Of a DNA stretch of 64,000 nt, positions 1 to 64,000 are shown piece by piece. A program made the translations under genes and the position numbers. Origin of the DNA: an uncultured Lachnospiraceae bacterium (lineage in GTDB: Bacteria; Bacillota; Clostridia; Lachnospirales; Lachnospiraceae); NCBI GenBank assembly GCA_947630595.1, contig CANRIG010000002.1, positions 1-64,000 of the forward strand, written 5' to 3'. How positions within the stretch are numbered: position 1 is the stretch's first letter; each line of letters starts with the position of its first letter. The notes under the pieces are model-generated. The model was not told the DNA's origin. It saw nothing but the letters and a program-made list of their open reading frames with translations, and searched no databases.

Positions 1-584
1 GTCAGCGTGTGTTCCTCGATGAAATTTTCGTCTGTATCCCACAGCTTTTCCAGAAGCAGATTGCGGGTAAGTACCTGTCTCTGATTTTTACAAAACAGGT
101 TCAGCATACGAAACTCCATAGAGGAAAGTGACAGCGGACGGCCGTTCAGGCTGGCTGTCTGTTCCGAAAAGTCCAGAAACAATTTGCTGTCGTCATAAAT
201 ATCTCTCGGCGCTTTGTGGTGTTCCAGCACAGAGAACATAGCCTTGATTTTCCGCTGCAGGGCCCCAATGGAAAACGGCTTTGTGATGTAATCTACCGCC
301 CCGGCTTCATAGCCCCGTATCTGGTCGCTTTCCTGATCGTTGGCGGTCAGGAAGATCACCAGCGTATCGGGATGATTTGGCTTTATGAGTTTGCACAGCT
401 CATAGCCATTGCCATCCGGCAGGTTTATATCCAGCAGGACCAGGTCATATTCACAGGCGGTCAGTTTAGCGGCGGCAGTACGGGCATTGAGGGCTCCTGT
501 CGCTTCGTATCCGTCAGAGGCAAGATTATAAGCCAGCGTTTTATTCAAAAGGCTGTCGTCCTCAACAATTAAAATGCGTTTCAT
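1..584 (-). CDS. OmpR/VanR-type response regulator, truncated by window edge
   Basis: Reverse strand from ATG at 584-582 reads MKRILIVEDDSLLNKTLAYNL...DLVLLDINLPDGNGYELCK...KPFSIGALQRKI then a winged-helix-like C-terminus; open through position 1. Confidence 0.9.
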   Translation of the reverse strand, partial: MKRILIVEDDSLLNKTLAYNLASDGYEATGALNARTAAAKLTACEYDLVLLDINLPDGNGYELCKLIKPNHPDTLVIFLTANDQESDQIRGYEAGAVDYITKPFSIGALQRKIKAMFSVLEHHKAPRDIYDDSKLFLDFSEQTASLNGRPLSLSSMEFRMLNLFCKNQRQVLTRNLLLEKLWDTDENFIEEHTL

Positions 585-603
585 CTTGTATTCCCCTCTC
601 AAG

Positions 604-1437
604 CTATGGGAGCTCCGCCTGACAGGCGGGGCAGAATACGCTGCTCCTGCCGCCGACGACCGTGCGGCAGAGAATTTCCCCGCAGACCGGGCAGGGGCTT
701 CCGGCGTGTCCGTACACCTGCAGAAACGGCGTATTCCGGTACTCCTGTCCGCGGCCTTTCAGGTATTCCTCCGGCGTAACGGCGTTCTTTTCCGTAAAAA
801 AGCGAAGCCGTTCCGGGATCTCCGCCGCAAGGCGCTCCCATTCCTCCTCCGTCAAACTGCCCGCGGGGCGGGTGGGACAAATGTGCGCCGCAAACAGAAT
901 TTCGTCGGAATAAATGTTTCCGATTCCGGCAATCACGCTCTGGTCAAGAAGGCACTCCTTGACCGCTTTTTTTCGTTTTCCGAAAGCGCTGCGCAGGTAT
1001 TCGGCGGAAAGGCGGGCGTCCTCCGGTTCCATGCCCAGCCTGTCCATGCCGCTGCAGGTATCCGCTTCTCCCGCGCGAAGCAGCCAGAAGCGTCCGAAGC
1101 GGCGGGTATCGCAAAAGCGGAGCTCCCTGCCGTCATCCAGCTGAAAAATCAGGTGCGTATGCTTCTCCACCGGGTAATCCGCGGGCGTTAAAAGCAGGCG
1201 GCCGGTCATCCGCAAATGCAGAATAACCCGGTCGCCGCCCGCAAGACACAGCGTCAGAAATTTTCCGCGCCGCTCCATATGATCCACTGTCTGTCCGGCA
1301 AGACGTCCGCAGAACTCCTCCGCGCCGGGGTGCGCGATAATCTCCGGGCGTTTCGCCGTGACGTGTCTGACTGCCAGCCCGCGCAGCTGCGGCTCCAGCA
1401 CTCTCCTGATACTTTCTACTTCCGGCAGTTCCGGCAT
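604..1437 (-). CDS. mutM: Formamidopyrimidine-DNA glycosylase (Fpg)
   Basis: MPELPEVESIRRVLEPQLRG N-terminus (catalytic Pro2/Glu3) and C-terminal zinc finger CPVCGEILCRTVVGGRSSVFCPACQ; the longer ORF start at 1602 is a repeat-derived extension. Confidence 0.96.
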   Translation of the reverse strand: MPELPEVESIRRVLEPQLRGLAVRHVTAKRPEIIAHPGAEEFCGRLAGQTVDHMERRGKFLTLCLAGGDRVILHLRMTGRLLLTPADYPVEKHTHLIFQLDDGRELRFCDTRRFGRFWLLRAGEADTCSGMDRLGMEPEDARLSAEYLRSAFGKRKKAVKECLLDQSVIAGIGNIYSDEILFAAHICPTRPAGSLTEEEWERLAAEIPERLRFFTEKNAVTPEEYLKGRGQEYRNTPFLQVYGHAGSPCPVCGEILCRTVVGGRSSVFCPACQAELP

Positions 1438-1697
1438 GTTTCTCTCCTCCGTTCTGCCTCCGGCAGTTCCGGTATGCTTTTTCTTCCGTTCTGTTTCCGG
1501 CAGTTCCGGTATGTTTCTTTTTTCCGTCCTGCCTCCGGCAGTTCCGGTATGTTTCTTTCCTCTGTTTTGCCTCCGACAGCTCAGATCTGCTTTTTCTCCC
1601 ATTCTGCCTCCGGCAGTCCCGGTATGCTTTTCCTTCGTTCTGTTTCTGGCAGTTCAGGCATCTTCTTCCTCTGCGCGTTCCGTCTCCGGCAGGATCA
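1421..1697 (-). repeat. Degenerate 36-38 bp tandem array copied from the mutM start region
   Basis: Start-codon-equivalent positions at 1437, 1475, 1512, 1550, 1588, 1625, 1661; consensus (minus) ATACCGGAACTGCCGGAGGCAGAACGGAAGAAAGAAAC. Confidence 0.95.
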
Positions 1698-2934
1698 GGC
1701 GCACCGCCTCGATGCGGTTTTTGTCCATCTGGTCGACGATGAGGCGGATTCCATCCGGCGTGGTCACAAAATCCCGCTCCTCTGGCACGCGGTCGAGCTG
1801 CTCAATGATCAGGCCGCCGACCGAGTCGTATTCCTCGGAATCCAGATTGAGGCCCAGCGCGTCGTTGATGTCGTCCAGCTTGACGGAACCCTCGATCAGA
1901 TATTCATGCTCGGAGAGCTTCTGAATCAGGTCTTTTTCATCCTCGTCATACTCGTCGCGGATTTCCCCGACGATTTCCTCCAGCAGGTCTTCCAGCGAAA
2001 TCATACCCACGGCCGCGCCGTACTCGTCGAGCACGATGGCGATGCTGACGGAATTTTTCTGCATCTCGATCAGAAGCTCGGAGGTCTTTTTGTATTCGTA
2101 CGTGTAATACGGCTCATACATAATATCGGCCACGCGGAAATGCTCCGTATCGCCGCTGAAGAAAAAGTTCTTGATATGCACGATGCCGGTGATATTGGCC
2201 CGGTCGTCCCGGTACACCGGGAGCCGCGAATATTTTTCCGAGTGGAAAATCTCCCGGAGTTCGGCGTAGGTGGCGGATTCGCTGACGGTCACCATGTCCG
2301 CGCGCGGCACCATCACCTCTTTGGCCTGGGAATCCCCGAAATCCACAACATTATAAATCATCTGCCGCTCTTCCTTTTCGATCACGCCCTCCTTGTGGCT
2401 GACGTCGACGATGGTGCGCAGCTCTTTTTCCGTAATGGTGTTCAGCGGGCTGGCCGCATCGACGTGCAGCAGCTTCAGCAGAACGCGGCAGATGCAGTTG
2501 ATCACGAAAATCACCGGCGTTAGCAGCTTCATCAGCAGCAGAATCACGGAGGCATAGGCGAGCGAAAGCCGCTCTGCGTTTGCCGTCGCGTAGGTCTTGG
2601 GCGTAATCTCGCCGAAAATCAGGATCGTGATCGTGAGAATACCGGTGACGGTGCCCACCGCCCCCTTGCCCATGATCTGAATTGCAATCGCTGTGGCCAG
2701 CGCCGTGCAGAGGTTGTTGACCAGATTGTTGCCGATCAGGATCGTGCTCAGCATCCGCGAGGAATCCCCGACCACCCTCAGTACCGTGGCGGCCCGCTTG
2801 TCGCCGGACTCCGCCATCGACTGCAGGCGGATGCGGTTTACCACCGTGAGCGCAGTCTCCGCAGAAGAAAAGAAAGCCGACAGTGCGACCAGAATAATCA
2901 GCGCCAATATTCGTATGGCGTCATCGGAAGCCAA
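1654..2934 (-). CDS. Hemolysin/CorC-family transporter (DUF21-CBS-CorC_HlyC)
   Basis: DUF21-type TM region ([19 protein letters not shown]), CBS pair ([42 protein letters not shown]), CorC_HlyC C-terminus. Confidence 0.93.
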
Positions 2935-3114
2935 AAAATCATCTCCTCTTAAATGTCAAACATCAGAAACAATTATTGAAAATCATACAATATTTCTCTG
3001 TGAATTGCAATGTAAAGTTGTGTCAATCGGCATGTGATTCCGAAAACGCTCATATAAATGTAGGGAAAAGGGAATGCAGCCGCATTCCCTGAAAACCGGA
3101 AAGGAAGAAAGCTT

Positions 3115-3492
3115 ATGGAACGAATATCCGGGCGCGCGGGAATCGCGGCGAGCATGCTGAAAGGACTGGTGATCGCCGCCCTGTTTACGGTGGCTGCGCT
3201 TCTGATTCTGGCGTTTATCTCGCTGAAACTGGAGCCGGACGCGAGGAAAATGGAAATCGGCATCCTGATCACCTATGTCGCCGCCTGCTTCGCCGGCGGG
3301 TGGTACTGCGGCCACAAGGCGGGCCGGCGAAAATTTCTGTGGGGCCTTTTGCTGGGCGCGCTGTATTTCCTGCTGCTGTTCGCCGTCTCCGGAATGGGGG
3401 AACGGGACCTCCAGTCCGATCTGCTGCAGAGCCTGACCTCCCTGCTGGCCTGCGCGGCAGGCGGCATGCTTGGCGGAATTGTCGCCTCGTAG
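3115..3492 (+). CDS. Small four-TM membrane protein, TIGR04086-like
   Basis: 125 aa, four hydrophobic segments, Gly-rich TM pattern typical of the TIGR04086 family. Confidence 0.65.
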   Translation: MERISGRAGIAASMLKGLVIAALFTVAALLILAFISLKLEPDARKMEIGILITYVAACFAGGWYCGHKAGRRKFLWGLLLGALYFLLLFAVSGMGERDLQSDLLQSLTSLLACAAGGMLGGIVAS

Positions 3493-3738
3493 GAGGCAAA
3501 ATGTGCGCCGCCCGCGCAGGGCTGCGCACAGCCGAAAAATTTTACTTCCCTTTTTTATTTTAATGTGATATAGTAGGAAAAACGGGCGCAGCGTACCGAA
3601 AACGCTGTTTTGCCGGTTTATTCTACAGACTCGTTTCTGTCGGTTCAGACAATTATTCCGATTGGCAACTTTTCAGCAACAGCTTGACAGGTTTCCGCTG
3701 CGTTTAAAAACGGCAGGCGGCGAGAAAGTGAAACAGAG

Positions 3739-5466
3739 GTGGATATGAGAGAAAAATATGAGTCATTGTCTCTGGTGATTTTGAAGGATTTGGCCAAGGC
3801 CAGAGGCATGCGGGGAATTTCGGGTATGAAAAAGAGCGAGGTCATTGAGGCCATGCTGGCCCAGGACGAGCTCGACAAAGCTGCGGCTGCACAGCAAGAG
3901 CAGCCGGAGAAAGAGACGGTTTCACAGCAGAAAGCTGCGGAGAACAGCGCTCCGGAGCAGAGCGTTGCGGAAAACGGAACGCCGGATCAGGACGCTGCGG
4001 CGGGCGACGTCATACGCCCGCGCAGAAATGTGCGGAGCCAGACACGCAGCAATCGGCCGGAACGCAATGAGCGCACAGAGCGTAATGAGCGTGCAGAAAG
4101 GGCCGACCGGCAGGAACGTGCGGAACGTACTGACCGGGCGGAACGCAGCAATGACCGGACAGAACGTACTGAGCGTGCGGAACGTAACGACTATGCCGAG
4201 CGCAACGATCGTCAGGAACGTATGGAACGTACAGAACGCACTAACCGGACAGAGCGCATGGAACAAACGGATCGCAGCAACGACCGGCAGGAACGCCCCG
4301 ATAATGCCGACCGGCCGCCGGGAGAGCTGTCCCAGCTTGACAGCGGCATCGTGGCCACCGGCATTCTGGAGGTCATGCCGGACGGCTTCGGCTTCATCCG
4401 CAGCGACAATTATCTTCCGGGCGAGAACGACGTGTACGTCTCTCCGTCCCAGATTCGCAAATTTAATCTGAAAACCGGAGACATCATTTCCGGCAATACC
4501 AGAATCCGCGCGCAGCAGGAGAAGTTCGGAGCGCTTCTGTATCTGCGCAGCATCAACGGCAAATCGCCCTCGGAGGCGATGCGCCGCTGCAATTTTGAGG
4601 ACATGACGCCGATCTTTCCGAACGAGCGCATGCGCATGGAGCGCGGCTCCAGAGCAGTGGCGATGCGGATCGTGGACCTGTTTTCGCCGATCGGCAAGGG
4701 CCAGCGCGGCATGATCGTCTCCCAGCCCAAGGCCGGAAAGACAACGCTTTTGAAGGATGTGGCGCATTCCATCCTGCTGAACGACCCCAATATGAAGCTT
4801 CTGATCCTGCTGATCGACGAGCGCCCGGAGGAAGTGACCGACATCAAGGAAGCCATCCGCGGCGACAACGTGGAGGTCATTTACTCCACCTTCGATGAGC
4901 TTCCGGAGCATCACAAGCGGGTGTCTGAGATGGTGATCGAGCGCGCAAAGCGCCTCGTCGAGCAAAAGGAAAACGTGACGATTCTGCTTGACAGCATCAC
5001 GCGCCTGGCGCGCGCCTACAATCTGACCGTTCCGCCCAGCGGGCGCACCCTGTCCGGCGGCCTCGACCCGGCGGCGCTGCACATGCCGAAGCGTTTCTTC
5101 GGCGCCGCCCGCAACATGCGCGAGGGCGGCAGCCTGACGATCCTGGCGACGGCGCTGGTGGACACCGGCAGCAAGATGGACGACGTCGTCTACGAGGAAT
5201 TTAAGGGCACCGGCAACATGGAACTGGTGCTGGACCGCAAGCTTTCCGAAAAGCGCGTTTTCCCGGCGATCGATATCCCGAAATCGGGCACGCGGCGCGA
5301 GGATCTGCTGCTCGACCGTGACGAGCAGGAGGCGGTTTACATCATGCGGCGCGCCTTAAACGGCATGAAATCCGACGAGGCCGTGGAGAACATTCTCAAT
5401 ATGTTCGTACACACACGCGACAACCGCGAGCTGGTGCAGAAGGTGCGGCGGCAGAAATACATCTGA
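3739..5466 (+). CDS. rho: Transcription termination factor Rho with Arg/Glu/Asp-rich N-terminal insertion
   Basis: Rho N-domain [29 protein letters not shown]-binding [15 protein letters not shown], Walker [23 protein letters not shown]. Start may be 3745. Confidence 0.97.
4030..4310 (+). repeat. Low-complexity [21 protein letters not shown]-type repeat inside rho
   Basis: Repeated GAACGtACtGAcCGgrCgGAaCG-like DNA; protein made almost only of E, R, N, D, T, A. Confidence 0.9.
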
Positions 5467-5603
5467 TCGCCGCCCGGCGCACTTTTGTATCTGACCCATT
5501 GGTATATGGCCGATTGTATCTGGCCTATTGGATACAGCGCATTGGATATAACTCACTTTTGCATACAGACCAGTACACAAGAATATTATGTGAAAAAACG
5601 GGG

Positions 5604-5643
5604 CCTGCCGCAAAATAAATCACTATTTTGCGGCAGGTCTTTT
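5604..5643. terminator. Strong intrinsic terminator hairpin downstream of rho, possibly bidirectional
   Basis: Perfect 14-bp stem CCTGCCGCAAAATA (5604-5617) / TATTTTGCGGCAGG (5624-5637), followed on + by TCTTTTCTTTTATTTTT. Confidence 0.9.
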
Positions 5644-5799
5644 CTTTTATTTTTGCTTTCTTTTATTTTTGCTTTCTTTTATCTTTTTTACCCTTTTATC
5701 TTTTACCTTTATCTTTTACAGCGTCTTTTACTTTTATCTTTTTTCAGCATATCGTTTCCCGCAGGATTCTTTTCACCTTTTACAGCGGCCCATGTCGCG

Positions 5800-7599
5800 T
5801 CAGTCGGTGATAATCCGCGTCGCCCACACCGCATTTCCGTCGATGCCGGAGGTGATGATGCCGACTCTCCTGCCGGCCGCCTGCACGACCTGCCCATTGC
5901 CGATGTACATGCTGACGTGATAGACGTAGCCGTGCCGCGCATAAAAGATCAGATCGCCCGGCGCAGCCGAGGAAACCGGAATCTGCATGCCGTAACCGGC
6001 CTGATCCTCCGCCACACGCGGCAGCGAATAGCCGAAGTTCGCGTAAACGCTCTGCACAAAGCCGGAGCAGTCCGCTCCCTGGGTCAGGCTCGTGCCGCCC
6101 CAGACGTAGGGATTGCCGACAAACTGCAGCGCAAATTTTACGATCGCCTCCCGCGTCCTGGCCGCCTGGGAGGCCTCCTTTACCGAGGTCAGCGTATAAT
6201 AGCAGGCCTTGTTGTCCTCCGGGCTGATCAGCACCTCCGCCAGCGGCATATTTTTCTCGCCCTGATCGGACACTTCGCTCGCGGCCGCGCTGCCGGTGAT
6301 CAGGTCGTCCCTGCTCACAAACCCGCGGGCGCTGCCGGACTCCACGAACACCCAGTCGCTGTCGGTGTCGGCCAGCATGTAACACAACGCTCCGTCCTCC
6401 AGAGTGCCGACCGCGCGCGAACCGGCGTTCTTCTGCTCGTAGATCGTCACCCTGCCGGATGCCAGCGCGTACTGCAGGGAGGCCATAACCTCCTGCACCG
6501 TCGTGTGCGTATGGTCAAAAGCCGCATTCTCCGACCGCGCGACCAGAAGCCGCGCCTGCGTCAGCTCGTCCATCCCCTTTACGTTCACAATCCGCTGCGC
6601 AACGTCGTCGCAGACGGCGTCGTCTGCTTTGATAAATCCGCGGACATTGCCGGACTCGATGTAATACCAGCCGTCCCCCTTGTCCTCCAGGATGTAACAG
6701 CAGCCGTAAAGGTTCAGACTGCCGACCTCTTTCGACTCCCCGGATTTCTCCTCATATACCTTTGCGCCGTCTCTGCTGCTGATAATCGCATAGCGCTTTT
6801 CCACCTGCGTGAAGCGAAATTCCTGCTCGATCTCCGGAGGAGTAACGATATGCTGATGGGCAAGCAGCGCCTCGTTCGTGCCGTATCCGAGCGGTTCCTC
6901 GGATTCCGTCTCTGTTTCCTTCTCTTTTTTCTTTGTCTCCTTTTCTGTCTCCGTCTCCGGTTCGGTAACCTGCTCCGTCGCCGGGGCTTCAGTGGCCGGA
7001 GGCTGTGTCTCCGCCGGTACTTCGGTGGCCGGCGGCTGCGTCTCCGCCGGTATTTCCGTTGCCGGCGGCTGTGTCTCCGCCGGGGCTTCGGTCGCCGGCG
7101 GCTGCGTCTCCGTCTGCGAAGACTCCGTCGGCGCTGTCGTTGACGTCTCCGTCTGCGAAGGCTCCGTCGGCGCCGTCGTTGACGTCTCCGTCTGTGAAGG
7201 CTCCGTCGGCGCCGTCGTTGACGTCTCCGTCTGCGAGGGTTCCGTTGCCGATGGCTGTTTCTCCGTCTGCGGAGGTTCCGTCGCCGGCTGTTTCTCCGTC
7301 TGCGGAGGTTCCGTCGGCTGGGACTCCGTCGGCGGCTGTGTCTCCGTTGGCTGGGACTCCGTCGGCTGGGATTCCGTCGGCGGCGTCGCTGACGGCTCCG
7401 TCGGGGAAGAATTGGGGCCGGACTCTTCATTCCGCGGCTTTCCCTCTTCGTCTGAACCCGTCTTTTTGCTCTCCTCCGCATACGCCGTCAGTGCGCCGCG
7501 GGTTATCCTGTCGTTATGGTAATAACCGCCGCCCATTGCGTCCGCCGCCAAAGCAAGCACCAGACACAGGGCCGCTGTCAGTAATGTCTTCTTTCTCAT
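5800..7599 (-). CDS. Secreted NlpC/P60 peptidoglycan hydrolase with SH3-like domains and Pro/Thr-rich repeat linker
   Basis: Signal peptide MRKKTLLTAALCLVLALAADA; SH3-like repeats; NlpC/P60 core NPYVWGGTSLTQGADCSGFVQSVYANFGYSLPR...HVSMYIGNGQVVQA. Confidence 0.93.
   Translation of the reverse strand: MRKKTLLTAALCLVLALAADAMGGGYYHNDRITRGALTAYAEESKKTGSDEEGKPRNEESGPNSSPTEPSATPPTESQPTESQPTETQPPTESQPTEPPQTEKQPATEPPQTEKQPSATEPSQTETSTTAPTEPSQTETSTTAPTEPSQTETSTTAPTESSQTETQPPATEAPAETQPPATEIPAETQPPATEVPAETQPPATEAPATEQVTEPETETEKETKKKEKETETESEEPLGYGTNEALLAHQHIVTPPEIEQEFRFTQVEKRYAIISSRDGAKVYEEKSGESKEVGSLNLYGCCYILEDKGDGWYYIESGNVRGFIKADDAVCDDVAQRIVNVKGMDELTQARLLVARSENAAFDHTHTTVQEVMASLQYALASGRVTIYEQKNAGSRAVGTLEDGALCYMLADTDSDWVFVESGSARGFVSRDDLITGSAAASEVSDQGEKNMPLAEVLISPEDNKACYYTLTSVKEASQAARTREAIVKFALQFVGNPYVWGGTSLTQGADCSGFVQSVYANFGYSLPRVAEDQAGYGMQIPVSSAAPGDLIFYARHGYVYHVSMYIGNGQVVQAAGRRVGIITSGIDGNAVWATRIITD
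6980..7400 (-). repeat. Pro/Thr-rich coding tandem repeats (39-bp TEPSQTETSTTAP and 30-bp AETQPPATEV units)
   Basis: Repeats visible in ORF 5800..7599 and in the DNA (gacgtctccgtctgcgaaggctccgtcggcgccgtcgtt). Confidence 0.9.
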
Positions 7600-7723
7600 T
7601 GCATCTTCTCCGAAATCATATGTTCGGCATCCCCCTGCAAAGCCGTACTCCCCTGAAATATTACATATTTATGAACATTCTTTTTCACTTTATCACAAAC
7701 GTACCAAATTGTAAAGGCCCGCA

Positions 7724-9322
7724 TCATCCTCCAACCTCTGCCCGCTCAATCACGCAGGTATGCTTCTTGCTCCCCTTATCGTAACTGATGCCGGCCAGAA
7801 GCAGGCTTCCCTGATAGTCCTTCAGGGCCTCCATGTATCGCCTGTTCTTAATCTGTGCGATAGCGCCCCCGGCGCTCCGGTCCCATTTCAGTTCCAGTAT
7901 CGCCGCCGGTTTGTCCGCATGGAGTCTGCGCGGAATCAGGCAGATATCCGCGAATCCCTTTCCCGCGGGCAACTCGCGGACGATTGTATAATATTCCCTT
8001 GCGAAATAAAATGCAAGGTTGATTGTGCAGCTCAGCGCATTTTCGTCATTGTACCGAAGAATGGATATCTCGTCATGCGCGCGGTCAATTCCCTTTGCCA
8101 CGGCGTCCCCGTCCTGATTCCAGAGGGCCTCCAGCAGCCTGCGAGAATCATTTACCGAGCGGATCACTTCCTGCCAGTCCATTGTGCTGATCGCGTTGAC
8201 ATACTCCTGGGATACTTCCCGGTTGGGAACAGATACCGTCTCCTGGTCGCTGTCATAGGTCAGATAACCCAGGTGAACCAGCAGCGTCAGGACGTCGTCC
8301 TTCGTCGCGAAGGTCGTCATATCATTGGTGAAGGTGCCGGTGTTGATGCAGACACCGTCTCCCGCCAGCATCCTTACCACGGCGTCCTTCAGCCCGTCCA
8401 TATTCATCTGAATGTAGATTTTCAGCGCTTCATAGGTCTCCGTCCGGTTCCAGTAGGGGCCGAATCTGTGGCGGAGCATGGCTTCCACCACGGATTTGGG
8501 ACTGTACATGGCGTAAACGCGGTCGCCGAAACGGCTGTGCGACGCGAGCCGGTAGCCGTTGTACCAGGCCCGGGCCTCCTCGAAGCTCATCTCGTTCGCC
8601 CCGCACAGTTCCCGCACTTCGTCCTCCGTAAATCCAAAGAATCCGGCAAAATCTCCCGGATCGATCATGGAATATTCCAGGAACATATTCAGCGCGGAAT
8701 GCGTCCCGTATTTTTTCACGGGCAGGATTCCCGTCATATAGGCGAGGGCCACATAATCCTTGTCCTTGAGCCATGCCCGCAGAAAGTCAAGATACTGCCT
8801 CTGGGCCTCCAGATCCTGCTTGTATTCACGGAACAGGCAGTCCCACTCGTCGATCAGGATGACGAAAGCGCGTTTTGTCCTGGCGTAAATGTCTTTCATG
8901 ATCTGAATCAGATTGCTTTTGTCCCGGTAACGGACGGTTTCAAAACTGTCGAGGAGCTCCGCAGTCAAATACCGCTGCAGCATGGCAAGCATCTCTGTCA
9001 TGTTGTGCGCCGCGCTGAGGAAATCCTGCATGTTGATCCGAATCACGTCGTATTGATTCAAATGCTCCCGAAAGGACGGCGACCGGCTGATTTTCAGCCC
9101 GTCAAACAGGCCGGAGGCGTCCTCCGCGCGTCCGTAATACGCCGTCAGCATGTCTATCGCCATCGACTTGCCGAATCTGCGCGGACGGCTGATGCAGACA
9201 TATTTCTGCGCCGTCCTGACCCGGGCGTTTGTCCGTTCGATCAGGCCCGTCTTATCCACATAAATCTGGGACCGCAGGCTTTCGCGAAACCGCTCGCTCC
9301 CGGGATTCAGATAACTGCCCAT
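7724..9322 (-). CDS. AAA-ATPase-like/DUF1703-type protein with C-terminal PD-(D/E)XK-like domain
   Basis: YVDKTGLIERTNARV...ISRPRRFGKSMAIDML (P-loop variant); C-term FADICLIPRR...PAAILELKWDRSAGGAIAQIKNRRY. Confidence 0.85.
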   Translation of the reverse strand: MGSYLNPGSERFRESLRSQIYVDKTGLIERTNARVRTAQKYVCISRPRRFGKSMAIDMLTAYYGRAEDASGLFDGLKISRSPSFREHLNQYDVIRINMQDFLSAAHNMTEMLAMLQRYLTAELLDSFETVRYRDKSNLIQIMKDIYARTKRAFVILIDEWDCLFREYKQDLEAQRQYLDFLRAWLKDKDYVALAYMTGILPVKKYGTHSALNMFLEYSMIDPGDFAGFFGFTEDEVRELCGANEMSFEEARAWYNGYRLASHSRFGDRVYAMYSPKSVVEAMLRHRFGPYWNRTETYEALKIYIQMNMDGLKDAVVRMLAGDGVCINTGTFTNDMTTFATKDDVLTLLVHLGYLTYDSDQETVSVPNREVSQEYVNAISTMDWQEVIRSVNDSRRLLEALWNQDGDAVAKGIDRAHDEISILRYNDENALSCTINLAFYFAREYYTIVRELPAGKGFADICLIPRRLHADKPAAILELKWDRSAGGAIAQIKNRRYMEALKDYQGSLLLAGISYDKGSKKHTCVIERAEVGG

Positions 9323-9378
9323 GCCTCCGCACACCTCCGTTCGCTGTATCAAAAACTGCAGGGATTTCTTTCTGCCGC

Positions 9379-10815
9379 TCAGTCCACCCAGGTCCTGCGG
9401 TTAAACAGCACGAGGATCGGGAACAGCTCCAGCCTGCCCACCAGCATGTCGAAGATCAGCACCAGCTTGGAAAAGTTGGAAAACAGGCTGAAATTCCGCG
9501 TGGGGCCGACCAGCTCGAGGCCGGGGCCGATGTTGTTGATTGTGGCCGCGACCGCGGTAAAATTCGTCGTAAAATCGAAATTGTCAAGCGATACCAGAAT
9601 CACGGAAATCGCAAACACAAAAATATAGAGCGCCAGGAATACGTTGACGGAGCGCACCACCGTATGCTCCACCATCCGGCCGTCCATCTTCAGTTTTCTC
9701 ACGTTGCGCGGATGTACGAGGTAATCCAGCTCCTTGAGGATGGATTTGAACAGGATGACCACGCGGGAAACCTTGATGCCGCCGCCCGTGCTGCCCGCGC
9801 AGGCTCCGATAAACATCAGAGCCACCAGAATCGTCTTGGAAAACGTGGGCCACAGATCAAAGTCCTTCGTCGCAAACCCGGTCGTGGTGATGATCGAGCC
9901 CACCTGGAACGCCGCGTGGTGGAACGCCTCAAAGGGATTCGGAAACAGGGAGGCTATGTTGACGGTGACCAGGAGGATCGCGCTGAGAATGATCAGCAGA
10001 TACGTCCGCACCTCCACCGACTGCAGGGCCTGCCGCGGTTTGCGGCTCCGAATCAGATAATAGGCGTTGAAATTGACGCCGAACAGGATCATAAACACCG
10101 TCACCACGCCCTGCAGGTACATCGAATAACCGCCGATGCTGTCGTTTCTGACGCCGAAACCGCCGGTGCCGGCCGTGCCGAACACGGTCGTCAGCGAATC
10201 AAACATTGGCATCCCGCCCGCCAGCAGAAACAGAAGCTGCAGGACGCTCAGAAACAGGTACATCTTGTAGAGGATCGCCGCCGTGCTTTTGACCTTCGGC
10301 ACGAGCTTGCCGACCGAGGGCCCCGGGCTCTCCGCCTTCATCAGGTACATGTTGGTGCCGCCCGCCAGCGGCATGATCGCCATCACCAGCACCAGCACGC
10401 CCATGCCGCCGATCCAGTGCGTAAAGCTGCGCCAGAACAGCAGGCAGTGCGGCATCGACTCCACCTCCGGCAGAATGCTGGAGCCGGTCGTCGTAAAGCC
10501 GGAAACCACCTCGAACAGCACGTCGACGTAGGACGGAATGCTGCCGGCGATCACAAACGGAAGCGCCCCGAACGCGCTGAGCACAATCCAGCACAGCGCG
10601 ACCGCGACAAAGCCCTCGCGCGCATACATGGCCTTGTTCTGCAGTTTTCTCCACGTCAGCGCAGCGCCGCACAGCAGGCACAGAAAGACGGTGGCCAGCA
10701 GCGACCAGCCCGCCTGTTCCCGGTAAATCACAGCCACCGCGCACGCCGGCAGCATGAGGATCGCCTCAAAGTTCAGTACCCATCCGATGATATACCTGAT
10801 AATCCTGTAATTCAT
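9379..10815 (-). CDS. trkH: Trk/Ktr-type potassium transporter membrane subunit
   Basis: Selectivity-filter-like motifs TTTGSSI, GTAGTGGFGVR, TTTGFATKDFDLWP; many TM helices; adjacent to trkA. Confidence 0.94.
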   Translation of the reverse strand: MNYRIIRYIIGWVLNFEAILMLPACAVAVIYREQAGWSLLATVFLCLLCGAALTWRKLQNKAMYAREGFVAVALCWIVLSAFGALPFVIAGSIPSYVDVLFEVVSGFTTTGSSILPEVESMPHCLLFWRSFTHWIGGMGVLVLVMAIMPLAGGTNMYLMKAESPGPSVGKLVPKVKSTAAILYKMYLFLSVLQLLFLLAGGMPMFDSLTTVFGTAGTGGFGVRNDSIGGYSMYLQGVVTVFMILFGVNFNAYYLIRSRKPRQALQSVEVRTYLLIILSAILLVTVNIASLFPNPFEAFHHAAFQVGSIITTTGFATKDFDLWPTFSKTILVALMFIGACAGSTGGGIKVSRVVILFKSILKELDYLVHPRNVRKLKMDGRMVEHTVVRSVNVFLALYIFVFAISVILVSLDNFDFTTNFTAVAATINNIGPGLELVGPTRNFSLFSNFSKLVLIFDMLVGRLELFPILVLFNRRTWVD

Positions 10816-10824
10816 GCATTTATC

Positions 10825-12183
10825 CTACTTTGTCATAATGTCGTCTATGTCGTTCAGTCCGCCGAGCTGCGTGATCACAATCACGCTGTCCCCCACCCGG
10901 AGGACGTCCATGCCGCGCGGGAGGATGACCTTGCCGTTGCGGCTGATGGAGGCCACCAGGATGCCCTTGCGGATTTTCATCTCCTGCAGCGGAATGTCGG
11001 TCGCCCGCGATTTTTTGCGGATCACAAACTCCAGCGCCTCCGCCTTGCCGTTGATGATCTTGTGCAGCGTCTCCACGTTGCTGCCCATGGAATTGCGCAT
11101 CGAGCGGACGTAGCGGATGATGTGCTCCGCCGTAATGTTCTTGGGGTAGACTACCGTGTCGAGGTCCAGCTCCTTGATGACCTCGTCGAACGCGATGCGG
11201 TCGATCTTGGTCACCAGCTTTTTGTTGCCGGTTTTTCTGGCAAACAGGGACAGCAGGATGTTTTCCTCGTCAAGATTGGTGAGGGCGGCAAAGCTCTCGT
11301 AGCGCCCGATGCCGGCCTCGATCAGCAGCTCCCGGTCCGCCCCGTCGCCGTGGACGATCGTCGCCTTCGGCAGCAGATCGCACAGCAGCTCGCACCGCTT
11401 CTGGTCGCGCTCCACCAGCTTCACGCGGATGCCGATCGGCAGCAGCATCCGCGCAAGGTAGTAGGCGATCGCGCCGCCTCCCACGATGAGGATGCTCTTG
11501 ACCTGGTTGGTGACGATCCCGGCCTTGCGGAAAAAGTCGTTGGCGTCGGAGGCCGCCGCGGCGATGGTCACGCGGTCCTTCTCTCCGAGCACAAAGTTTC
11601 CGTCGGGGATGATCACTTCCTCCCCGCGCTCCACCGCGCAGATCAGGACATTGACATGAAGCCTGGTCGGCAGCTGGGAAATCCGGATGCCGTCCAGCGC
11701 CGACTGCGCCGGCACCCGGAACTTGAGCAGCTCCGCGCGGCTCTTGGCAAAGGAGTTGACCTCGATGGCGGAGGGGAACTTGAGCACCTGCGCAATCTCC
11801 TGAGCCGCCGTCAGTTCCGGGTTGATCACCATTGCCAGACCCAGCTCCTCCTTGATGAAGCTCAGCTCCGTGCTGTACTCCGGGTTGCGCACGCGGGCGA
11901 TGGTATGGCAGTTGCCGGCCTTTTTTGCGATCAGGCAGCACAGCAGGTTCAGCTCGTCCGAGCCGGTGACCGCAATCAGCAGATCCGCCGTCGCGACGCC
12001 TGCCTCCATCTGCACCGAATAGGTGGAACCGTTGCCGACGATGCCCATGACATCGTACTGGCTGCCGATCTCATCCACAATGTCCTCGCGGTTGTCGATG
12101 ACCGTGATATCGTTGCCCTCCTTGCTCAGCTCGATCGCCAGCGTCCGGCCGACCTTGCCGATCCCCACAACAATGATTTTCAT
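10825..12183 (-). CDS. trkA: Trk potassium transporter NAD-binding subunit
   Basis: MKIIVVGIGKVGRTLAIELSKEGNDITVIDN Rossmann motif; second TrkA-N (ILIVGGGAIAYYLARML); TrkA-C regions. Confidence 0.95.
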   Translation of the reverse strand: MKIIVVGIGKVGRTLAIELSKEGNDITVIDNREDIVDEIGSQYDVMGIVGNGSTYSVQMEAGVATADLLIAVTGSDELNLLCCLIAKKAGNCHTIARVRNPEYSTELSFIKEELGLAMVINPELTAAQEIAQVLKFPSAIEVNSFAKSRAELLKFRVPAQSALDGIRISQLPTRLHVNVLICAVERGEEVIIPDGNFVLGEKDRVTIAAAASDANDFFRKAGIVTNQVKSILIVGGGAIAYYLARMLLPIGIRVKLVERDQKRCELLCDLLPKATIVHGDGADRELLIEAGIGRYESFAALTNLDEENILLSLFARKTGNKKLVTKIDRIAFDEVIKELDLDTVVYPKNITAEHIIRYVRSMRNSMGSNVETLHKIINGKAEALEFVIRKKSRATDIPLQEMKIRKGILVASISRNGKVILPRGMDVLRVGDSVIVITQLGGLNDIDDIMTK

Positions 12184-12197
12184 CTGCGGACTCTCCT

Positions 12198-13430
12198 TCA
12201 GAAGTATTCTTTCGCCAGCTTCGCAAACTCAGGCAGCGCGTTCTGAATCGTCTCATAGGAGACGCAGTACGCCAGCCGCACATAGCCGGGGCCCGCAAAA
12301 GAGGAACCCGGAACCATCAGTATGTGATATTTCTTGGCAGCCTCGACAAAGGCCTTCTCATCCTCCGCCGGCGATTTCAGCCACAGGTAAAACGCCCCCT
12401 CGGGCTTCACGCAGGTAAAGCCGAGCGCGGTCAGCCCCTCGTAGAGGGCCTTGCGGTTGCGGTCGTAGTAGCCGAGATCCACTTCGGCGTCCACGCACTT
12501 CGCGACCGCCAGCTGCATCAGGGAAGGCGCGTTGACGCAGCCGCTGATGCGGTTGGCGATCGTCGCCGCCGTGATCGTGTTTTCACTGTCCTCCACCTCG
12601 TCCGGGATGATCACATAGCCGATGCGCTCTCCCGGCAGCGAGAGGGACTTGCTGTAGGAATACACCACCATGGTGTTGTCGTAATAATGTGTGACAAACG
12701 GCACCTTCGCCCCGTCAAACGCGAGCTCGCGGTACGGCTCGTCCGAGAGCAGGTAAATGGCGTGGCCGTACTGCCGCTGCCGCTGCTTTAAAAGCTCCGC
12801 CAGCGCGCGGATCGTCTCCTCCGAGTACACGACGCCGGTCGGATTGTGCGGATTGTTGATGATGACGGCCTTGGTGCGCTCGCTGAGCCTGGCCGCAAAG
12901 TCGTCGAGATTGAGCTGGAAGGTCTGCGTATCCGGCTCGACCTGCACCAGCACGCCGTCGTAATTGCGGATGTAGGAGCCGTACTCCAGAAAATACGGGG
13001 CAAACACGATCACCTCGTCGCCGGGGTCGAGCAAGGTTTTGAGGCAGACGTTGAGTCCGCTGCCCGCTCCCACCGTCATGATCAGGTTGTTCTCCGTAAA
13101 ATGCGTGCCGTAGCGGCGGTTGAGGTTCTCCGCAATCGCGGCCCGCACCTGCGGGAATCCGGCGTTGCTCATGTACCCGTGCACAAAGACGGGGTCCTCT
13201 TCCTCCAGAATCTGTTCGATGGCCTTTTTGATTCCGTCCGGCGCCGGGACGTTCGGATTCCCGAGGCTGAAATCATAGACCTTGTCCGCCCCGTAAAGGG
13301 CCGCCATCCGCCTGCCCTCCTCAAACATCGCGCGGATCGCCGAATTGTTTTCCAGATACGGCTTCATTTTTTCTGCAATCATGCTGCAAACACTTCCTCT
13401 CCTGTTTATGCTTATCTCCGCCTCACTCAA
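12198..13430 (-). CDS. PLP-dependent aminotransferase (aspartate aminotransferase-like, class I/II)
   Basis: FSLGNPNVPAPDGIK, NNPHNPTGVVYSEE, SDEPYRELAFDG, SYSKSLSLPGERIGY; start may be internal (MIAEKMKPYL, ~13382). Confidence 0.92.
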   Translation of the reverse strand: MSEAEISINRRGSVCSMIAEKMKPYLENNSAIRAMFEEGRRMAALYGADKVYDFSLGNPNVPAPDGIKKAIEQILEEEDPVFVHGYMSNAGFPQVRAAIAENLNRRYGTHFTENNLIMTVGAGSGLNVCLKTLLDPGDEVIVFAPYFLEYGSYIRNYDGVLVQVEPDTQTFQLNLDDFAARLSERTKAVIINNPHNPTGVVYSEETIRALAELLKQRQRQYGHAIYLLSDEPYRELAFDGAKVPFVTHYYDNTMVVYSYSKSLSLPGERIGYVIIPDEVEDSENTITAATIANRISGCVNAPSLMQLAVAKCVDAEVDLGYYDRNRKALYEGLTALGFTCVKPEGAFYLWLKSPAEDEKAFVEAAKKYHILMVPGSSFAGPGYVRLAYCVSYETIQNALPEFAKLAKEYF

Positions 13431-14535
13431 ACGGGAAGCGGAACTGCGTCAGTCCGAAACGGTCGCGCAGGCCGGTCAGCTCCTTCTGAACCGCCCCGCC
13501 CACCGGGACGCCCCGGTCTTTGCGGAACATCCAGATCTCGTATTCCTTCTCGCCGGCCGTATAGATGCGGTCGTGACCGGGCGCTTTCTCCGACGCCCGC
13601 AGCTTGCGCAGGATATTCCCGGCGATATGCTTGAAAGTGTCGGCCCCCATAAAGGCCTCCGTGTCGATTGCGATAAAGAAATGGCCGAGCGGATAGGGGA
13701 TTTTGTTTCCCTCCGCGTCGAAGCCGGAGAGCATCCGCAGATAGCTGCCGGCCTGCAGCGCCGCCGAGAGAATCTCCACCACAGTCGCGTAGCCGTAGCC
13801 CTTGTAGCCCGCCAGCTCCTCGCCGATGCCGCCCAGGGGCGCGAGCGCCGCGCGCTTTTCGTTGAGCGCTTTCAGGATGTCCTCGCTGTCCGTCATCGCC
13901 TTTCCGTCGCGGCCAATGACCATCCCCGCCGGCGTATCCTTGCCGCTGCGCGCGCAAAACTCGATCTTGCCGCGCTGGGAGATGGAGGTCGCGCAGTCCA
14001 AAACGAACGGGAACGCCTCGTCCGTGGGCAGGCCGAACGTGATCGGGTTGGTGCCCAGCATGTTTTCCACGCCGAACGTCGGCGCGATCGAGGGGCGGGC
14101 GTTCGTGCCCGTGATGCCGATCATGTCGTTCTTCGTCGCCATCGTCGCGTAGTAGCCGGCGATCCCGTAATGCGTGGAATTGCGCACGGCCACCATGCCC
14201 ATGCCGTACTGCCTGGCCTTATCGATCGCCATCTGCATGGAGCGCGTGCCGATGACCATACCCATGCCGTTGTGGCCGTCCACCACGGCCGTGGTCGGCG
14301 TCTCGCGCACCACCTCAAACTCGGTGACCGGGTTGAGGATCCCGGCGTCGATGCGGTCGATGTAGATCGGCTTGAAGCGGTTGCAGCCGTGGCTCTCGAT
14401 GCCGCGCCGGTCGCTCTCCAGCAGCACCTCCGCGCAGACCGCCGCGTCCGCGGCGGGCACGCCCTCCTTTTCAAACACGGCGATCATAAATTCCTTCATC
14501 ATTTCCCATGGTACAAACGGTCTCGTCTCTTTCAT
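13423..14535 (-). CDS. Ldh family (type 2 malate/L-lactate dehydrogenase) oxidoreductase
   Basis: ESHGCNRFKPIYIDRI, VVDGHNGMGMVIGTRSMQMAIDKAR, VRNSTHYGIAGYYATMA. Confidence 0.92.
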   Translation of the reverse strand: MKETRPFVPWEMMKEFMIAVFEKEGVPAADAAVCAEVLLESDRRGIESHGCNRFKPIYIDRIDAGILNPVTEFEVVRETPTTAVVDGHNGMGMVIGTRSMQMAIDKARQYGMGMVAVRNSTHYGIAGYYATMATKNDMIGITGTNARPSIAPTFGVENMLGTNPITFGLPTDEAFPFVLDCATSISQRGKIEFCARSGKDTPAGMVIGRDGKAMTDSEDILKALNEKRAALAPLGGIGEELAGYKGYGYATVVEILSAALQAGSYLRMLSGFDAEGNKIPYPLGHFFIAIDTEAFMGADTFKHIAGNILRKLRASEKAPGHDRIYTAGEKEYEIWMFRKDRGVPVGGAVQKELTGLRDRFGLTQFRFPFE

Positions 14536-14607
14536 GTCTTCTCCCTTTCCTCAAAACCGGCGCCGCGCACACAGCCATGCGCGCGCTGTCCCATTACGCA
14601 CAGGAAC

Positions 14608-14655
14608 GAAAGGCCATGCCCGGAATATCTGCCAAATCCCGGCACATGGCCTTTT
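14608..14655. terminator. Hairpin terminator candidate
   Basis: AAAGGCCATGCCCGG ... CCGGCACATGGCCTTTT inverted repeat between the HPt gene stop and the ldh-like gene start. Confidence 0.6.
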
Positions 14656-14696
14656 CTTTCTGATCAGGCGGCACGCCGCCTGCCTTATGGATTACG

Positions 14697-15062
14697 TTAA
14701 TTGCCTGCCTGCAGCGCCCCGACTGCCGCGCAGGTCTCCTCGTAGTCGGCCTTCACCCGCTCAAACAGCTCCGGAACATCCGGGTTGACGCCGCCCCGCA
14801 GCGCCTCCGTCAGCGCGTCGCTCGACGACAGGAGCTTCGAAAAGCCAAGATTCTGGCATACGCCCTTCAGCGTGTGGGCCGCGCGGAACGCGTCCTCATA
14901 TTTTTCCTCCTGCAGCGAGGTGCGAAGCGTCTCGTAGCTCTTGTCGTTCAAGAACTTGAGCGCAAATTTCATTACCAGTCTCTCTCCCTGAAAACGGGTC
15001 ACCACGCCCGCGTAGTCACCGTCAATCGCGGCATAGCATTCTTTTAACGTCATCGGTTTCAC
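14697..15062 (-). CDS. HPt domain protein
   Basis: FRAAHTLKGVCQNLGF histidine phosphotransfer motif; 121 aa. Confidence 0.88.
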   Translation of the reverse strand: MKPMTLKECYAAIDGDYAGVVTRFQGERLVMKFALKFLNDKSYETLRTSLQEEKYEDAFRAAHTLKGVCQNLGFSKLLSSSDALTEALRGGVNPDVPELFERVKADYEETCAAVGALQAGN

Positions 15063-15082
15063 TCTCCATCATACAAAAAACT

Positions 15083-16249
15083 TCATTTTCTGGCCGGCCT
15101 GGGCTCCTGCGTGCGCTCCGCCGCGGCCAGGCCCTCCCGCTGCAGCATCTCGTCCGTCATGATCTGAATCGCGGCCTTATCCAGCTGCCGGCGCGCCGCG
15201 CTGTCCAGCTCGATGCGGATGCGCTCTCCGAGATCGGTCAGGCAGCTCAGCAGAAGCGGATTGAACGTCCCGCATTCTCCGTTGAGAATCATCTCGATGG
15301 CCTTGGAGTGCTCAAACGGGGGCTTGTAGACACGCTCGCTCGTGAGCGCGTCGTAAACGTCCGCCAGCGACACGATCTGCGCGCTGATCGGGATTTCGTC
15401 CCCTTTCAGCCCGTCCGGATAGCCGTGCCCGTCGTAGCGCTCGTGATGCCAGCGGCAAATCTCATAGGCCGCCTTCACCAGCGGCTCGGTGCTGTGCACC
15501 GGCAGGTTTTCCAGCATCGACGCGCCCAGCATCGAGTGCGTCTTCATCACCTCAAACTCTTCCTTCGTCAGCCTGCCCGGCTTGTTGAGGATTTCGCCCG
15601 GAATCGCGATCTTGCCGATGTCGTGCAGCGCGGAAGCCGTGCTGATCGTGGAAATATCCGCCCGCGACAGCGGATAGGCTCCGGTCTTCTGCAGAAGCTG
15701 CGTCAGCAGAAGCTCGGTGAGCGTGCGGATATGGATCACGTGCAGCCCGCTCTCGCCGTTTCGAAACTCCACGATGTGGCTCAGAATGTCCACCATCAGG
15801 TCGCTCTGCTTTTCGCGCTCGTAAATCTGCTCCGCCACCAGCTCCATCAGCTTTTTCTGCTTTGCATAGAGCAGAATGGTGTTGCTGACGCGCTTCTGAA
15901 CCACCATCGTGTCAAACGGGCGGTTGATAAAATCGATCACGCCCAGATTGTACGCGTGCTCCACGTACTCCGGGTCGTTCTCGGCGGATATCATGATCAC
16001 CGGAATGTTCTCAATCCAGTGGTACTGATTCATCTGCGCCAGCACCTCGAAGCCGTCCATCTCCGGCATCACCAGGTCCAGCAGCAGCAGGTCGATCTCC
16101 GTGCCGCGCCCGCGCAGCGTCTCCACCGCCTCGCGGCCGTTCTCGACCTCCATGATTTCATACTCATCTTCCAATATGTTCGCCAGTATTGCACGGTTCA
16201 TCTCCGAATCGTCTGCAATCAGAATTTTTTGACGATATTCGTCTCCCAT
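15083..16249 (-). CDS. Response regulator with HD-GYP domain
   Basis: Receiver LLLLDLVMPEMDGFEVL; HD-GYP LHDIGKIAIPGEIL and HHERYDGHGYPDGLKGDEIP. Confidence 0.94.
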   Translation of the reverse strand: MGDEYRQKILIADDSEMNRAILANILEDEYEIMEVENGREAVETLRGRGTEIDLLLLDLVMPEMDGFEVLAQMNQYHWIENIPVIMISAENDPEYVEHAYNLGVIDFINRPFDTMVVQKRVSNTILLYAKQKKLMELVAEQIYEREKQSDLMVDILSHIVEFRNGESGLHVIHIRTLTELLLTQLLQKTGAYPLSRADISTISTASALHDIGKIAIPGEILNKPGRLTKEEFEVMKTHSMLGASMLENLPVHSTEPLVKAAYEICRWHHERYDGHGYPDGLKGDEIPISAQIVSLADVYDALTSERVYKPPFEHSKAIEMILNGECGTFNPLLLSCLTDLGERIRIELDSAARRQLDKAAIQIMTDEMLQREGLAAAERTQEPRPARK

Positions 16250-16423
16250 GCCTGCAAACTACCCCCCCCGCATCATTCAGCCGGTCTGTCGTCCCGGCCG
16301 CGCGCTCTCTTCTTTATGCCGTTTTCAACGGTTCGATAAGCAAAATAAACTAACTATAATTTTAACATACATTTTCCTGAAAAGCAACTGCCTCCGTGCA
16401 GCCGTTTTCCCCGCGGCGGCGGG

Positions 16424-17551
<1,128 letters not shown>

Positions 17552-17650
17552 CCATGATCTCTCCTCATCACTTTCGTTCTTCCTAACATAACATTTTTGT
17601 CTAACGCTGTCAACGTTTGCGCGAAAATTGTCAAAAGAATCCTCTCCGTG

Positions 17651-19189
17651 TCAGTTATTTCCAATCAACGGGGCCACATTCCGCAAAGATATCACCGGAC
17701 CGCCCGTGTGCTCGATGTATTCCCGCGTAATCCGGACGCTGCCGATGTTGTCGTCCTTCGGTATCTCATACATGATGTCGAGCATAAATTCCTCGAGGAT
17801 CGCGCGCAGCGCCCGGGCGCCCGTCTTCCGCTCCAGCGCCCGCTCGGCGATCGCCTCCAGCGCGCCGTCGTCCAGCGTCAGCTCCACCTCGTCCAGCGCC
17901 AGCAGCTTCTGGTACTGCCGCACGATGGCGTTGCGCGGCTCCTTCAGAATCCGCACCAGCATATCCTTCGTCAGCGCCTGCAGCGAGAAGATGACCGGCA
18001 GGCGGCCGATAAACTCCGGGATCATCCCGAAGGCGCGCAGGTCCTCCACCGTCACCCGCGTCAGAATGTCCGGATCGTTGTCGTATTTGTCCTTCAGGTC
18101 GGCCAGAAAACCGATCGCCGCCTGCTTGTTCAGCCGTTCCTTAATAATGTCCTCCAGGCCCGGAAAGGCGCCGCCGCAGATAAAGAGGATGTTTTTCGTG
18201 TCCACGGTCGTCATCGGCACCATCGCGTTTTTGCTGGCCGCGCCCACCGGCACCTCGATCTCGCTGCCCTCGAGCAGCTTCAGCATCCCCTGCTGCACCG
18301 CCTCGCCGCTGACGTCGCGCTGGTTGGCGTTGCGCTTTTTGGCGATTTTGTCGATCTCGTCGATGAACACGATGCCCTGCTCGGCCCGGTCCACATCATT
18401 GTCCGCCGCCGTCAGCAGCCGCGAGATCACGCTCTCGATGTCGTCTCCGATGTAGCCCGCCTCCGTGAGGGAGGTCGCGTCGGCGATCGCCAGCGGCACG
18501 TCCAGCAGACGCGCCAGCGTCTTGACCAGATAGGTCTTGCCGCAGCCGGTCGGCCCCAGCATCAGCATATTGGATTTCTCGATCTCGACATCGTCCGCGT
18601 TGTCGGCGGCGATCCGCTTGTAGTGGTTGTACACCGCCACCGAGATCACCTTTTTGGCGTGCTCCTGCCCGACCACATACTCGTCGAGGCTGGCCTTAAT
18701 CTTGTGCGGCGCCGGAATCGAGTGGATGTCAAAAATTTTTTTCGGCTCCTCCCCGGGCTTGCGCCGCTTCACCTTCGGGCGCGCGGGGCCGAAGCCCATG
18801 CCGCCCAGGAAATCCGAGAGGTTGACCAGGCTGATGCCCGGAATCTTGCCGCCTTTTTCTTCGGACTGGTCGGACTCGTCCGGCTGATCGGTCTGTTCCG
18901 CCTGTTCGCGCTTTTCGTCCGCCTTGCCCGCTCCCGTGCGCTCCGTGGCCGCGGCGTCCGTCTGCGCCGGATTCTGCGGGAATCCGCCCAGCGGCGGCAG
19001 ATTCATGCGCGAGGAAAGCTCCATCAGGTCGCTGTAGGAAAGGCCGGACGCCTGCATCGAATCCATCGCCTTCTGCATGCACTCCGGGCAGATGCAGATG
19101 CCTTTTCCCATTTCCAGCATCCGCCCCGTCCTGCTCTCGGGCCGTCCGCAGAGAATACAGTTTTTTTCCTGTTTTTTGTCTTCTTCCAT
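17651..19189 (-). CDS. clpX: ClpX-like AAA+ ATPase, divergent
   Basis: Cys4 N-domain CILCGRP...CPEC, Walker A GPTGCGKT, FIDEIDKIAKK, RDVSGEAVQQGMLKLLEG, FICGGAFPGLEDII, AAIGF loop; extended low-complexity linker. Confidence 0.85.
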   Translation of the reverse strand: MEEDKKQEKNCILCGRPESRTGRMLEMGKGICICPECMQKAMDSMQASGLSYSDLMELSSRMNLPPLGGFPQNPAQTDAAATERTGAGKADEKREQAEQTDQPDESDQSEEKGGKIPGISLVNLSDFLGGMGFGPARPKVKRRKPGEEPKKIFDIHSIPAPHKIKASLDEYVVGQEHAKKVISVAVYNHYKRIAADNADDVEIEKSNMLMLGPTGCGKTYLVKTLARLLDVPLAIADATSLTEAGYIGDDIESVISRLLTAADNDVDRAEQGIVFIDEIDKIAKKRNANQRDVSGEAVQQGMLKLLEGSEIEVPVGAASKNAMVPMTTVDTKNILFICGGAFPGLEDIIKERLNKQAAIGFLADLKDKYDNDPDILTRVTVEDLRAFGMIPEFIGRLPVIFSLQALTKDMLVRILKEPRNAIVRQYQKLLALDEVELTLDDGALEAIAERALERKTGARALRAILEEFMLDIMYEIPKDDNIGSVRITREYIEHTGGPVISLRNVAPLIGNN

Positions 19190-19205
19190 CCTTTGCCTCC
19201 TGATC

Positions 19206-20117
19206 TTATCTCCAGTAATCCCGGTTCATCGTGCAGGCCAGAACCAGCCGCCGCGGAAGCCGCCGGTACTGTTTTCCCAGCCGGTATCCGAGGTATTTGC
19301 CGGCGCTCTGCATAACCAGCTGCGGCAGAAGCCGCGGCCTGCCGGTTTTCAGCAGCCAGCGCGCCGTCCGCAGCACCATGCGGACGCCCTCGCTCTCCGA
19401 GCGGACGCCCCCGAATACCTCCGGGTGCTGCGCCTGCGAAACGCCGAGGTCAAAATTCCGGTGAAACTGCTGCAGCGCACTGTAATTGTGCGAGTGGACG
19501 ACGCGCGCATCCGCGCAGTAGGCGACCGCCCCGCCGTGCGCCGTCAGTTTCCCGGCAAATATCATATCTTCGTTGAAAATCGTGCGCCGCTCAAACCCGC
19601 CCAGCTCCAGATACGCGCTCCGCCGGTACATGGCGCACACGTTGGAGCAGAAAAACGTCTTGATGCCGAGCTCCGGCAGGTCCTCCGCCGTCTTGACGCG
19701 GCTCTTTGTTCCATAATTAAAGTGTCTCGCATAACGCTCCAGCGCGCTGCAGTCCTCGCGCGGAAGCTGTCTCGCATAGGCCGCGCCCACGCGCGCATCG
19801 GCAAACGGCCGCAGCAGCGATTCGATCAGCCGGTCGTCCGCGGGCAGCGCGTCCTGCGTCAGAAACAGCAGGAACTCGCCGTCCGTGCGCATGGCCGCCA
19901 TATGCCGGGTGCCGCCGTGGTCAAACTCCTGCCTGCGAATATGCAGGACCTCGACCTCCTCCAGCCCCTCGATGAGCCGTCCGTCAAACAACGCCTGCTC
20001 CGTGTTCACCAGAAGCGTCCTCCGCGGCCGCACCGTCTGCCGCCGCAGCCGCAGCAGCAGCTTCCGCAGCTCCTGCCCGGGCCGGTATGTCGGAATGATT
20101 ACGTCCACCGCCGCCAT
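19206..20117 (-). CDS. Glycosyltransferase family 2 (rhamnosyltransferase-like)
   Basis: VDVIIPTYRPGQELRKLL, FLLFLTQDALPADDRLIESLL, GGFERRTIFNEDMIFAGKL. Confidence 0.88.
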   Translation of the reverse strand: MAAVDVIIPTYRPGQELRKLLLRLRRQTVRPRRTLLVNTEQALFDGRLIEGLEEVEVLHIRRQEFDHGGTRHMAAMRTDGEFLLFLTQDALPADDRLIESLLRPFADARVGAAYARQLPREDCSALERYARHFNYGTKSRVKTAEDLPELGIKTFFCSNVCAMYRRSAYLELGGFERRTIFNEDMIFAGKLTAHGGAVAYCADARVVHSHNYSALQQFHRNFDLGVSQAQHPEVFGGVRSESEGVRMVLRTARWLLKTGRPRLLPQLVMQSAGKYLGYRLGKQYRRLPRRLVLACTMNRDYWR

Positions 20118-20135
20118 CGCGCCACCGCCTTTCTG

Positions 20136-21392
20136 CTATTGAATCCCCGTCTCCGCGATAATCCGGTCGCTGATCTCCTGCACGTCCTGCGACGGCGTGT
20201 AGCCGCTCTCCCCGAACAGGTACTCGTGCAGCTGCGTCACGTTGGCCGCCAGATTTACCGGCACCACGCAGTCCCCGGCCGAGATGTTGGCCGCGGTGTA
20301 GTCGAACGGGAAACCCGTGGTATCCGCGATCTCATACCGCATAGCCTTCGTCGCCAGCCCGATCAGCTCGGTGCTGCTCAAGCTCGTGGAAATGTAGGGG
20401 AACATCGTGTTGATCATGGGCACGATTCCCATGATTCCCCTGTCCTTCGCCTTCGCAAAAATCTTTTCCAGCACCGTCCGCTGACGCTCGGTGCGCCGGT
20501 AGTCCCAGCCTTCGGTGTAGCGGATGCGGCAGTAGGCCATGGCCTGGATGCCCGTCACCTGCTGATAGCCGGCCGACGACAACGGCGTATAGTCGACGCC
20601 GGTCACCTGCGAGGTCTCGACCAGATAGCCGTTGAGCCACTGCAGCTCCTCCTCGGTGATGTCCAGCTCAATGCCGCCCAGCAGATCGACCGCCTCGATG
20701 ACGGCGCTGAAATCCACGGTCACGAAATCTGTGATGTCCAGGTCGAGGTTTTTGTTGAGCATGTTGACCGAGCGCTCCGCGCCGCCACCGGCAAAGCACT
20801 CGGTGGCCTTGCGGTATTCGCCGTTCGTGTTGTCAAGGTAGGTGTCGCGGTACACGGACACCAGCTTCACCTCGCCGCTGCTCTCGTTGATGCTGGCCAC
20901 GATGATCGTGTCGCTGTTGGTGCCGCCCTCCAGCTGCCCCTCGCGCGAGTCCACGCCGAACAGCGCGATGTTGCGGTAGCCCGGCTTCCCGATGCCGCTG
21001 TTTACCAGGATATCCCGCAGCTTCACGCGGTCCATGCGGTTCAGCTGCGCAATCACGAACAGGCCCAGCGCCAGCACCAGCAATACAATAATTTCTATCG
21101 CAAAAATGAACTTTCTATGCTTTTTCTTTTTCCGTTTCCGGCCGTTCCCGGGATTCCCGGGATAACCGCCGTTCGGGTCGTAGCCAGGCTGCTGCCCGTA
21201 ATAATTCGGATCGTATCCGGGCTGCTGATTCGGGCCGTAGCCGGGCTGGCCGTAATAGTTCGGGTCATACCCCGGCTGCTGATTCGGGTCGTACCCCTGC
21301 TGGCCGTAATAGTTCGGGTCATACCCCGGCTGCCGGTTATAGTAGCCGTTCGGGTCGTAGCCCTGCTGTTTTTTATTCCTTCTCCCTGCCAT
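20136..21392 (-). CDS. LytR-CpsA-Psr (LCP) family protein with Gly/Tyr/Asn/Gln repeat N-terminus
   Basis: Single TM, ALFGVDSREG..NSDTIIVASINESSGEVKLVSVYRDTYLD, DFSAVIEAVDLLGGIELDI, YCRIRYTEGWDYRRTERQRTVL. Confidence 0.93.
   Translation of the reverse strand: MAGRRNKKQQGYDPNGYYNRQPGYDPNYYGQQGYDPNQQPGYDPNYYGQPGYGPNQQPGYDPNYYGQQPGYDPNGGYPGNPGNGRKRKKKKHRKFIFAIEIIVLLVLALGLFVIAQLNRMDRVKLRDILVNSGIGKPGYRNIALFGVDSREGQLEGGTNSDTIIVASINESSGEVKLVSVYRDTYLDNTNGEYRKATECFAGGGAERSVNMLNKNLDLDITDFVTVDFSAVIEAVDLLGGIELDITEEELQWLNGYLVETSQVTGVDYTPLSSAGYQQVTGIQAMAYCRIRYTEGWDYRRTERQRTVLEKIFAKAKDRGIMGIVPMINTMFPYISTSLSSTELIGLATKAMRYEIADTTGFPFDYTAANISAGDCVVPVNLAANVTQLHEYLFGESGYTPSQDVQEISDRIIAETGIQ
21170..21370 (-). repeat. 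Coding tandem repeat GYDPNYYGQQ(P) in LCP protein N-terminus
   Basis: Repeated ccgtaatagttcgggtcataccccggctgctgattcgggtcgta units. Confidence 0.9.
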
Positions 21393-21405
21393 AGCTTCCC
21401 CTCTC

Positions 21406-22806
21406 TCAATACGCGTTTTTGTTGATAAACCCCTTAAACGGCGTCATCAGCAGGATTTTGATATCCAGCCCTACCGTCCAGTTTTCAATATAGTACAGGT
21501 CGTGCTCGATGCGCTTTTTGATCGACGTGTTGCCGCGGTAGCCGTTGACCTGCGCCCACCCGGTCATCCCCGGGCGCACCTGATGCTTGACCATGTAGCG
21601 CGGAATCTCCTCGCGGAATTTTTCGACGAACTGCGGGCGCTCCGGCCGCGGGCCCACCAGGCTCATGTCGCCCTTGAGCACGTTGAACAGCTGCGGCAGC
21701 TCGTCGATGCTGGTGCGGCGGATGATTTTGCCGACCGGCGTCACCCGCGGGTCGTTTTTCACCGTCCAGCCCCTGCGCTCCTCCTGCTTCGACTGCACCT
21801 CCATGGAGCGGAATTTGTACATCTGAAACGGCTTGTTGTGCAGGCCCACGCGCTCCTGTTTGAAAATCAGCGGGCCCGGCGACGTCAGCTTGATCAGCAC
21901 GGCCGTGATCAGCATGACCGGCGAGAACAGTACGATCGCGATGAGCGAGCCGACGAAATCCATCACGCGCTTCACCATCATATTAAACGTGTTGGAAAGC
22001 GGGACATGACGGATGTTGATGACCGGGAGCCCCAGAATGTCCTCGGTGTACGGCTTGGTGGGGATGATGTTGGTGTAATCCGGGATGAATTTCGTGTGCA
22101 CGCCGGATTTCTCGCACATGGCCACAATCCGCTCCAGCTTGTCGTACTCGTTCAGGCCGAGCGTGATCGCAATCTCGTCCGGGTGGTTGTCCTTCAGAAT
22201 CCGCGCCAGGCTCTCGATCAGGCCCAGCACCTCCACATTGCGGTAAAACGTGCCGGCTGCCACATTGTCGTCGAGCAGGCCCAGCACCTTGTAGCCCCAC
22301 TGCGGGTTCTGCACGATGCGGTCGATGTACTCCTCGGCCGCGCGGCTGTAGCCCACCAGGATCACGTATTTCTGGTTGAGCCCGATGCGGCGCGCGTTCA
22401 TCAGCACCAGCCGCACCACGTTGCGCTCCGTCACCGTCAGGACCACGTTGAGGATCAGGAACACGCCCACCAGCAGACGGGAGGTGTCGCCCTGGCGCAT
22501 CACATAGAGGCCGGCCATGAAGGTGAGGCCGCCGATGGCGTTGGCTTTCAGGATGTTGCCGCCCTCCAGGCGCCGCCCCTGCATCCGCATGGGAGTGTAG
22601 AGATTGCACGCATAGTACAGCAGCAAAAAAAATGGCACGAGAATCACAAGTGCCATCATATAAAATTCCGCCGGAAGCACGCCGACCTCGCGCTGATTTG
22701 CCTTCGTCAGCATGATATACCACGCGATCAGATAGGATACGACGACGACAAACCCGTCCAAAACCACCTGGAGGCGGTTAAAATATTTCTGACTGTCTCT
22801 GATCAA
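21406..22806 (-). CDS. Undecaprenyl-phosphate sugar phosphotransferase (exopolysaccharide polyprenyl glycosylphosphotransferase)
   Basis: TM N-terminus, CoA-binding-like domain, C-terminal KRVMDFVGSLIAIVLFSPVM...KQERVGLHNKPFQMYKFRSM...RRTSIDELPQLFNVLKGDMSLVGPRPERPQFV. Confidence 0.96.
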   Translation of the reverse strand: MIRDSQKYFNRLQVVLDGFVVVVSYLIAWYIMLTKANQREVGVLPAEFYMMALVILVPFFLLLYYACNLYTPMRMQGRRLEGGNILKANAIGGLTFMAGLYVMRQGDTSRLLVGVFLILNVVLTVTERNVVRLVLMNARRIGLNQKYVILVGYSRAAEEYIDRIVQNPQWGYKVLGLLDDNVAAGTFYRNVEVLGLIESLARILKDNHPDEIAITLGLNEYDKLERIVAMCEKSGVHTKFIPDYTNIIPTKPYTEDILGLPVINIRHVPLSNTFNMMVKRVMDFVGSLIAIVLFSPVMLITAVLIKLTSPGPLIFKQERVGLHNKPFQMYKFRSMEVQSKQEERRGWTVKNDPRVTPVGKIIRRTSIDELPQLFNVLKGDMSLVGPRPERPQFVEKFREEIPRYMVKHQVRPGMTGWAQVNGYRGNTSIKKRIEHDLYYIENWTVGLDIKILLMTPFKGFINKNAY

Positions 22807-22835
22807 ACCCTCTCACCCCTGCAAATTTCCGGCTC

Positions 22836-23795
22836 TCAGAAGCCGGAGCATCTTCGGACGATGTTTATCCAAAGCTCCCACTGTATTTTCAGATAATGCG
22901 GCAGATTCTCCCCGCGAAACCGCACCTTTTTCTCCCTCTCACACAGGCGGACTCCCTTTCCCAGCCCCGTCACGTACTCCCGCAGATAGCCTTTCTGCGC
23001 AAAAAATATCATTTTCATCAGAAAACCGGCGGCCAGGAAGGGCAGATTCAGCAGAATCTGCGGCCACGGCATGTTTTTGTAAACCAGATACACGCTGTTG
23101 CGCGAGGAATGCCGTATCTTGAATTCGTTGTAAACGGAACCGCTGGTGGCGCTTCCCACGTGGCGCACCGCCGCCTCCGGGATATACAGGTTGCGGTAGC
23201 CGGCAATCCGCGCCCGGTAAGCCAGATCGACGTCCTCCAGATAGGCAAAGTAAGTCTCGTCAAACAGGCCGATCTCCCCGAAAACGGACATCCGGTAAAT
23301 GGCCGCCCCGGCGCAGGCGGAAAAAATGTAGCGCTGCCTGCCGTAGCGTGCCGCCGGCTTTCCTTTTCCGCAGGCGAACGCCCAGCCCAGCGCGCAGTAA
23401 TAGTCGCCGGCGTCGTCCATCCGCTCCGGATGCGCCATCTGCACCATCCGCGACGCGCCGGAAAAGCAGTCCGGATGCGCCTCCATGGCGGCGACCAGCG
23501 CTTCCACAAACTCCGGCTCGCAGACCGTGTCGTTGTTCAGCAGGATCACATACGGCGTCCGCGTCATGCGGATGCCCTCGTTCACCGCCGCGCTGAAGCC
23601 GCGGTTGCGCGCGAAGCGCCGCACCGTCACCTGCGGGTAATGCGCCTCCACAAAGTCGGCGCTGCCGTCCTCCGAGCCGTTGTCGATCAGCAGCACCGGG
23701 AAATCCCGCGCCGTCTGCCCCTGCAGCGAATCCAGGCAGTCCTTGAGATAGACGATCCCGTTATAATTCGGTATCACGACCGTTACATCCATCAT
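22836..23795 (-). CDS. Glycosyltransferase family 2
   Basis: VTVVIPNYNGIVYLKDCLDSL, LLIDNGSEDGSADFVE, FSAAVNEGIR, YVILLNNDTVCEPEFVEALV. Confidence 0.92.
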   Translation of the reverse strand: MMDVTVVIPNYNGIVYLKDCLDSLQGQTARDFPVLLIDNGSEDGSADFVEAHYPQVTVRRFARNRGFSAAVNEGIRMTRTPYVILLNNDTVCEPEFVEALVAAMEAHPDCFSGASRMVQMAHPERMDDAGDYYCALGWAFACGKGKPAARYGRQRYIFSACAGAAIYRMSVFGEIGLFDETYFAYLEDVDLAYRARIAGYRNLYIPEAAVRHVGSATSGSVYNEFKIRHSSRNSVYLVYKNMPWPQILLNLPFLAAGFLMKMIFFAQKGYLREYVTGLGKGVRLCEREKKVRFRGENLPHYLKIQWELWINIVRRCSGF

Positions 23796-23807
23796 CAGGT
23801 CATCCTT

Positions 23808-25607
23808 TTACTGTTTTTTCAGCGAATAGTCGCAGGTCTGCAGCGAGAAATTGGGATTGTAATAAGGGTCGCCCTCCCGCAGTATGCCCCGCCACCGCGT
23901 TTTCATGTAATCGATCTCCCGTTTGAAACGAATCTGCTTCTCCGGCGTGTCCTCGTAGCCGCGGGTCTTGGACTCGTAGTGGTACATCTCCACATTCGGC
24001 TCGTACACCACGAGGTAGCCCTCCCGCCGCACTCTGAGGCAGAAATCCACATCGTTGAACGCCACCGCCAGCCCCTCGTCGAAGCCGCCGGCCGCCTCCC
24101 ACGCAGCCCGGTCCACCATCATGCAGGCCGCCGTCACCGCGCTCAGATCCTGCTGCAGCATCGCCTTGCGCAGATAACCGCTGCGCTCCCGCGGCATCCC
24201 CACAAACAGGGCCCCGGCCACGCCGCCGATGCCGACGATGACGCCGGCGTGCTGAATCGTGTCGTCCGGGTAATACAGCCGCACGCCGACAATGCCCACG
24301 CCCTTTCTCATGCACTGCCCGAGCATGCGCTCCAGCCAGTCCGGCGTGATTACGGTAATGTCGTTGTTCAGACAGACGATGTAATCGCCCTTTGCAAACG
24401 TATATCCGAAATTGTTGAGCGCCGAGTAGTTGAACCCTTCTTTCCAGTACACCACCCGCACGCCGTCCCTGCCGTCGATCTCCCGGTAGTAGTCGAAGGT
24501 CTCCGGCTGCGTGCTGTTGTTCTCAACAATGATAATTTCATAATTCGTATAGGTAGACTTCCGGCGGATCGACTCCAGGCAGGCCGCCAGAGTCTCCCGC
24601 TCGTCTTTGTTGGGGATCACAATCGAAACCAGAGGCTCGCCCGGCAGCCGGTATTTCACCTGGTAAAATCCCGGGAACTTCGTGTCGGTCACCTCCGCGT
24701 CCTCCCCGCAGCGCCGGATATGCTCCAGCACCGCGCGCTTCCCCGCGTCGTAAGCGTACTGCTTGCTCAGGGGGTTGTCCGCGGTCGAAGCCGCGTGCAC
24801 CCGCCAGTGGTACAGCACCTTGGGAATATGTGCGATCCGCTCCGTCTGCTCCACGCAGCGGAACAGAAATTCGTGATCCTGCGCCCCGTCGTAAGCCGGG
24901 TCAAAGCCGCCCGTGCGCTCCGCCAGCGCCCGCCGCACGACCAGCAGGTGGCAGATGTAGTTGTTCGCCCGCAGCAGGTCCAGATTGAAATCCGGCTTCA
25001 GGTTCGGCTGGTAGCGCTCCCCGGTGCCGCCCTTTATCTTATCCTCATCCGTGTAAATCAGGTCGGCTCCGGAACGCGCAATCTCCGAGGCCACCTCGAA
25101 CAAGGCGTTCTCCGCCAGCAGATCGTCGTGGTCAAACAAAGCGATATAGTCGCCCTTCGCCATCGCCATCGCGCGGTTGGTGTTGCCGGCAAGGCCCTGA
25201 TTTTGCAGCGCCTGACGGCGGATGCGGCTGTCCCCGAGGTATTCTTCGATCACCCTCCCGGTGGTTTCCGGGTCGGTGCTGCCGTCCGCGAGGCACAGCT
25301 CCCAGTGCGGGTAGGTCTGCCGCTGCACCGACTCGATCATCTCCCGCAGGTATGGCTCCGGCGTGTTGAACACCGGCACAAGCACGCTGATCAGGGGCGG
25401 GTTGTCCCAGCGCTTCCGGCGCTGCGCCTCCAGCTCCTGCGGCGCGGGCGCCGTCTGCGCGCACCAGTCCTCATACTCGACCTCCACCTCTTCCATGCGC
25501 TCCGAAAGCCGCACCCGGAATTCCTGAAAACCGTACTGCTTCCAGTAGGAGAGGCCCTTTCTGATTGTATATGGATTCAGGCTTTTTAACACCTTGCGAA
25601 CATCCAT
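23808..25607 (-). CDS. Two-domain glycosyltransferase family 2 protein
   Basis: Two GT-A cores: ISVLVPVFNTPEPYLREMI...YIALFDHDDLL and VSIVIPNKDERETLAACL...YIVCLNNDITVITPDWLERML. Confidence 0.93.
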   Translation of the reverse strand: MDVRKVLKSLNPYTIRKGLSYWKQYGFQEFRVRLSERMEEVEVEYEDWCAQTAPAPQELEAQRRKRWDNPPLISVLVPVFNTPEPYLREMIESVQRQTYPHWELCLADGSTDPETTGRVIEEYLGDSRIRRQALQNQGLAGNTNRAMAMAKGDYIALFDHDDLLAENALFEVASEIARSGADLIYTDEDKIKGGTGERYQPNLKPDFNLDLLRANNYICHLLVVRRALAERTGGFDPAYDGAQDHEFLFRCVEQTERIAHIPKVLYHWRVHAASTADNPLSKQYAYDAGKRAVLEHIRRCGEDAEVTDTKFPGFYQVKYRLPGEPLVSIVIPNKDERETLAACLESIRRKSTYTNYEIIIVENNSTQPETFDYYREIDGRDGVRVVYWKEGFNYSALNNFGYTFAKGDYIVCLNNDITVITPDWLERMLGQCMRKGVGIVGVRLYYPDDTIQHAGVIVGIGGVAGALFVGMPRERSGYLRKAMLQQDLSAVTAACMMVDRAAWEAAGGFDEGLAVAFNDVDFCLRVRREGYLVVYEPNVEMYHYESKTRGYEDTPEKQIRFKREIDYMKTRWRGILREGDPYYNPNFSLQTCDYSLKKQ

Positions 25608-25660
25608 AGAATCCTCCGTGGGGTGGTTTTGACGGGCGTACCGTATGCAGCCGCCGTTTT

Positions 25661-26791
25661 TTACTGGCGGAAGAAATTGTGGATTTCCTCCGCTACGTGT
25701 TCCCTCTGCTCCTGCTTCAGCCCGTAGAACATCGGCAGCCGCAGCAGCCGCTCGCTCTCGACGGTCGTGTAGCGGTCCTCGCCGTGGAACCGGCCGAACT
25801 TGAGGCCCGCCGGCGCGGAGTGAAGCGGTATGTAATGGAACACGGCATGTATCTCATGCTCGCGCAGGTAGCGGATCAGCCGCGCCCGCGTCGGTTCGTC
25901 CTTTAATTTAATATAGTACATATGGGCGTTGTGCTCCGCGTAATCCGGCACGAACGGCTGCTCCAGATAACCCTCGTCCGCCAGGTCTTTCAGCGCCGCA
26001 TGATAAAAATCGTAGGTAGCCATGCGGTCGGCCCTGATCTGGTCGGCCAGCTCAAACTGCGCCCAGAGGTACGCCGCGTTCATGTCGCTCGGAAGATAGG
26101 AGGAGCCGTAATCCACCCAGCGGTACTTGTCGATCTGTCCGCGGAAGAATTTGCTGCGGTTCGTGCCCTTCTCGCGGAGGATTTCCGCCTCCTCGATCTT
26201 GTCGTCCCGCTGGAACGCCACCGCGCCGCCCTCGCCCATCGTAAAATTCTTGGTCTCATGGAAGCTGTAGCAGCCGTAGTCGCCAATCGTCCCCAGGGCT
26301 TTTCCCTTATAATAGGCATCCACGCCCTGCGCCGCATCCTCGACCACCTGCAGATTGTGCCGGCGCGCGATCTCCATGATCTCATCCATGGCGCAGGCCA
26401 CGCCCGCATAGTGCATCGGCGCAATCACTTTCGTGCGCTCAGTGATGGCGTCCTCGATCAGCCGCTCGTCTATATTCATGGTATCCGGCCGGACGTCGAC
26501 AAACACCAGCTTCGCCCCGCGCTGCACAAACGCGTCGGCAGTCGAACAGAAGGTATACGAAGGGAGAATGACCTCGTCCCCCGCGCCGATGCCCGTCAGG
26601 TGCGCGGCCATCTCCAGCCCGTGCGTGCAGGATGCCGTCAGCAGCACGTGCCGCACCTGAAAGCGCTCTTTCATCCACTCGGAACAGAGCTTTGTAAATT
26701 TCCCGTCTCCGCTGATCTTGCCCGCATCGATGGCCTGTTTTATATATTCCAGTTCTTTACCCGTAAACGGCGGTACATTAAAATCAAGCAT
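25661..26791 (-). CDS. rffA: dTDP-4-amino-4,6-dideoxygalactose transaminase (DegT/DnrJ family, RffA/WecE-like)
   Basis: MLDFNVPPFTGKELEYIKQAIDAGKISGDGKFTKLC..., SYTFCSTADAFVQRGAKLVFVDVRPDTMNIDERLIEDAI, CYSFHETKNFTMGEGGA. Confidence 0.92.
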   Translation of the reverse strand: MLDFNVPPFTGKELEYIKQAIDAGKISGDGKFTKLCSEWMKERFQVRHVLLTASCTHGLEMAAHLTGIGAGDEVILPSYTFCSTADAFVQRGAKLVFVDVRPDTMNIDERLIEDAITERTKVIAPMHYAGVACAMDEIMEIARRHNLQVVEDAAQGVDAYYKGKALGTIGDYGCYSFHETKNFTMGEGGAVAFQRDDKIEEAEILREKGTNRSKFFRGQIDKYRWVDYGSSYLPSDMNAAYLWAQFELADQIRADRMATYDFYHAALKDLADEGYLEQPFVPDYAEHNAHMYYIKLKDEPTRARLIRYLREHEIHAVFHYIPLHSAPAGLKFGRFHGEDRYTTVESERLLRLPMFYGLKQEQREHVAEEIHNFFRQ

Positions 26792-26883
26792 ACGTCTCTC
26801 TCCTCTGTATTCAAAAACGCTGCCAACCCGCGTCAAACCATAGATTGACAAATACAATAATAGTAAAATAACCGTTTTCTGTC

Positions 26884-26904
26884 AAGTCTGCCTTTCCATT
26901 CCCG
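26884..26904. repeat. Direct repeat copy 1 flanking the DUF1016 gene
   Basis: aagtctgcctttccattcccg, identical to 28244-28264. Confidence 0.95.
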
Positions 26905-27080
26905 GCAGCCTTGCCGATTCTTACTGTACTTATTTCCGTTTATTCTGACAATGCCCAATGCGGCCAGCCGGTTAAGTCAGGCGCTGAGATGATCGGAGGT
27001 GGTGGAACAAGAGCAGCGCTTATGGGATTTTTCATAGGAAAACTTTGTCCGCAGCGATAGCTTTATTCATAAAAAAATGG

Positions 27081-27086
27081 TATGAT
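27081..27086 (+). promoter_or_regulatory. Extended -10-like element (TGG-TATGAT) upstream of DUF1016 gene
   Basis: ATGGTATGAT at 27077-27086; no convincing -35. Confidence 0.4.
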
Positions 27087-27133
27087 ATCGTCGTATTCAA
27101 TAATCTAAAAGTCCCCCGGATGCGAAGAAAAAA

Positions 27134-27152
27134 TAACAGACAGTGTCTGTTA
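27134..27152. promoter_or_regulatory. Perfect 9-bp-arm palindrome upstream of DUF1016 gene
   Basis: TAACAGACA-G-TGTCTGTTA, 38 bp before the ATG at 27191. Confidence 0.65.
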
Positions 27153-27190
27153 AATTGGACATCGGGCATAATAGAAAGGAAATTCCTGTT

Positions 27191-28222
27191 ATGGAAGAAA
27201 TCGCAAAATATAACGGCATAATAAATGAAATTAAAGAAATTCTGCAAACAGCGCGGCAAAATGTGGCGCGCCAGATAAATACCGAAATTTTGACCGCTTA
27301 CTGGAATATTGGACGTATCATCGTTGAATACGAGCAGCAAAACAACGCTCGTGCAGAATACGGGTGCCAAACCCTGCGTGAAATATCAAAAGTACTTTCA
27401 CAAGAGTTCGGCAAAGGTTTTTCTGTGTCGAATATTCAATTTATGCGCAGATTCTACCAGACCTACCAAATGCAGCAGGCAGTGTCTGCTAAATTAAGCT
27501 GGTCGCATTACTGCGAGCTTCTTTCGATCTCCGACCCGGACAAGCGCAGTTTCTATGAAAAGGAAGCAGTCAATTCCGGTTGGTCGGTACGGGAAATGAA
27601 ACGTCAGATAGCGACATCTCTGTATGAAAGACTGCTGCTGTCAGACGGGAAAACAAACAAGGAAACGATACTTGCCCTTGCGCAGCACGGAATTGAAATG
27701 ATTACGCCCAGCGATATTATTAAAGATCCGTATGTATTCGAGTTTTTGGGCATACCCGAAGCAAAACCTGTTATGGAAAGCGAACTGGAAAAGGCGCTCG
27801 TAGGCCAGATCGAAAAATTCCTTTTGGAACTTGGACGCGGTTTTATGTTTGTAGGGACGCAGCAGCGCGTCACGCTCAATAATACACACTACTATGTAGA
27901 TATGGTATTTTACAACAAACCCCTCCGCGCCTATGTGCTGATCGAGTTGAAAACGGTCAAGCTTCTGCCGGAAGCAGTCGGACAGCTTAACATGTATCTG
28001 AACTACTACGCAGCAGAAGTCAACGATCCCGACGATAACCCTCCAATCGGTATCATTCTCTGTACAGACAAGGACAGCGTGGGAGCTGAATATGCGCTGG
28101 GCGGCCTTTCCAATAATATCTTTGCCTCCCGCTATACTTATGTGATTCCAAAGAAAGAGGAATTGATTGCACAAGTAGAAGCTGTCCTGAAAGAATGGCG
28201 TGAGCTGCAGAAAGAGGATTGA
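27191..28222 (+). CDS. DUF1016 / YhcG-family PD-(D/E)XK nuclease domain protein
   Basis: LTAYWNIGRIIVEYEQ, LSWSHYCELLSI.D...FYEKEAVNSGWSVREMKRQI, DMVFYNKPLRAYVLIELKTVKL. Confidence 0.94.
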   Translation: MEEIAKYNGIINEIKEILQTARQNVARQINTEILTAYWNIGRIIVEYEQQNNARAEYGCQTLREISKVLSQEFGKGFSVSNIQFMRRFYQTYQMQQAVSAKLSWSHYCELLSISDPDKRSFYEKEAVNSGWSVREMKRQIATSLYERLLLSDGKTNKETILALAQHGIEMITPSDIIKDPYVFEFLGIPEAKPVMESELEKALVGQIEKFLLELGRGFMFVGTQQRVTLNNTHYYVDMVFYNKPLRAYVLIELKTVKLLPEAVGQLNMYLNYYAAEVNDPDDNPPIGIILCTDKDSVGAEYALGGLSNNIFASRYTYVIPKKEELIAQVEAVLKEWRELQKED

Positions 28223-28243
28223 TGTCACTTTTCCAAACGTGAG

Positions 28244-28264
28244 AAGTCTGCCTTTCCATTCCCG
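28244..28264. repeat. Direct repeat copy 2 flanking the DUF1016 gene
   Basis: aagtctgcctttccattcccg, identical to 26884-26904. Confidence 0.95.
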
Positions 28265-28348
28265 CAGGTCAGTGTTACAATATTGGAAAAATGAAAGACG
28301 CTGATTATAGATGAACAGGCAGGTCGGCAGACCGGAAGGAGTTTCTCC

Positions 28349-31234
28349 ATGTCACATATGAAAAAGTTAGTGCATTCCCGCAAATTTTCCTCGCTTCTGA
28401 TCCTCTGGGGGCTGACTGCGGTCAGCTGCCTGATCATTTTTTACCCGTTCCTGTTCGGCGACAAGCTGGTCGTGTTTAACGACGCCGGCTCCGACACCCG
28501 GCAGCAGTACCTGATGCAGTACGCGACCATCGTCAACCACCTGCGCGACGGCAATTTTTCGCTGTGGGACATGAACATCGGCTTCGGCGCCAGCATGTTT
28601 GCGCTCAACCTGTTTAACGTGTTTCTGGCCCCGGTCTATTTTGCCGGCGTGGTGCTGGGCGTGGGCCATATGCCGGGTGTGCTGGTGTATCTGCTGCTTC
28701 TGGAGATTTTTCTGGCGGCGGCGTTTTGCTATCTGTTCCTAGACTGCTTTGCGCTTTCTGAGCGGAGCAAGATTATTTCTTCCTATATATATGGACTCAA
28801 CGGATACCTGCTCGTGTGGGGGCAGCACTACCACTTCGGTTCGTTTGTGGTCTTTCTTCCGCTGCTGCTCTTCCTGCTGGAGCGCGCCGTGCGCCGCCGG
28901 AAATGCAGCCTCGCTGTGCCGCCGCTGGTGGCGGTGATGGTCTGCAGCAGCGTTTATATGTCCTATATGGCGCTGCTCTTTGGCGGCTTTTACCTGATCT
29001 GCCGCATGATTCTCGCGGAGGGAACGCGCGCAGAGCGCGTGCGCCGTTTTTTCGCGCACTGCGGAACGCTGCTGCTGGGCCTCGGCATGGGGGCGGTCAT
29101 TTTTCTGCCGATGGCCCATTATCTGCTGACGGTCAGCACCCGCCTCGACAGCGGCAGTTCTTTCCTGCAGAGAATGCTGCAGTACTGCTCTCTGTTCCCG
29201 GCCGATTTTTACAAAACCGCTTTTCTGCGCTTTTTCTCGACCGCCTTTCAGGGCATCCGTCGGTATAATGGCTACTCCAATTTTTATGAAGCCCCGGTGC
29301 TGTTTTTCTCGGCGCTGTTCGTGATTCTGGCGCCGCAGTACGTGTGCACCATTCACCGCCAGCCCGCGGCCCGCAAGGCCAAAATCATACAGTATCTGGC
29401 GGTGCTGTTTTTCGTGCTCTGCATGCTGATCCGTGTGGGCGCTTCCGTATTCAACGCGTTCGCCTATCCGTTCTCTCGCCACTCCTTTGTGTTCATGCCG
29501 CTGTTTGCGCTCATGACCGCATACACGCTAGATCAGATTCATGTCCGCCGCCGGCTTCACCTGCCGGCGCTGGCCCTTTCCATCGTCCTTATTGTCTGCG
29601 CGCATGTGCTGGCTTTTCGCGGGACGCCGGAACCGGAACTGACCTCCGCCATCGTCGTATCTGGCGTGCTGGCGGCGCTGATGGCGCTGCTGCTGGCGGC
29701 GGACTGCTTCGCCGGATGGCGCAAAGCTCAGTCCACCTCCCGGAACCAGTCCGTTTCCCATGACCAGTCCGTCTCCCGTGATCAACCCGTTTCCCGTGAC
29801 CAGTCCGTTTCCCGTGTCGCCGGAAATTCCGATTTCAAATTATCGGGCAGACCGGAGGCGACAGGCGGGGCAATACACAAAGCAATGCACGGAACGCAAT
29901 ACGTCACAACGGTCCTGCTGGTTTTGTGCCTGCTTGCAAATGTCACTTATGAAGGCTGGCTCTGCTATAACCAGCGCGACGTGCTGACCACCTCCGACCC
30001 GGAATACTGGAGCGGGCTTTACGACCCGGACGTGACGGCGGCCCTCGCCTCTCTGCGCGAAAACGACGATTCTTTTTACCGCGTGGAAAAGGATTATTTC
30101 AGCGGAAGCTACTGCATGGACGCTCTGGCGCAGGACTACCGCGGCATCAGCGCCTACAATTCCACGCCCAACCGCAACATCGAGGAATTTGTCAATCTGG
30201 TGATCCCCAATTTCCCGATGCTGGCAAAATACGAATACACCTACCGCCAGATCGGCTGGTACACCGGCCACAGCACGCTGTTCGGCATCAAATACCTGCT
30301 CTCCAAAAATCCTGCGCTCGCGCTCGACGGTTTTGTCCAGAGCGGGCAGTTTGGCAGCGTCTATGTCTATCAGAATAAGAATGTCTCCACGCTTGCGCGC
30401 TTCTGCACGACGGCCGGGGACAGCGCGGTTCTGAAGGACGCTTACGGAAAGGCAGACCTGGAAACCATGCTGCTGGATACGGCGCTGCTCGACTGCGGGG
30501 AGGAAGGCGTTTCGGAGCTGATACAGAATCTGACCGGCCGCGCACCGCTAACGGCGGAAGAACTGATGAATGATTATGCGTTGGAAGAAATCTCCGCCCC
30601 GGCGGACATCACGGCGGATGGAAGCTCCAATGCGGCGGCAATCCCTATTGATCAGGATATGCTGGCGGATTACGCCCGCGTCTACCTGGAATTTGACCTG
30701 CTCACGCCCGAGGTCAGCGACATCACCGTCAACCTCGGGGAGCCGTTTGAGTATCATTTCCGCACGGAGGCCGGAAAAGCCCGGCACGTGCAGCTCGCCG
30801 TGCCGTCCTCTTACACTCGTGTTGAACTCAGCCGCTACGGCGCGCCGCTCGCCGGGGAGATAAGCGGCATCCGTCTGCTCGGCTCCCGCAAGGAGCATAC
30901 TTCTGTGCCGCGCGAACCAGCGCAGATCACCCTGGCAAGCCCGTCCAACGATTCCCGTCTGTCGGGCACTGTCACCGCCAGCACAGGCGGCTTTCTCTTC
31001 CTGCCGCTCCCATACGAGGAGGGCTGGAGCGCCGCCGTGGACGGAGAAAAAGCCGAAATCCTGCGCACGGACATCGGCTTCATCAGTATTCCGGTCGCCG
31101 CCGGAGCGCACAGCTTCACGCTCACCTATCGTCAGCCGTATCTGGGAACAGGTCTGATCATCAGCCTGCTCTCGCTGGCCGTCTGGGCGGCGCTGCTCTT
31201 TCTGCGGCGCAGACGCCGGAACAAAGCAATATAA
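28349..31234 (+). CDS. YfhO-family polytopic membrane protein
   Basis: Multiple TM helices; DKLVVFNDAGSDTRQQYL, IGFGASMFALNLFN, C-terminal FLFLPLPYEEGWSAAVDGEKAEI. Confidence 0.88.
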   Translation: MSHMKKLVHSRKFSSLLILWGLTAVSCLIIFYPFLFGDKLVVFNDAGSDTRQQYLMQYATIVNHLRDGNFSLWDMNIGFGASMFALNLFNVFLAPVYFAGVVLGVGHMPGVLVYLLLLEIFLAAAFCYLFLDCFALSERSKIISSYIYGLNGYLLVWGQHYHFGSFVVFLPLLLFLLERAVRRRKCSLAVPPLVAVMVCSSVYMSYMALLFGGFYLICRMILAEGTRAERVRRFFAHCGTLLLGLGMGAVIFLPMAHYLLTVSTRLDSGSSFLQRMLQYCSLFPADFYKTAFLRFFSTAFQGIRRYNGYSNFYEAPVLFFSALFVILAPQYVCTIHRQPAARKAKIIQYLAVLFFVLCMLIRVGASVFNAFAYPFSRHSFVFMPLFALMTAYTLDQIHVRRRLHLPALALSIVLIVCAHVLAFRGTPEPELTSAIVVSGVLAALMALLLAADCFAGWRKAQSTSRNQSVSHDQSVSRDQPVSRDQSVSRVAGNSDFKLSGRPEATGGAIHKAMHGTQYVTTVLLVLCLLANVTYEGWLCYNQRDVLTTSDPEYWSGLYDPDVTAALASLRENDDSFYRVEKDYFSGSYCMDALAQDYRGISAYNSTPNRNIEEFVNLVIPNFPMLAKYEYTYRQIGWYTGHSTLFGIKYLLSKNPALALDGFVQSGQFGSVYVYQNKNVSTLARFCTTAGDSAVLKDAYGKADLETMLLDTALLDCGEEGVSELIQNLTGRAPLTAEELMNDYALEEISAPADITADGSSNAAAIPIDQDMLADYARVYLEFDLLTPEVSDITVNLGEPFEYHFRTEAGKARHVQLAVPSSYTRVELSRYGAPLAGEISGIRLLGSRKEHTSVPREPAQITLASPSNDSRLSGTVTASTGGFLFLPLPYEEGWSAAVDGEKAEILRTDIGFISIPVAAGAHSFTLTYRQPYLGTGLIISLLSLAVWAALLFLRRRRRNKAI
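29735..29820 (+). repeat. 18-bp coding tandem repeat (SVSRDQ hexapeptide) in YfhO
   Basis: tgaccagtccgtttcccg-type units, about 5 copies. Confidence 0.9.
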
Positions 31235-31281
31235 ATATGGAACAAAGCAATATAATATTATGACCATATCATATTATGACC
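31218..31281. repeat. Duplicated stop-codon regions at a convergent gene junction
   Basis: ggaacaaagcaatataa at 31218-31234 and 31239-31255; atattatgacc at 31255-31265 and 31271-31281. Confidence 0.95.
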
Positions 31282-34200
31282 GTTTCCCGAGCACATTCCG
31301 GGCCTGCTTTTTAAGCTGCTCCTTAAACGGAATCCTGGCATCAGAAATTCTACGGGCCAGCCGGTAGGACGTCGTCCCTTTCATCACCTCGATGGAAGCT
31401 TTCAGGGCGGCGTTCTCTTTTTTGAGCCGGTTCATGGAGGCATTGCCGCCGCGGCCGCCGACCGACGGGTCGCCAAGCGCCAGCCCCTGAAAAATAAAAT
31501 CGTAATCGACAGCCTGCTCCGCTTCGGACTGAGGCAGCTGCTGCGGCAGTTCCGTCTCGCTCACGCGCAAAGCACTCTGTCCGCTTTGTCCGTTCTGCCC
31601 GCTTTGTCCGTTCTGACCGCTTTGTTCGCCCGGTCTGCTCTGTCCGTTCTGCCCGCTTTGTCCATCCTGTCCGTTTTGTTTGCCCTGTTCATGTACCATG
31701 GAAATTTCCTGCATATCCATGCACAGTTTCCGCTCCCCGGCGTCCGCCAGCAGCTGCGCGTACAGGGCACGGTATTCCCCGCACATCTGCGCCACGCTTT
31801 TGAGCGCAATCCGCGCCACCGCCTCTTTTTTCTCCCGATACTCCTGCGGACGGTCCTGAATGCGGTGCAGCAGACCCAGCACTTCCTCCGGCCCCGCGTC
31901 CGGGCTCACCAGCCAGCCGCCCCCGGTGCTGCGGATGCGCTCCCCGACCGCGCCGATGTCTGTGCCGACCACCGGAATGCCGTTCATCCACGCCTCGGAG
32001 ACGGTGTAGCAGAATGTTTCCGGCCAGATCGGCAGAATGCAGACTACGTCGATCTCGTTGTCCGCCAGAAGCTGCGGCAGCTCCTCTTTTTTATAGGTAG
32101 AACTGAAAAAGCAGTTGTCCTGATGGATTTCCATGATCTGCTTGTCGCCGATCGCGCCCAGCACAAACCAGTTAATGCGCTCCCGGTCCATCGGAATCAG
32201 CTTCCGCGCCATGAGGCTGCCCTTCTGCGGCACCATGCCGCCCAGAAACGCCACATTCAGGCGCCCCTCTTTGCCGAATCTGCGCCGATATTCGCCCTTT
32301 GTGCTGCGTCCGTCCGTGTAAAGCTCCCCGCCATGGCGCACGTACACCTGTATTTTTACAGGCCCGTCCGCAAGCGCTTCCGTGCTGACGCGCAGGTCAA
32401 TCCCGCACAGCAGCGCGTCCGGGTCGCCGAACGCGTCCACAATGTCCGGCCGCGCCGCCTTGGGCGCCAGGAAGCAGTCGCTTCCGCCCTTATGATCCGT
32501 CAGTTCGACCAGAATCTCCGTCTCTTCGTTATTCACACCGGCCAGATAAGCCCAGCCCTTGATGTCGTTGAGCCCCTGATCCGCGCCGACCACCCGGTCC
32601 AGCTTTACCCGCAGCTTCGCGTTCCGTTTTGCCCCCTGCGGCGACGGAACATGCACCACCTCGCGCTCCAGCCGGTCTTCGCCGTGGTAAATCACCTGGC
32701 AGCGTTCTTTCAGCTCCGGGAAATACTGCAGCAGAATATCGCGCGCGCTGGCGGACGGAAAAATCAGCTTTTTGCAGGTGCGCAGCGCTTTTCCGTGCTC
32801 CCGCCGCCAGATGCGCAGGTAATCCGTCTGCGGCGCGATCTGCTTTTTCGCCAGCAGGCAGGCCTGGCAGCGCTCCCGGCGCTCCTGCGGGCTCAGCTTT
32901 GCGTCCTGCGGCGCGCAGAAATGTCTCTCATTGTCCAGCAGCAGGATTGTCGGGCATGCGTAATAGTAATCGTGCATGGTCGCGGTCACCGGTATCCCCA
33001 GCGCCGCGGCGGCATCGTAAATCTCCAGCGACAGATCCTGCGTGTGGTGGACGTGCACAAGGTCGATGGAAAACGCTTTTAGAACCTGTATGCAGATTCT
33101 GCGCAGCTCTGGGTCGCGGAACACCGGATACTGCGGCGCTTCCCCGATCTCAAAGCGCAGCGGAATCACATCCCGGTCCGTGTAGGCCGTCACGCGCAGG
33201 CAGTCCGCGTCGCGGGCCATCACAAAGACGTTGTACTCCCCGCGCAGCTCCTCCATCAGCTCGCGCACATGAATCTGCGTCCCGCCGATGTTGTTGAACG
33301 CATGCTCCTGAAAATCCAGGTGCAGAAAGTACAGCAAATTTTTCTTTTTATTGCACAATTTTGTGTATAGATTGATATTGTCACGGATCTCCTGATCTGG
33401 ATTTTCCACGCAGTACAGATCGTTTCGGTGCATCTGTTCCGGGTAGCGCTCCGTCAGAATCGCCGTGTGCTCCCGCAGAAGCGCCTGCTTCTCGGCGGTG
33501 TCAAACGAACCCGTGCCTTTGTGGTAGACGAACGTATCATCACACATGATATGGCGATACCCCGCCTGCTCCGCCCGGTTGCAGAAGTCGTTTTCCTCGC
33601 CGTAGCCCCGCCCGAACGTCTCCGCGTCAAAATTGCCGATGTCGTCGATCAGGCAGCGCTTGATGAACATGCAGAATCCCACGGCCACGGTAATCCGCGG
33701 ATAGCGCCGGAGGCTGCAGCGCTCGATCAGCGCCGCGTACTCGTCGATCGTCAGGTGCTCCGGCACCGGATTGTCACGGCAGAACACGGGAACCGAACAG
33801 AGCGTCGCGCTGTTGGAGAGCGGCGTCACCGTGCCCGTGCTGTCGTCCCGGTAGGCGCAGGCCACGATTTTCTCCAGCCATCCGGCGGTCACAATCGTGT
33901 CGGAGTTCAGCAGAAGCACGTCATGATCCTCCGACAGCGCCATACCCTTGTTGACGTTGCCGGAGAAGCCGAGGTTTTCCGAATTATGCAGTACCATGAT
34001 GTGTCCTGCGGGAATCTGTTTTCCCAAAACATGCTGCGCCGAAATTTTTTCTTTCGGAATTTGATTCTCTGAAACATTTTCCTCTGGAGCCCGATTCTCT
34101 GGAAATTTTCCCTCCGAGACCTGACCCGCTGAAATTCTTTTCCCTAGAACCTGTCTCTCTGAAATATTCTCCGTCGAAATCTTGCCCGCTGAAATTCTTT

Positions 34201-34570
34201 TCTCTGAAACCTGACTCTCAGAAATTTTCTCTGCCGAAATCTTGCCCGCTGAAATTCTTTTCTCTGAAACCTGGCTCCCTGAAATTTTCTCTCCTGAAAT
34301 CTGGCCCGCTGAAGTTTTCTCCTCTGAAGCCTGACTTTCTGAAATTTTCTCCCGCGAAACCTGCGATGCGGAAGCCGCCGTGGGATCGCCGCACAGCAGT
34401 CCGTCCAGGTACGGGCGGATGCGCGCGTCCGGGCTGCAGTCGTTAATCAGCACCAGCCGGTGCCGGTTCAGATCCGTGTGCCGCAGTATGCTGGGAACGC
34501 ATTTCTGCAGATCCTCATATCCGTTGTAAATAGGGACGATGATATCCACCGTCTGCGATTTTCTGTTCAT
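31274..34570 (-). CDS. Large multi-domain glycosyltransferase (GT2 + GT4-like) with repeat insertions
   Basis: GT2 VDIIVPIYNGYEDL...ENLGFSGNVNKGMALS..VLLLNSDTIVTAGWLEKIV; GT4-like YFLHLDFQEHAFNNIGGTQIHVRELMEELR...GGMVPQKGSLMARKLIP...PETFCYTVSEAWMNGIPVVGTDIGAVGERI. Confidence 0.9.
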   Translation of the reverse strand: MNRKSQTVDIIVPIYNGYEDLQKCVPSILRHTDLNRHRLVLINDCSPDARIRPYLDGLLCGDPTAASASQVSREKISESQASEEKTSAGQISGEKISGSQVSEKRISAGKISAEKISESQVSEKRISAGKISTENISERQVLGKRISAGQVSEGKFPENRAPEENVSENQIPKEKISAQHVLGKQIPAGHIMVLHNSENLGFSGNVNKGMALSEDHDVLLLNSDTIVTAGWLEKIVACAYRDDSTGTVTPLSNSATLCSVPVFCRDNPVPEHLTIDEYAALIERCSLRRYPRITVAVGFCMFIKRCLIDDIGNFDAETFGRGYGEENDFCNRAEQAGYRHIMCDDTFVYHKGTGSFDTAEKQALLREHTAILTERYPEQMHRNDLYCVENPDQEIRDNINLYTKLCNKKKNLLYFLHLDFQEHAFNNIGGTQIHVRELMEELRGEYNVFVMARDADCLRVTAYTDRDVIPLRFEIGEAPQYPVFRDPELRRICIQVLKAFSIDLVHVHHTQDLSLEIYDAAAALGIPVTATMHDYYYACPTILLLDNERHFCAPQDAKLSPQERRERCQACLLAKKQIAPQTDYLRIWRREHGKALRTCKKLIFPSASARDILLQYFPELKERCQVIYHGEDRLEREVVHVPSPQGAKRNAKLRVKLDRVVGADQGLNDIKGWAYLAGVNNEETEILVELTDHKGGSDCFLAPKAARPDIVDAFGDPDALLCGIDLRVSTEALADGPVKIQVYVRHGGELYTDGRSTKGEYRRRFGKEGRLNVAFLGGMVPQKGSLMARKLIPMDRERINWFVLGAIGDKQIMEIHQDNCFFSSTYKKEELPQLLADNEIDVVCILPIWPETFCYTVSEAWMNGIPVVGTDIGAVGERIRSTGGGWLVSPDAGPEEVLGLLHRIQDRPQEYREKKEAVARIALKSVAQMCGEYRALYAQLLADAGERKLCMDMQEISMVHEQGKQNGQDGQSGQNGQSRPGEQSGQNGQSGQNGQSGQSALRVSETELPQQLPQSEAEQAVDYDFIFQGLALGDPSVGGRGGNASMNRLKKENAALKASIEVMKGTTSYRLARRISDARIPFKEQLKKQARNVLGKRS
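31565..31690 (-). repeat. 18-bp (2 x 9) coding repeat GQNGQS in the C-terminal part of the giant GT
   Basis: tgtccgttctgcccgctt units; protein GQDGQSGQNGQSRPGEQSGQNGQSGQNGQSGQS. Confidence 0.9.
34020..34370 (-). repeat. 15-bp tandem repeat in a 60-bp higher-order array, inserted in a GT2 domain
   Basis: GAAACCTGACTCTCA/GAAATTTTCTCTGCC/GAAATCTTGCCCGCT/GAAATTCTTTTCTCT recurs in 60-bp register from about 34021 to 34360. Confidence 0.95.
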
Positions 34571-34586
34571 GACTCAGCAGCCTCCA

Positions 34587-34729
34587 AATTATTCGCCCCG
34601 GCATCCACCGCGCAGGCCGGTTTCTGTTTCGCCCCGGCATCCGCCGCGCAGGCCGGTTTCTATTTCGCTCAGGAATCCCGTCCTATTTTGATCACGAATC
34701 CTGTCCTATTTTGCTCCAGAATCCTGTCC
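34587..34729 (-). repeat. 23-bp and 36-bp tandem repeats from the methyltransferase stop codon into the GT upstream region
   Basis: CTATTTTG/CTATTTCG (stop TAG copies) at 34660, 34683, 34706; ttcgccccggcatccRccgcgcaggccggttt x2. Confidence 0.93.
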
Positions 34730-36910
34730 CGCGCCATGCCGCCTGTGAAACGGCAGCTTCCAGTGTCCGCCGGTCAGAAGCCGGTTCGCCCGGTTCAGCG
34801 CATCCTCCACGGACAGCATCCGAATCCTGCCGCAGATCACGAGCCGCTGCGCGTCCTTCGGCAGCCGCACCTGATACATCGGGTCGGTCGTCAGAAACAG
34901 GTCGCCCTCCGGCAGCGCCGCCGCGGCGTTGGCCGCGCTCAGGCGAACCGTCGATTGTTTTTCCTCTATGCTGCAGACGCAGGGCCTGCCCTCCACCGGG
35001 TCAAAGCGCACCGCGCGCACATCGTCAAAGCCCCTCAGGTCAAACGTCAGGCTGAAACGGCCGTCCGCGGAAAGCTCCGTCTCCGTCACCAGCTTTTCCT
35101 GCTCGGAATAGCCACTGCCGGTATCGACGAAAAGCTGACTGACCATATATTCCTGCTCGCGCCGCCGTTGCCGGAATTCCTCAATGGAAATGCCGATCTC
35201 CGGCACGCTGAACCGCAGCAGCCGGTTGGCTCCCACGTACTGCTGCGCAAAATGCGTATCCCAGTCCCAGAATACCTCCGCCGCCTGCTCCGTGATCCCG
35301 AACTCCCGCAGAAATTCCGTCTTCGGGCACAGCGGCTCCAGAAACAGCTGATTGCTGTAGAGCTCGTTGACCGCGCGCCAGAGCAGGAAAGCGACCGGAA
35401 CCGGAAAATCAAAAATCCACTCGCAGTCGATCACCTGAAAACCGTCGTCCGCCTCAAAAATATTGTCAAGAATCAGGTCGATGTTAGCCGGCGCCACGCA
35501 CGTGCAGTCCGCCCCCAGCTCCCGGCCGCCGAACACGCGGCCAAATTGCACCCGCTGCTCCTTCGTCATCTGCCGCAGGCTGCTTACACATACCGGATGC
35601 ACGGCCGTTGTCCCGGCGTCATGCACATCCCCGTCGCCGCCTGCTTCTCCGACACGCTCTGCACGCCACAGCTGCTCCGCCTCCGGCGCGCATCCGCACA
35701 GCTCCGCCACCTTCCAGATCAGCTTTTTCAGCGCCGCGGCGTCGCCCCGCTGCGCCGCCTCCGCCGCCTGATGCCCCAGGCTTTTCTGATGCAGAAACGG
35801 GTACACGATGCCGTCTCCCTCCGGCCGTCCCGTCAACGGACGCCAGAGTCCGTAATGTTTCTGCTCCTGCGCCAGCATTTGCCGGATGTGCGCTCCGGCC
35901 TCCGCCGTCGCCGGCCGTTTCCACACAAAGCGGCCCTCCGGCCGGTCTTCCAGAACGGTCATAACGGAAAACGCATCCGCCCGGTCCGTGCTCAGCTTGG
36001 CATAGCGGACGCTGCGCTCCCGCTCAAGCGGCGCTGCGCTCATCTCGATCAGAAACGAATTGGCAAACTGCGCCATCACGCCCTCTGCGGACAGGGTTTC
36101 CGCCATCTTGCTCTCCTCAAACAGCGCCATCCGGTATTTTGTAAAATTCCACGCCGGACGGCCGTATTTCTGCTCCCGCAGGGATTCGTCGGTAAAAATC
36201 TCCCGGGGAAACTTATAGTCAGGATAAGGATAATAAAATTTATAATAATCCAGACCGCAGCGGCGCATGAGCGCCTCCCACTCGGCCCGGGAAAAGGTGC
36301 GCACCGCGCGGTTTTCCCCATATCCGCGGATTCCGTCAAAATACCCGTCCGTGTGATCTTCGGGCGCTCCCGCGAAATATTTCAGGCCCAGGCGGTTCTC
36401 GATGGCGACCAGCAGCACGCCGTCCGGCTTCAAAAAGGCCTTCACCCGGCGCAGAAACGTCCCGTACGGGTCGTCCCCCTCCGTGAAGCTCATCGCGTAT
36501 TCGAACGCCCCGTTCAGAACGACGTAATCAAAGCCTTCCGCAAACTGCATGTCGTTTAAATTGCCCACGCGGATTTCCAGATTGCCGCAGCGCTCATGCC
36601 GCGCATAGTTGATCTCGGCCCGCCGTTTGGAAAGCTCCACCGAGACAACCTGCCGCATACGGCTGCACAGCAGGCCCGTGATCGCCCCGCACCCGGAGCC
36701 GATCTCCAGACAGGAAGCCCCCGCCCGGAACGGATACCAGCTGAGAATATTCTCGCGCGCCCGGGAAAGATGATAGAGCACGGGAAAGCTCACGCGCTCC
36801 AGTTCCTCCGGCCGGACGCCGGATTTCGCCGTTTCCAGAATCTCCTGCTCCACGTCGCCGTCGGAGTAGAGGTCTTTTCCGATATAAGAATCAAGATTTA
36901 ACGTCGCCAT
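34706..36910 (-). CDS. Class I SAM-dependent methyltransferase with large C-terminal extension
   Basis: FRAGASCLEIGSGCGAITGLLCSRMRQVVSVELSKRRAEINY...FDYVVLNGAFEYAMSF...VAIENRLGLKYFAGAPEDHT; start MATLNLDSYIGKD. Confidence 0.85.
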   Translation of the reverse strand: MATLNLDSYIGKDLYSDGDVEQEILETAKSGVRPEELERVSFPVLYHLSRARENILSWYPFRAGASCLEIGSGCGAITGLLCSRMRQVVSVELSKRRAEINYARHERCGNLEIRVGNLNDMQFAEGFDYVVLNGAFEYAMSFTEGDDPYGTFLRRVKAFLKPDGVLLVAIENRLGLKYFAGAPEDHTDGYFDGIRGYGENRAVRTFSRAEWEALMRRCGLDYYKFYYPYPDYKFPREIFTDESLREQKYGRPAWNFTKYRMALFEESKMAETLSAEGVMAQFANSFLIEMSAAPLERERSVRYAKLSTDRADAFSVMTVLEDRPEGRFVWKRPATAEAGAHIRQMLAQEQKHYGLWRPLTGRPEGDGIVYPFLHQKSLGHQAAEAAQRGDAAALKKLIWKVAELCGCAPEAEQLWRAERVGEAGGDGDVHDAGTTAVHPVCVSSLRQMTKEQRVQFGRVFGGRELGADCTCVAPANIDLILDNIFEADDGFQVIDCEWIFDFPVPVAFLLWRAVNELYSNQLFLEPLCPKTEFLREFGITEQAAEVFWDWDTHFAQQYVGANRLLRFSVPEIGISIEEFRQRRREQEYMVSQLFVDTGSGYSEQEKLVTETELSADGRFSLTFDLRGFDDVRAVRFDPVEGRPCVCSIEEKQSTVRLSAANAAAALPEGDLFLTTDPMYQVRLPKDAQRLVICGRIRMLSVEDALNRANRLLTGGHWKLPFHRRHGAGQDSGAK

Positions 36911-36999
36911 GTTCTGTCTCCTATGCCCGATGAAAAGCAACGCGGACAGGCTCTTGCCTGCCGCATAAAACAGCCCGTTCTGAGAAACCATTTTCCGGA

Positions 37000-37155
37000 A
37001 AACAGTTCCCGGAAAACAGTCTTATGAAAAACAGTTCTTTGAAAAGCAATTCTTTGAAAATAGTTCTTTGAAAAACAATTCTTTGAAAAACAGTTCTTTG
37101 AAAAACAATTCTCCGAAAAACAATTCTTCAAAAACATTCTTTGAAAAAATCTCCG
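37000..37155. repeat. Intergenic 15-bp tandem repeat (cARttctttgaaaaa)
   Basis: TTCTTT cores at 37035, 37050, 37064, 37079, 37094, 37109 plus degenerate flanking copies. Confidence 0.95.
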
Positions 37156-37165
37156 GAAAAATCTC

Positions 37166-38446
37166 TCACGAAAGCGTCACCCGCGAATTCATGTCATAGT
37201 ATCCCACCGTGTTGCGGTCGGAAATCACGGTCAGGCTGCAAACGTCGTAAAGGCGGTGAAACACCGTGAACGCGCCGTTGCGGTAGCCCGTGCAGCCCAG
37301 GGAAACCAGATACTCCCCGCCCTGCAGGTCGAGGGTCTGCGTAAATGTCACTTCCTGATATTCGCCGGCCTTTTTGCCCTGCACATCGGCTTTTTCATAC
37401 ATGGTGTTGGTGCCCGTGATCTCAATGCCCTGCAGGTTTTTGATCGTGAACGCGTAGATCGGCTCTTTGATCTCCTCGCGGAATTCCACCTTCATCCGCA
37501 CCGAAAATTCCGTGCCTTTCATCAGCGTGTTGGTGATCAGACCCTGATCGTCCAGAATCGCATAATCCGTGATCTCCGCGCATTTGTCGCCGTACTCGAT
37601 CAGATGCGGATTGGACGCCACCGAATCCTTCCAGCTGCGGGAGACCTCCTCGATGTCGTTCATGCGCGAGTCCGTCTCCAGCTCCGCCGGGTCAAACTGG
37701 TGCACCAGCACTTTCTTGTAAAGATCCACCGCTTCCTTGGGACTGCCCTCAAAAATCTTGTCGCCCTGGTTCAGCAGAATCGCACGGTCGCAGTATTTCG
37801 TGATGCTGCCCAGGTCGTGGCTGACAAACAGAATCGTCCGTCCCTCTTTTTTAAATTCCTCAAATTTGCGGTAGCACTTGGCCTGGAAAAACACGTCCCC
37901 GACCGACAGAGCCTCGTCCACGATCAGGATTTCCGGGTCGATGTTGATCGCCACGGCAAAAGCCAGCCGCACAAACATGCCGCTGGAATAGGTCTTGACC
38001 GGCTGATAGACATAATCCCCGATGTCGGCAAAAGCCAGGATGCCCTCCAGCCTGGCGTCGATCTCTTCCTCGGAAAATCCCAGCATCGTGCCGTTCAGGT
38101 AAATGTTTTCGACCCCGGTGTACTCCATGTTGAACCCGGCGCCCAGCTCCAGCAGCGCCGAAATCCGCCCGTCCACGGTCACCTCGCCCGCCGACGGGCT
38201 GAGCACGCCGGTGATGATCTTGAGGATTGTCGATTTCCCGGAGCCGTTCGTGCCGATGATGCCGACCGTCTCCCCTTTTTTTATCTCAAAACTGACATCC
38301 GTCAGCGCATAATGCTCCTGATAATTCACTTTCCGCGTCAGCCCCAGGCTCTCTTTCAGCCGGTCGGAGGGCTTGCGGTACAGCTTGTATATTTTGGTCA
38401 GATGATCCACCCGTATGGCGGTATGTTCTTCCATGAAACGCTCCAT
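37166..38446 (-). CDS. Polysaccharide ABC transporter ATP-binding protein (Wzt/TagH-like) with C-terminal domain
   Basis: Walker A GTNGSGKST, YSSGMFVRLAFAVAINIDPEILIVDEALSVGDVFFQAKC, C-terminal Wzt-like beta domain. Confidence 0.93.
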   Translation of the reverse strand: MERFMEEHTAIRVDHLTKIYKLYRKPSDRLKESLGLTRKVNYQEHYALTDVSFEIKKGETVGIIGTNGSGKSTILKIITGVLSPSAGEVTVDGRISALLELGAGFNMEYTGVENIYLNGTMLGFSEEEIDARLEGILAFADIGDYVYQPVKTYSSGMFVRLAFAVAINIDPEILIVDEALSVGDVFFQAKCYRKFEEFKKEGRTILFVSHDLGSITKYCDRAILLNQGDKIFEGSPKEAVDLYKKVLVHQFDPAELETDSRMNDIEEVSRSWKDSVASNPHLIEYGDKCAEITDYAILDDQGLITNTLMKGTEFSVRMKVEFREEIKEPIYAFTIKNLQGIEITGTNTMYEKADVQGKKAGEYQEVTFTQTLDLQGGEYLVSLGCTGYRNGAFTVFHRLYDVCSLTVISDRNTVGYYDMNSRVTLS

Positions 38447-38496
38447 TCCGCCGCCTTTTTCCGGCGGCACCGCTGCTTTCCTCATGCAGGACATGC

Positions 38497-38584
38497 CTGC
38501 AGCACATCCGCATTCTCAGACAGGATGCACCTGCAGCACATCCGCATTCTCTGGCGGAACACATCTACAGCACATCCGCGAAAT
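38497..38584 (-). repeat. 34-bp tandem repeat spanning the ABC permease stop codon
   Basis: ctRcagcacatccgc at 38497, 38531, 38565 (exact 34-bp period). Confidence 0.95.
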
Positions 38585-39377
38585 GCACGCGCAGCCTTTT
38601 AAATACCCAGATTCCCAGCACAAACACCGCGGCCGTGAACACCCAGAAATACAGCGTCCACAGCGGCTGCTCCCAGAACCAGCGCTTATAAATGAAAGCG
38701 TCGCGGTAGCCGGAAACGATGTAGTAAACGGGATTCAGTCTGAGAATTTTGAAAATGATCGGGTGATCCGTCAGCATTTCCTCGGCAATCCACATGATCG
38801 GCGTCAGCCAGATGCCGACCTGTAGAGCGATCGTGATCACCTGCGTCAGGTCGCGAAAAAAAATGACCACGGCGCTGGTCGTATAGCACAGTCCCAGCGT
38901 CAGCAAAAACAGGGCTCCGGTGTAATAAAAAAGCTGCAGGTAATACAGATCCGGCAGATGGCCGTACAGGCAATACAGCAGCGTGATAAAACAGACGAAA
39001 AACAGATGCACAAACAGCGCCGAGATAATCTTTACAATCGGCAGCACGCTGATGTTGAACACCACTTTTTTGACCAGATAGCTGTATTCGATCAGCGCGT
39101 TGGTGCCTCCGGTCAGGGAATCCTGGAAAAAGAACCAGGGCACAATGCCGGCCACCAGATACAGCACAAACGGCACCGGCAGTGAGCCGCGCCCGGCGCG
39201 AAATCCGACCTGGAAAACGAACCAGTACACGAGAATCGTCACCACCGGGTGGACAAAGGCCCATACGATTCCGAAATAGGAGCCGGCGAACTTGGTTTTG
39301 AAATCGTTTTTCGCCAGCTTGTAGATCATCTTCCGGCTCTGGTAAATCTCCGCCGGCAGGGAAAAGAATTTGTTCAT
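38565..39377 (-). CDS. Polysaccharide/polyol phosphate ABC exporter permease (ABC-2 type)
   Basis: KNDFKTKFAGSYFGIVWAFVHPVVTILVYWFVFQVGF..., LTQVITIALQVGIWLTPIMW, NPVYYIVSGYRDAF; ATGA overlap with rfbC stop. Confidence 0.94.
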   Translation of the reverse strand: MNKFFSLPAEIYQSRKMIYKLAKNDFKTKFAGSYFGIVWAFVHPVVTILVYWFVFQVGFRAGRGSLPVPFVLYLVAGIVPWFFFQDSLTGGTNALIEYSYLVKKVVFNISVLPIVKIISALFVHLFFVCFITLLYCLYGHLPDLYYLQLFYYTGALFLLTLGLCYTTSAVVIFFRDLTQVITIALQVGIWLTPIMWIAEEMLTDHPIIFKILRLNPVYYIVSGYRDAFIYKRWFWEQPLWTLYFWVFTAAVFVLGIWVFKRLRVHFADVL

Positions 39378-39931
39378 TTCGCCTCCGTGTACGCGCGGAA
39401 GCCGCCCCACTTCCGGTCCTTCTCCGACATTATCAGCTCCATGCCCTCCGGAACCGGCCATTTCACGCCGATATCCGCGTCGTCATAGCGGATGCCTCCC
39501 TCGTCGTTCGGGTGGTAGAAGTCCGTACATTTATACGTAAATTCTGCATAATCTGAGAGCACGAGGAACCCGTGCGCAAAATGCTCCGGGATGAAAAACT
39601 GCTTTTTGTTCTCCGCCGACAAAATCTCGCCGTGCCACTGTCCGTAGGTCGGGGAGCCCTCCCGCAAATCCACGGCCACGTCGAACACCTCGCCCGCGAG
39701 CACGCGCACCAGCTTGGCCTGCGGATACTGAATCTGAAAATGCAGCCCGCGCAGCACGCCCTTCCGGGACGACGACTGGTTGTCCTGCACAAAAACCTGA
39801 CCGATGCCGGCCTCGCTGTAATCCCTGTAATGGTAGGTCTCCATAAAATATCCGCGCTCGTCGCCAAACACCGTGGGGGTGATGATTTTCAGTCCCTCTA
39901 TCCCGCACGTCTCGACGGTTATTTTGCCCAT
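39374..39931 (-). CDS. rfbC: dTDP-4-dehydrorhamnose 3,5-epimerase
   Basis: GDERGYFMETYHYRDYSEAGI...FVQDNQSSSRKGVLRGLHFQ...FFIPEHFAHGFLVLSDYAEFTYKCTDFY. Confidence 0.97.
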   Translation of the reverse strand: MGKITVETCGIEGLKIITPTVFGDERGYFMETYHYRDYSEAGIGQVFVQDNQSSSRKGVLRGLHFQIQYPQAKLVRVLAGEVFDVAVDLREGSPTYGQWHGEILSAENKKQFFIPEHFAHGFLVLSDYAEFTYKCTDFYHPNDEGGIRYDDADIGVKWPVPEGMELIMSEKDRKWGGFRAYTEAK

Positions 39932-39944
39932 GCCATGTCCTCCT

Positions 39945-40056
39945 TATTATAAAGCGGTTCTCATATCAAAACGACGCTCATGTCAAAACAGCCCCGTATC
40001 AAAGCGGCTTTCATGCGCCAAGACGGCTCCCGTATCAAAGCAGCCTTCATGCCGCC
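39945..40056 (-). repeat. Degenerate ~34-bp tandem repeat between rfbA and rfbC
   Basis: gtatcaaagcRgctttcatgc-type units repeated about 3 times with half-units. Confidence 0.75.
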
Positions 40057-40926
<870 letters not shown>

Positions 40927-40975
40927 GAATTGCCTCCTCTGGTAAATGCCATGGTTACGCTCAAATGTTTCCAGT

Positions 40976-42055
40976 CTATTTCTGATACATTTCCTCGTAA
41001 TATTTCTGGTAATCCCCGCTGGTCACGCGGTTCATCCAGTCCTCGTGCTCGAAAAACCACTGAATCGTGCGGCGGATGCCGTCCTCAAAGCGGGTCTCCG
41101 GCTCCCAGCCGATCTCGGCGCGGATTTTGTCGGGCGCAATCGCATAGCGGCGGTCGTGCCCTTTGCGGTCCGTCACGTAGGTGATCAGATCGTCGCTGAC
41201 CAGCGCGCGGCGCGGGTCGCTCTCCGGCAGCATATCCCGCAGCGTGTCCAGAATAATATGAATAATCTGAATATTCTGTTTTTCATTGTGGCCGCCGATG
41301 TTGTAGGTCTCAAACAGCCGCCCCTTCTCCTGCACCATGTCGATGCCCTTGGCGTGGTCTTCCACGTACAACCAGTCGCGCACATTTTTGCCGTCGCCGT
41401 ACACCGGCAGCTTTCTTCCGTGCAGGGCGTTGTTGATAATCAGCGGAATCAGTTTTTCCGGGAACTGGTACGGCCCGTAGTTGTTGCTGCAATTTGTGAT
41501 GTTTGCGGGAAAATGGTAGGTGTCCATGTAGGACTTCACTATCATGTCCGAGGAAGCCTTGCTCGCGGAATACGGGCTGTGCGGGTCGTACGGCGTCGTC
41601 TCATAGAAATATTCTCCCTCTTTTTCCAGGGAGCCATACACCTCGTCGGTGGAAACATGCAGAAACTTCCGGTCCGGCTTATAGGTGCCGTCCGGCAGCT
41701 CCCAGGCCGCCCTGGCCGCGTTCAGCATCACCAGCGTGCCCAGCACATTGGTCTTTACAAAGACCTCCGGGTCGCGGATGCTCCGGTCCACGTGGCTCTC
41801 CGCCGCGAAGTGCACCACGCGGTCGATCTCATTTTCCTCAAAAATGCGGCCGATCGCCGCGGCATCGCAGATATCCGCCCGGATAAACTGATAATTCTCC
41901 CGGTTTTCGATATCCTTGAGATTCTCCAGATTGCCCGCGTACGTCAGCTTGTCCACGTTGATGATGCGGATGCTGTTCCCGTATTTGCGGAACATGTAGT
42001 GAATATAATTGGAACCGATAAACCCGGCTCCGCCCGTAACAAGATAAGTTCTCAT
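40976..42055 (-). CDS. rfbB: dTDP-glucose 4,6-dehydratase
   Basis: [57 protein letters not shown]. Confidence 0.98.
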
Positions 42056-42148
42056 GCGAATCCTCCGTATGCTGATCTGTCCGATCTCGTTCTTCCCTGA
42101 AAGTCTGGTTCAAAGTATACCATTTTTCCAGCGGTAATTCAAGTTCCT

Positions 42149-43618
42149 TTACATTTCCGGCACCGGCGTCGGCCGCGCGCTGTCCCACACGCTGTCCACG
42201 TCAAAAAGGTCACTTAACATATCCGGATTGTAGTACATGCGGTACCCGTCCAGATTGCGGCGGCCCTGCCGCAGATACGTGTCCCCGAACTGCACCCAGT
42301 ACTGCGAGGAATCCACGTTGCAGAAAATGTGGAAGCCCTGCTGCTTCAGATAGGTAAAGTACGGGTTATCGTCCGTGTACGGCTCCCAGCCGCCGATGTC
42401 GGCGCCGAATGCAAATATGATGATGTCGGTATCGCCGACCACGGAGGCCACATTGTCGAGCCAGCGCTGCGTATCCTGCATCACCTTGTCAATCCCGGCC
42501 GCCATGGGCGAGATATGACCCCAGGTATGGCTGGCGAACTCCCAGCCGCCGGCGCGCATGGCCTCCGCCACGGCCTTTGCCTGATCTACCTCGTTCTGCC
42601 AGGCCGCCTCGTCGAAATCCGGGTGCGCGTCAAAAAACCGCTGCTGGTACTCGGTGACGCGGGACGCGTCCTTCGTCCGGTACACCTCGTCGGTGCGGTA
42701 GCCGAGCACGCCCTCGTAGCCGGTCAGCGCGATCACTCCCTTGTGGCCGTGATAGGAAAAATCCGGGTGCTCCTCCACAAACGTGTCAATCCACGGCACC
42801 AGGTCGTAATCGCCGACCGAAACGCTGCCGTCGTCCTCAACGTAAGTGTTCTTAACGCGTCCGTCCTCATCCACAATCAGCTTCTGCGCAAAGCCGTCCC
42901 CGTCCATATAATGATAGTAGCTGACATCGTCCTGCGACAGCACAAACGGCTTTTTGCCCGGCGGAAGCAGGATTTTGCCCCGGGAAACGGTGCCGTCGGA
43001 CGCCACGGTGCACATGTCGTGCAGGCTCACCATCACATAGCCCTTGGCGTACATGGATTCCATGATCCCGGCGAATTCGCTCATGGTCGTCATCACCTGA
43101 TTGTAGCCGGCCTCGTTCTGATCTCCGTCAAACGCCTTGCTCACGTCCCAGATCATCGTGTGGAAAAACACATGCGTCACCTGATCCAGCGCATACTCCA
43201 CGCAGGAGGAGCGCGACGCCTCATAGCCGGCCGCCGCGTTCTGCAGCGTCTGGCTGCCGGTGTACTGCTCCGAAGCCTGCAGCAGCGAGATGGCTTTTTC
43301 ATAATCGTACTGCGCCGCCAGCCTGTCCGCCTGCGCAATCAGCTCCGCCTCCGCGTCTTTCGCCGAAGCGGACACGGCGGCGCCGTCCGGCGCCTCCCCG
43401 CGCTGCGACGCCAGAATATCCGACGCCAGCGTCTGCCGCTTTATTTTGTTTTTCCCGGACAGCTGCGGTATCAGCGCATCCTTCACCAGAATCACGGCCA
43501 GAATGACGCCCAGCAGCACAAAAAGCGAAATCATGCACTTGATGATCAGCTCGTTCCGCCTGCGCTTTGTCTGCCGCTGCTGCAGTTTTATATCCCGGTC
43601 GTCCATAGGTTCCTCCAA
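42149..43618 (-). CDS. Membrane-anchored polysaccharide deacetylase-like protein (paralogue 1)
   Basis: Single N-terminal TM; KPFVLSQDDVSYYHYMDG; FASHTWGH (H-[ST]-x-x-H motif). Confidence 0.75.
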   Translation of the reverse strand: MEEPMDDRDIKLQQRQTKRRRNELIIKCMISLFVLLGVILAVILVKDALIPQLSGKNKIKRQTLASDILASQRGEAPDGAAVSASAKDAEAELIAQADRLAAQYDYEKAISLLQASEQYTGSQTLQNAAAGYEASRSSCVEYALDQVTHVFFHTMIWDVSKAFDGDQNEAGYNQVMTTMSEFAGIMESMYAKGYVMVSLHDMCTVASDGTVSRGKILLPPGKKPFVLSQDDVSYYHYMDGDGFAQKLIVDEDGRVKNTYVEDDGSVSVGDYDLVPWIDTFVEEHPDFSYHGHKGVIALTGYEGVLGYRTDEVYRTKDASRVTEYQQRFFDAHPDFDEAAWQNEVDQAKAVAEAMRAGGWEFASHTWGHISPMAAGIDKVMQDTQRWLDNVASVVGDTDIIIFAFGADIGGWEPYTDDNPYFTYLKQQGFHIFCNVDSSQYWVQFGDTYLRQGRRNLDGYRMYYNPDMLSDLFDVDSVWDSARPTPVPEM

Positions 43619-43677
43619 AAATTTCTATTTTCAGTATCTGCCGTTTCTGCGGATTTATTTCTGCGGCGAAACGCTTC

Positions 43678-45978
43678 TCAGATTGCGGGCACGGTCGACG
43701 GCCGCAGCGGATCCCAGGCCTGCTCCACGTCAAACAGGTCGCTCAGCATGTCCGGATTGTAGTACATGCGGTATCCGTCTATGTTCCGTCTGGACTGCCG
43801 GACGTAATCGTCCCCGATCTGCAGCCAGTATTTCGCGGAATCCACGCCGCAGAAATAGTCAAAGCCGGCCTCTTTCAGATAATTGAAGCGGTCGCCCGCG
43901 TACGTCTCCGCCCCGCGGATGTCGCCGCCGAACGCATAGATCAGGATGTCAGTATCGCCGATCAGCGGCTCCACCCAGGTCTCCCAGCGGTCGGTGTCGC
44001 GCACGAATCCATCCCAGGATATCCCATTGGTCTCGCTCATGTTCTGGTGGCCCCAGGTGTGGCTGGCGAATTTCCAGCCGTTCGCCTTCATCGCCTCCGC
44101 GACTTTGCGCGCGCCCTCGCATTCCTGCTCGAACGCGGCCTCGTCGAAGCCGCCCGGATACGAATCGAAAAACTGCTGCTGCTGAACGGTCACGCGGGCC
44201 GCCTCCTTCGTCTTGTAGACCTCGTCCGTGCGGTAGCCGAGAATCCCCTCGTAGCCTGTCAATGCAACATATCCTTTCTGACCATGATAGGAAAAGTCCG
44301 GATGCTGCTCCACAAAGCGGTCGATCAGCGGCACCATGTCGTAGTCCCCGACCGAGACGCTGCCGTCGTCCTCGATATACTCGTTTTTCACATCGCCGTT
44401 TTCATCGACGATCAGACGGCTGGCAAACCCGTCGCCGTCCATGTAATGGTAATAGCTGACGTCGTCCTGCGACAGCACAAACGGAATCTTGCCCGGCGGA
44501 AGCATGATATCGTGCGCCGCGTAAGCGCCGCCGTCCCCGCCCCGGTTCACAAATTCATCCAGGAAAATCATCACATATCCTCTCTCGTACATCTGCTGGA
44601 TGATGCTGTTGAACTCGTGCTCCGTCACCATGTACTGGTTGTAGCCGCCCTCGTACTGGTCGCCGTCGAACGCCTTGCTGGCGTCGTGAATCAACGTGTG
44701 GAAGAAAATGTGCGTCACCTCCGAGGCCGGATAAGCCACGCAGGCCGCCTTCTGCTCCTCAAATTCCTGCGCCGCCTTCTGCCAGTCGGCGTTCTCCCCG
44801 TAGCCGTCCGCGCCCTGCAGAAGCGCGATCGCCCCGTCGTAGTCGTACTGGGCCGCTTTTAGCTGCGCCTGTTCCAGCACTCTGGCGCCGTTCTCGCCGG
44901 AGCCGTCCGCCTTCGTTCCGCCGCCGTCTTTACCGGCATCCGTCCCGCCGGCCCCATCGCCATCCGTTCCGCCGGCGTTCCCGCCTGCATCCGTTCCTTT
45001 GCCGCCGTCCGAATCCGCGCCGCCCTGGCCGTCCTCCTGAGCCGTGCCGTCTCCCGCCGGTTCCGCGCCTTCGTCCTCCGCCGGGTACACGTCGATGACC
45101 TTCTGCTGCGCATTGCGCGCCGCCATCCGCTCCTGCCCCGTCTGCTGTATGCCGTGTCCCAGCACAATCTCGTAAATAATCGCCGCAAGCAGCAGCACGA
45201 TCAGAACGCCCAGCGCCAGATACAAAGTCTGCAGCTTCCGCGCATTCTCCTGCTCCCGCCTGCGTCCCCTGCCGGGGTCGGGATTCCACTGCCGCGGGCG
45301 GGCCTTTTTCTGCGTGTTTTCGGTGGTGCCAGACATTTTCTGTGCGTCGTCAGGGGTGCTTGCTTTTTCCCGCTCATTTCTGGGAGTATCCGACGTTTTC
45401 CGGTTATCTCTGACGGTGTCTGTTTTTTTCGGTTCATCTCCGGCAGTGCCTGTTGTTTTCTGCTCATTTTCGGAGGCGTCAGACGCTCTTTGCGTGTCTT
45501 CAATGATGCCTGCTCTTTCCTGTCCGTCTCCGGCAGTGTTCGACGTTTTCTGCGCAGCCTCAACGGTGCCTTCCGTTTTCTGTATTTCTCTAACAGTACT
45601 CGACAATTTCCATCCGTCTCTGACAATACCGGTCGTTTTCTGTCCGTTTCTGACAAATCCCGCTGTTTCCCGTTTATCTCTGGCGATGTCAGGTGCTCTC
45701 TGTACATTCTCTGCGATGCCTGCTCTTTCCTGCATATCTCCAACGGTGACTGCTTTCTCCTGCATTTTCCCAGCGCTGTCTGTCTTTTTCTGTATATCCC
45801 CATCGGCACGTCTTACCGTACTGCGCGGCCGTGCTGGCTCCGCATGTCTTTTCTCAGGCTCCTGCACCTGCGCAGCTTTCCCCGTCTTATCCGCATGCCG
45901 CCGCTGCTCCATCCGGCGTGCCAGGCTGCTCATCTCCCCATTGTAAATCTGCGGCCTTCCTTTTTTCTGTTCCTCCAT
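43678..45978 (-). CDS. Membrane-anchored polysaccharide deacetylase-like protein (paralogue 2) with repeat N-terminus
   Basis: C-terminal half closely matches 42149..43618 (IPFVLSQDDVSYYHYMDGDGFASRLIVDENG, FASHTWGH, DGYRMYYNPDMLSDLFDVEQAWD). Confidence 0.75.
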   Translation of the reverse strand: MEEQKKGRPQIYNGEMSSLARRMEQRRHADKTGKAAQVQEPEKRHAEPARPRSTVRRADGDIQKKTDSAGKMQEKAVTVGDMQERAGIAENVQRAPDIARDKRETAGFVRNGQKTTGIVRDGWKLSSTVREIQKTEGTVEAAQKTSNTAGDGQERAGIIEDTQRASDASENEQKTTGTAGDEPKKTDTVRDNRKTSDTPRNEREKASTPDDAQKMSGTTENTQKKARPRQWNPDPGRGRRREQENARKLQTLYLALGVLIVLLLAAIIYEIVLGHGIQQTGQERMAARNAQQKVIDVYPAEDEGAEPAGDGTAQEDGQGGADSDGGKGTDAGGNAGGTDGDGAGGTDAGKDGGGTKADGSGENGARVLEQAQLKAAQYDYDGAIALLQGADGYGENADWQKAAQEFEEQKAACVAYPASEVTHIFFHTLIHDASKAFDGDQYEGGYNQYMVTEHEFNSIIQQMYERGYVMIFLDEFVNRGGDGGAYAAHDIMLPPGKIPFVLSQDDVSYYHYMDGDGFASRLIVDENGDVKNEYIEDDGSVSVGDYDMVPLIDRFVEQHPDFSYHGQKGYVALTGYEGILGYRTDEVYKTKEAARVTVQQQQFFDSYPGGFDEAAFEQECEGARKVAEAMKANGWKFASHTWGHQNMSETNGISWDGFVRDTDRWETWVEPLIGDTDILIYAFGGDIRGAETYAGDRFNYLKEAGFDYFCGVDSAKYWLQIGDDYVRQSRRNIDGYRMYYNPDMLSDLFDVEQAWDPLRPSTVPAI
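45300..45800 (-). repeat. 30-bp (10-aa) coding tandem repeat, about 15 degenerate copies
   Basis: Protein units TTGIVRDGWK/LSSTVREIQK/TEGTVEAAQK/TSNTAGDGQE/RAGIIEDTQR/ASDASENEQK/TTGTAGDEPK and so on. Confidence 0.9.
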
Positions 45979-46220
45979 GATACCGCTCCCCCAGCTGCAT
46001 TTCCTGTAAGTGTCACATATAAAATTCGACAAAATCTCTCACCTATAAGATAGTAGATCGAGCATTTTTTGTCAATTCTGTCGCCCTCACATTTCCTTAA
46101 AAATACATGAATATCTTTCTTAAGAAATGAAAAATATTTTTATCGCCCGCTATAGTTCTTTACGAAACCGGCTTCCGATGCTATACTGAACTATATTCGG
46201 CCGGAAACGGACAGGGCCTG

Positions 46221-46326
46221 CGCGATAGAACGCGTTTCGGCCTGTATGCCGGCGCGGCAGAGCACGTTTGCCCGCATGCCGGCGCCACACGGCAGAGCGC
46301 GTTTGCCCGCATACCGGCGCCGTGCG
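46221..46326 (+). repeat. ~35-bp tandem repeat upstream of the radical SAM gene, 3 copies
   Basis: cggcagagcRcgtttgcccgcatRccggcgcc units. Confidence 0.9.
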
Positions 46327-46344
46327 GCACTGGGGAGCCTTTTT

Positions 46345-47310
46345 ATGCAGTGGGACGAAAAGCCATATCATTCACTTGACTATGAAATGAAGCGCCGCTT
46401 CGGGGAGAAGGTCTACCGGCTGACGTTAAACGGCGGCATGACCTGCCCGAACCGCGACGGCACGCTGGGCAGCGGCGGCTGCATTTTCTGCAGCGGCGGA
46501 GGCTCTGGCGATTTTGCGGCCAGCGCCTCTTTGCCGGTCGGCGCGCAGCTCGATTCCCAGAAAGCCCTGATCCGTCAGAAACGCACCATTCACAAATTTA
46601 TCGCATATTTTCAGGCTTTTACAAACACCTACGCCCCCGTGGATTACCTGGAACAGATTTTTCTCGAGGCCATAGCGGACCCCGAGGTCGTGGTTCTGTC
46701 CATCGCCACCCGCCCGGACTGTCTGCCGCCCGATGTCCTGCGGCTGCTGGAGCGGCTGAACCGCATCAAGCCCGTGTGGGTGGAGCTTGGACTGCAGACC
46801 ATACATGAGGAAACGGCCCGCCTGATCCGCCGCGGCTATCCGCTGTCCTGCTTTGCGCAGGCGGTGCGCGAGCTGCGTCAGCGCGGCATCGAGGTGATTG
46901 TCCACACCATCCTCGGCCTTCCCGGAGAGACCCGGGCGCAGATGCTGCAGACGGCGGATTACCTGAACGGCTGTGATATCCAGGGCGTCAAGCTGCAGCT
47001 GCTGCACATTCTGCGGGGCACCGAGCTGGCCGGCTGGTACGCAGCGCAGCGCGTCCGGCCGCTTGACGAGGAAACTTATATCGATCTTGTCGTTGACTGC
47101 GTGGGCCTGCTCTCGCCGGACATCGTAATTCACCGGCTGACCGGAGACGGGCCGAGCGGGCTGCTGATCGCGCCCCTGTGGAGCACGCGCAAGCGCACCG
47201 TACTGAACCACATACACGCCGCATTTCGCTGCCGCGACGTCTGGCAGGGAAAATACCGGCGGCCAAAGGAGGAAGCGTCATGCCCGAGCCATTCACTCTC
47301 TACAAACTGA
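46345..47310 (+). CDS. TIGR01212-family radical SAM protein
   Basis: MQWDEKPYHSLDYEMKRRFGEKVYRLTLNGGMTCPNRDGTLGSGGCIFCSGGGSGDF...QAFTNTYAPV. Confidence 0.93.
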   Translation: MQWDEKPYHSLDYEMKRRFGEKVYRLTLNGGMTCPNRDGTLGSGGCIFCSGGGSGDFAASASLPVGAQLDSQKALIRQKRTIHKFIAYFQAFTNTYAPVDYLEQIFLEAIADPEVVVLSIATRPDCLPPDVLRLLERLNRIKPVWVELGLQTIHEETARLIRRGYPLSCFAQAVRELRQRGIEVIVHTILGLPGETRAQMLQTADYLNGCDIQGVKLQLLHILRGTELAGWYAAQRVRPLDEETYIDLVVDCVGLLSPDIVIHRLTGDGPSGLLIAPLWSTRKRTVLNHIHAAFRCRDVWQGKYRRPKEEASCPSHSLSTN

Positions 47311-47792
47311 TCATTCTGTATATGCTGCAGAAGGTGGATTTCCCCCTGACTAATTCGCAGATTTCGTCTTTCATCCTCGAGCGCGGCTACACTTCCTATT
47401 TCACGCTTCAGGCCGTGATCGCCGAGCTGCTCGAGAGCGATATGGTCCGGCAGGAGACCGTCCGCAACTGCTCCTATTTTTCTCTGACCGAGTCCGGCGA
47501 GGAAGCGCTTCACTATTTTCAGAACCGCATCTCAAAGCCGATCCGCGACGAGATCGACCAGTATCTGAGCGACAACAAAATACAGCTGCGCGACGAAGTG
47601 TCCGTGATCGCGGATTATTATAAAAATACCGCCGATGAATATTCGGTGCGCTGTCTTGTAAAGGAGAAATATTCCAATCCGATCGACCTCACGATCACGG
47701 TTCCGGACGAGATGCAGGCGAAAATCGTCTGCCGCAACTGGAAGCAGAAATGCCAGGGCATTTATGAATTCGTTATGAAAGAGCTGCTCTAG
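47280..47792 (+). CDS. DUF4364 family protein
   Basis: MPEPFTLYKLIILYMLQKVDFPLTNSQISSFILERGYTSYFTLQAVIAELLESDMV winged-helix-like N-terminus typical of DUF4364. Confidence 0.88.
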   Translation: MPEPFTLYKLIILYMLQKVDFPLTNSQISSFILERGYTSYFTLQAVIAELLESDMVRQETVRNCSYFSLTESGEEALHYFQNRISKPIRDEIDQYLSDNKIQLRDEVSVIADYYKNTADEYSVRCLVKEKYSNPIDLTITVPDEMQAKIVCRNWKQKCQGIYEFVMKELL

Positions 47793-47832
47793 CTTTTTTA
47801 TAGATATATCACTAATGATGCAGGAGGAACTT

Positions 47833-48999
47833 ATGAAAGACACTTATATCTCTGAATCTGTCGTTTACGTCGGCGTGGACGACAAAACGATCGATCTGTT
47901 TGAAAGCCAGTACCATGTCCCCAACGGGGTTTCCTACAATTCCTATATTATTTTCGACGAAAAAATCGCCGTCATGGACACCGTAGACCGGCGCGGCACC
48001 GACGAATGGCTGGCCAACGTGCGCAGGGCTCTGGACGGAAAAGCGCCGGATTATCTGGTAATCCAGCACCTGGAGCCGGACCATGCGGGCAACGTGCAGA
48101 CGCTCGCCGAAATGTTCCCGGAGATGAAGCTGGTCGGAAACAAAAAAACTTTCCAGATGCTGCCGCAGTTTTTCTCCATGGAGCTGGCGCCGGAGCGCCT
48201 GGTGACGGTGGCGGAAGGCGGCACGCTCTCGCTTGGAAGTCACACATTGCAGTTTTTCATGGCTCCGATGGTTCACTGGCCGGAAGTGATGGTCACCTAC
48301 GAGCAGAGCGAGAAGATTCTGTTTTCCGCAGACGGTTTCGGAAAATTCGGCGCGCTCGACACCGAGGAGGACTGGACCTGCGAGGCAAGGCGTTATTATA
48401 TGAATATTGTCGGCAAATACGGCACGCAGGTACAGGCGCTTCTGAAAAAGGCCGCCGGTCTGGACATTGCCATGATCTGCCCGCTGCACGGCCCGATTCT
48501 GAAAGAGGATCTCGGCTACTACGTCGGCAAATACCTGACCTGGAGCAGCTACGAGCCGGAGGACGAGGGCATCGTGATCGCTTACGCCTCCATCCACGGC
48601 AACACCGCGCAGGCTGCAAAGAAATTTGCGGAGATTCTGGAAAAGAAAGGCGCAAAAAAAGTGTCCCTGTTTGACCTCGCGCGCGACGACATGGCGGAAG
48701 CCATCGAGGACGCTTACCGCTACGACACGCTGGTGCTGGCCGCTTCCTCCTACGACGCGGGCGTCTTCCCGTGCATGGAAGACTTCCTCAATCATCTCCG
48801 CGCCAAGAATTTCCAGAAGCGCAAGGTGGCATATATCCAGAACGGGAGCTGGGCTCCGAGCGCCGGAAAGGTTATGAAATCCATCGTCGCCCAGATGAAA
48901 GACATCACGGAAATCGAGCCGATGGTCACGATCAAATCCACGCTCAAGCCGGAGACGCTGGCCGAGCTGGAGACGCTGGCGGATGCGATTCTGAGCTGA
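47833..48999 (+). CDS. FprA-family A-type flavoprotein (MBL-fold diiron + flavodoxin)
   Basis: NSYIIFDEKIAVMDTVD, HLEPDHAGN, VHWPEVMVTYE..ILFSADGFGKFG, CPLHGPIL, flavodoxin IAYASIHGNTAQAAKKF. Confidence 0.95.
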   Translation: MKDTYISESVVYVGVDDKTIDLFESQYHVPNGVSYNSYIIFDEKIAVMDTVDRRGTDEWLANVRRALDGKAPDYLVIQHLEPDHAGNVQTLAEMFPEMKLVGNKKTFQMLPQFFSMELAPERLVTVAEGGTLSLGSHTLQFFMAPMVHWPEVMVTYEQSEKILFSADGFGKFGALDTEEDWTCEARRYYMNIVGKYGTQVQALLKKAAGLDIAMICPLHGPILKEDLGYYVGKYLTWSSYEPEDEGIVIAYASIHGNTAQAAKKFAEILEKKGAKKVSLFDLARDDMAEAIEDAYRYDTLVLAASSYDAGVFPCMEDFLNHLRAKNFQKRKVAYIQNGSWAPSAGKVMKSIVAQMKDITEIEPMVTIKSTLKPETLAELETLADAILS

Positions 49000-49027
49000 A
49001 TCTAAGCATTAAAATCTGAATAAAGTG

Positions 49028-49074
49028 AACCGGTGTGGTATTTCAGCGGAAATATCGCACCGGTTTGTTTTTTC
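49028..49074 (+). terminator. Intrinsic terminator after the flavoprotein gene
   Basis: AACCGGTGTGGTATTTC / GAAATATCGCACCGGTT stem followed by TGTTTTTT. Confidence 0.88.
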
Positions 49075-49104
49075 AGTCTTTTATGATAGAAAGAAAATGA
49101 ATCA

Positions 49105-50394
49105 TTAAAACTGCGACACCATCCACAGAGGTATATTCACCATCCAGTCCTGCTCCCGGTAATTCGCCGTCGATGTGCGGATTGCCGTCCCGGGCCTGAA
49201 TTTGCTGCAGTACTGTTTCAGGCTTTTCGATTTCAGATTATCCTCCGCCTTCACTTCGACAGGAATAACCTGCCCCTCTTTCTGTATCAGAAAATCAATC
49301 TCGCCCTCTGATTTTGTCTCGGAATAATAATACGGCGTGTACTCTGTATCAAAAACCAGCTGCTGCAGCACATACTGTTCCGTCAGGGCGCCCTTAAATT
49401 CCGTAAATATCGCATTTCCATCCAGAATGGAGCGGGCATCCAGCTCGCTCAGGGCTCCCAGCAATCCAACGTCCAGCAAAAACAGCTTAAACGCGCCAAA
49501 CTCTGTGTAAGCCTTCAACGGCACTGCAGGCTTGCTGACGTTATAAATTTTTTTGATCAGGCCACAGTCCTGCAGCCATTCAATTGCAAGCTCAAAATCT
49601 TTCGCCCTGGCGCCCTCCCGGATTTTACCGAAGAAAAACTTTTTGTTCTCTTTCGCCAGCTGCATCGGAATGGAATTCCACACCATGCGAATCCGGGCAA
49701 GCTCATTTTCCGCCGTGTGTTTTCCAAAATCATCCTCATACATCTCAATGATTTTCTTCTGCAGATCCCGCGCCTCATAAAAATCGTTGTTCTCTGCAAA
49801 AGTGGCCACCACTTCCGGCATACCGCCGATAAAATAATACTTTTTCAGCCAATCCGAAAATTTGTCATGAAACGCGGCCAGCAGCGGATAATCCCTGCGC
49901 TCAATCAGCTGAGCCAGACCTTCTTCGCCCACCGCGCATAAAAATTCGCGAAAATTCAGCGGCCCCAGCTCCAGCGTATCCACCTTTCCCACCGGGAAGG
50001 AGACGCCCTGGTGAATTGCTACGCCAAGCAGAGAACCGGCCGCAATCACAGCATACTCCGGAGCATTTTCACAAAAATATTTCAGCGAAGCAATCGCCCT
50101 TGGATTTTCCTGAATTTCGTCAAAAATAATCAGGGTTTCGCCCGGAACAATCTTAACGCCCGTCGCTATGTTGACCGCCATCAGGATACGATTGATATCG
50201 TAGTCCGGCTGAAATACATCCTTCATATACTGGTTATTATCCAGGCTTACATACGCAGTACGCTGAAAATATCGTCTCCCAAATTCCTGCATCAGCCAGG
50301 TCTTTCCTACCTGTCTGGCGCCTTTCAGAATCAGAGGCTTCCGCCTTTTTTTATCCTTCCACCGTATCAGCTGATTCATCGCGGTTCGTTCCAT
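49105..50394 (-). CDS. AAA+ ATPase with DUF4143-type PD-(D/E)XK-like C-terminus
   Basis: LKGARQVGKTWLMQEFGRRYF Walker A, LIIFDEIQENPRAIASLKYF Walker B, C-term GEIDFLIQKEGQVIPVEVKAEDNLKSKSL. Confidence 0.93.
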   Translation of the reverse strand: MERTAMNQLIRWKDKKRRKPLILKGARQVGKTWLMQEFGRRYFQRTAYVSLDNNQYMKDVFQPDYDINRILMAVNIATGVKIVPGETLIIFDEIQENPRAIASLKYFCENAPEYAVIAAGSLLGVAIHQGVSFPVGKVDTLELGPLNFREFLCAVGEEGLAQLIERRDYPLLAAFHDKFSDWLKKYYFIGGMPEVVATFAENNDFYEARDLQKKIIEMYEDDFGKHTAENELARIRMVWNSIPMQLAKENKKFFFGKIREGARAKDFELAIEWLQDCGLIKKIYNVSKPAVPLKAYTEFGAFKLFLLDVGLLGALSELDARSILDGNAIFTEFKGALTEQYVLQQLVFDTEYTPYYYSETKSEGEIDFLIQKEGQVIPVEVKAEDNLKSKSLKQYCSKFRPGTAIRTSTANYREQDWMVNIPLWMVSQF

Positions 50395-50442
50395 CACGTA
50401 CCATCTCCCTTGCTCCGCAAATTCTCCTCCTGTTTCAGAATA

Positions 50443-50670
50443 CACTTTTTCGGACGAATATGCAAGGATATTTCACACTTTTTTGGACGAATCTTTTCTT
50501 CCTAATTACACTTTTTCCGGCAAATATTTTGTCTATAATCACACTTTTTCTGACGAATATTTCTCATATGGTCGCACTTTTTCTGACAAATATTTCTCAT
50601 ATGATCGCACTTTTTCTGACGAATATTTTTCCTATGAGTGCACTTTTTCGGGCGAATATTTCCGGACACG
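50443..50670. repeat. 33-bp tandem repeat array, 7 copies
   Basis: CAC(T)n cores at 50443, 50476, 50509, 50542, 50575, 50608, 50641 (exact 33-bp spacing); unit cactttttctgacgaatatttctcatatgatcg. Confidence 0.97.
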
Positions 50671-50720
50671 CAGAAGGGCCGCACCAGAATGCATTTCGCA
50701 TCCTGCTGCGGCCCGTTCTG
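50671..50720 (-). terminator. Hairpin downstream of the cell-wall hydrolase gene
   Basis: AGAACGGGCCGCA...TGCGGCCCTTCT inverted repeat; poor T-run. Confidence 0.5.
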
Positions 50721-50737
50721 TCCGTAGATGAAGTCAT

Positions 50738-52297
50738 TTAATAGAACTGGTGGGCTCCTATCTTGGTGCCTTTTCCTGAACCGGTATTGAAGTAAAGGGC
50801 TCCTCCTACCGGGTTTTCGCCGCCGAGCGCCGCGACTGCCGCGTCGTAGCAGGTGCTGGGGACACCGCTCGCCAACGCGCTTGCCAGTGCGCCGCTGGAT
50901 GCAGGCGTAAACTGACCGCTCTGGTAAATAACTTCGCTGATGGTATTCGGGAATGACGAACTGTAAACACGGTTCATCACAACCGCACCTACTGCAACCA
51001 TTCCTTCATAACTCTGGTTGCCCGCTTCGCAGTAAATCAGTGCCGCCAGCAGATTCGTATCGTCCGAACTGCCTGTGGAAGCGGTCCCGGCAGAGGTGTC
51101 CGAGCCGTCCGAATAAGACGCACTGTCGTCGGTATAGGTTTCCGCAGCCGCTGTGTTCATGGGAACAGCGGTCGCCTCGTTGACCGGATTCCAGTAGGGA
51201 TCGTAGAGAATGCCGGTGCCGGAATCGTAGTAAAGATTCGTGGACGCATCGTAGTAAATGCCGGTCTCGGCATCGTAATAGCTGCCGTCGCCCTCTGTGT
51301 AAACGTCTTCGCTGTACCCCGCATCATAGCTCGCGGTGTCGGTGTAGCCGCTGTCGTAGCCGTCCATGTAACCGGCATCGTAGCCGTCGTCATAGCTGTC
51401 CGTGTAACTGTCATCGTAGCCGTCGTCATAGCTGTCCATGTAATCGGCATCGTAGCCGTCGTCATAGCTGTCCGTGTAACTGTCATCGTAACCGTCGTCA
51501 TAACTGTCCGTGTAACTGTCATCGTAGCCGTCGCCATAGCTGTCGTCGTAACCGCTGTCGTAGCTGTAAGCGTCCGTGTAGCCCTCATAGCTCTCTGTAT
51601 CATCGCCCGCATAACTGTCGTAATTCGCGGCATCAGCGCCGGAATCATCCGTATAGCTCCCATCCGAACCGGCGTCCTCTGAGCCGTCCGACGCATCCTC
51701 CGTATCCACGGACACTCCCTCTCCCGGAACCGCCGTATTCATCAGCAGCACCCGTGAGACGTCATCCTCTGAGACATAGGCCAGGCTGTCCGCGCCGACC
51801 TGCACCTGCAGCCAGTGCCCCTGATCCTCGCTGAGCACAAACTGCTCGCCTGTGTCGAGAACGTCGAGCACCTCCGAGCCTCCGTCGGCATCGGCATAGA
51901 GGTTTACCTCGTCCCAGGTAGTCGCAACGCCCTCCACGCCGCTCTCCTGCGCCGGAGCTTCCGCGTCCTCTCCGAAAATCAGGTATTCGTTCTTTACAAA
52001 TCCGGTCAGACCGCCGGAATACACCTCAGTCCACTTGTCGCCGCGCTCAATCACCCATGCGGCGCTCTGCGGATACAGGTATCCGATCACTGCGCTGTCC
52101 TCATCCACCGCGCTGCGGATATTGACGCCGGTGCTGATCTCCCCGTCATTGGTCACCGCGATCTCCGTCCACGCGTCTTCCTGCTGGTAAGGGATCGCGA
52201 TCATCTTATCGTCCTCCGCCATCGCCGTGGCGTTCATAAGCAGGCAGCCTCCCAGGACAGCCAGCGCGCCGGCGACGTAAGCTCTGCTTTTCCTCAT
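50738..52297 (-). CDS. Secreted cell wall hydrolase (SleB-like) with SH3-like domains and Asp/Tyr-rich repeats
   Basis: Signal peptide; SH3-like segments; C-term LLAALIYCEAGNQSYEGMVAVGAVVMNRVYSSSFPNTISEVIYQSGQFTPASSGALASAL. Confidence 0.9.
   Translation of the reverse strand: MRKSRAYVAGALAVLGGCLLMNATAMAEDDKMIAIPYQQEDAWTEIAVTNDGEISTGVNIRSAVDEDSAVIGYLYPQSAAWVIERGDKWTEVYSGGLTGFVKNEYLIFGEDAEAPAQESGVEGVATTWDEVNLYADADGGSEVLDVLDTGEQFVLSEDQGHWLQVQVGADSLAYVSEDDVSRVLLMNTAVPGEGVSVDTEDASDGSEDAGSDGSYTDDSGADAANYDSYAGDDTESYEGYTDAYSYDSGYDDSYGDGYDDSYTDSYDDGYDDSYTDSYDDGYDADYMDSYDDGYDDSYTDSYDDGYDAGYMDGYDSGYTDTASYDAGYSEDVYTEGDGSYYDAETGIYYDASTNLYYDSGTGILYDPYWNPVNEATAVPMNTAAAETYTDDSASYSDGSDTSAGTASTGSSDDTNLLAALIYCEAGNQSYEGMVAVGAVVMNRVYSSSFPNTISEVIYQSGQFTPASSGALASALASGVPSTCYDAAVAALGGENPVGGALYFNTGSGKGTKIGAHQFY
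51330..51610 (-). repeat. Coding tandem repeat DSYDDGYDDSYT(D)
   Basis: tagccgtcgtcatagctgtccgtgtaactgtca units (30-33 bp, 60-66 bp higher order). Confidence 0.9.
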
Positions 52298-52451
52298 GAA
52301 TTATCTCCTCCCCGGAAAATGATGCTACATTTCTGTTAAAATTATTACATATTTATTAACTCATGTTACGAACTCATTGTAATATGTTTAATTATCTTTG
52401 TCAACACTTATTCGCAATTTCCTCAAAATTTTACGACGCCCGCAGGTCAGG

Positions 52452-52536
52452 CAAAAAAATAAGACTGCTGCAAAGTACCGGCGGGCCAAGGTACAATCCG
52501 GTTGTACCAAGCCTTGTCCGGTATTTTGCAGCAGTC
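52452..52536 (-). terminator. Two-tier hairpin terminator of the dnaE-pfkA-trmH operon
   Basis: Outer stem gactgctgcaaagtaccgg (52463-52481) / ccggtattttgcagcagtc (52518-52536); inner ggtacaa/ttgtacc; minus-strand tail TTATTTTTTT. Confidence 0.88.
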
Positions 52537-52584
52537 CCGCACAGGTTGTCTCCTTAAACCTGCGACAGTATCATTTCCATAAAA

Positions 52585-53541
52585 TTAAACCCGCCGCTGC
52601 CGGCTGGCCTCATACATCAGCACCGAGGCCGCCACCGCCGCGTTCAGCGACTCCACCTGGCCGCACATCGGAACCCGGATATACGCGTCGGCCAGCGCCG
52701 CCGTCTCCTCCGTCAGCCCGCGGCTCTCGTTGCCGATCAGGAAAGCCGAAGGCATGCGGTAATCCTGACGGTCATACGTCGTTTTCCCGTCCAGGTGCGC
52801 CGCGTACAGGCGCACGCCCCGGCTTTTCAGCCAGTTCAGATCGCGCCGCCAGTCCTGCGCATAGCAAAACGGCATGCGGTACACGGAGCCCATCGTCGAC
52901 CGGATCACCTTGGGATTGTAAATGTCCGCGCAGTCCCCGCTCAGGAGGATGCCCGTGGCCCCCGCGCCCTCAGCGGTGCGCAGAATCGTGCCCAGGTTGC
53001 CCGGGTCCTGCAGGTTTTCCAGCGCCATCACCAGCGGGCAGCCGGACAGCAGATCCGGCAGCCGGTAATGAAACTGCCGCACCAGACACAGAATCCCCTG
53101 CGGCGTTTTGGTATCGGAAACGCTCTCAAACACGCGGTCCGCGAGCACGGTGACCTGCGCCTCCTTCGCGAACAGCGCCGGATTTTTCCGATAAAACTGC
53201 TCCGAGACGTACGTCTGCACCAGGCGTTCCCGCGGAACCTCCCGGTACATTTTGATGCCCTCCACCACGAAAAGGTCCTGCGCGCTGCGCTCACGGGCCT
53301 TCTTCTGTAATTGAAGCAGCCGCTTTACCTGCGCGTTCGCCGTGCTTGTAATCACCTGCCGCCTCGGCATATCCGCAAGCGCCCGCTGTGCCACCGGCAC
53401 GTCTGCAATCGCCCGCTGTCCCATCGGCGCATCCGCAATCACCCGTTGTGCCACCGACGCGTCTGCACTCTCCCGCTGTCCCATCGGCGCATCCGCAGCC
53501 AGCTGCTGCGCCGCCGCGCCCGTAATCACCTGCCGCTCCAT
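52585..53541 (-). CDS. TrmH/SpoU-family RNA methyltransferase; true start ambiguous (53541 or 53370)
   Basis: ITSTANAQVKRLLQLQKKARERSAQDLFVVEGIKM, ALENLQDPGNLGTILRTAEGAGATGILLSGDCADIYNPKVIRSTMGSVYRMPF, LIGNESRGL. Confidence 0.93.
   Translation of the reverse strand: MERQVITGAAAQQLAADAPMGQRESADASVAQRVIADAPMGQRAIADVPVAQRALADMPRRQVITSTANAQVKRLLQLQKKARERSAQDLFVVEGIKMYREVPRERLVQTYVSEQFYRKNPALFAKEAQVTVLADRVFESVSDTKTPQGILCLVRQFHYRLPDLLSGCPLVMALENLQDPGNLGTILRTAEGAGATGILLSGDCADIYNPKVIRSTMGSVYRMPFCYAQDWRRDLNWLKSRGVRLYAAHLDGKTTYDRQDYRMPSAFLIGNESRGLTEETAALADAYIRVPMCGQVESLNAAVAASVLMYEASRQRRV
53348..53536 (-). repeat. 30-bp tandem repeat (60-bp dimer register) bounded by copies of the trmH-like start region
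   Basis: Units at 53371, 53401, 53431, 53461, 53491; flanking direct repeat gtaatcacctgccgc at 53348 and 53522. Confidence 0.95.
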
Positions 53542-53542
53542 A

Positions 53543-54517
53543 TCAGATGCCCATCGCCTTGGCCACGCGCACCACGTAATCCGGGAGCTGCTTCTGCATG
53601 CTCAGCGCCTCGTCGATGTCCAGGTCCACGTATTTGCCCTCGCGGTACGCGACGACGCGGTTGGACTTGCCTTCCGCCAGCAGATCCGCCGCATAGGCGC
53701 CCATCACCGAAGCGTAGACGCGGTCGCGGCAGGTGGGGCTGCCGCCGCGCTGCATGTGGCCGAGAATCGTCGCGCGCGTCTCCACGCCGGTCGCCGCCTC
53801 AATCCGGCGCGCCATGCTCGTGGAATGGCCGATGCCCTCTGCGTTGATAATAATATGATGCTTTTTGCCGCGCTTGCGGTTGCGGATGATGTTGTTGATC
53901 AGCACCTGCTCGTCGTAGTCGTACTGCTCCGGCAGCAGAATGTCCTCCGCGCCGTTGGCGATGCCGCACCACAGCGCGATATAGCCCGCGTTCCGCCCCA
54001 TCACCTCAATGATGCTGCAGCGCTCGTGCGAAGTCGAGGTGTCGCGCACCTTGTCGATGGCTTCCATGGCCGTGTTGACCGCCGTGTCAAAGCCGATCGT
54101 GTAATCGCTGCAGGCGATGTCCAGGTCGATCGTCCCCGGCACGCCGATGGTATTGATGCCTCTGGCCGCCAGCTGCTGCGCGCCCGCGAACGAGCCGTCC
54201 CCGCCGATGACCACCAGGCCGTCGATTCCATGCTTCCGGCATATCTCCGCGCCGAGGTCCTGCCCCTCCGGCGTGCGGAATTCCGAGCAGCGCGCGGTGT
54301 ACAGACAGGTGCCGCCCTTGGAGATCGTATCCGACACGCTGCGCGCGTCCATATCCCGGATTTCCTCGTTCAGCAGTCCCTTATACCCCTGTGAAATGCC
54401 TTTTACCTTCAGGCCGCGCGACAGCGCCTCCCGCACTACCGCCCGTATGGCCGCGTTCATGCCGGGAGCGTCGCCCCCGCTGGTCAACACGCCGATGGTC
54501 TCAATCTTTTTTGACAT
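53543..54517 (-). CDS. pfkA: ATP-dependent 6-phosphofructokinase
   Basis: IGVLTSGGDAPGMNAAIRAVVREAL, GGDGSFAGAQQLAARGI, PGTIDLDIACSDYTIGFDTAVNTAMEAIDKVRDT, EVMGRNAGYIAL. Confidence 0.98.
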   Translation of the reverse strand: MSKKIETIGVLTSGGDAPGMNAAIRAVVREALSRGLKVKGISQGYKGLLNEEIRDMDARSVSDTISKGGTCLYTARCSEFRTPEGQDLGAEICRKHGIDGLVVIGGDGSFAGAQQLAARGINTIGVPGTIDLDIACSDYTIGFDTAVNTAMEAIDKVRDTSTSHERCSIIEVMGRNAGYIALWCGIANGAEDILLPEQYDYDEQVLINNIIRNRKRGKKHHIIINAEGIGHSTSMARRIEAATGVETRATILGHMQRGGSPTCRDRVYASVMGAYAADLLAEGKSNRVVAYREGKYVDLDIDEALSMQKQLPDYVVRVAKAMGI

Positions 54518-54530
54518 AGTCGTACCTCCG

Positions 54531-57500
54531 TCACTTCTTCTGCACCAGTTTTATATTTTCTTTTCCAAAAAGCCCCGTGAGCTGTTCCAGTACCGGCCCG
54601 TCGGCTTTCACTGTCCAGTTTTCTCCCAGCCGGCGCACCGCCCGCTCGCTGCGCACATAGATCGCCACATGATCTTTGCCCTTCGAGTGGCGGAGCACGT
54701 CGAAGAGCTGCTGCTCCTTTTCCTGATACTCCCGCTTGTCCGCAAACTGCACCCACAGCTCCTGCGGCGTCTCCTCAAACGGCCAGATGCGCTCGCAGAT
54801 GAGCTTGCTCGGCTTGTCGTCCTCACAGTTCACGCGCCCGCGCACAAAAACCTTGCGGTCGTAGGTCAGCAGCGCGCTGTTTTTTTCATAATCGCGCGGG
54901 AACACGACCACTTCCGCCGTGCCCACCAGGTCTTCAATCGTCAGGAAGGCCATCGTCTTGTTGGTCTTGGTGTATTTGATGGTCCGGCCCGTAATCATGC
55001 CGCCGATGATGGCGGTGCTGTTGTCCTTCACGCGCGATACCCCGGTCTCCTCGTCCAGCGCAAAATCCGCGGTCACGTTTGTGATGACGCGTCTCCACAT
55101 CTCCTCGTAGCGCTCGAGCGGATGGCCGCTGATGTAAATGCCGAGCACCTCTTTCTCAAACGCGAGAATCTGATCCTTGTCGTACTCCCCGACGTCCGGC
55201 ATCTGCACCTCGTACTCCCGCTTCTCTTCCTCGTCCATCAGATCAAAAAGAGACATTTGCCCGCTGACGGCGCTCTTTTTCTCCTGCACCACGCGCTCGA
55301 TAATCCCGCCGTATACCTGCATCAGCTGCCTGCGGGTGCCGCCCAGGCCGTCCATGGCGCCGGACTTGATCAGGCTCTCGATGGTGCGCTTGTTGACCTC
55401 CTTGCCGGCCACGCGCTCGATGAAATTGCCGATGCTCCCGTACGGGCCGTGCTGCTCCCTCTCCCGGACGATGGCGTCGATCACCGGCCGGCCGATGCTC
55501 TTAATGGCCGACATGCCGTAGCGAATGTTGTTCCCATCCACCGAAAAGCCGCCCTCTCCGAGGTTGATGTCCGGCGGCAGGATGCCGATCCCCATCTGAC
55601 GGCAGGTCAGCGTGTACTCCGCGACTTTGTTGGGGTTGTCGATCACGGAGGTCATCAGCGCCGCCATGAACTCGACCGGATAATAATATTTCAGGTACGC
55701 CGTCTGATAAGCCACCACCGCGTAGGCCGCCGCGTGCGACTTGTTGAACGCGTACTTTGCGAAATCCGTCATCTCGTCAAAAATTTTGTTGGCCGTGCGC
55801 TCGTCGATGCCGTTGGCCGCGCAACCGGGCACGCCCTCCTCCGGGTTTCCGTAGACAAAATTCTGACGCTCGCGCGCCATCACCGCCGCCTTTTTCTTGG
55901 ACATCGCGCGCCGCACCAGGTCGCTGCGCCCGAGCGTGTAGCCGCCCAGGTCGCGCACGATCTGCATGACCTGCTCCTGATAAACGATACAGCCGTAGGT
56001 CGCCTCCAGAATCGGTTTCAGCTGCGGACAATCATATGTGATCTCCTCCGGGTGCGCCTTGCCCCGGATATACTGAGGAATAAACTCCATCGGCCCCGGC
56101 CGGTAAAGCGAAATGCCGGCGATGATATCCTCCAGGCTCTGCGGGCGCAGCTCCTTCATGAAGTTTTTCATCCCCGCGCTCTCCAGCTGGAACACGCCCT
56201 CCGTCTTGCCGGTGCCGATCGAATCCAGTACCTTCTTGTCGTTGTAATCGATTTCTTCTATTATAATAGTCTTTCCGCTGCTCTTTTCCGCCATCCGCAC
56301 CGCGTTCTGAATCACGGTCAGCGTCCGCAGGCCCAGAAAATCCATCTTCAGCAGGCCCAGCTCCTCCAGCGTTGTCATCGTAAACTGCGTGGTGATGGTG
56401 CCGTCCGCCGCCCGCGACAGCGGCACATATTCGTCCACAGCCTTCTGGCTGATCACCACGCCGGCAGCGTGCATGGACGTATGGCGCGGCAGGCCCTCCA
56501 GCCGTTTCGACATATCGATCAGCTCATGCACCTGCTCGTCGTTTTCGTACATCGTGCGCAGCTCCTGGCTCATCTGCAGCGCCTTGTCGATGGTAATGTT
56601 CAGTTCCTGCGGCACCATCTTGGCGATCGTGTCGCACAGCGCGTACGGCATGTCCATCACGCGGCCCACATCGCGGATCACGCCGCGCGCCGCCAGCGTA
56701 CCGAAAGTGACGATCTGCACCACGCGGTCCTTGCCGTACTTGCGCACCACATAGTCGATGACCTCCTGCCGCCGCTCGAAGCAGAAATCAATGTCGATAT
56801 CCGGCATCGACACGCGCTCCGGATTCAGGAAACGCTCAAACAACAGGTTGTAGCGGATCGGGTCAAGCTGCGTGATACCCAGCGTGTAAGACACCAGGCT
56901 GCCGGCCGCCGAGCCGCGCCCCGGGCCCACGCTGATGCCGTTTTCGCGCGCGTAACGGATGAAGTCCCAGACAATCAGGAAATAATCGACGTAGCCCATC
57001 TTCTGAATCACCGAGAGCTCGTACTCCAGCCGCGGCCTGTGCGTCTCCGCCTGCGCCCCGTACAGCCGCTCCAGCCCCTCAGAGCAGAGCTTGTTCAGGT
57101 ATTCCCAGGAGGTATAGGGCGCGGGGACGTCAAATTTCGGCAGCTTGGTCACGCCGAATTCGATCTCGACATGGCAGCGCTGCGCAATCCGGTGCGTATT
57201 TTCCAGCGCCTGCGGCGCGTACGGAAACAGCTCCGCCATCTGCTCCGGCGATTTCACGTAATACTGGCCGCCCTCATAGCGCATCCGGTCCTCATCCGCC
57301 AGCTTTTTGCCGGTCTGGATGCAGAGCAGGATGTCGTGAGCCGCCACGTCGTCCTCGTAAGTGTAATGCACGTCGTTGGTCGCCACCAGGCCGATGCCCA
57401 GCTCGCGGCTCATGCGCAGCAGCTGCTGGTTGACCATCTTCTGATCGGCAATCCCGTGATCCTGCAGCTCCAGGAAATAATTGTCCGCACCGAAAATATC

Positions 57501-57989
57501 GCGGTACCGCTGCGCCGCCTCCTTCGCCTCCTCGTACATGCCGCGCACCAGATAGCGCGGAATCTCCCCGGCCAGGCAGGCGCTGAGCGCAATGATGCCG
57601 CTGTGGTATTCGCGCAGCAGCTCCAGGTCGACCCTGGGGCGGTAATAGAAGCCTTCCACAAAGCCTCTGGAAACGATCTTCATGAGGTTGGCGTAGCCCT
57701 CGTTGTTCTCGGCCAGCAAAACGAGGTGGTAATAGCGGTCCTCGTCGCTGCCCAGCTCGCGGTCAAACCGCGAATTCGGCGCCACGTACACCTCGCACCC
57801 GAGGACGGGATTGATCCCGGCTGCCTTTGCCTCGCGGTAAAAATCGATGACGCCGTACATCACTCCGTGATCGGTGATCGCCGCGCTGTCCATGCCCAGC
57901 TCTTTGACCCGGGCCACATATTCTTTTATTTTATTGGAGCCGTCCAGCAGGCTGTACTCCGTGTGGACGTGCAGGTGTGTAAAATTCAC
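54531..57989 (-). CDS. dnaE: DNA polymerase III subunit alpha
   Basis: [19 protein letters not shown] (PHP), [49 protein letters not shown]; likely GTG start at 57989. Confidence 0.97.
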   Translation of the reverse strand: [1152 protein letters not shown]

Positions 57990-58169
57990 GGCTTTCTCCT
58001 CTTTGCTTTCCCGGTTTCGTCTCAATTCTACCATCTTTGCCGCGAGGCCGCAAGACGAAAGCGAAAGGTCTTTGTGTGTTTATAATTCTTTCCAGTGTTT
58101 CAAGATAAGGATTGCCTTGCCCATATATATTCTTGCGTTTTTCTCTGTTATCTGCCTAATATTCATCCA

Positions 58170-58546
58170 TCATATTTTTCTCAGGCATTTATCGAACAAA
58201 GCCTCCATCTTTTCATATCTGCACAAAAAGGAATCCTTACTGGCAGACAGCATTTCATATGCATCCAAATTGCTGAAATCAACTGCATAATGATTGTAAA
58301 GCGCCAGTTCCCTGATAAATTCCCGTTGAGTTCTCCTGCCCAAATATAAAGATCCTGAAAGATATAAAAGTGAATATCACACAGGTGCTTAAGATCAAAT
58401 CTTCCGAAAACCGGTTTATGAATCAGATCATTGATTCGTATAGCGGTAAGCTTTCGTTCAACTTCCTGCAATTTCTTCTGATCGTTAATACCAAGTTTAT
58501 TTCTCAGGACTTCTGAATCCGGATAACAATACATCATATCATTCAT
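58170..58546 (-). pseudogene. Fic-domain protein, internally deleted and frameshifted
   Basis: N-part MNDMMYCYPDSEVLRNKLGINDQKKLQEVERKLTAIRINDLIHKPVFGRFDLKHLCDIHFYIFQDLYIWAG; shifted frame GRTQREFIRELALYNHYAVDFSNLDAYEMLSASKDSFLCRYEKMEALFDKCLRKI; HxFxxGN core missing. Confidence 0.85.
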
Positions 58547-58547
58547 A

Positions 58548-58907
58548 TTACAAATCCTCTGCCGGTTCATCGGGTCCGGTGCCATTGGCGGAAGCAATAA
58601 TCATCCTTCTAAGCTCGTCTCCGCTTACTTTTTTATTATTGTAATCGGTCAGCATCTGAATTTCCTCATCTGTAAGATTCATGCCTTCCATTGCCAAAGT
58701 CGCGCGAGTCTCCCGAATGCCCTGCTCCATTGTATAAGCCGGATGATTCAGCTTCACCTCAAACGGTATGCTTTCCGTGATTATGATCTGCTTCAGCAAC
58801 ATATTAACAACGGCAGACAAATTTGTTCCAAGGGATTCCAGAATCGCGGCAGCTTTTTCCCGGTCTGCAGGATCGGTTCTCACCTGCAGCAAAGATGTAT
58901 TTGCCAT
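58548..58907 (-). CDS. RelB/DinJ-family antitoxin-like protein
   Basis: MANTSLLQVRTDPADREKAAAILESLGTNLSAVVNMLLKQIIITESIPFEVKLN. Confidence 0.88.
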   Translation of the reverse strand: MANTSLLQVRTDPADREKAAAILESLGTNLSAVVNMLLKQIIITESIPFEVKLNHPAYTMEQGIRETRATLAMEGMNLTDEEIQMLTDYNNKKVSGDELRRMIIASANGTGPDEPAEDL

Positions 58908-58937
58908 AAAGAATGCCTCCTTTGTATCTTTTGCATT

Positions 58938-58966
58938 ATTATAGCACATTGTCAGTACAATGTAAA
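58938..58966 (-). promoter_or_regulatory. Sigma-70-type promoter of the relB-fic locus with embedded palindrome
   Basis: Minus strand TTTACA-17 bp-TATAAT; ACATTGT-actg-ACAATGT inverted repeat at 58946-58963. Confidence 0.75.
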
Positions 58967-59043
58967 TTTATTTTATTTTATTCCATAAAGCACAGTGCTT
59001 TCTTCGTAACGCAGGCGGCTCTGATCAAAAACCCATAAAATCC

Positions 59044-59184
59044 ATGAAAAGCAAAAGCCGTCTTCTCAAAATCGGTCAATGGCGATATAATTTATTTGAC
59101 CAATCGGAGCAGATGGAACAGGATTTCACCCGGCTGATGGCATTCTGGAAAAGCATTTACCTGAGAAAAGAGGAAACCCCATGA
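59044..59184 (+). CDS. Small ORF (46 aa) overlapping the ABC ATPase start (ATGA)
   Basis: MKSKSRLLKIGQWRYNLFDQSEQMEQDFTRLMAFWKSIYLRKEETP*; stop overlaps ATG at 59181. Confidence 0.35.
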   Translation: MKSKSRLLKIGQWRYNLFDQSEQMEQDFTRLMAFWKSIYLRKEETP

Positions 59185-60119
59185 ACAAAGATAAAACCGC
59201 GCCCGCATACGCCATCCGCGCGGGCAGTCTCACCAAATATTACGGCAGGGTCCGCGGCATCGAACAGGTCAGCCTGACCGTCGCAAAAGGCGATTTCTTC
59301 GGCTTCATCGGCCCCAATGGGGCGGGCAAGTCCACCACAATCCGCGCGCTTCTGGGGCTGATTCGCTTAGACGGCGGCCAGGCGCAGATTTTCGACCTCG
59401 ACATCACGAAGGACCGGAGGCGGATTCTGGAACGGGTGGGATATCTGCCCTCGGAGACGGCGTTTTACCCCGGCATGCGGGTGCGGGACGTGCTGAAGCT
59501 GTCCGCCGGTCTGCGGAAAAAAGACTGCCGGGAAAGCGCGGGCCTGCTGTGCGAGCGCCTGCAGCTGGACGTCTCCCGCAGGGCGGACGAGCTCTCCCTC
59601 GGCAACCGGAAGAAAACCGCCATCGTCTGCGCCCTGCAGCACGAGCCGGAGCTGCTGATTCTGGACGAGCCCACCAGCGGCCTCGACCCGCTGATGCAGC
59701 GGGAATTCTTTGAAATACTCCGGGAGCGCAGCCGGCTGGGGACGACCATCTTCCTGTCCAGCCACGTGCTCTCGGAGGTGCAGCACAACTGCGCCCACGC
59801 CGCCGTCATCCGGGAGGGGAAGATTATTGCCGGAGGCAGCGTGGCGGAGCTCTCCCGCACCGGCGCAAGGCGCGTCAGCGTCCGCGGACGCATCGCCCTG
59901 GAATCCCTTTCCGGCGTGAAAGATCTGCATCTCTCGCCGGAGAGCGCTGATTTTCTGTACAGCGGGGACATGCAGGCCCTGCTCGCGGTACTGGCGCAGG
60001 GAGAGGTGCGGGATCTGTCGATCTCCGAACCGGAGCTGGAGGAAGTGTTCCTGCATTATTATATGGAAGAAAACAGCCCGGAGGAGCGAGGGCCGCAAAA
60101 AGGAGGCGACTGGAAATGA
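59181..60119 (+). CDS. ABC transporter ATP-binding protein (ABC-2 exporter type)
   Basis: FFGFIGPNGAGKSTTIRALLGLI, ELSLGNRKKTAIVCALQHEPELLILDEPTSGLDPLMQREFF. Confidence 0.95.
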   Translation: MNKDKTAPAYAIRAGSLTKYYGRVRGIEQVSLTVAKGDFFGFIGPNGAGKSTTIRALLGLIRLDGGQAQIFDLDITKDRRRILERVGYLPSETAFYPGMRVRDVLKLSAGLRKKDCRESAGLLCERLQLDVSRRADELSLGNRKKTAIVCALQHEPELLILDEPTSGLDPLMQREFFEILRERSRLGTTIFLSSHVLSEVQHNCAHAAVIREGKIIAGGSVAELSRTGARRVSVRGRIALESLSGVKDLHLSPESADFLYSGDMQALLAVLAQGEVRDLSISEPELEEVFLHYYMEENSPEERGPQKGGDWK

Positions 60120-60901
60120 CCATAATCCGGCATGAACTGAGACAGGGCCGAATCGCCTTTGCGGTCTGGACGGCTTCCATCGCCTTTCTGCTCATCCTCT
60201 GCATTCTCCTGTTTCCGGAAATGAAAGAGGAAATGGGCGCGGTGGGCAAAATGTTCGCGTCGATGGGCAGCTTTACCGCCGCGTTCGGGATGGACCGGCT
60301 GAATTTCGGCACCCTGACCGGCTTTTATGCCATCGAGTGCGGAAATATCCTCGGACTTGGAGGCGCGTTCTTCGCCTCGCTTCTCGGCGTTTCCGCCCTC
60401 GCGAAAGAGGAGCGGAACCGGACGGCGGAATTTCTGCTGACGCATCCGGTCTCCCGGGCAAGAGTCGCCGCAGAAAAGCTGGCGGCCGTCCTGATACAGA
60501 TTGCCGCCATGAATCTGATTCTGCTCGGGCTGTCCCTGTTCTCGGTAAAGCTGATCGGGGAGGAAATCCCCTGGAGGGAAATCTTGCTGATGCACGGGGC
60601 TTATACGCTGCTCCAGCTGGAGCTGGCGGGCATCTGCTTCGGCATCTCCGCATTTGGGCGCCGCGGCGGCGCAGGCATCGGCCTGGGCCTTGCCGCCGTC
60701 CTGTATTTCCTGAACCTGATCGCCAACATGACAAAGCGCGCAGCCTTTCTCAAGTACCTAACCCCCTTCGGCTACTGCGAGGGCGCAGACCTCATCGCTG
60801 ACGGAAGGCTGAGCGCCGGCCCCGCGGCGGCAGGCATACTGTTCGGGTGCATCGGCATCGCCGCGGCTTTCTGGCTGTACTGCCGAAAAGATATGCACTG
60901 A
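60116..60901 (+). CDS. ABC-2 type transporter permease
   Basis: Six-TM pattern, LGVSALAKEERNRTAEFLLTHPVSRARVAAEKLAAV; overlaps the ATPase stop. Confidence 0.92.
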   Translation: MTIIRHELRQGRIAFAVWTASIAFLLILCILLFPEMKEEMGAVGKMFASMGSFTAAFGMDRLNFGTLTGFYAIECGNILGLGGAFFASLLGVSALAKEERNRTAEFLLTHPVSRARVAAEKLAAVLIQIAAMNLILLGLSLFSVKLIGEEIPWREILLMHGAYTLLQLELAGICFGISAFGRRGGAGIGLGLAAVLYFLNLIANMTKRAAFLKYLTPFGYCEGADLIADGRLSAGPAAAGILFGCIGIAAAFWLYCRKDMH

Positions 60902-60909
60902 AATGTTCA

Positions 60910-60938
60910 TTGCTTTCCCAAACTTTCCATGATAGAAT
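60910..60938 (+). promoter_or_regulatory. Candidate sigma-70 promoter of the hybrid kinase gene
   Basis: TTGCTT-17 bp-TAGAAT, ~50 bp before the ATG. Confidence 0.5.
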
Positions 60939-60991
60939 AGGATAGGTAAAGTATGAGCATGTGAAGATTTATAAGGAGTTTAGGCGTTTTC

Positions 60992-63979
60992 ATGAAAAAG
61001 CTGTGGGGAAAATTGCTGCCTTTCGTTTTAATCTGCATCGTCGGCTGCGCCGCGGTTATGATCGGAGTTTTCTACTTCGATTTTATTTCTCAGCGGATTT
61101 TTGAGGACAGCACCGGTCATCTGGAGGAGATTTACGGCCAGGTGAACCGTTCGTTCGGCGCTTTTGTCGAGCGAAACTGGGGGCTTCTGGAGAACTGGGG
61201 CGAGCATTTTGCCCTCACAAAGGACGCGGGTGACGACGGGACGGCCGGCTTTATCGCCGGCGAACAGGAATACTGGGGCTTTTCCGGCTTCTATTTTCTC
61301 GCGGAGGACAAGAGCTGCATGACGCCCGACGGCGCCATGGTCACGATCAGCCTCGACGATTCCTGGGAACGCCTGACGGCGGAGCATGAGCCCGTGATGG
61401 CCGGCGAGACGCTGGAGAACGGACAGGAAGTCACCGTTTTCGCCGCTCCGGTGCCGCACGGCACTTACCGGAGCTTCGACTACGACGCCATCGCCGTCAG
61501 CTACACGAACGCGGACATGGCCGACTCCCTCAACGTAAACGCCTTTTCCGGAAAGGCCAAATGCTTCGTCATCCACAACGACGGCTCCGTGCTGCTTTCC
61601 ACGCAGACCGGAGGCAACATTTTCGACAACTATCTCGTCTATCTGAAGGCCGCTTCCGACCTGGACGAGGCGCAGCTGGCGCAGCTTCAGAGCGACTGGG
61701 CGTCCGGCGCGTCCGGCCTGCTGCAGTGCCGGATCGGCGACACCAGCCACTGCATCCTCTACCAGCCGGTCGGCTTCCAGGATTACATCCTTCTGAGCGC
61801 GGTGCCGCAGACCGTGGTCAGCTCCGGCTTCCTGTCGGTGCAGCAGACCACCATCCGCGTCCTGATCGTCATTTTCCTGCTCGTGGGCGCGATGATTATT
61901 ATCCCCATCCTTCTGCGCACCCGGCAGCAGTCGCGCAAAAGCAGAATGGAGCTGCAGTACCGGGAGCTCATGTTCGACGTGCTGTCCAACAGCGTCGACG
62001 ACATTTTCCTGATGCTGGACACGGAAAATCAGAGCGTGGATTACATCAGCCCCAACATCGAGCGCCTGCTGGGCATCCCGGCGGAGGAGGCGCGGAAAAA
62101 CATCCGCATCATGGAAAAATGCGCCGTCGACAACGACGTCGTGATTCCGAAGCGGGTGCTGGATGCGATCCCCCTGCAGGGCAACCGCTACTGGGAGTGC
62201 GAATACATGCACCAGAACACCGGGGAACGCCGCTGGTACCGGATGACGATATACCACATGAGCATCCAGAATGTCACAAAATATATTGTCGTACTCTCTG
62301 ACCGCACGCTGGAGCGGCAGATGAATCAAAACCTGCAGGAGGCCCTGACCGCCGCCCGCAGCGCCAACGAAGCCAAGAGCAATTTCCTTTCCAATATGTC
62401 CCACGATATCCGCACCCCGATGAACGCCATCGTCGGCTTCTCGGTGCTGCTGGAGAAGGATGCGGACCAGCCCGACAAGGTGCGCGAGTACACCCACAAG
62501 ATCACGGCCTCCAGCCACCATCTGCTGAGCCTGATCAACGACGTGCTGGATATGAGCAAGATCGAGAGCGGCAAAACCTCCCTGAACGTGGATCGCTTCA
62601 GCCTGCCGGAGCTGCTGGAGAATCTGAGCATCATTCTGACGCCGCAGGCGAAGGCCAAGCGCCAGAGCTTTGAAATCCACGTGCAGGGCGCGCCGCCGGA
62701 GCAGCTCATCGGCGACAAGCTGCGCCTGAACCAGATTCTGATCAATCTGCTGTCAAACGCCATCAAATACACGCCGGACGGCGGTAAAATCGAGTTCCTG
62801 CTGTGCGAGCTGCCGCAGACGGTGCCGCAGTACGCCAAGCTGCGGTTTGTCGTGCGCGACAACGGCATCGGCATGAGCAAAGAATTTCAGGAGCACGTGT
62901 TCTCTCCGTTCAGCCGGGAGATCAGTTCCGTCACCAACAAGATTCAGGGCACCGGCCTCGGCATGGCGATCACCAAAAATCTGGTCGACCTGATGGGCGG
63001 CATCATCCAGGTGGAAAGCCAGCCCGGCCAGGGCAGCACCTTTACCGTGGAGCTCTCGTTCCTGCTCCCGGAACAGGTGGAATCCGACTCCTGGTACCGC
63101 CAGAGGATTACCCGCCTGCTCGTCGCGGACGACGAGGAAGAAATCTGCCTGGATATCCAGGAGATGATGCGCGACACCGGCGTCGACGTATCCTGCGTGA
63201 CCGACGGCCGCGCCGCGGTGGAGGCCGCCGTGCAGGCGCACAGGCGCCACGAGGATTTCCACGTCATTTTGCTGGACTGGAAAATGCCCGGCTTAAACGG
63301 CGTCGAGACCGCCCGCCTGATCCGGGAGCAGATCGGGGCGGACGTGCCGATTCTGGTGCTGACCTCCTACGACTGGAGCGAAATCGAGACGGAAGCGCGC
63401 GAGGCGGGCATCAACGCTTTCATGCCGAAGCCGTTCTTTACCTCGGTCTTCTGGCAGACGATCGAGCCGCTGTTCTTTGACCGCAGCGCGCAGCCTGACG
63501 CGGACGAACCGGCGGACAGCCGCGCGATGGACGGACGGCTGTTCCTCGTCGCCGAGGACAACGAACTGAACGCGGAAATTCTGACCGAGCTGCTGACCAT
63601 AGAGGGCGCGCGCTGCGAGCTGGCGGTGAACGGCCTTGAAGCGGCGGAAATGTTCCAGAAATCAGAGCCCGGTTATTACGATATGATTCTGATGGATGTG
63701 CAGATGCCGGTGATGAACGGCTACGAAGCCACAAAGCGGATCCGCGCCTGCGCCCATCCCGAGGCGAAAACGATCCCGATCGTGGCAATGACGGCCAACA
63801 CCTTCGCCGAGGACGTGCGGAATGCGCTGGACGCGGGCATGGACGGCCATCTCGCGAAGCCGATCGACATGGACGCCGTGCGGAAGCTGGTCGGCCGCCT
63901 GATCGGCCGCAAACCGGATCAGCCGGCGGACGCACCGGACCGGACAAAAGCCGGAGGATACGAAAACACCGGCGCATAA
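60992..63979 (+). CDS. Hybrid sensor histidine kinase with PAS and two receiver domains
   Basis: Two TMs, PAS-like VDDIFLMLDTENQSVDYISPNIERLLGI, H-box FLSNMSHDIRTPMNAIVGF, HATPase, receivers ILLDWKMPGLNGVETA and ILMDVQMPVMNGYEAT. Confidence 0.96.
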   Translation: MKKLWGKLLPFVLICIVGCAAVMIGVFYFDFISQRIFEDSTGHLEEIYGQVNRSFGAFVERNWGLLENWGEHFALTKDAGDDGTAGFIAGEQEYWGFSGFYFLAEDKSCMTPDGAMVTISLDDSWERLTAEHEPVMAGETLENGQEVTVFAAPVPHGTYRSFDYDAIAVSYTNADMADSLNVNAFSGKAKCFVIHNDGSVLLSTQTGGNIFDNYLVYLKAASDLDEAQLAQLQSDWASGASGLLQCRIGDTSHCILYQPVGFQDYILLSAVPQTVVSSGFLSVQQTTIRVLIVIFLLVGAMIIIPILLRTRQQSRKSRMELQYRELMFDVLSNSVDDIFLMLDTENQSVDYISPNIERLLGIPAEEARKNIRIMEKCAVDNDVVIPKRVLDAIPLQGNRYWECEYMHQNTGERRWYRMTIYHMSIQNVTKYIVVLSDRTLERQMNQNLQEALTAARSANEAKSNFLSNMSHDIRTPMNAIVGFSVLLEKDADQPDKVREYTHKITASSHHLLSLINDVLDMSKIESGKTSLNVDRFSLPELLENLSIILTPQAKAKRQSFEIHVQGAPPEQLIGDKLRLNQILINLLSNAIKYTPDGGKIEFLLCELPQTVPQYAKLRFVVRDNGIGMSKEFQEHVFSPFSREISSVTNKIQGTGLGMAITKNLVDLMGGIIQVESQPGQGSTFTVELSFLLPEQVESDSWYRQRITRLLVADDEEEICLDIQEMMRDTGVDVSCVTDGRAAVEAAVQAHRRHEDFHVILLDWKMPGLNGVETARLIREQIGADVPILVLTSYDWSEIETEAREAGINAFMPKPFFTSVFWQTIEPLFFDRSAQPDADEPADSRAMDGRLFLVAEDNELNAEILTELLTIEGARCELAVNGLEAAEMFQKSEPGYYDMILMDVQMPVMNGYEATKRIRACAHPEAKTIPIVAMTANTFAEDVRNALDAGMDGHLAKPIDMDAVRKLVGRLIGRKPDQPADAPDRTKAGGYENTGA

Positions 63980-64000
63980 AAGAGAAAAACCGCAGACCGC

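What the first reader, a model, noticed from the sequence alone, without database searches (positions are those of the whole stretch)
58170..58966. relB-fic toxin-antitoxin locus with catalytic core of Fic excised but regulation intact
Minus strand reads ...HFYIFQDLYIWAG and then GAGAACTCAACGGGAATTTATCAGG, which in the next frame is GRTQREFIRELALYNHY..., the segment that normally follows HPFREGN in Fic domains. The HxFxxGN part is missing and the frame shifts at the join (GGAGAAC resembles the GGAAGAAC expected in NGRT, suggesting microhomology). The antitoxin ORF, a TTTACA-17-TATAAT promoter and an ACATTGT-n4-ACAATGT operator-like palindrome remain. This suggests toxin inactivation with retention of an orphan antitoxin.
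Basis: partly seen in the sequence, partly recalled or inferred. Interest (0 to 1): 0.6.

Follow-up and report, generated by a model that had tools for sequence, protein, structure and literature searches.

The report
Decayed Fic toxin beside intact antitoxin
A small foreign toxin-antitoxin cassette in this bacterium has lost the catalytic heart of its Fic toxin through a 199-base deletion, while the antitoxin gene and its promoter and operator remain; this is a known kind of decay, but almost every relative of this cassette that we found has broken its toxin too, each in a different way.

Summary
On the minus strand, a 119-aa RelB/DinJ-type antitoxin (58907-58548) with its own promoter and a perfect two-box operator is followed by a Fic gene. 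That gene matches VbhT positions 10-76 in one frame and 142-194 in the next. Against both intact relatives exactly 199 bp are missing, including HPFREGN. The antitoxin is a hybrid: a RelB/DinJ ribbon-helix-helix plus a C-terminal VbhA-type segment with the Fic-inhibitory motif (TLAMEG).

Toxin inactivation is supported. A selected, functional orphan antitoxin is not shown: the Fic fragments have diverged no faster than an intact copy and carry no further stop, so the break is young and the antitoxin has had little time to decay.

A census of the bacterial family found 13 loci of this hybrid type; Fic is full length in only two. Of 11 clean cases 9 are broken, by different lesions. Comparison loci: other Fic 4/24 broken (p=0.0004), DinJ with RelE/YafQ/PIN toxins 15/39 broken (p=0.016). 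Best reading: a horizontally acquired addiction cassette in which the toxin dies first. Ordinary as a single locus; the repeated pattern is the interesting part.

The parts
58551..58907 (-). Antitoxin gene (119 aa, stop 58550-58548): N-terminal RelB/DinJ ribbon-helix-helix (about 58752-58907) plus C-terminal VbhA-type segment (about 58587-58730)
   Evidence: TIGR02384 52.7 bits, over cut-off; PF04221 37.5 bits, over cut-off, and PF18495 sub-threshold at E 0.038; 7 of 8 family members match PF18495, best 3.8e-6
58683..58700 (-). Codons for TLAMEG, the [S/T]xxxE[G/N] Fic-inhibitory motif
   Evidence: A69, T70, E74 and G75 invariant in the 8 aligned antitoxins
58331..58546 (-). Fic toxin, N-terminal piece (72 codons, start to WAGE)
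   Evidence: NF045983 VbhT model positions 10-76, E 2.5e-15; 58% identical to intact Fic of G331
58323..58342 (-). Deletion join: 199 bp missing relative to both intact relatives, frame changed
   Evidence: WAG-to-QREF distance 14 bp against 213 bp in G331 and G450
58170..58334 (-). Fic toxin, C-terminal piece in another frame (RTQREF...CLRKI, stop 58172-58170)
   Evidence: NF045983 model positions 142-194, E 5e-6; tblastn 58% identity, different frame
58181..58546 (-). Residual ORF: 72 Fic residues plus 49 out-of-frame residues, presumably a dead product
   Evidence: translation
58938..58966 (-). Promoter TTTACA-17-TATAAT
   Evidence: 11 of 12 consensus bases; same layout upstream of related antitoxins
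58946..58963 (.). Operator-like pair of near-palindromic boxes ACATTGT-ACTG-ACAATGT, 11-bp period, inside the promoter
   Evidence: 0 mismatches, 0.02 expected with up to one mismatch; summed mismatches over 11 related promoters 16, against a shuffle minimum of 45 in 300
58916..58923 (-). Ribosome-binding site AAAGGAGG
   Evidence: sequence
58000..59170 (.). Low-GC island holding the module (39-43% G+C against about 60% in the flanks)
   Evidence: composition; no match upstream of dnaE in the 29 other same-genus loci examined

Best explanation
This is a horizontally acquired class-I Fic toxin-antitoxin module: a VbhT-like AMP-transferase toxin with a hybrid RelB/DinJ-VbhA antitoxin that both autoregulates the operon and blocks the Fic active site in trans. 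It was recently disarmed by a 199-bp deletion, probably between very short matching sequences. The antitoxin is probably still made and still represses its own promoter; the toxin cannot act. Loss of the toxin before the antitoxin is the expected order of decay, because loss of the antitoxin first would be lethal. The antitoxin most likely persists because too little time has passed for it to decay. Shown: gene structure, deletion, conserved operator, young age, repeated independent toxin breaks in relatives. Inferred: transfer, expression, repression, inhibition, AMPylation by the intact ancestor.
For: VbhT matches to both halves. Intact relatives have PDB VbhT as best match, 2e-40. The inhibitory motif is invariant. 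The exact 199-bp gap. Operator conserved. Low-GC island, absent at this site in same-genus genomes. Nine of 11 clean hybrid loci broken by different lesions with the antitoxin ORF open. Fic remains dN/dS 0.07-0.16 and antitoxin 0.06-0.10 in same-genus relatives, and no acceleration in the window's Fic pieces. Other DinJ-family loci also show toxin breaks, 15/39.
Against: The excess of broken toxins over other Fic and DinJ loci (p 0.0004 and 0.016) is more than a uniform decay rate would give, so something about this module makes its toxin unusually dispensable or costly. The window antitoxin alone is below the Pfam VbhA cut-off. The AlphaFold model of the antitoxin was too poor to use (pLDDT 57).
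Confidence: 0.8

Rival explanations
1. Selected orphan antitoxin (anti-addiction). The host keeps the antitoxin because it neutralises VbhT-type Fic toxins arriving on plasmids, and the resident toxin was selected away.
For: VbhT-type Fic relatives cover at least 80% of the query in 1,105 plasmid records. Nine of 11 hybrid loci keep the antitoxin and lose the toxin. Motif and operator are conserved. Two antitoxins (G030, G323) retain only the VbhA-type half in an open frame. The principle is known for ccd (PMC2654758).
Against: The breaks are young, so conservation after toxin loss is not demonstrated. The plasmid Fic genes inspected have short upstream antitoxin-like genes (two of three annotated VbhA) without RHH and are at most 50% identical, so cross-neutralisation is uncertain. 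No hybrid module was found on plasmids or viral contigs.
Confidence: 0.13
2. Assembly or binning artefact: the real genome has an intact Fic and the deletion was made by the assembler or picked from a minor strain.
For: The genome is a 151-contig draft; reads were not available.
Against: The join has at most about 7 bp of matching sequence, far below assembly word lengths. The missing core is nowhere else in the assembly. Relatives in separate assemblies are broken as well, at other positions.
Confidence: 0.05
3. The orphan antitoxin was recruited as a repressor of other genes, and the RHH domain is what is kept.
For: A RelB/DinJ domain and a perfect operator are intact.
Against: The only match to the operator pattern in the window is its own promoter. 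In G030 and G323 it is the RHH half that is missing.
Confidence: 0.02

Closest known systems
VbhT-VbhA of Bartonella (class I Fic toxin-antitoxin; PDB 3SHG, 3ZCB)
   Same: Fic pieces align to the VbhT model over positions 10-76 and 142-194. Intact relatives match VbhT at 2e-40. The antitoxin C-terminus carries the [S/T]xxxE[G/N] motif and matches PF18495 in 7 of 8 members.
   Different: Antitoxin is about twice as long because an N-terminal RelB/DinJ DNA-binding domain is fused on. The toxin lacks its catalytic core.
Fic/RelB pair TA752/3 of Mycoplasma mycoides subsp. capri (PMC8562856)
   Same: A RelB/DinJ-type antitoxin gene paired with a Fic toxin gene; that paper reports toxic activity of the Fic T752 in B. 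subtilis.
   Different: That antitoxin is 90 aa; whether it has the inhibitory motif was not examined here. The toxin there is intact.
Decaying chromosomal TA loci such as ccdO157 and hok-sok in E. coli (cited in PMC2654758 and PMC7167474)
   Same: Loss of toxin function by insertions, point mutations or deletions.
   Different: Different toxin family. Here the species representatives are nearly all broken, each by its own lesion.
Orphan antitoxins in E. coli (PMC10790755)
   Same: Antitoxin without partner; abundant in that survey.
   Different: Here the dead toxin is still visible, so the route to the orphan state can be read.

Membership tests
Class I Fic toxin-antitoxin module (VbhTA type) | Toxin with Fic domain related to VbhT | tested here: met
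   Both pieces match NF045983 (E 2.5e-15 and 5e-6) at separate model regions, below the full-length cut-off because they are fragments
Class I Fic toxin-antitoxin module (VbhTA type) | Catalytic motif HxFx[D/E]GNGR | tested here: not met
   Deleted in the window; present in intact relatives G331 and G450. It is a remnant of such a module, not a working one
Class I Fic toxin-antitoxin module (VbhTA type) | Inhibitory helix motif [S/T]xxxE[G/N] supplied by a separate upstream antitoxin | tested here: met
   TLAMEG at residues 70-75; invariant positions in 8 antitoxins; PF18495 in 7 of 8 members, but the window protein alone is sub-threshold
RelB/DinJ antitoxin family | RelB/DinJ ribbon-helix-helix domain | tested here: met
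   TIGR02384 52.7 bits against a 45.65 cut-off; PF04221 37.5 against 22.4; PDB DinJ matches
RelB/DinJ antitoxin family | Paired with a RelE/YafQ-type toxin | tested here: not met
   The partner is a Fic gene
Autoregulated type II TA operon | Palindromic operator overlapping the promoter | tested here: met
   binding itself not tested
Functional orphan antitoxin (anti-addiction) | Neutralises a related toxin in trans | not testable with these tools
   Needs a co-expression assay
Functional orphan antitoxin (anti-addiction) | Purifying selection on the antitoxin after toxin loss | tested here: inconclusive
   G036/G040: dN/dS 0.09 but only about 2 amino-acid changes and unknown timing of toxin loss; window against G331 saturated

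The most novel reading that the evidence does not exclude
The hybrid RelB-VbhA/Fic cassette is repeatedly converted, by independent disarming of the toxin, into a stand-alone shield against incoming plasmid-borne VbhT-type Fic toxins; the broken loci would be selected immunity devices rather than dying addiction modules.
Probability: 0.12. Interest if true: 0.55.

Novelty: new member of a known kind. Interest (0 to 1): 0.3.

Why it matters
As one locus it is ordinary TA decay. As a set it is a natural experiment: the same toxin gene broken differently in many species while the antitoxin ORF and, where the upstream sequence is held, usually a recognisable operator remain. Whether orphan antitoxins are mere leftovers or selected immunity is an open question, and this set (two intact pairs, about ten disarmed ones, a conserved operator, an identified inhibitory motif) would allow a direct test by cross-neutralisation and by population sequence data.

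Tried and rejected
1) Plasmid DNA search with the module: no match. Antitoxin on plasmids: none. On phages and viral contigs: only the RHH half of other RelB proteins. 2) Scan of genome contigs with the Fic N-terminus: only two loci, one distant with in-frame stops (L012). 3) A class-wide antitoxin search of 391 genomes found no further locus, so the hybrid type looks confined to this family in the held sample. 5) dN/dS of the window pair against G331 and G450: synonymous sites saturated. 6) AlphaFold of the antitoxin: pLDDT 57, not used for a fold search; its helices (13-26, 30-44, 60-73, 80-90, 96-107) fit RHH plus a three-helix VbhA-like part but prove nothing. 8) Considered and rejected: programmed frameshift, because 199 bp including the catalytic loop are absent. 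9) Exact microhomology: not decidable without the parent sequence.

Full report
What is there. On the minus strand between dnaE (54531-58034 as listed) and a divergent ABC transporter gene (59181) lies a low-GC patch (39-43% against about 60% on either side). It holds an antitoxin ORF (58907-58548, 119 aa), preceded by AAAGGAGG, a TTTACA-17-TATAAT promoter and two ACAWTGT boxes 11 bp apart (58946-58963; perfect, 0.02 expected in the window with one mismatch allowed). One base after its stop a Fic reading frame starts (58546). After 72 codons, ending WAGE, the reading continues in another frame as RTQREFIRELALYNHY... to a stop at 58172-58170.

The pieces are real. NCBIfam's VbhT model matches the first piece over positions 10-76 (E 2.5e-15) and the second over 142-194 (E 5e-6). 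In two intact relatives (G331, G450) the distance from TGGGCAGG to the QREF codons is 213 bp; in the window it is 14 bp, so 199 bp are missing, including the HPFREGN loop. The genome's four other Fic domains are complete and of other subfamilies. The nearest of them, on contig C131, has its own small upstream ORF, so the window antitoxin has no evident partner left.

The antitoxin is a hybrid. Its first half is RelB/DinJ (TIGR02384 and PF04221 over their cut-offs). Its second half carries TLAMEG, which fits the [S/T]xxxE[G/N] inhibitory motif of Fic antitoxins (established knowledge of class I Fic proteins; see PMC3667792). In an alignment of eight relatives A69, T70, E74 and G75 are invariant and seven of the eight match Pfam VbhA (best 3.8e-6), although the window protein alone is below that cut-off. 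Intact partner toxins match VbhT in the PDB at 2e-40. A RelB/Fic pairing has been reported in Mycoplasma mycoides (PMC8562856), so the pairing is not new; I found no description of the RelB-VbhA hybrid in the papers searched, which is weak evidence of novelty.

The wider pattern. Antitoxin searches of the genus (47 genomes), of 397 genomes of the family and of 391 of the class, plus reading the loci, gave 13 hybrid loci. Fic is full length in G331 and G450 only. Broken: the window; G036 (deletion of about residues 145-163 with frameshift); G040 (deletion from the start to about residue 161); G026 (a 99-bp repeated palindromic element inserted near codon 15); G014 (stop at codon 6 and a frameshift near 173); G378 (in-frame loss of about 60-123); G157 (loss of about 120-160 with frameshift); G192 (cut after about 45 residues); G238 (cut after about 20). 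G223 (cut after about 88 but near a contig end) and G030 (Fic cut after WAG, and the antitoxin itself has lost its RHH domain by a 108-bp in-frame deletion between two copies of AGYGTGAAA) were left out of the count. G036 and G040 are close (98% antitoxin identity), yet their deletions differ and G040 keeps Fic sequence that G036 has lost and vice versa, so neither can derive from the other.

Comparison groups. Other Fic clades found in the same family search: 20 full length, 4 broken, contig-edge cases excluded. DinJ-family loci with RelE, YafQ or PIN toxins: 24 with a full-length toxin, 15 without, two set aside (classified by reading ORFs, not by an automated test). Hybrid loci: 2 intact, 9 broken. 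Fisher tests: p 0.0004 against other Fic, 0.016 against DinJ partners. Caveats: hybrid loci were found through the antitoxin and other Fic through the Fic N-terminus; restricted to the latter route the numbers are 3 of 4 broken against 4 of 24, p 0.038. The loci are related by descent, and groups were defined after seeing the data. Since the search required a recognisable antitoxin, it cannot say how often the antitoxin is lost first.

Age of the break. The window's Fic pieces are no more diverged from intact G450 (dN 0.333 and 0.337) than intact G331 is (0.331 and 0.428), and carry no second stop. In the genus, antitoxins (dN/dS 0.06-0.10) and broken Fic genes (0.07-0.16) show similar constraint. 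So the toxins were under selection until recently. This cuts against the idea that the antitoxin has demonstrably been kept for its own sake: it has not yet had time to decay. The operator is shared by the family: summed mismatches over 11 promoters are 16, the best of 300 shuffles 45, and 11 bp is by far the best spacing; G014 and G450 fit poorly. G040 lacks upstream sequence and G030 was left out, so both are untested.

Mechanism. Most likely a class-I Fic addiction cassette arrived by transfer (foreign composition; no match upstream of dnaE in the 29 other same-genus loci examined). While it was intact, the antitoxin repressed the operon through the two boxes and inserted its motif helix into the Fic active site (inferred). 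A short-homology deletion removed the active site; the frameshift ended the protein. The antitoxin now has nothing to hold in this genome. Toxin-first loss is the safe order. Plasmid VbhT-type Fic genes are common (1,105 records with at least 80% coverage), so a shield role is conceivable, but those inspected have a short upstream antitoxin-like gene without RHH, and no hybrid module was found on plasmids or viruses.

Verdict. The finding is real and correctly read as toxin inactivation; it belongs to a known kind, decayed toxin-antitoxin loci. The added value is the repeated independent disarming of this module, which would make the leftover-or-shield question testable.

Noticed in passing
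G026:C304:6268-6366 (in L099): The Fic gene of a same-genus relative is interrupted by a 99-bp element with two hairpins. It is repeated in many copies (29 matches in G026) and present in 31 of 47 genomes of the genus, but not in the window's genome; it looks like a REP- or MITE-type element.
   Followed up: partly
L110 (G030:C126) and L111 (G323:C12): Two relatives keep only the VbhA-type half of the antitoxin in an open frame. In G030 the RHH domain was removed by an in-frame 108-bp deletion between short direct repeats.
   Followed up: partly
L052, L056, L059, L062, L065, L079, L082, L091, L095, L097: Many DinJ-family antitoxins of this bacterial family are followed by fragments of RelE, YafQ or PIN toxins, e.g. 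L062 where only both ends of a RelE-like toxin remain. Toxin breakage seems common in these genomes.
   Followed up: partly
L112 (G324:C16): The first 94 residues of a Fic protein run in frame into an unrelated sequence in one 358-aa ORF.
   Followed up: no
window 58075-58170, minus strand: Between the Fic remnant and dnaE the reading ...NREKRKNIYGQGNPYLETLERIINTQRPF looks like the tail of another lost gene; not identified.
   Followed up: no
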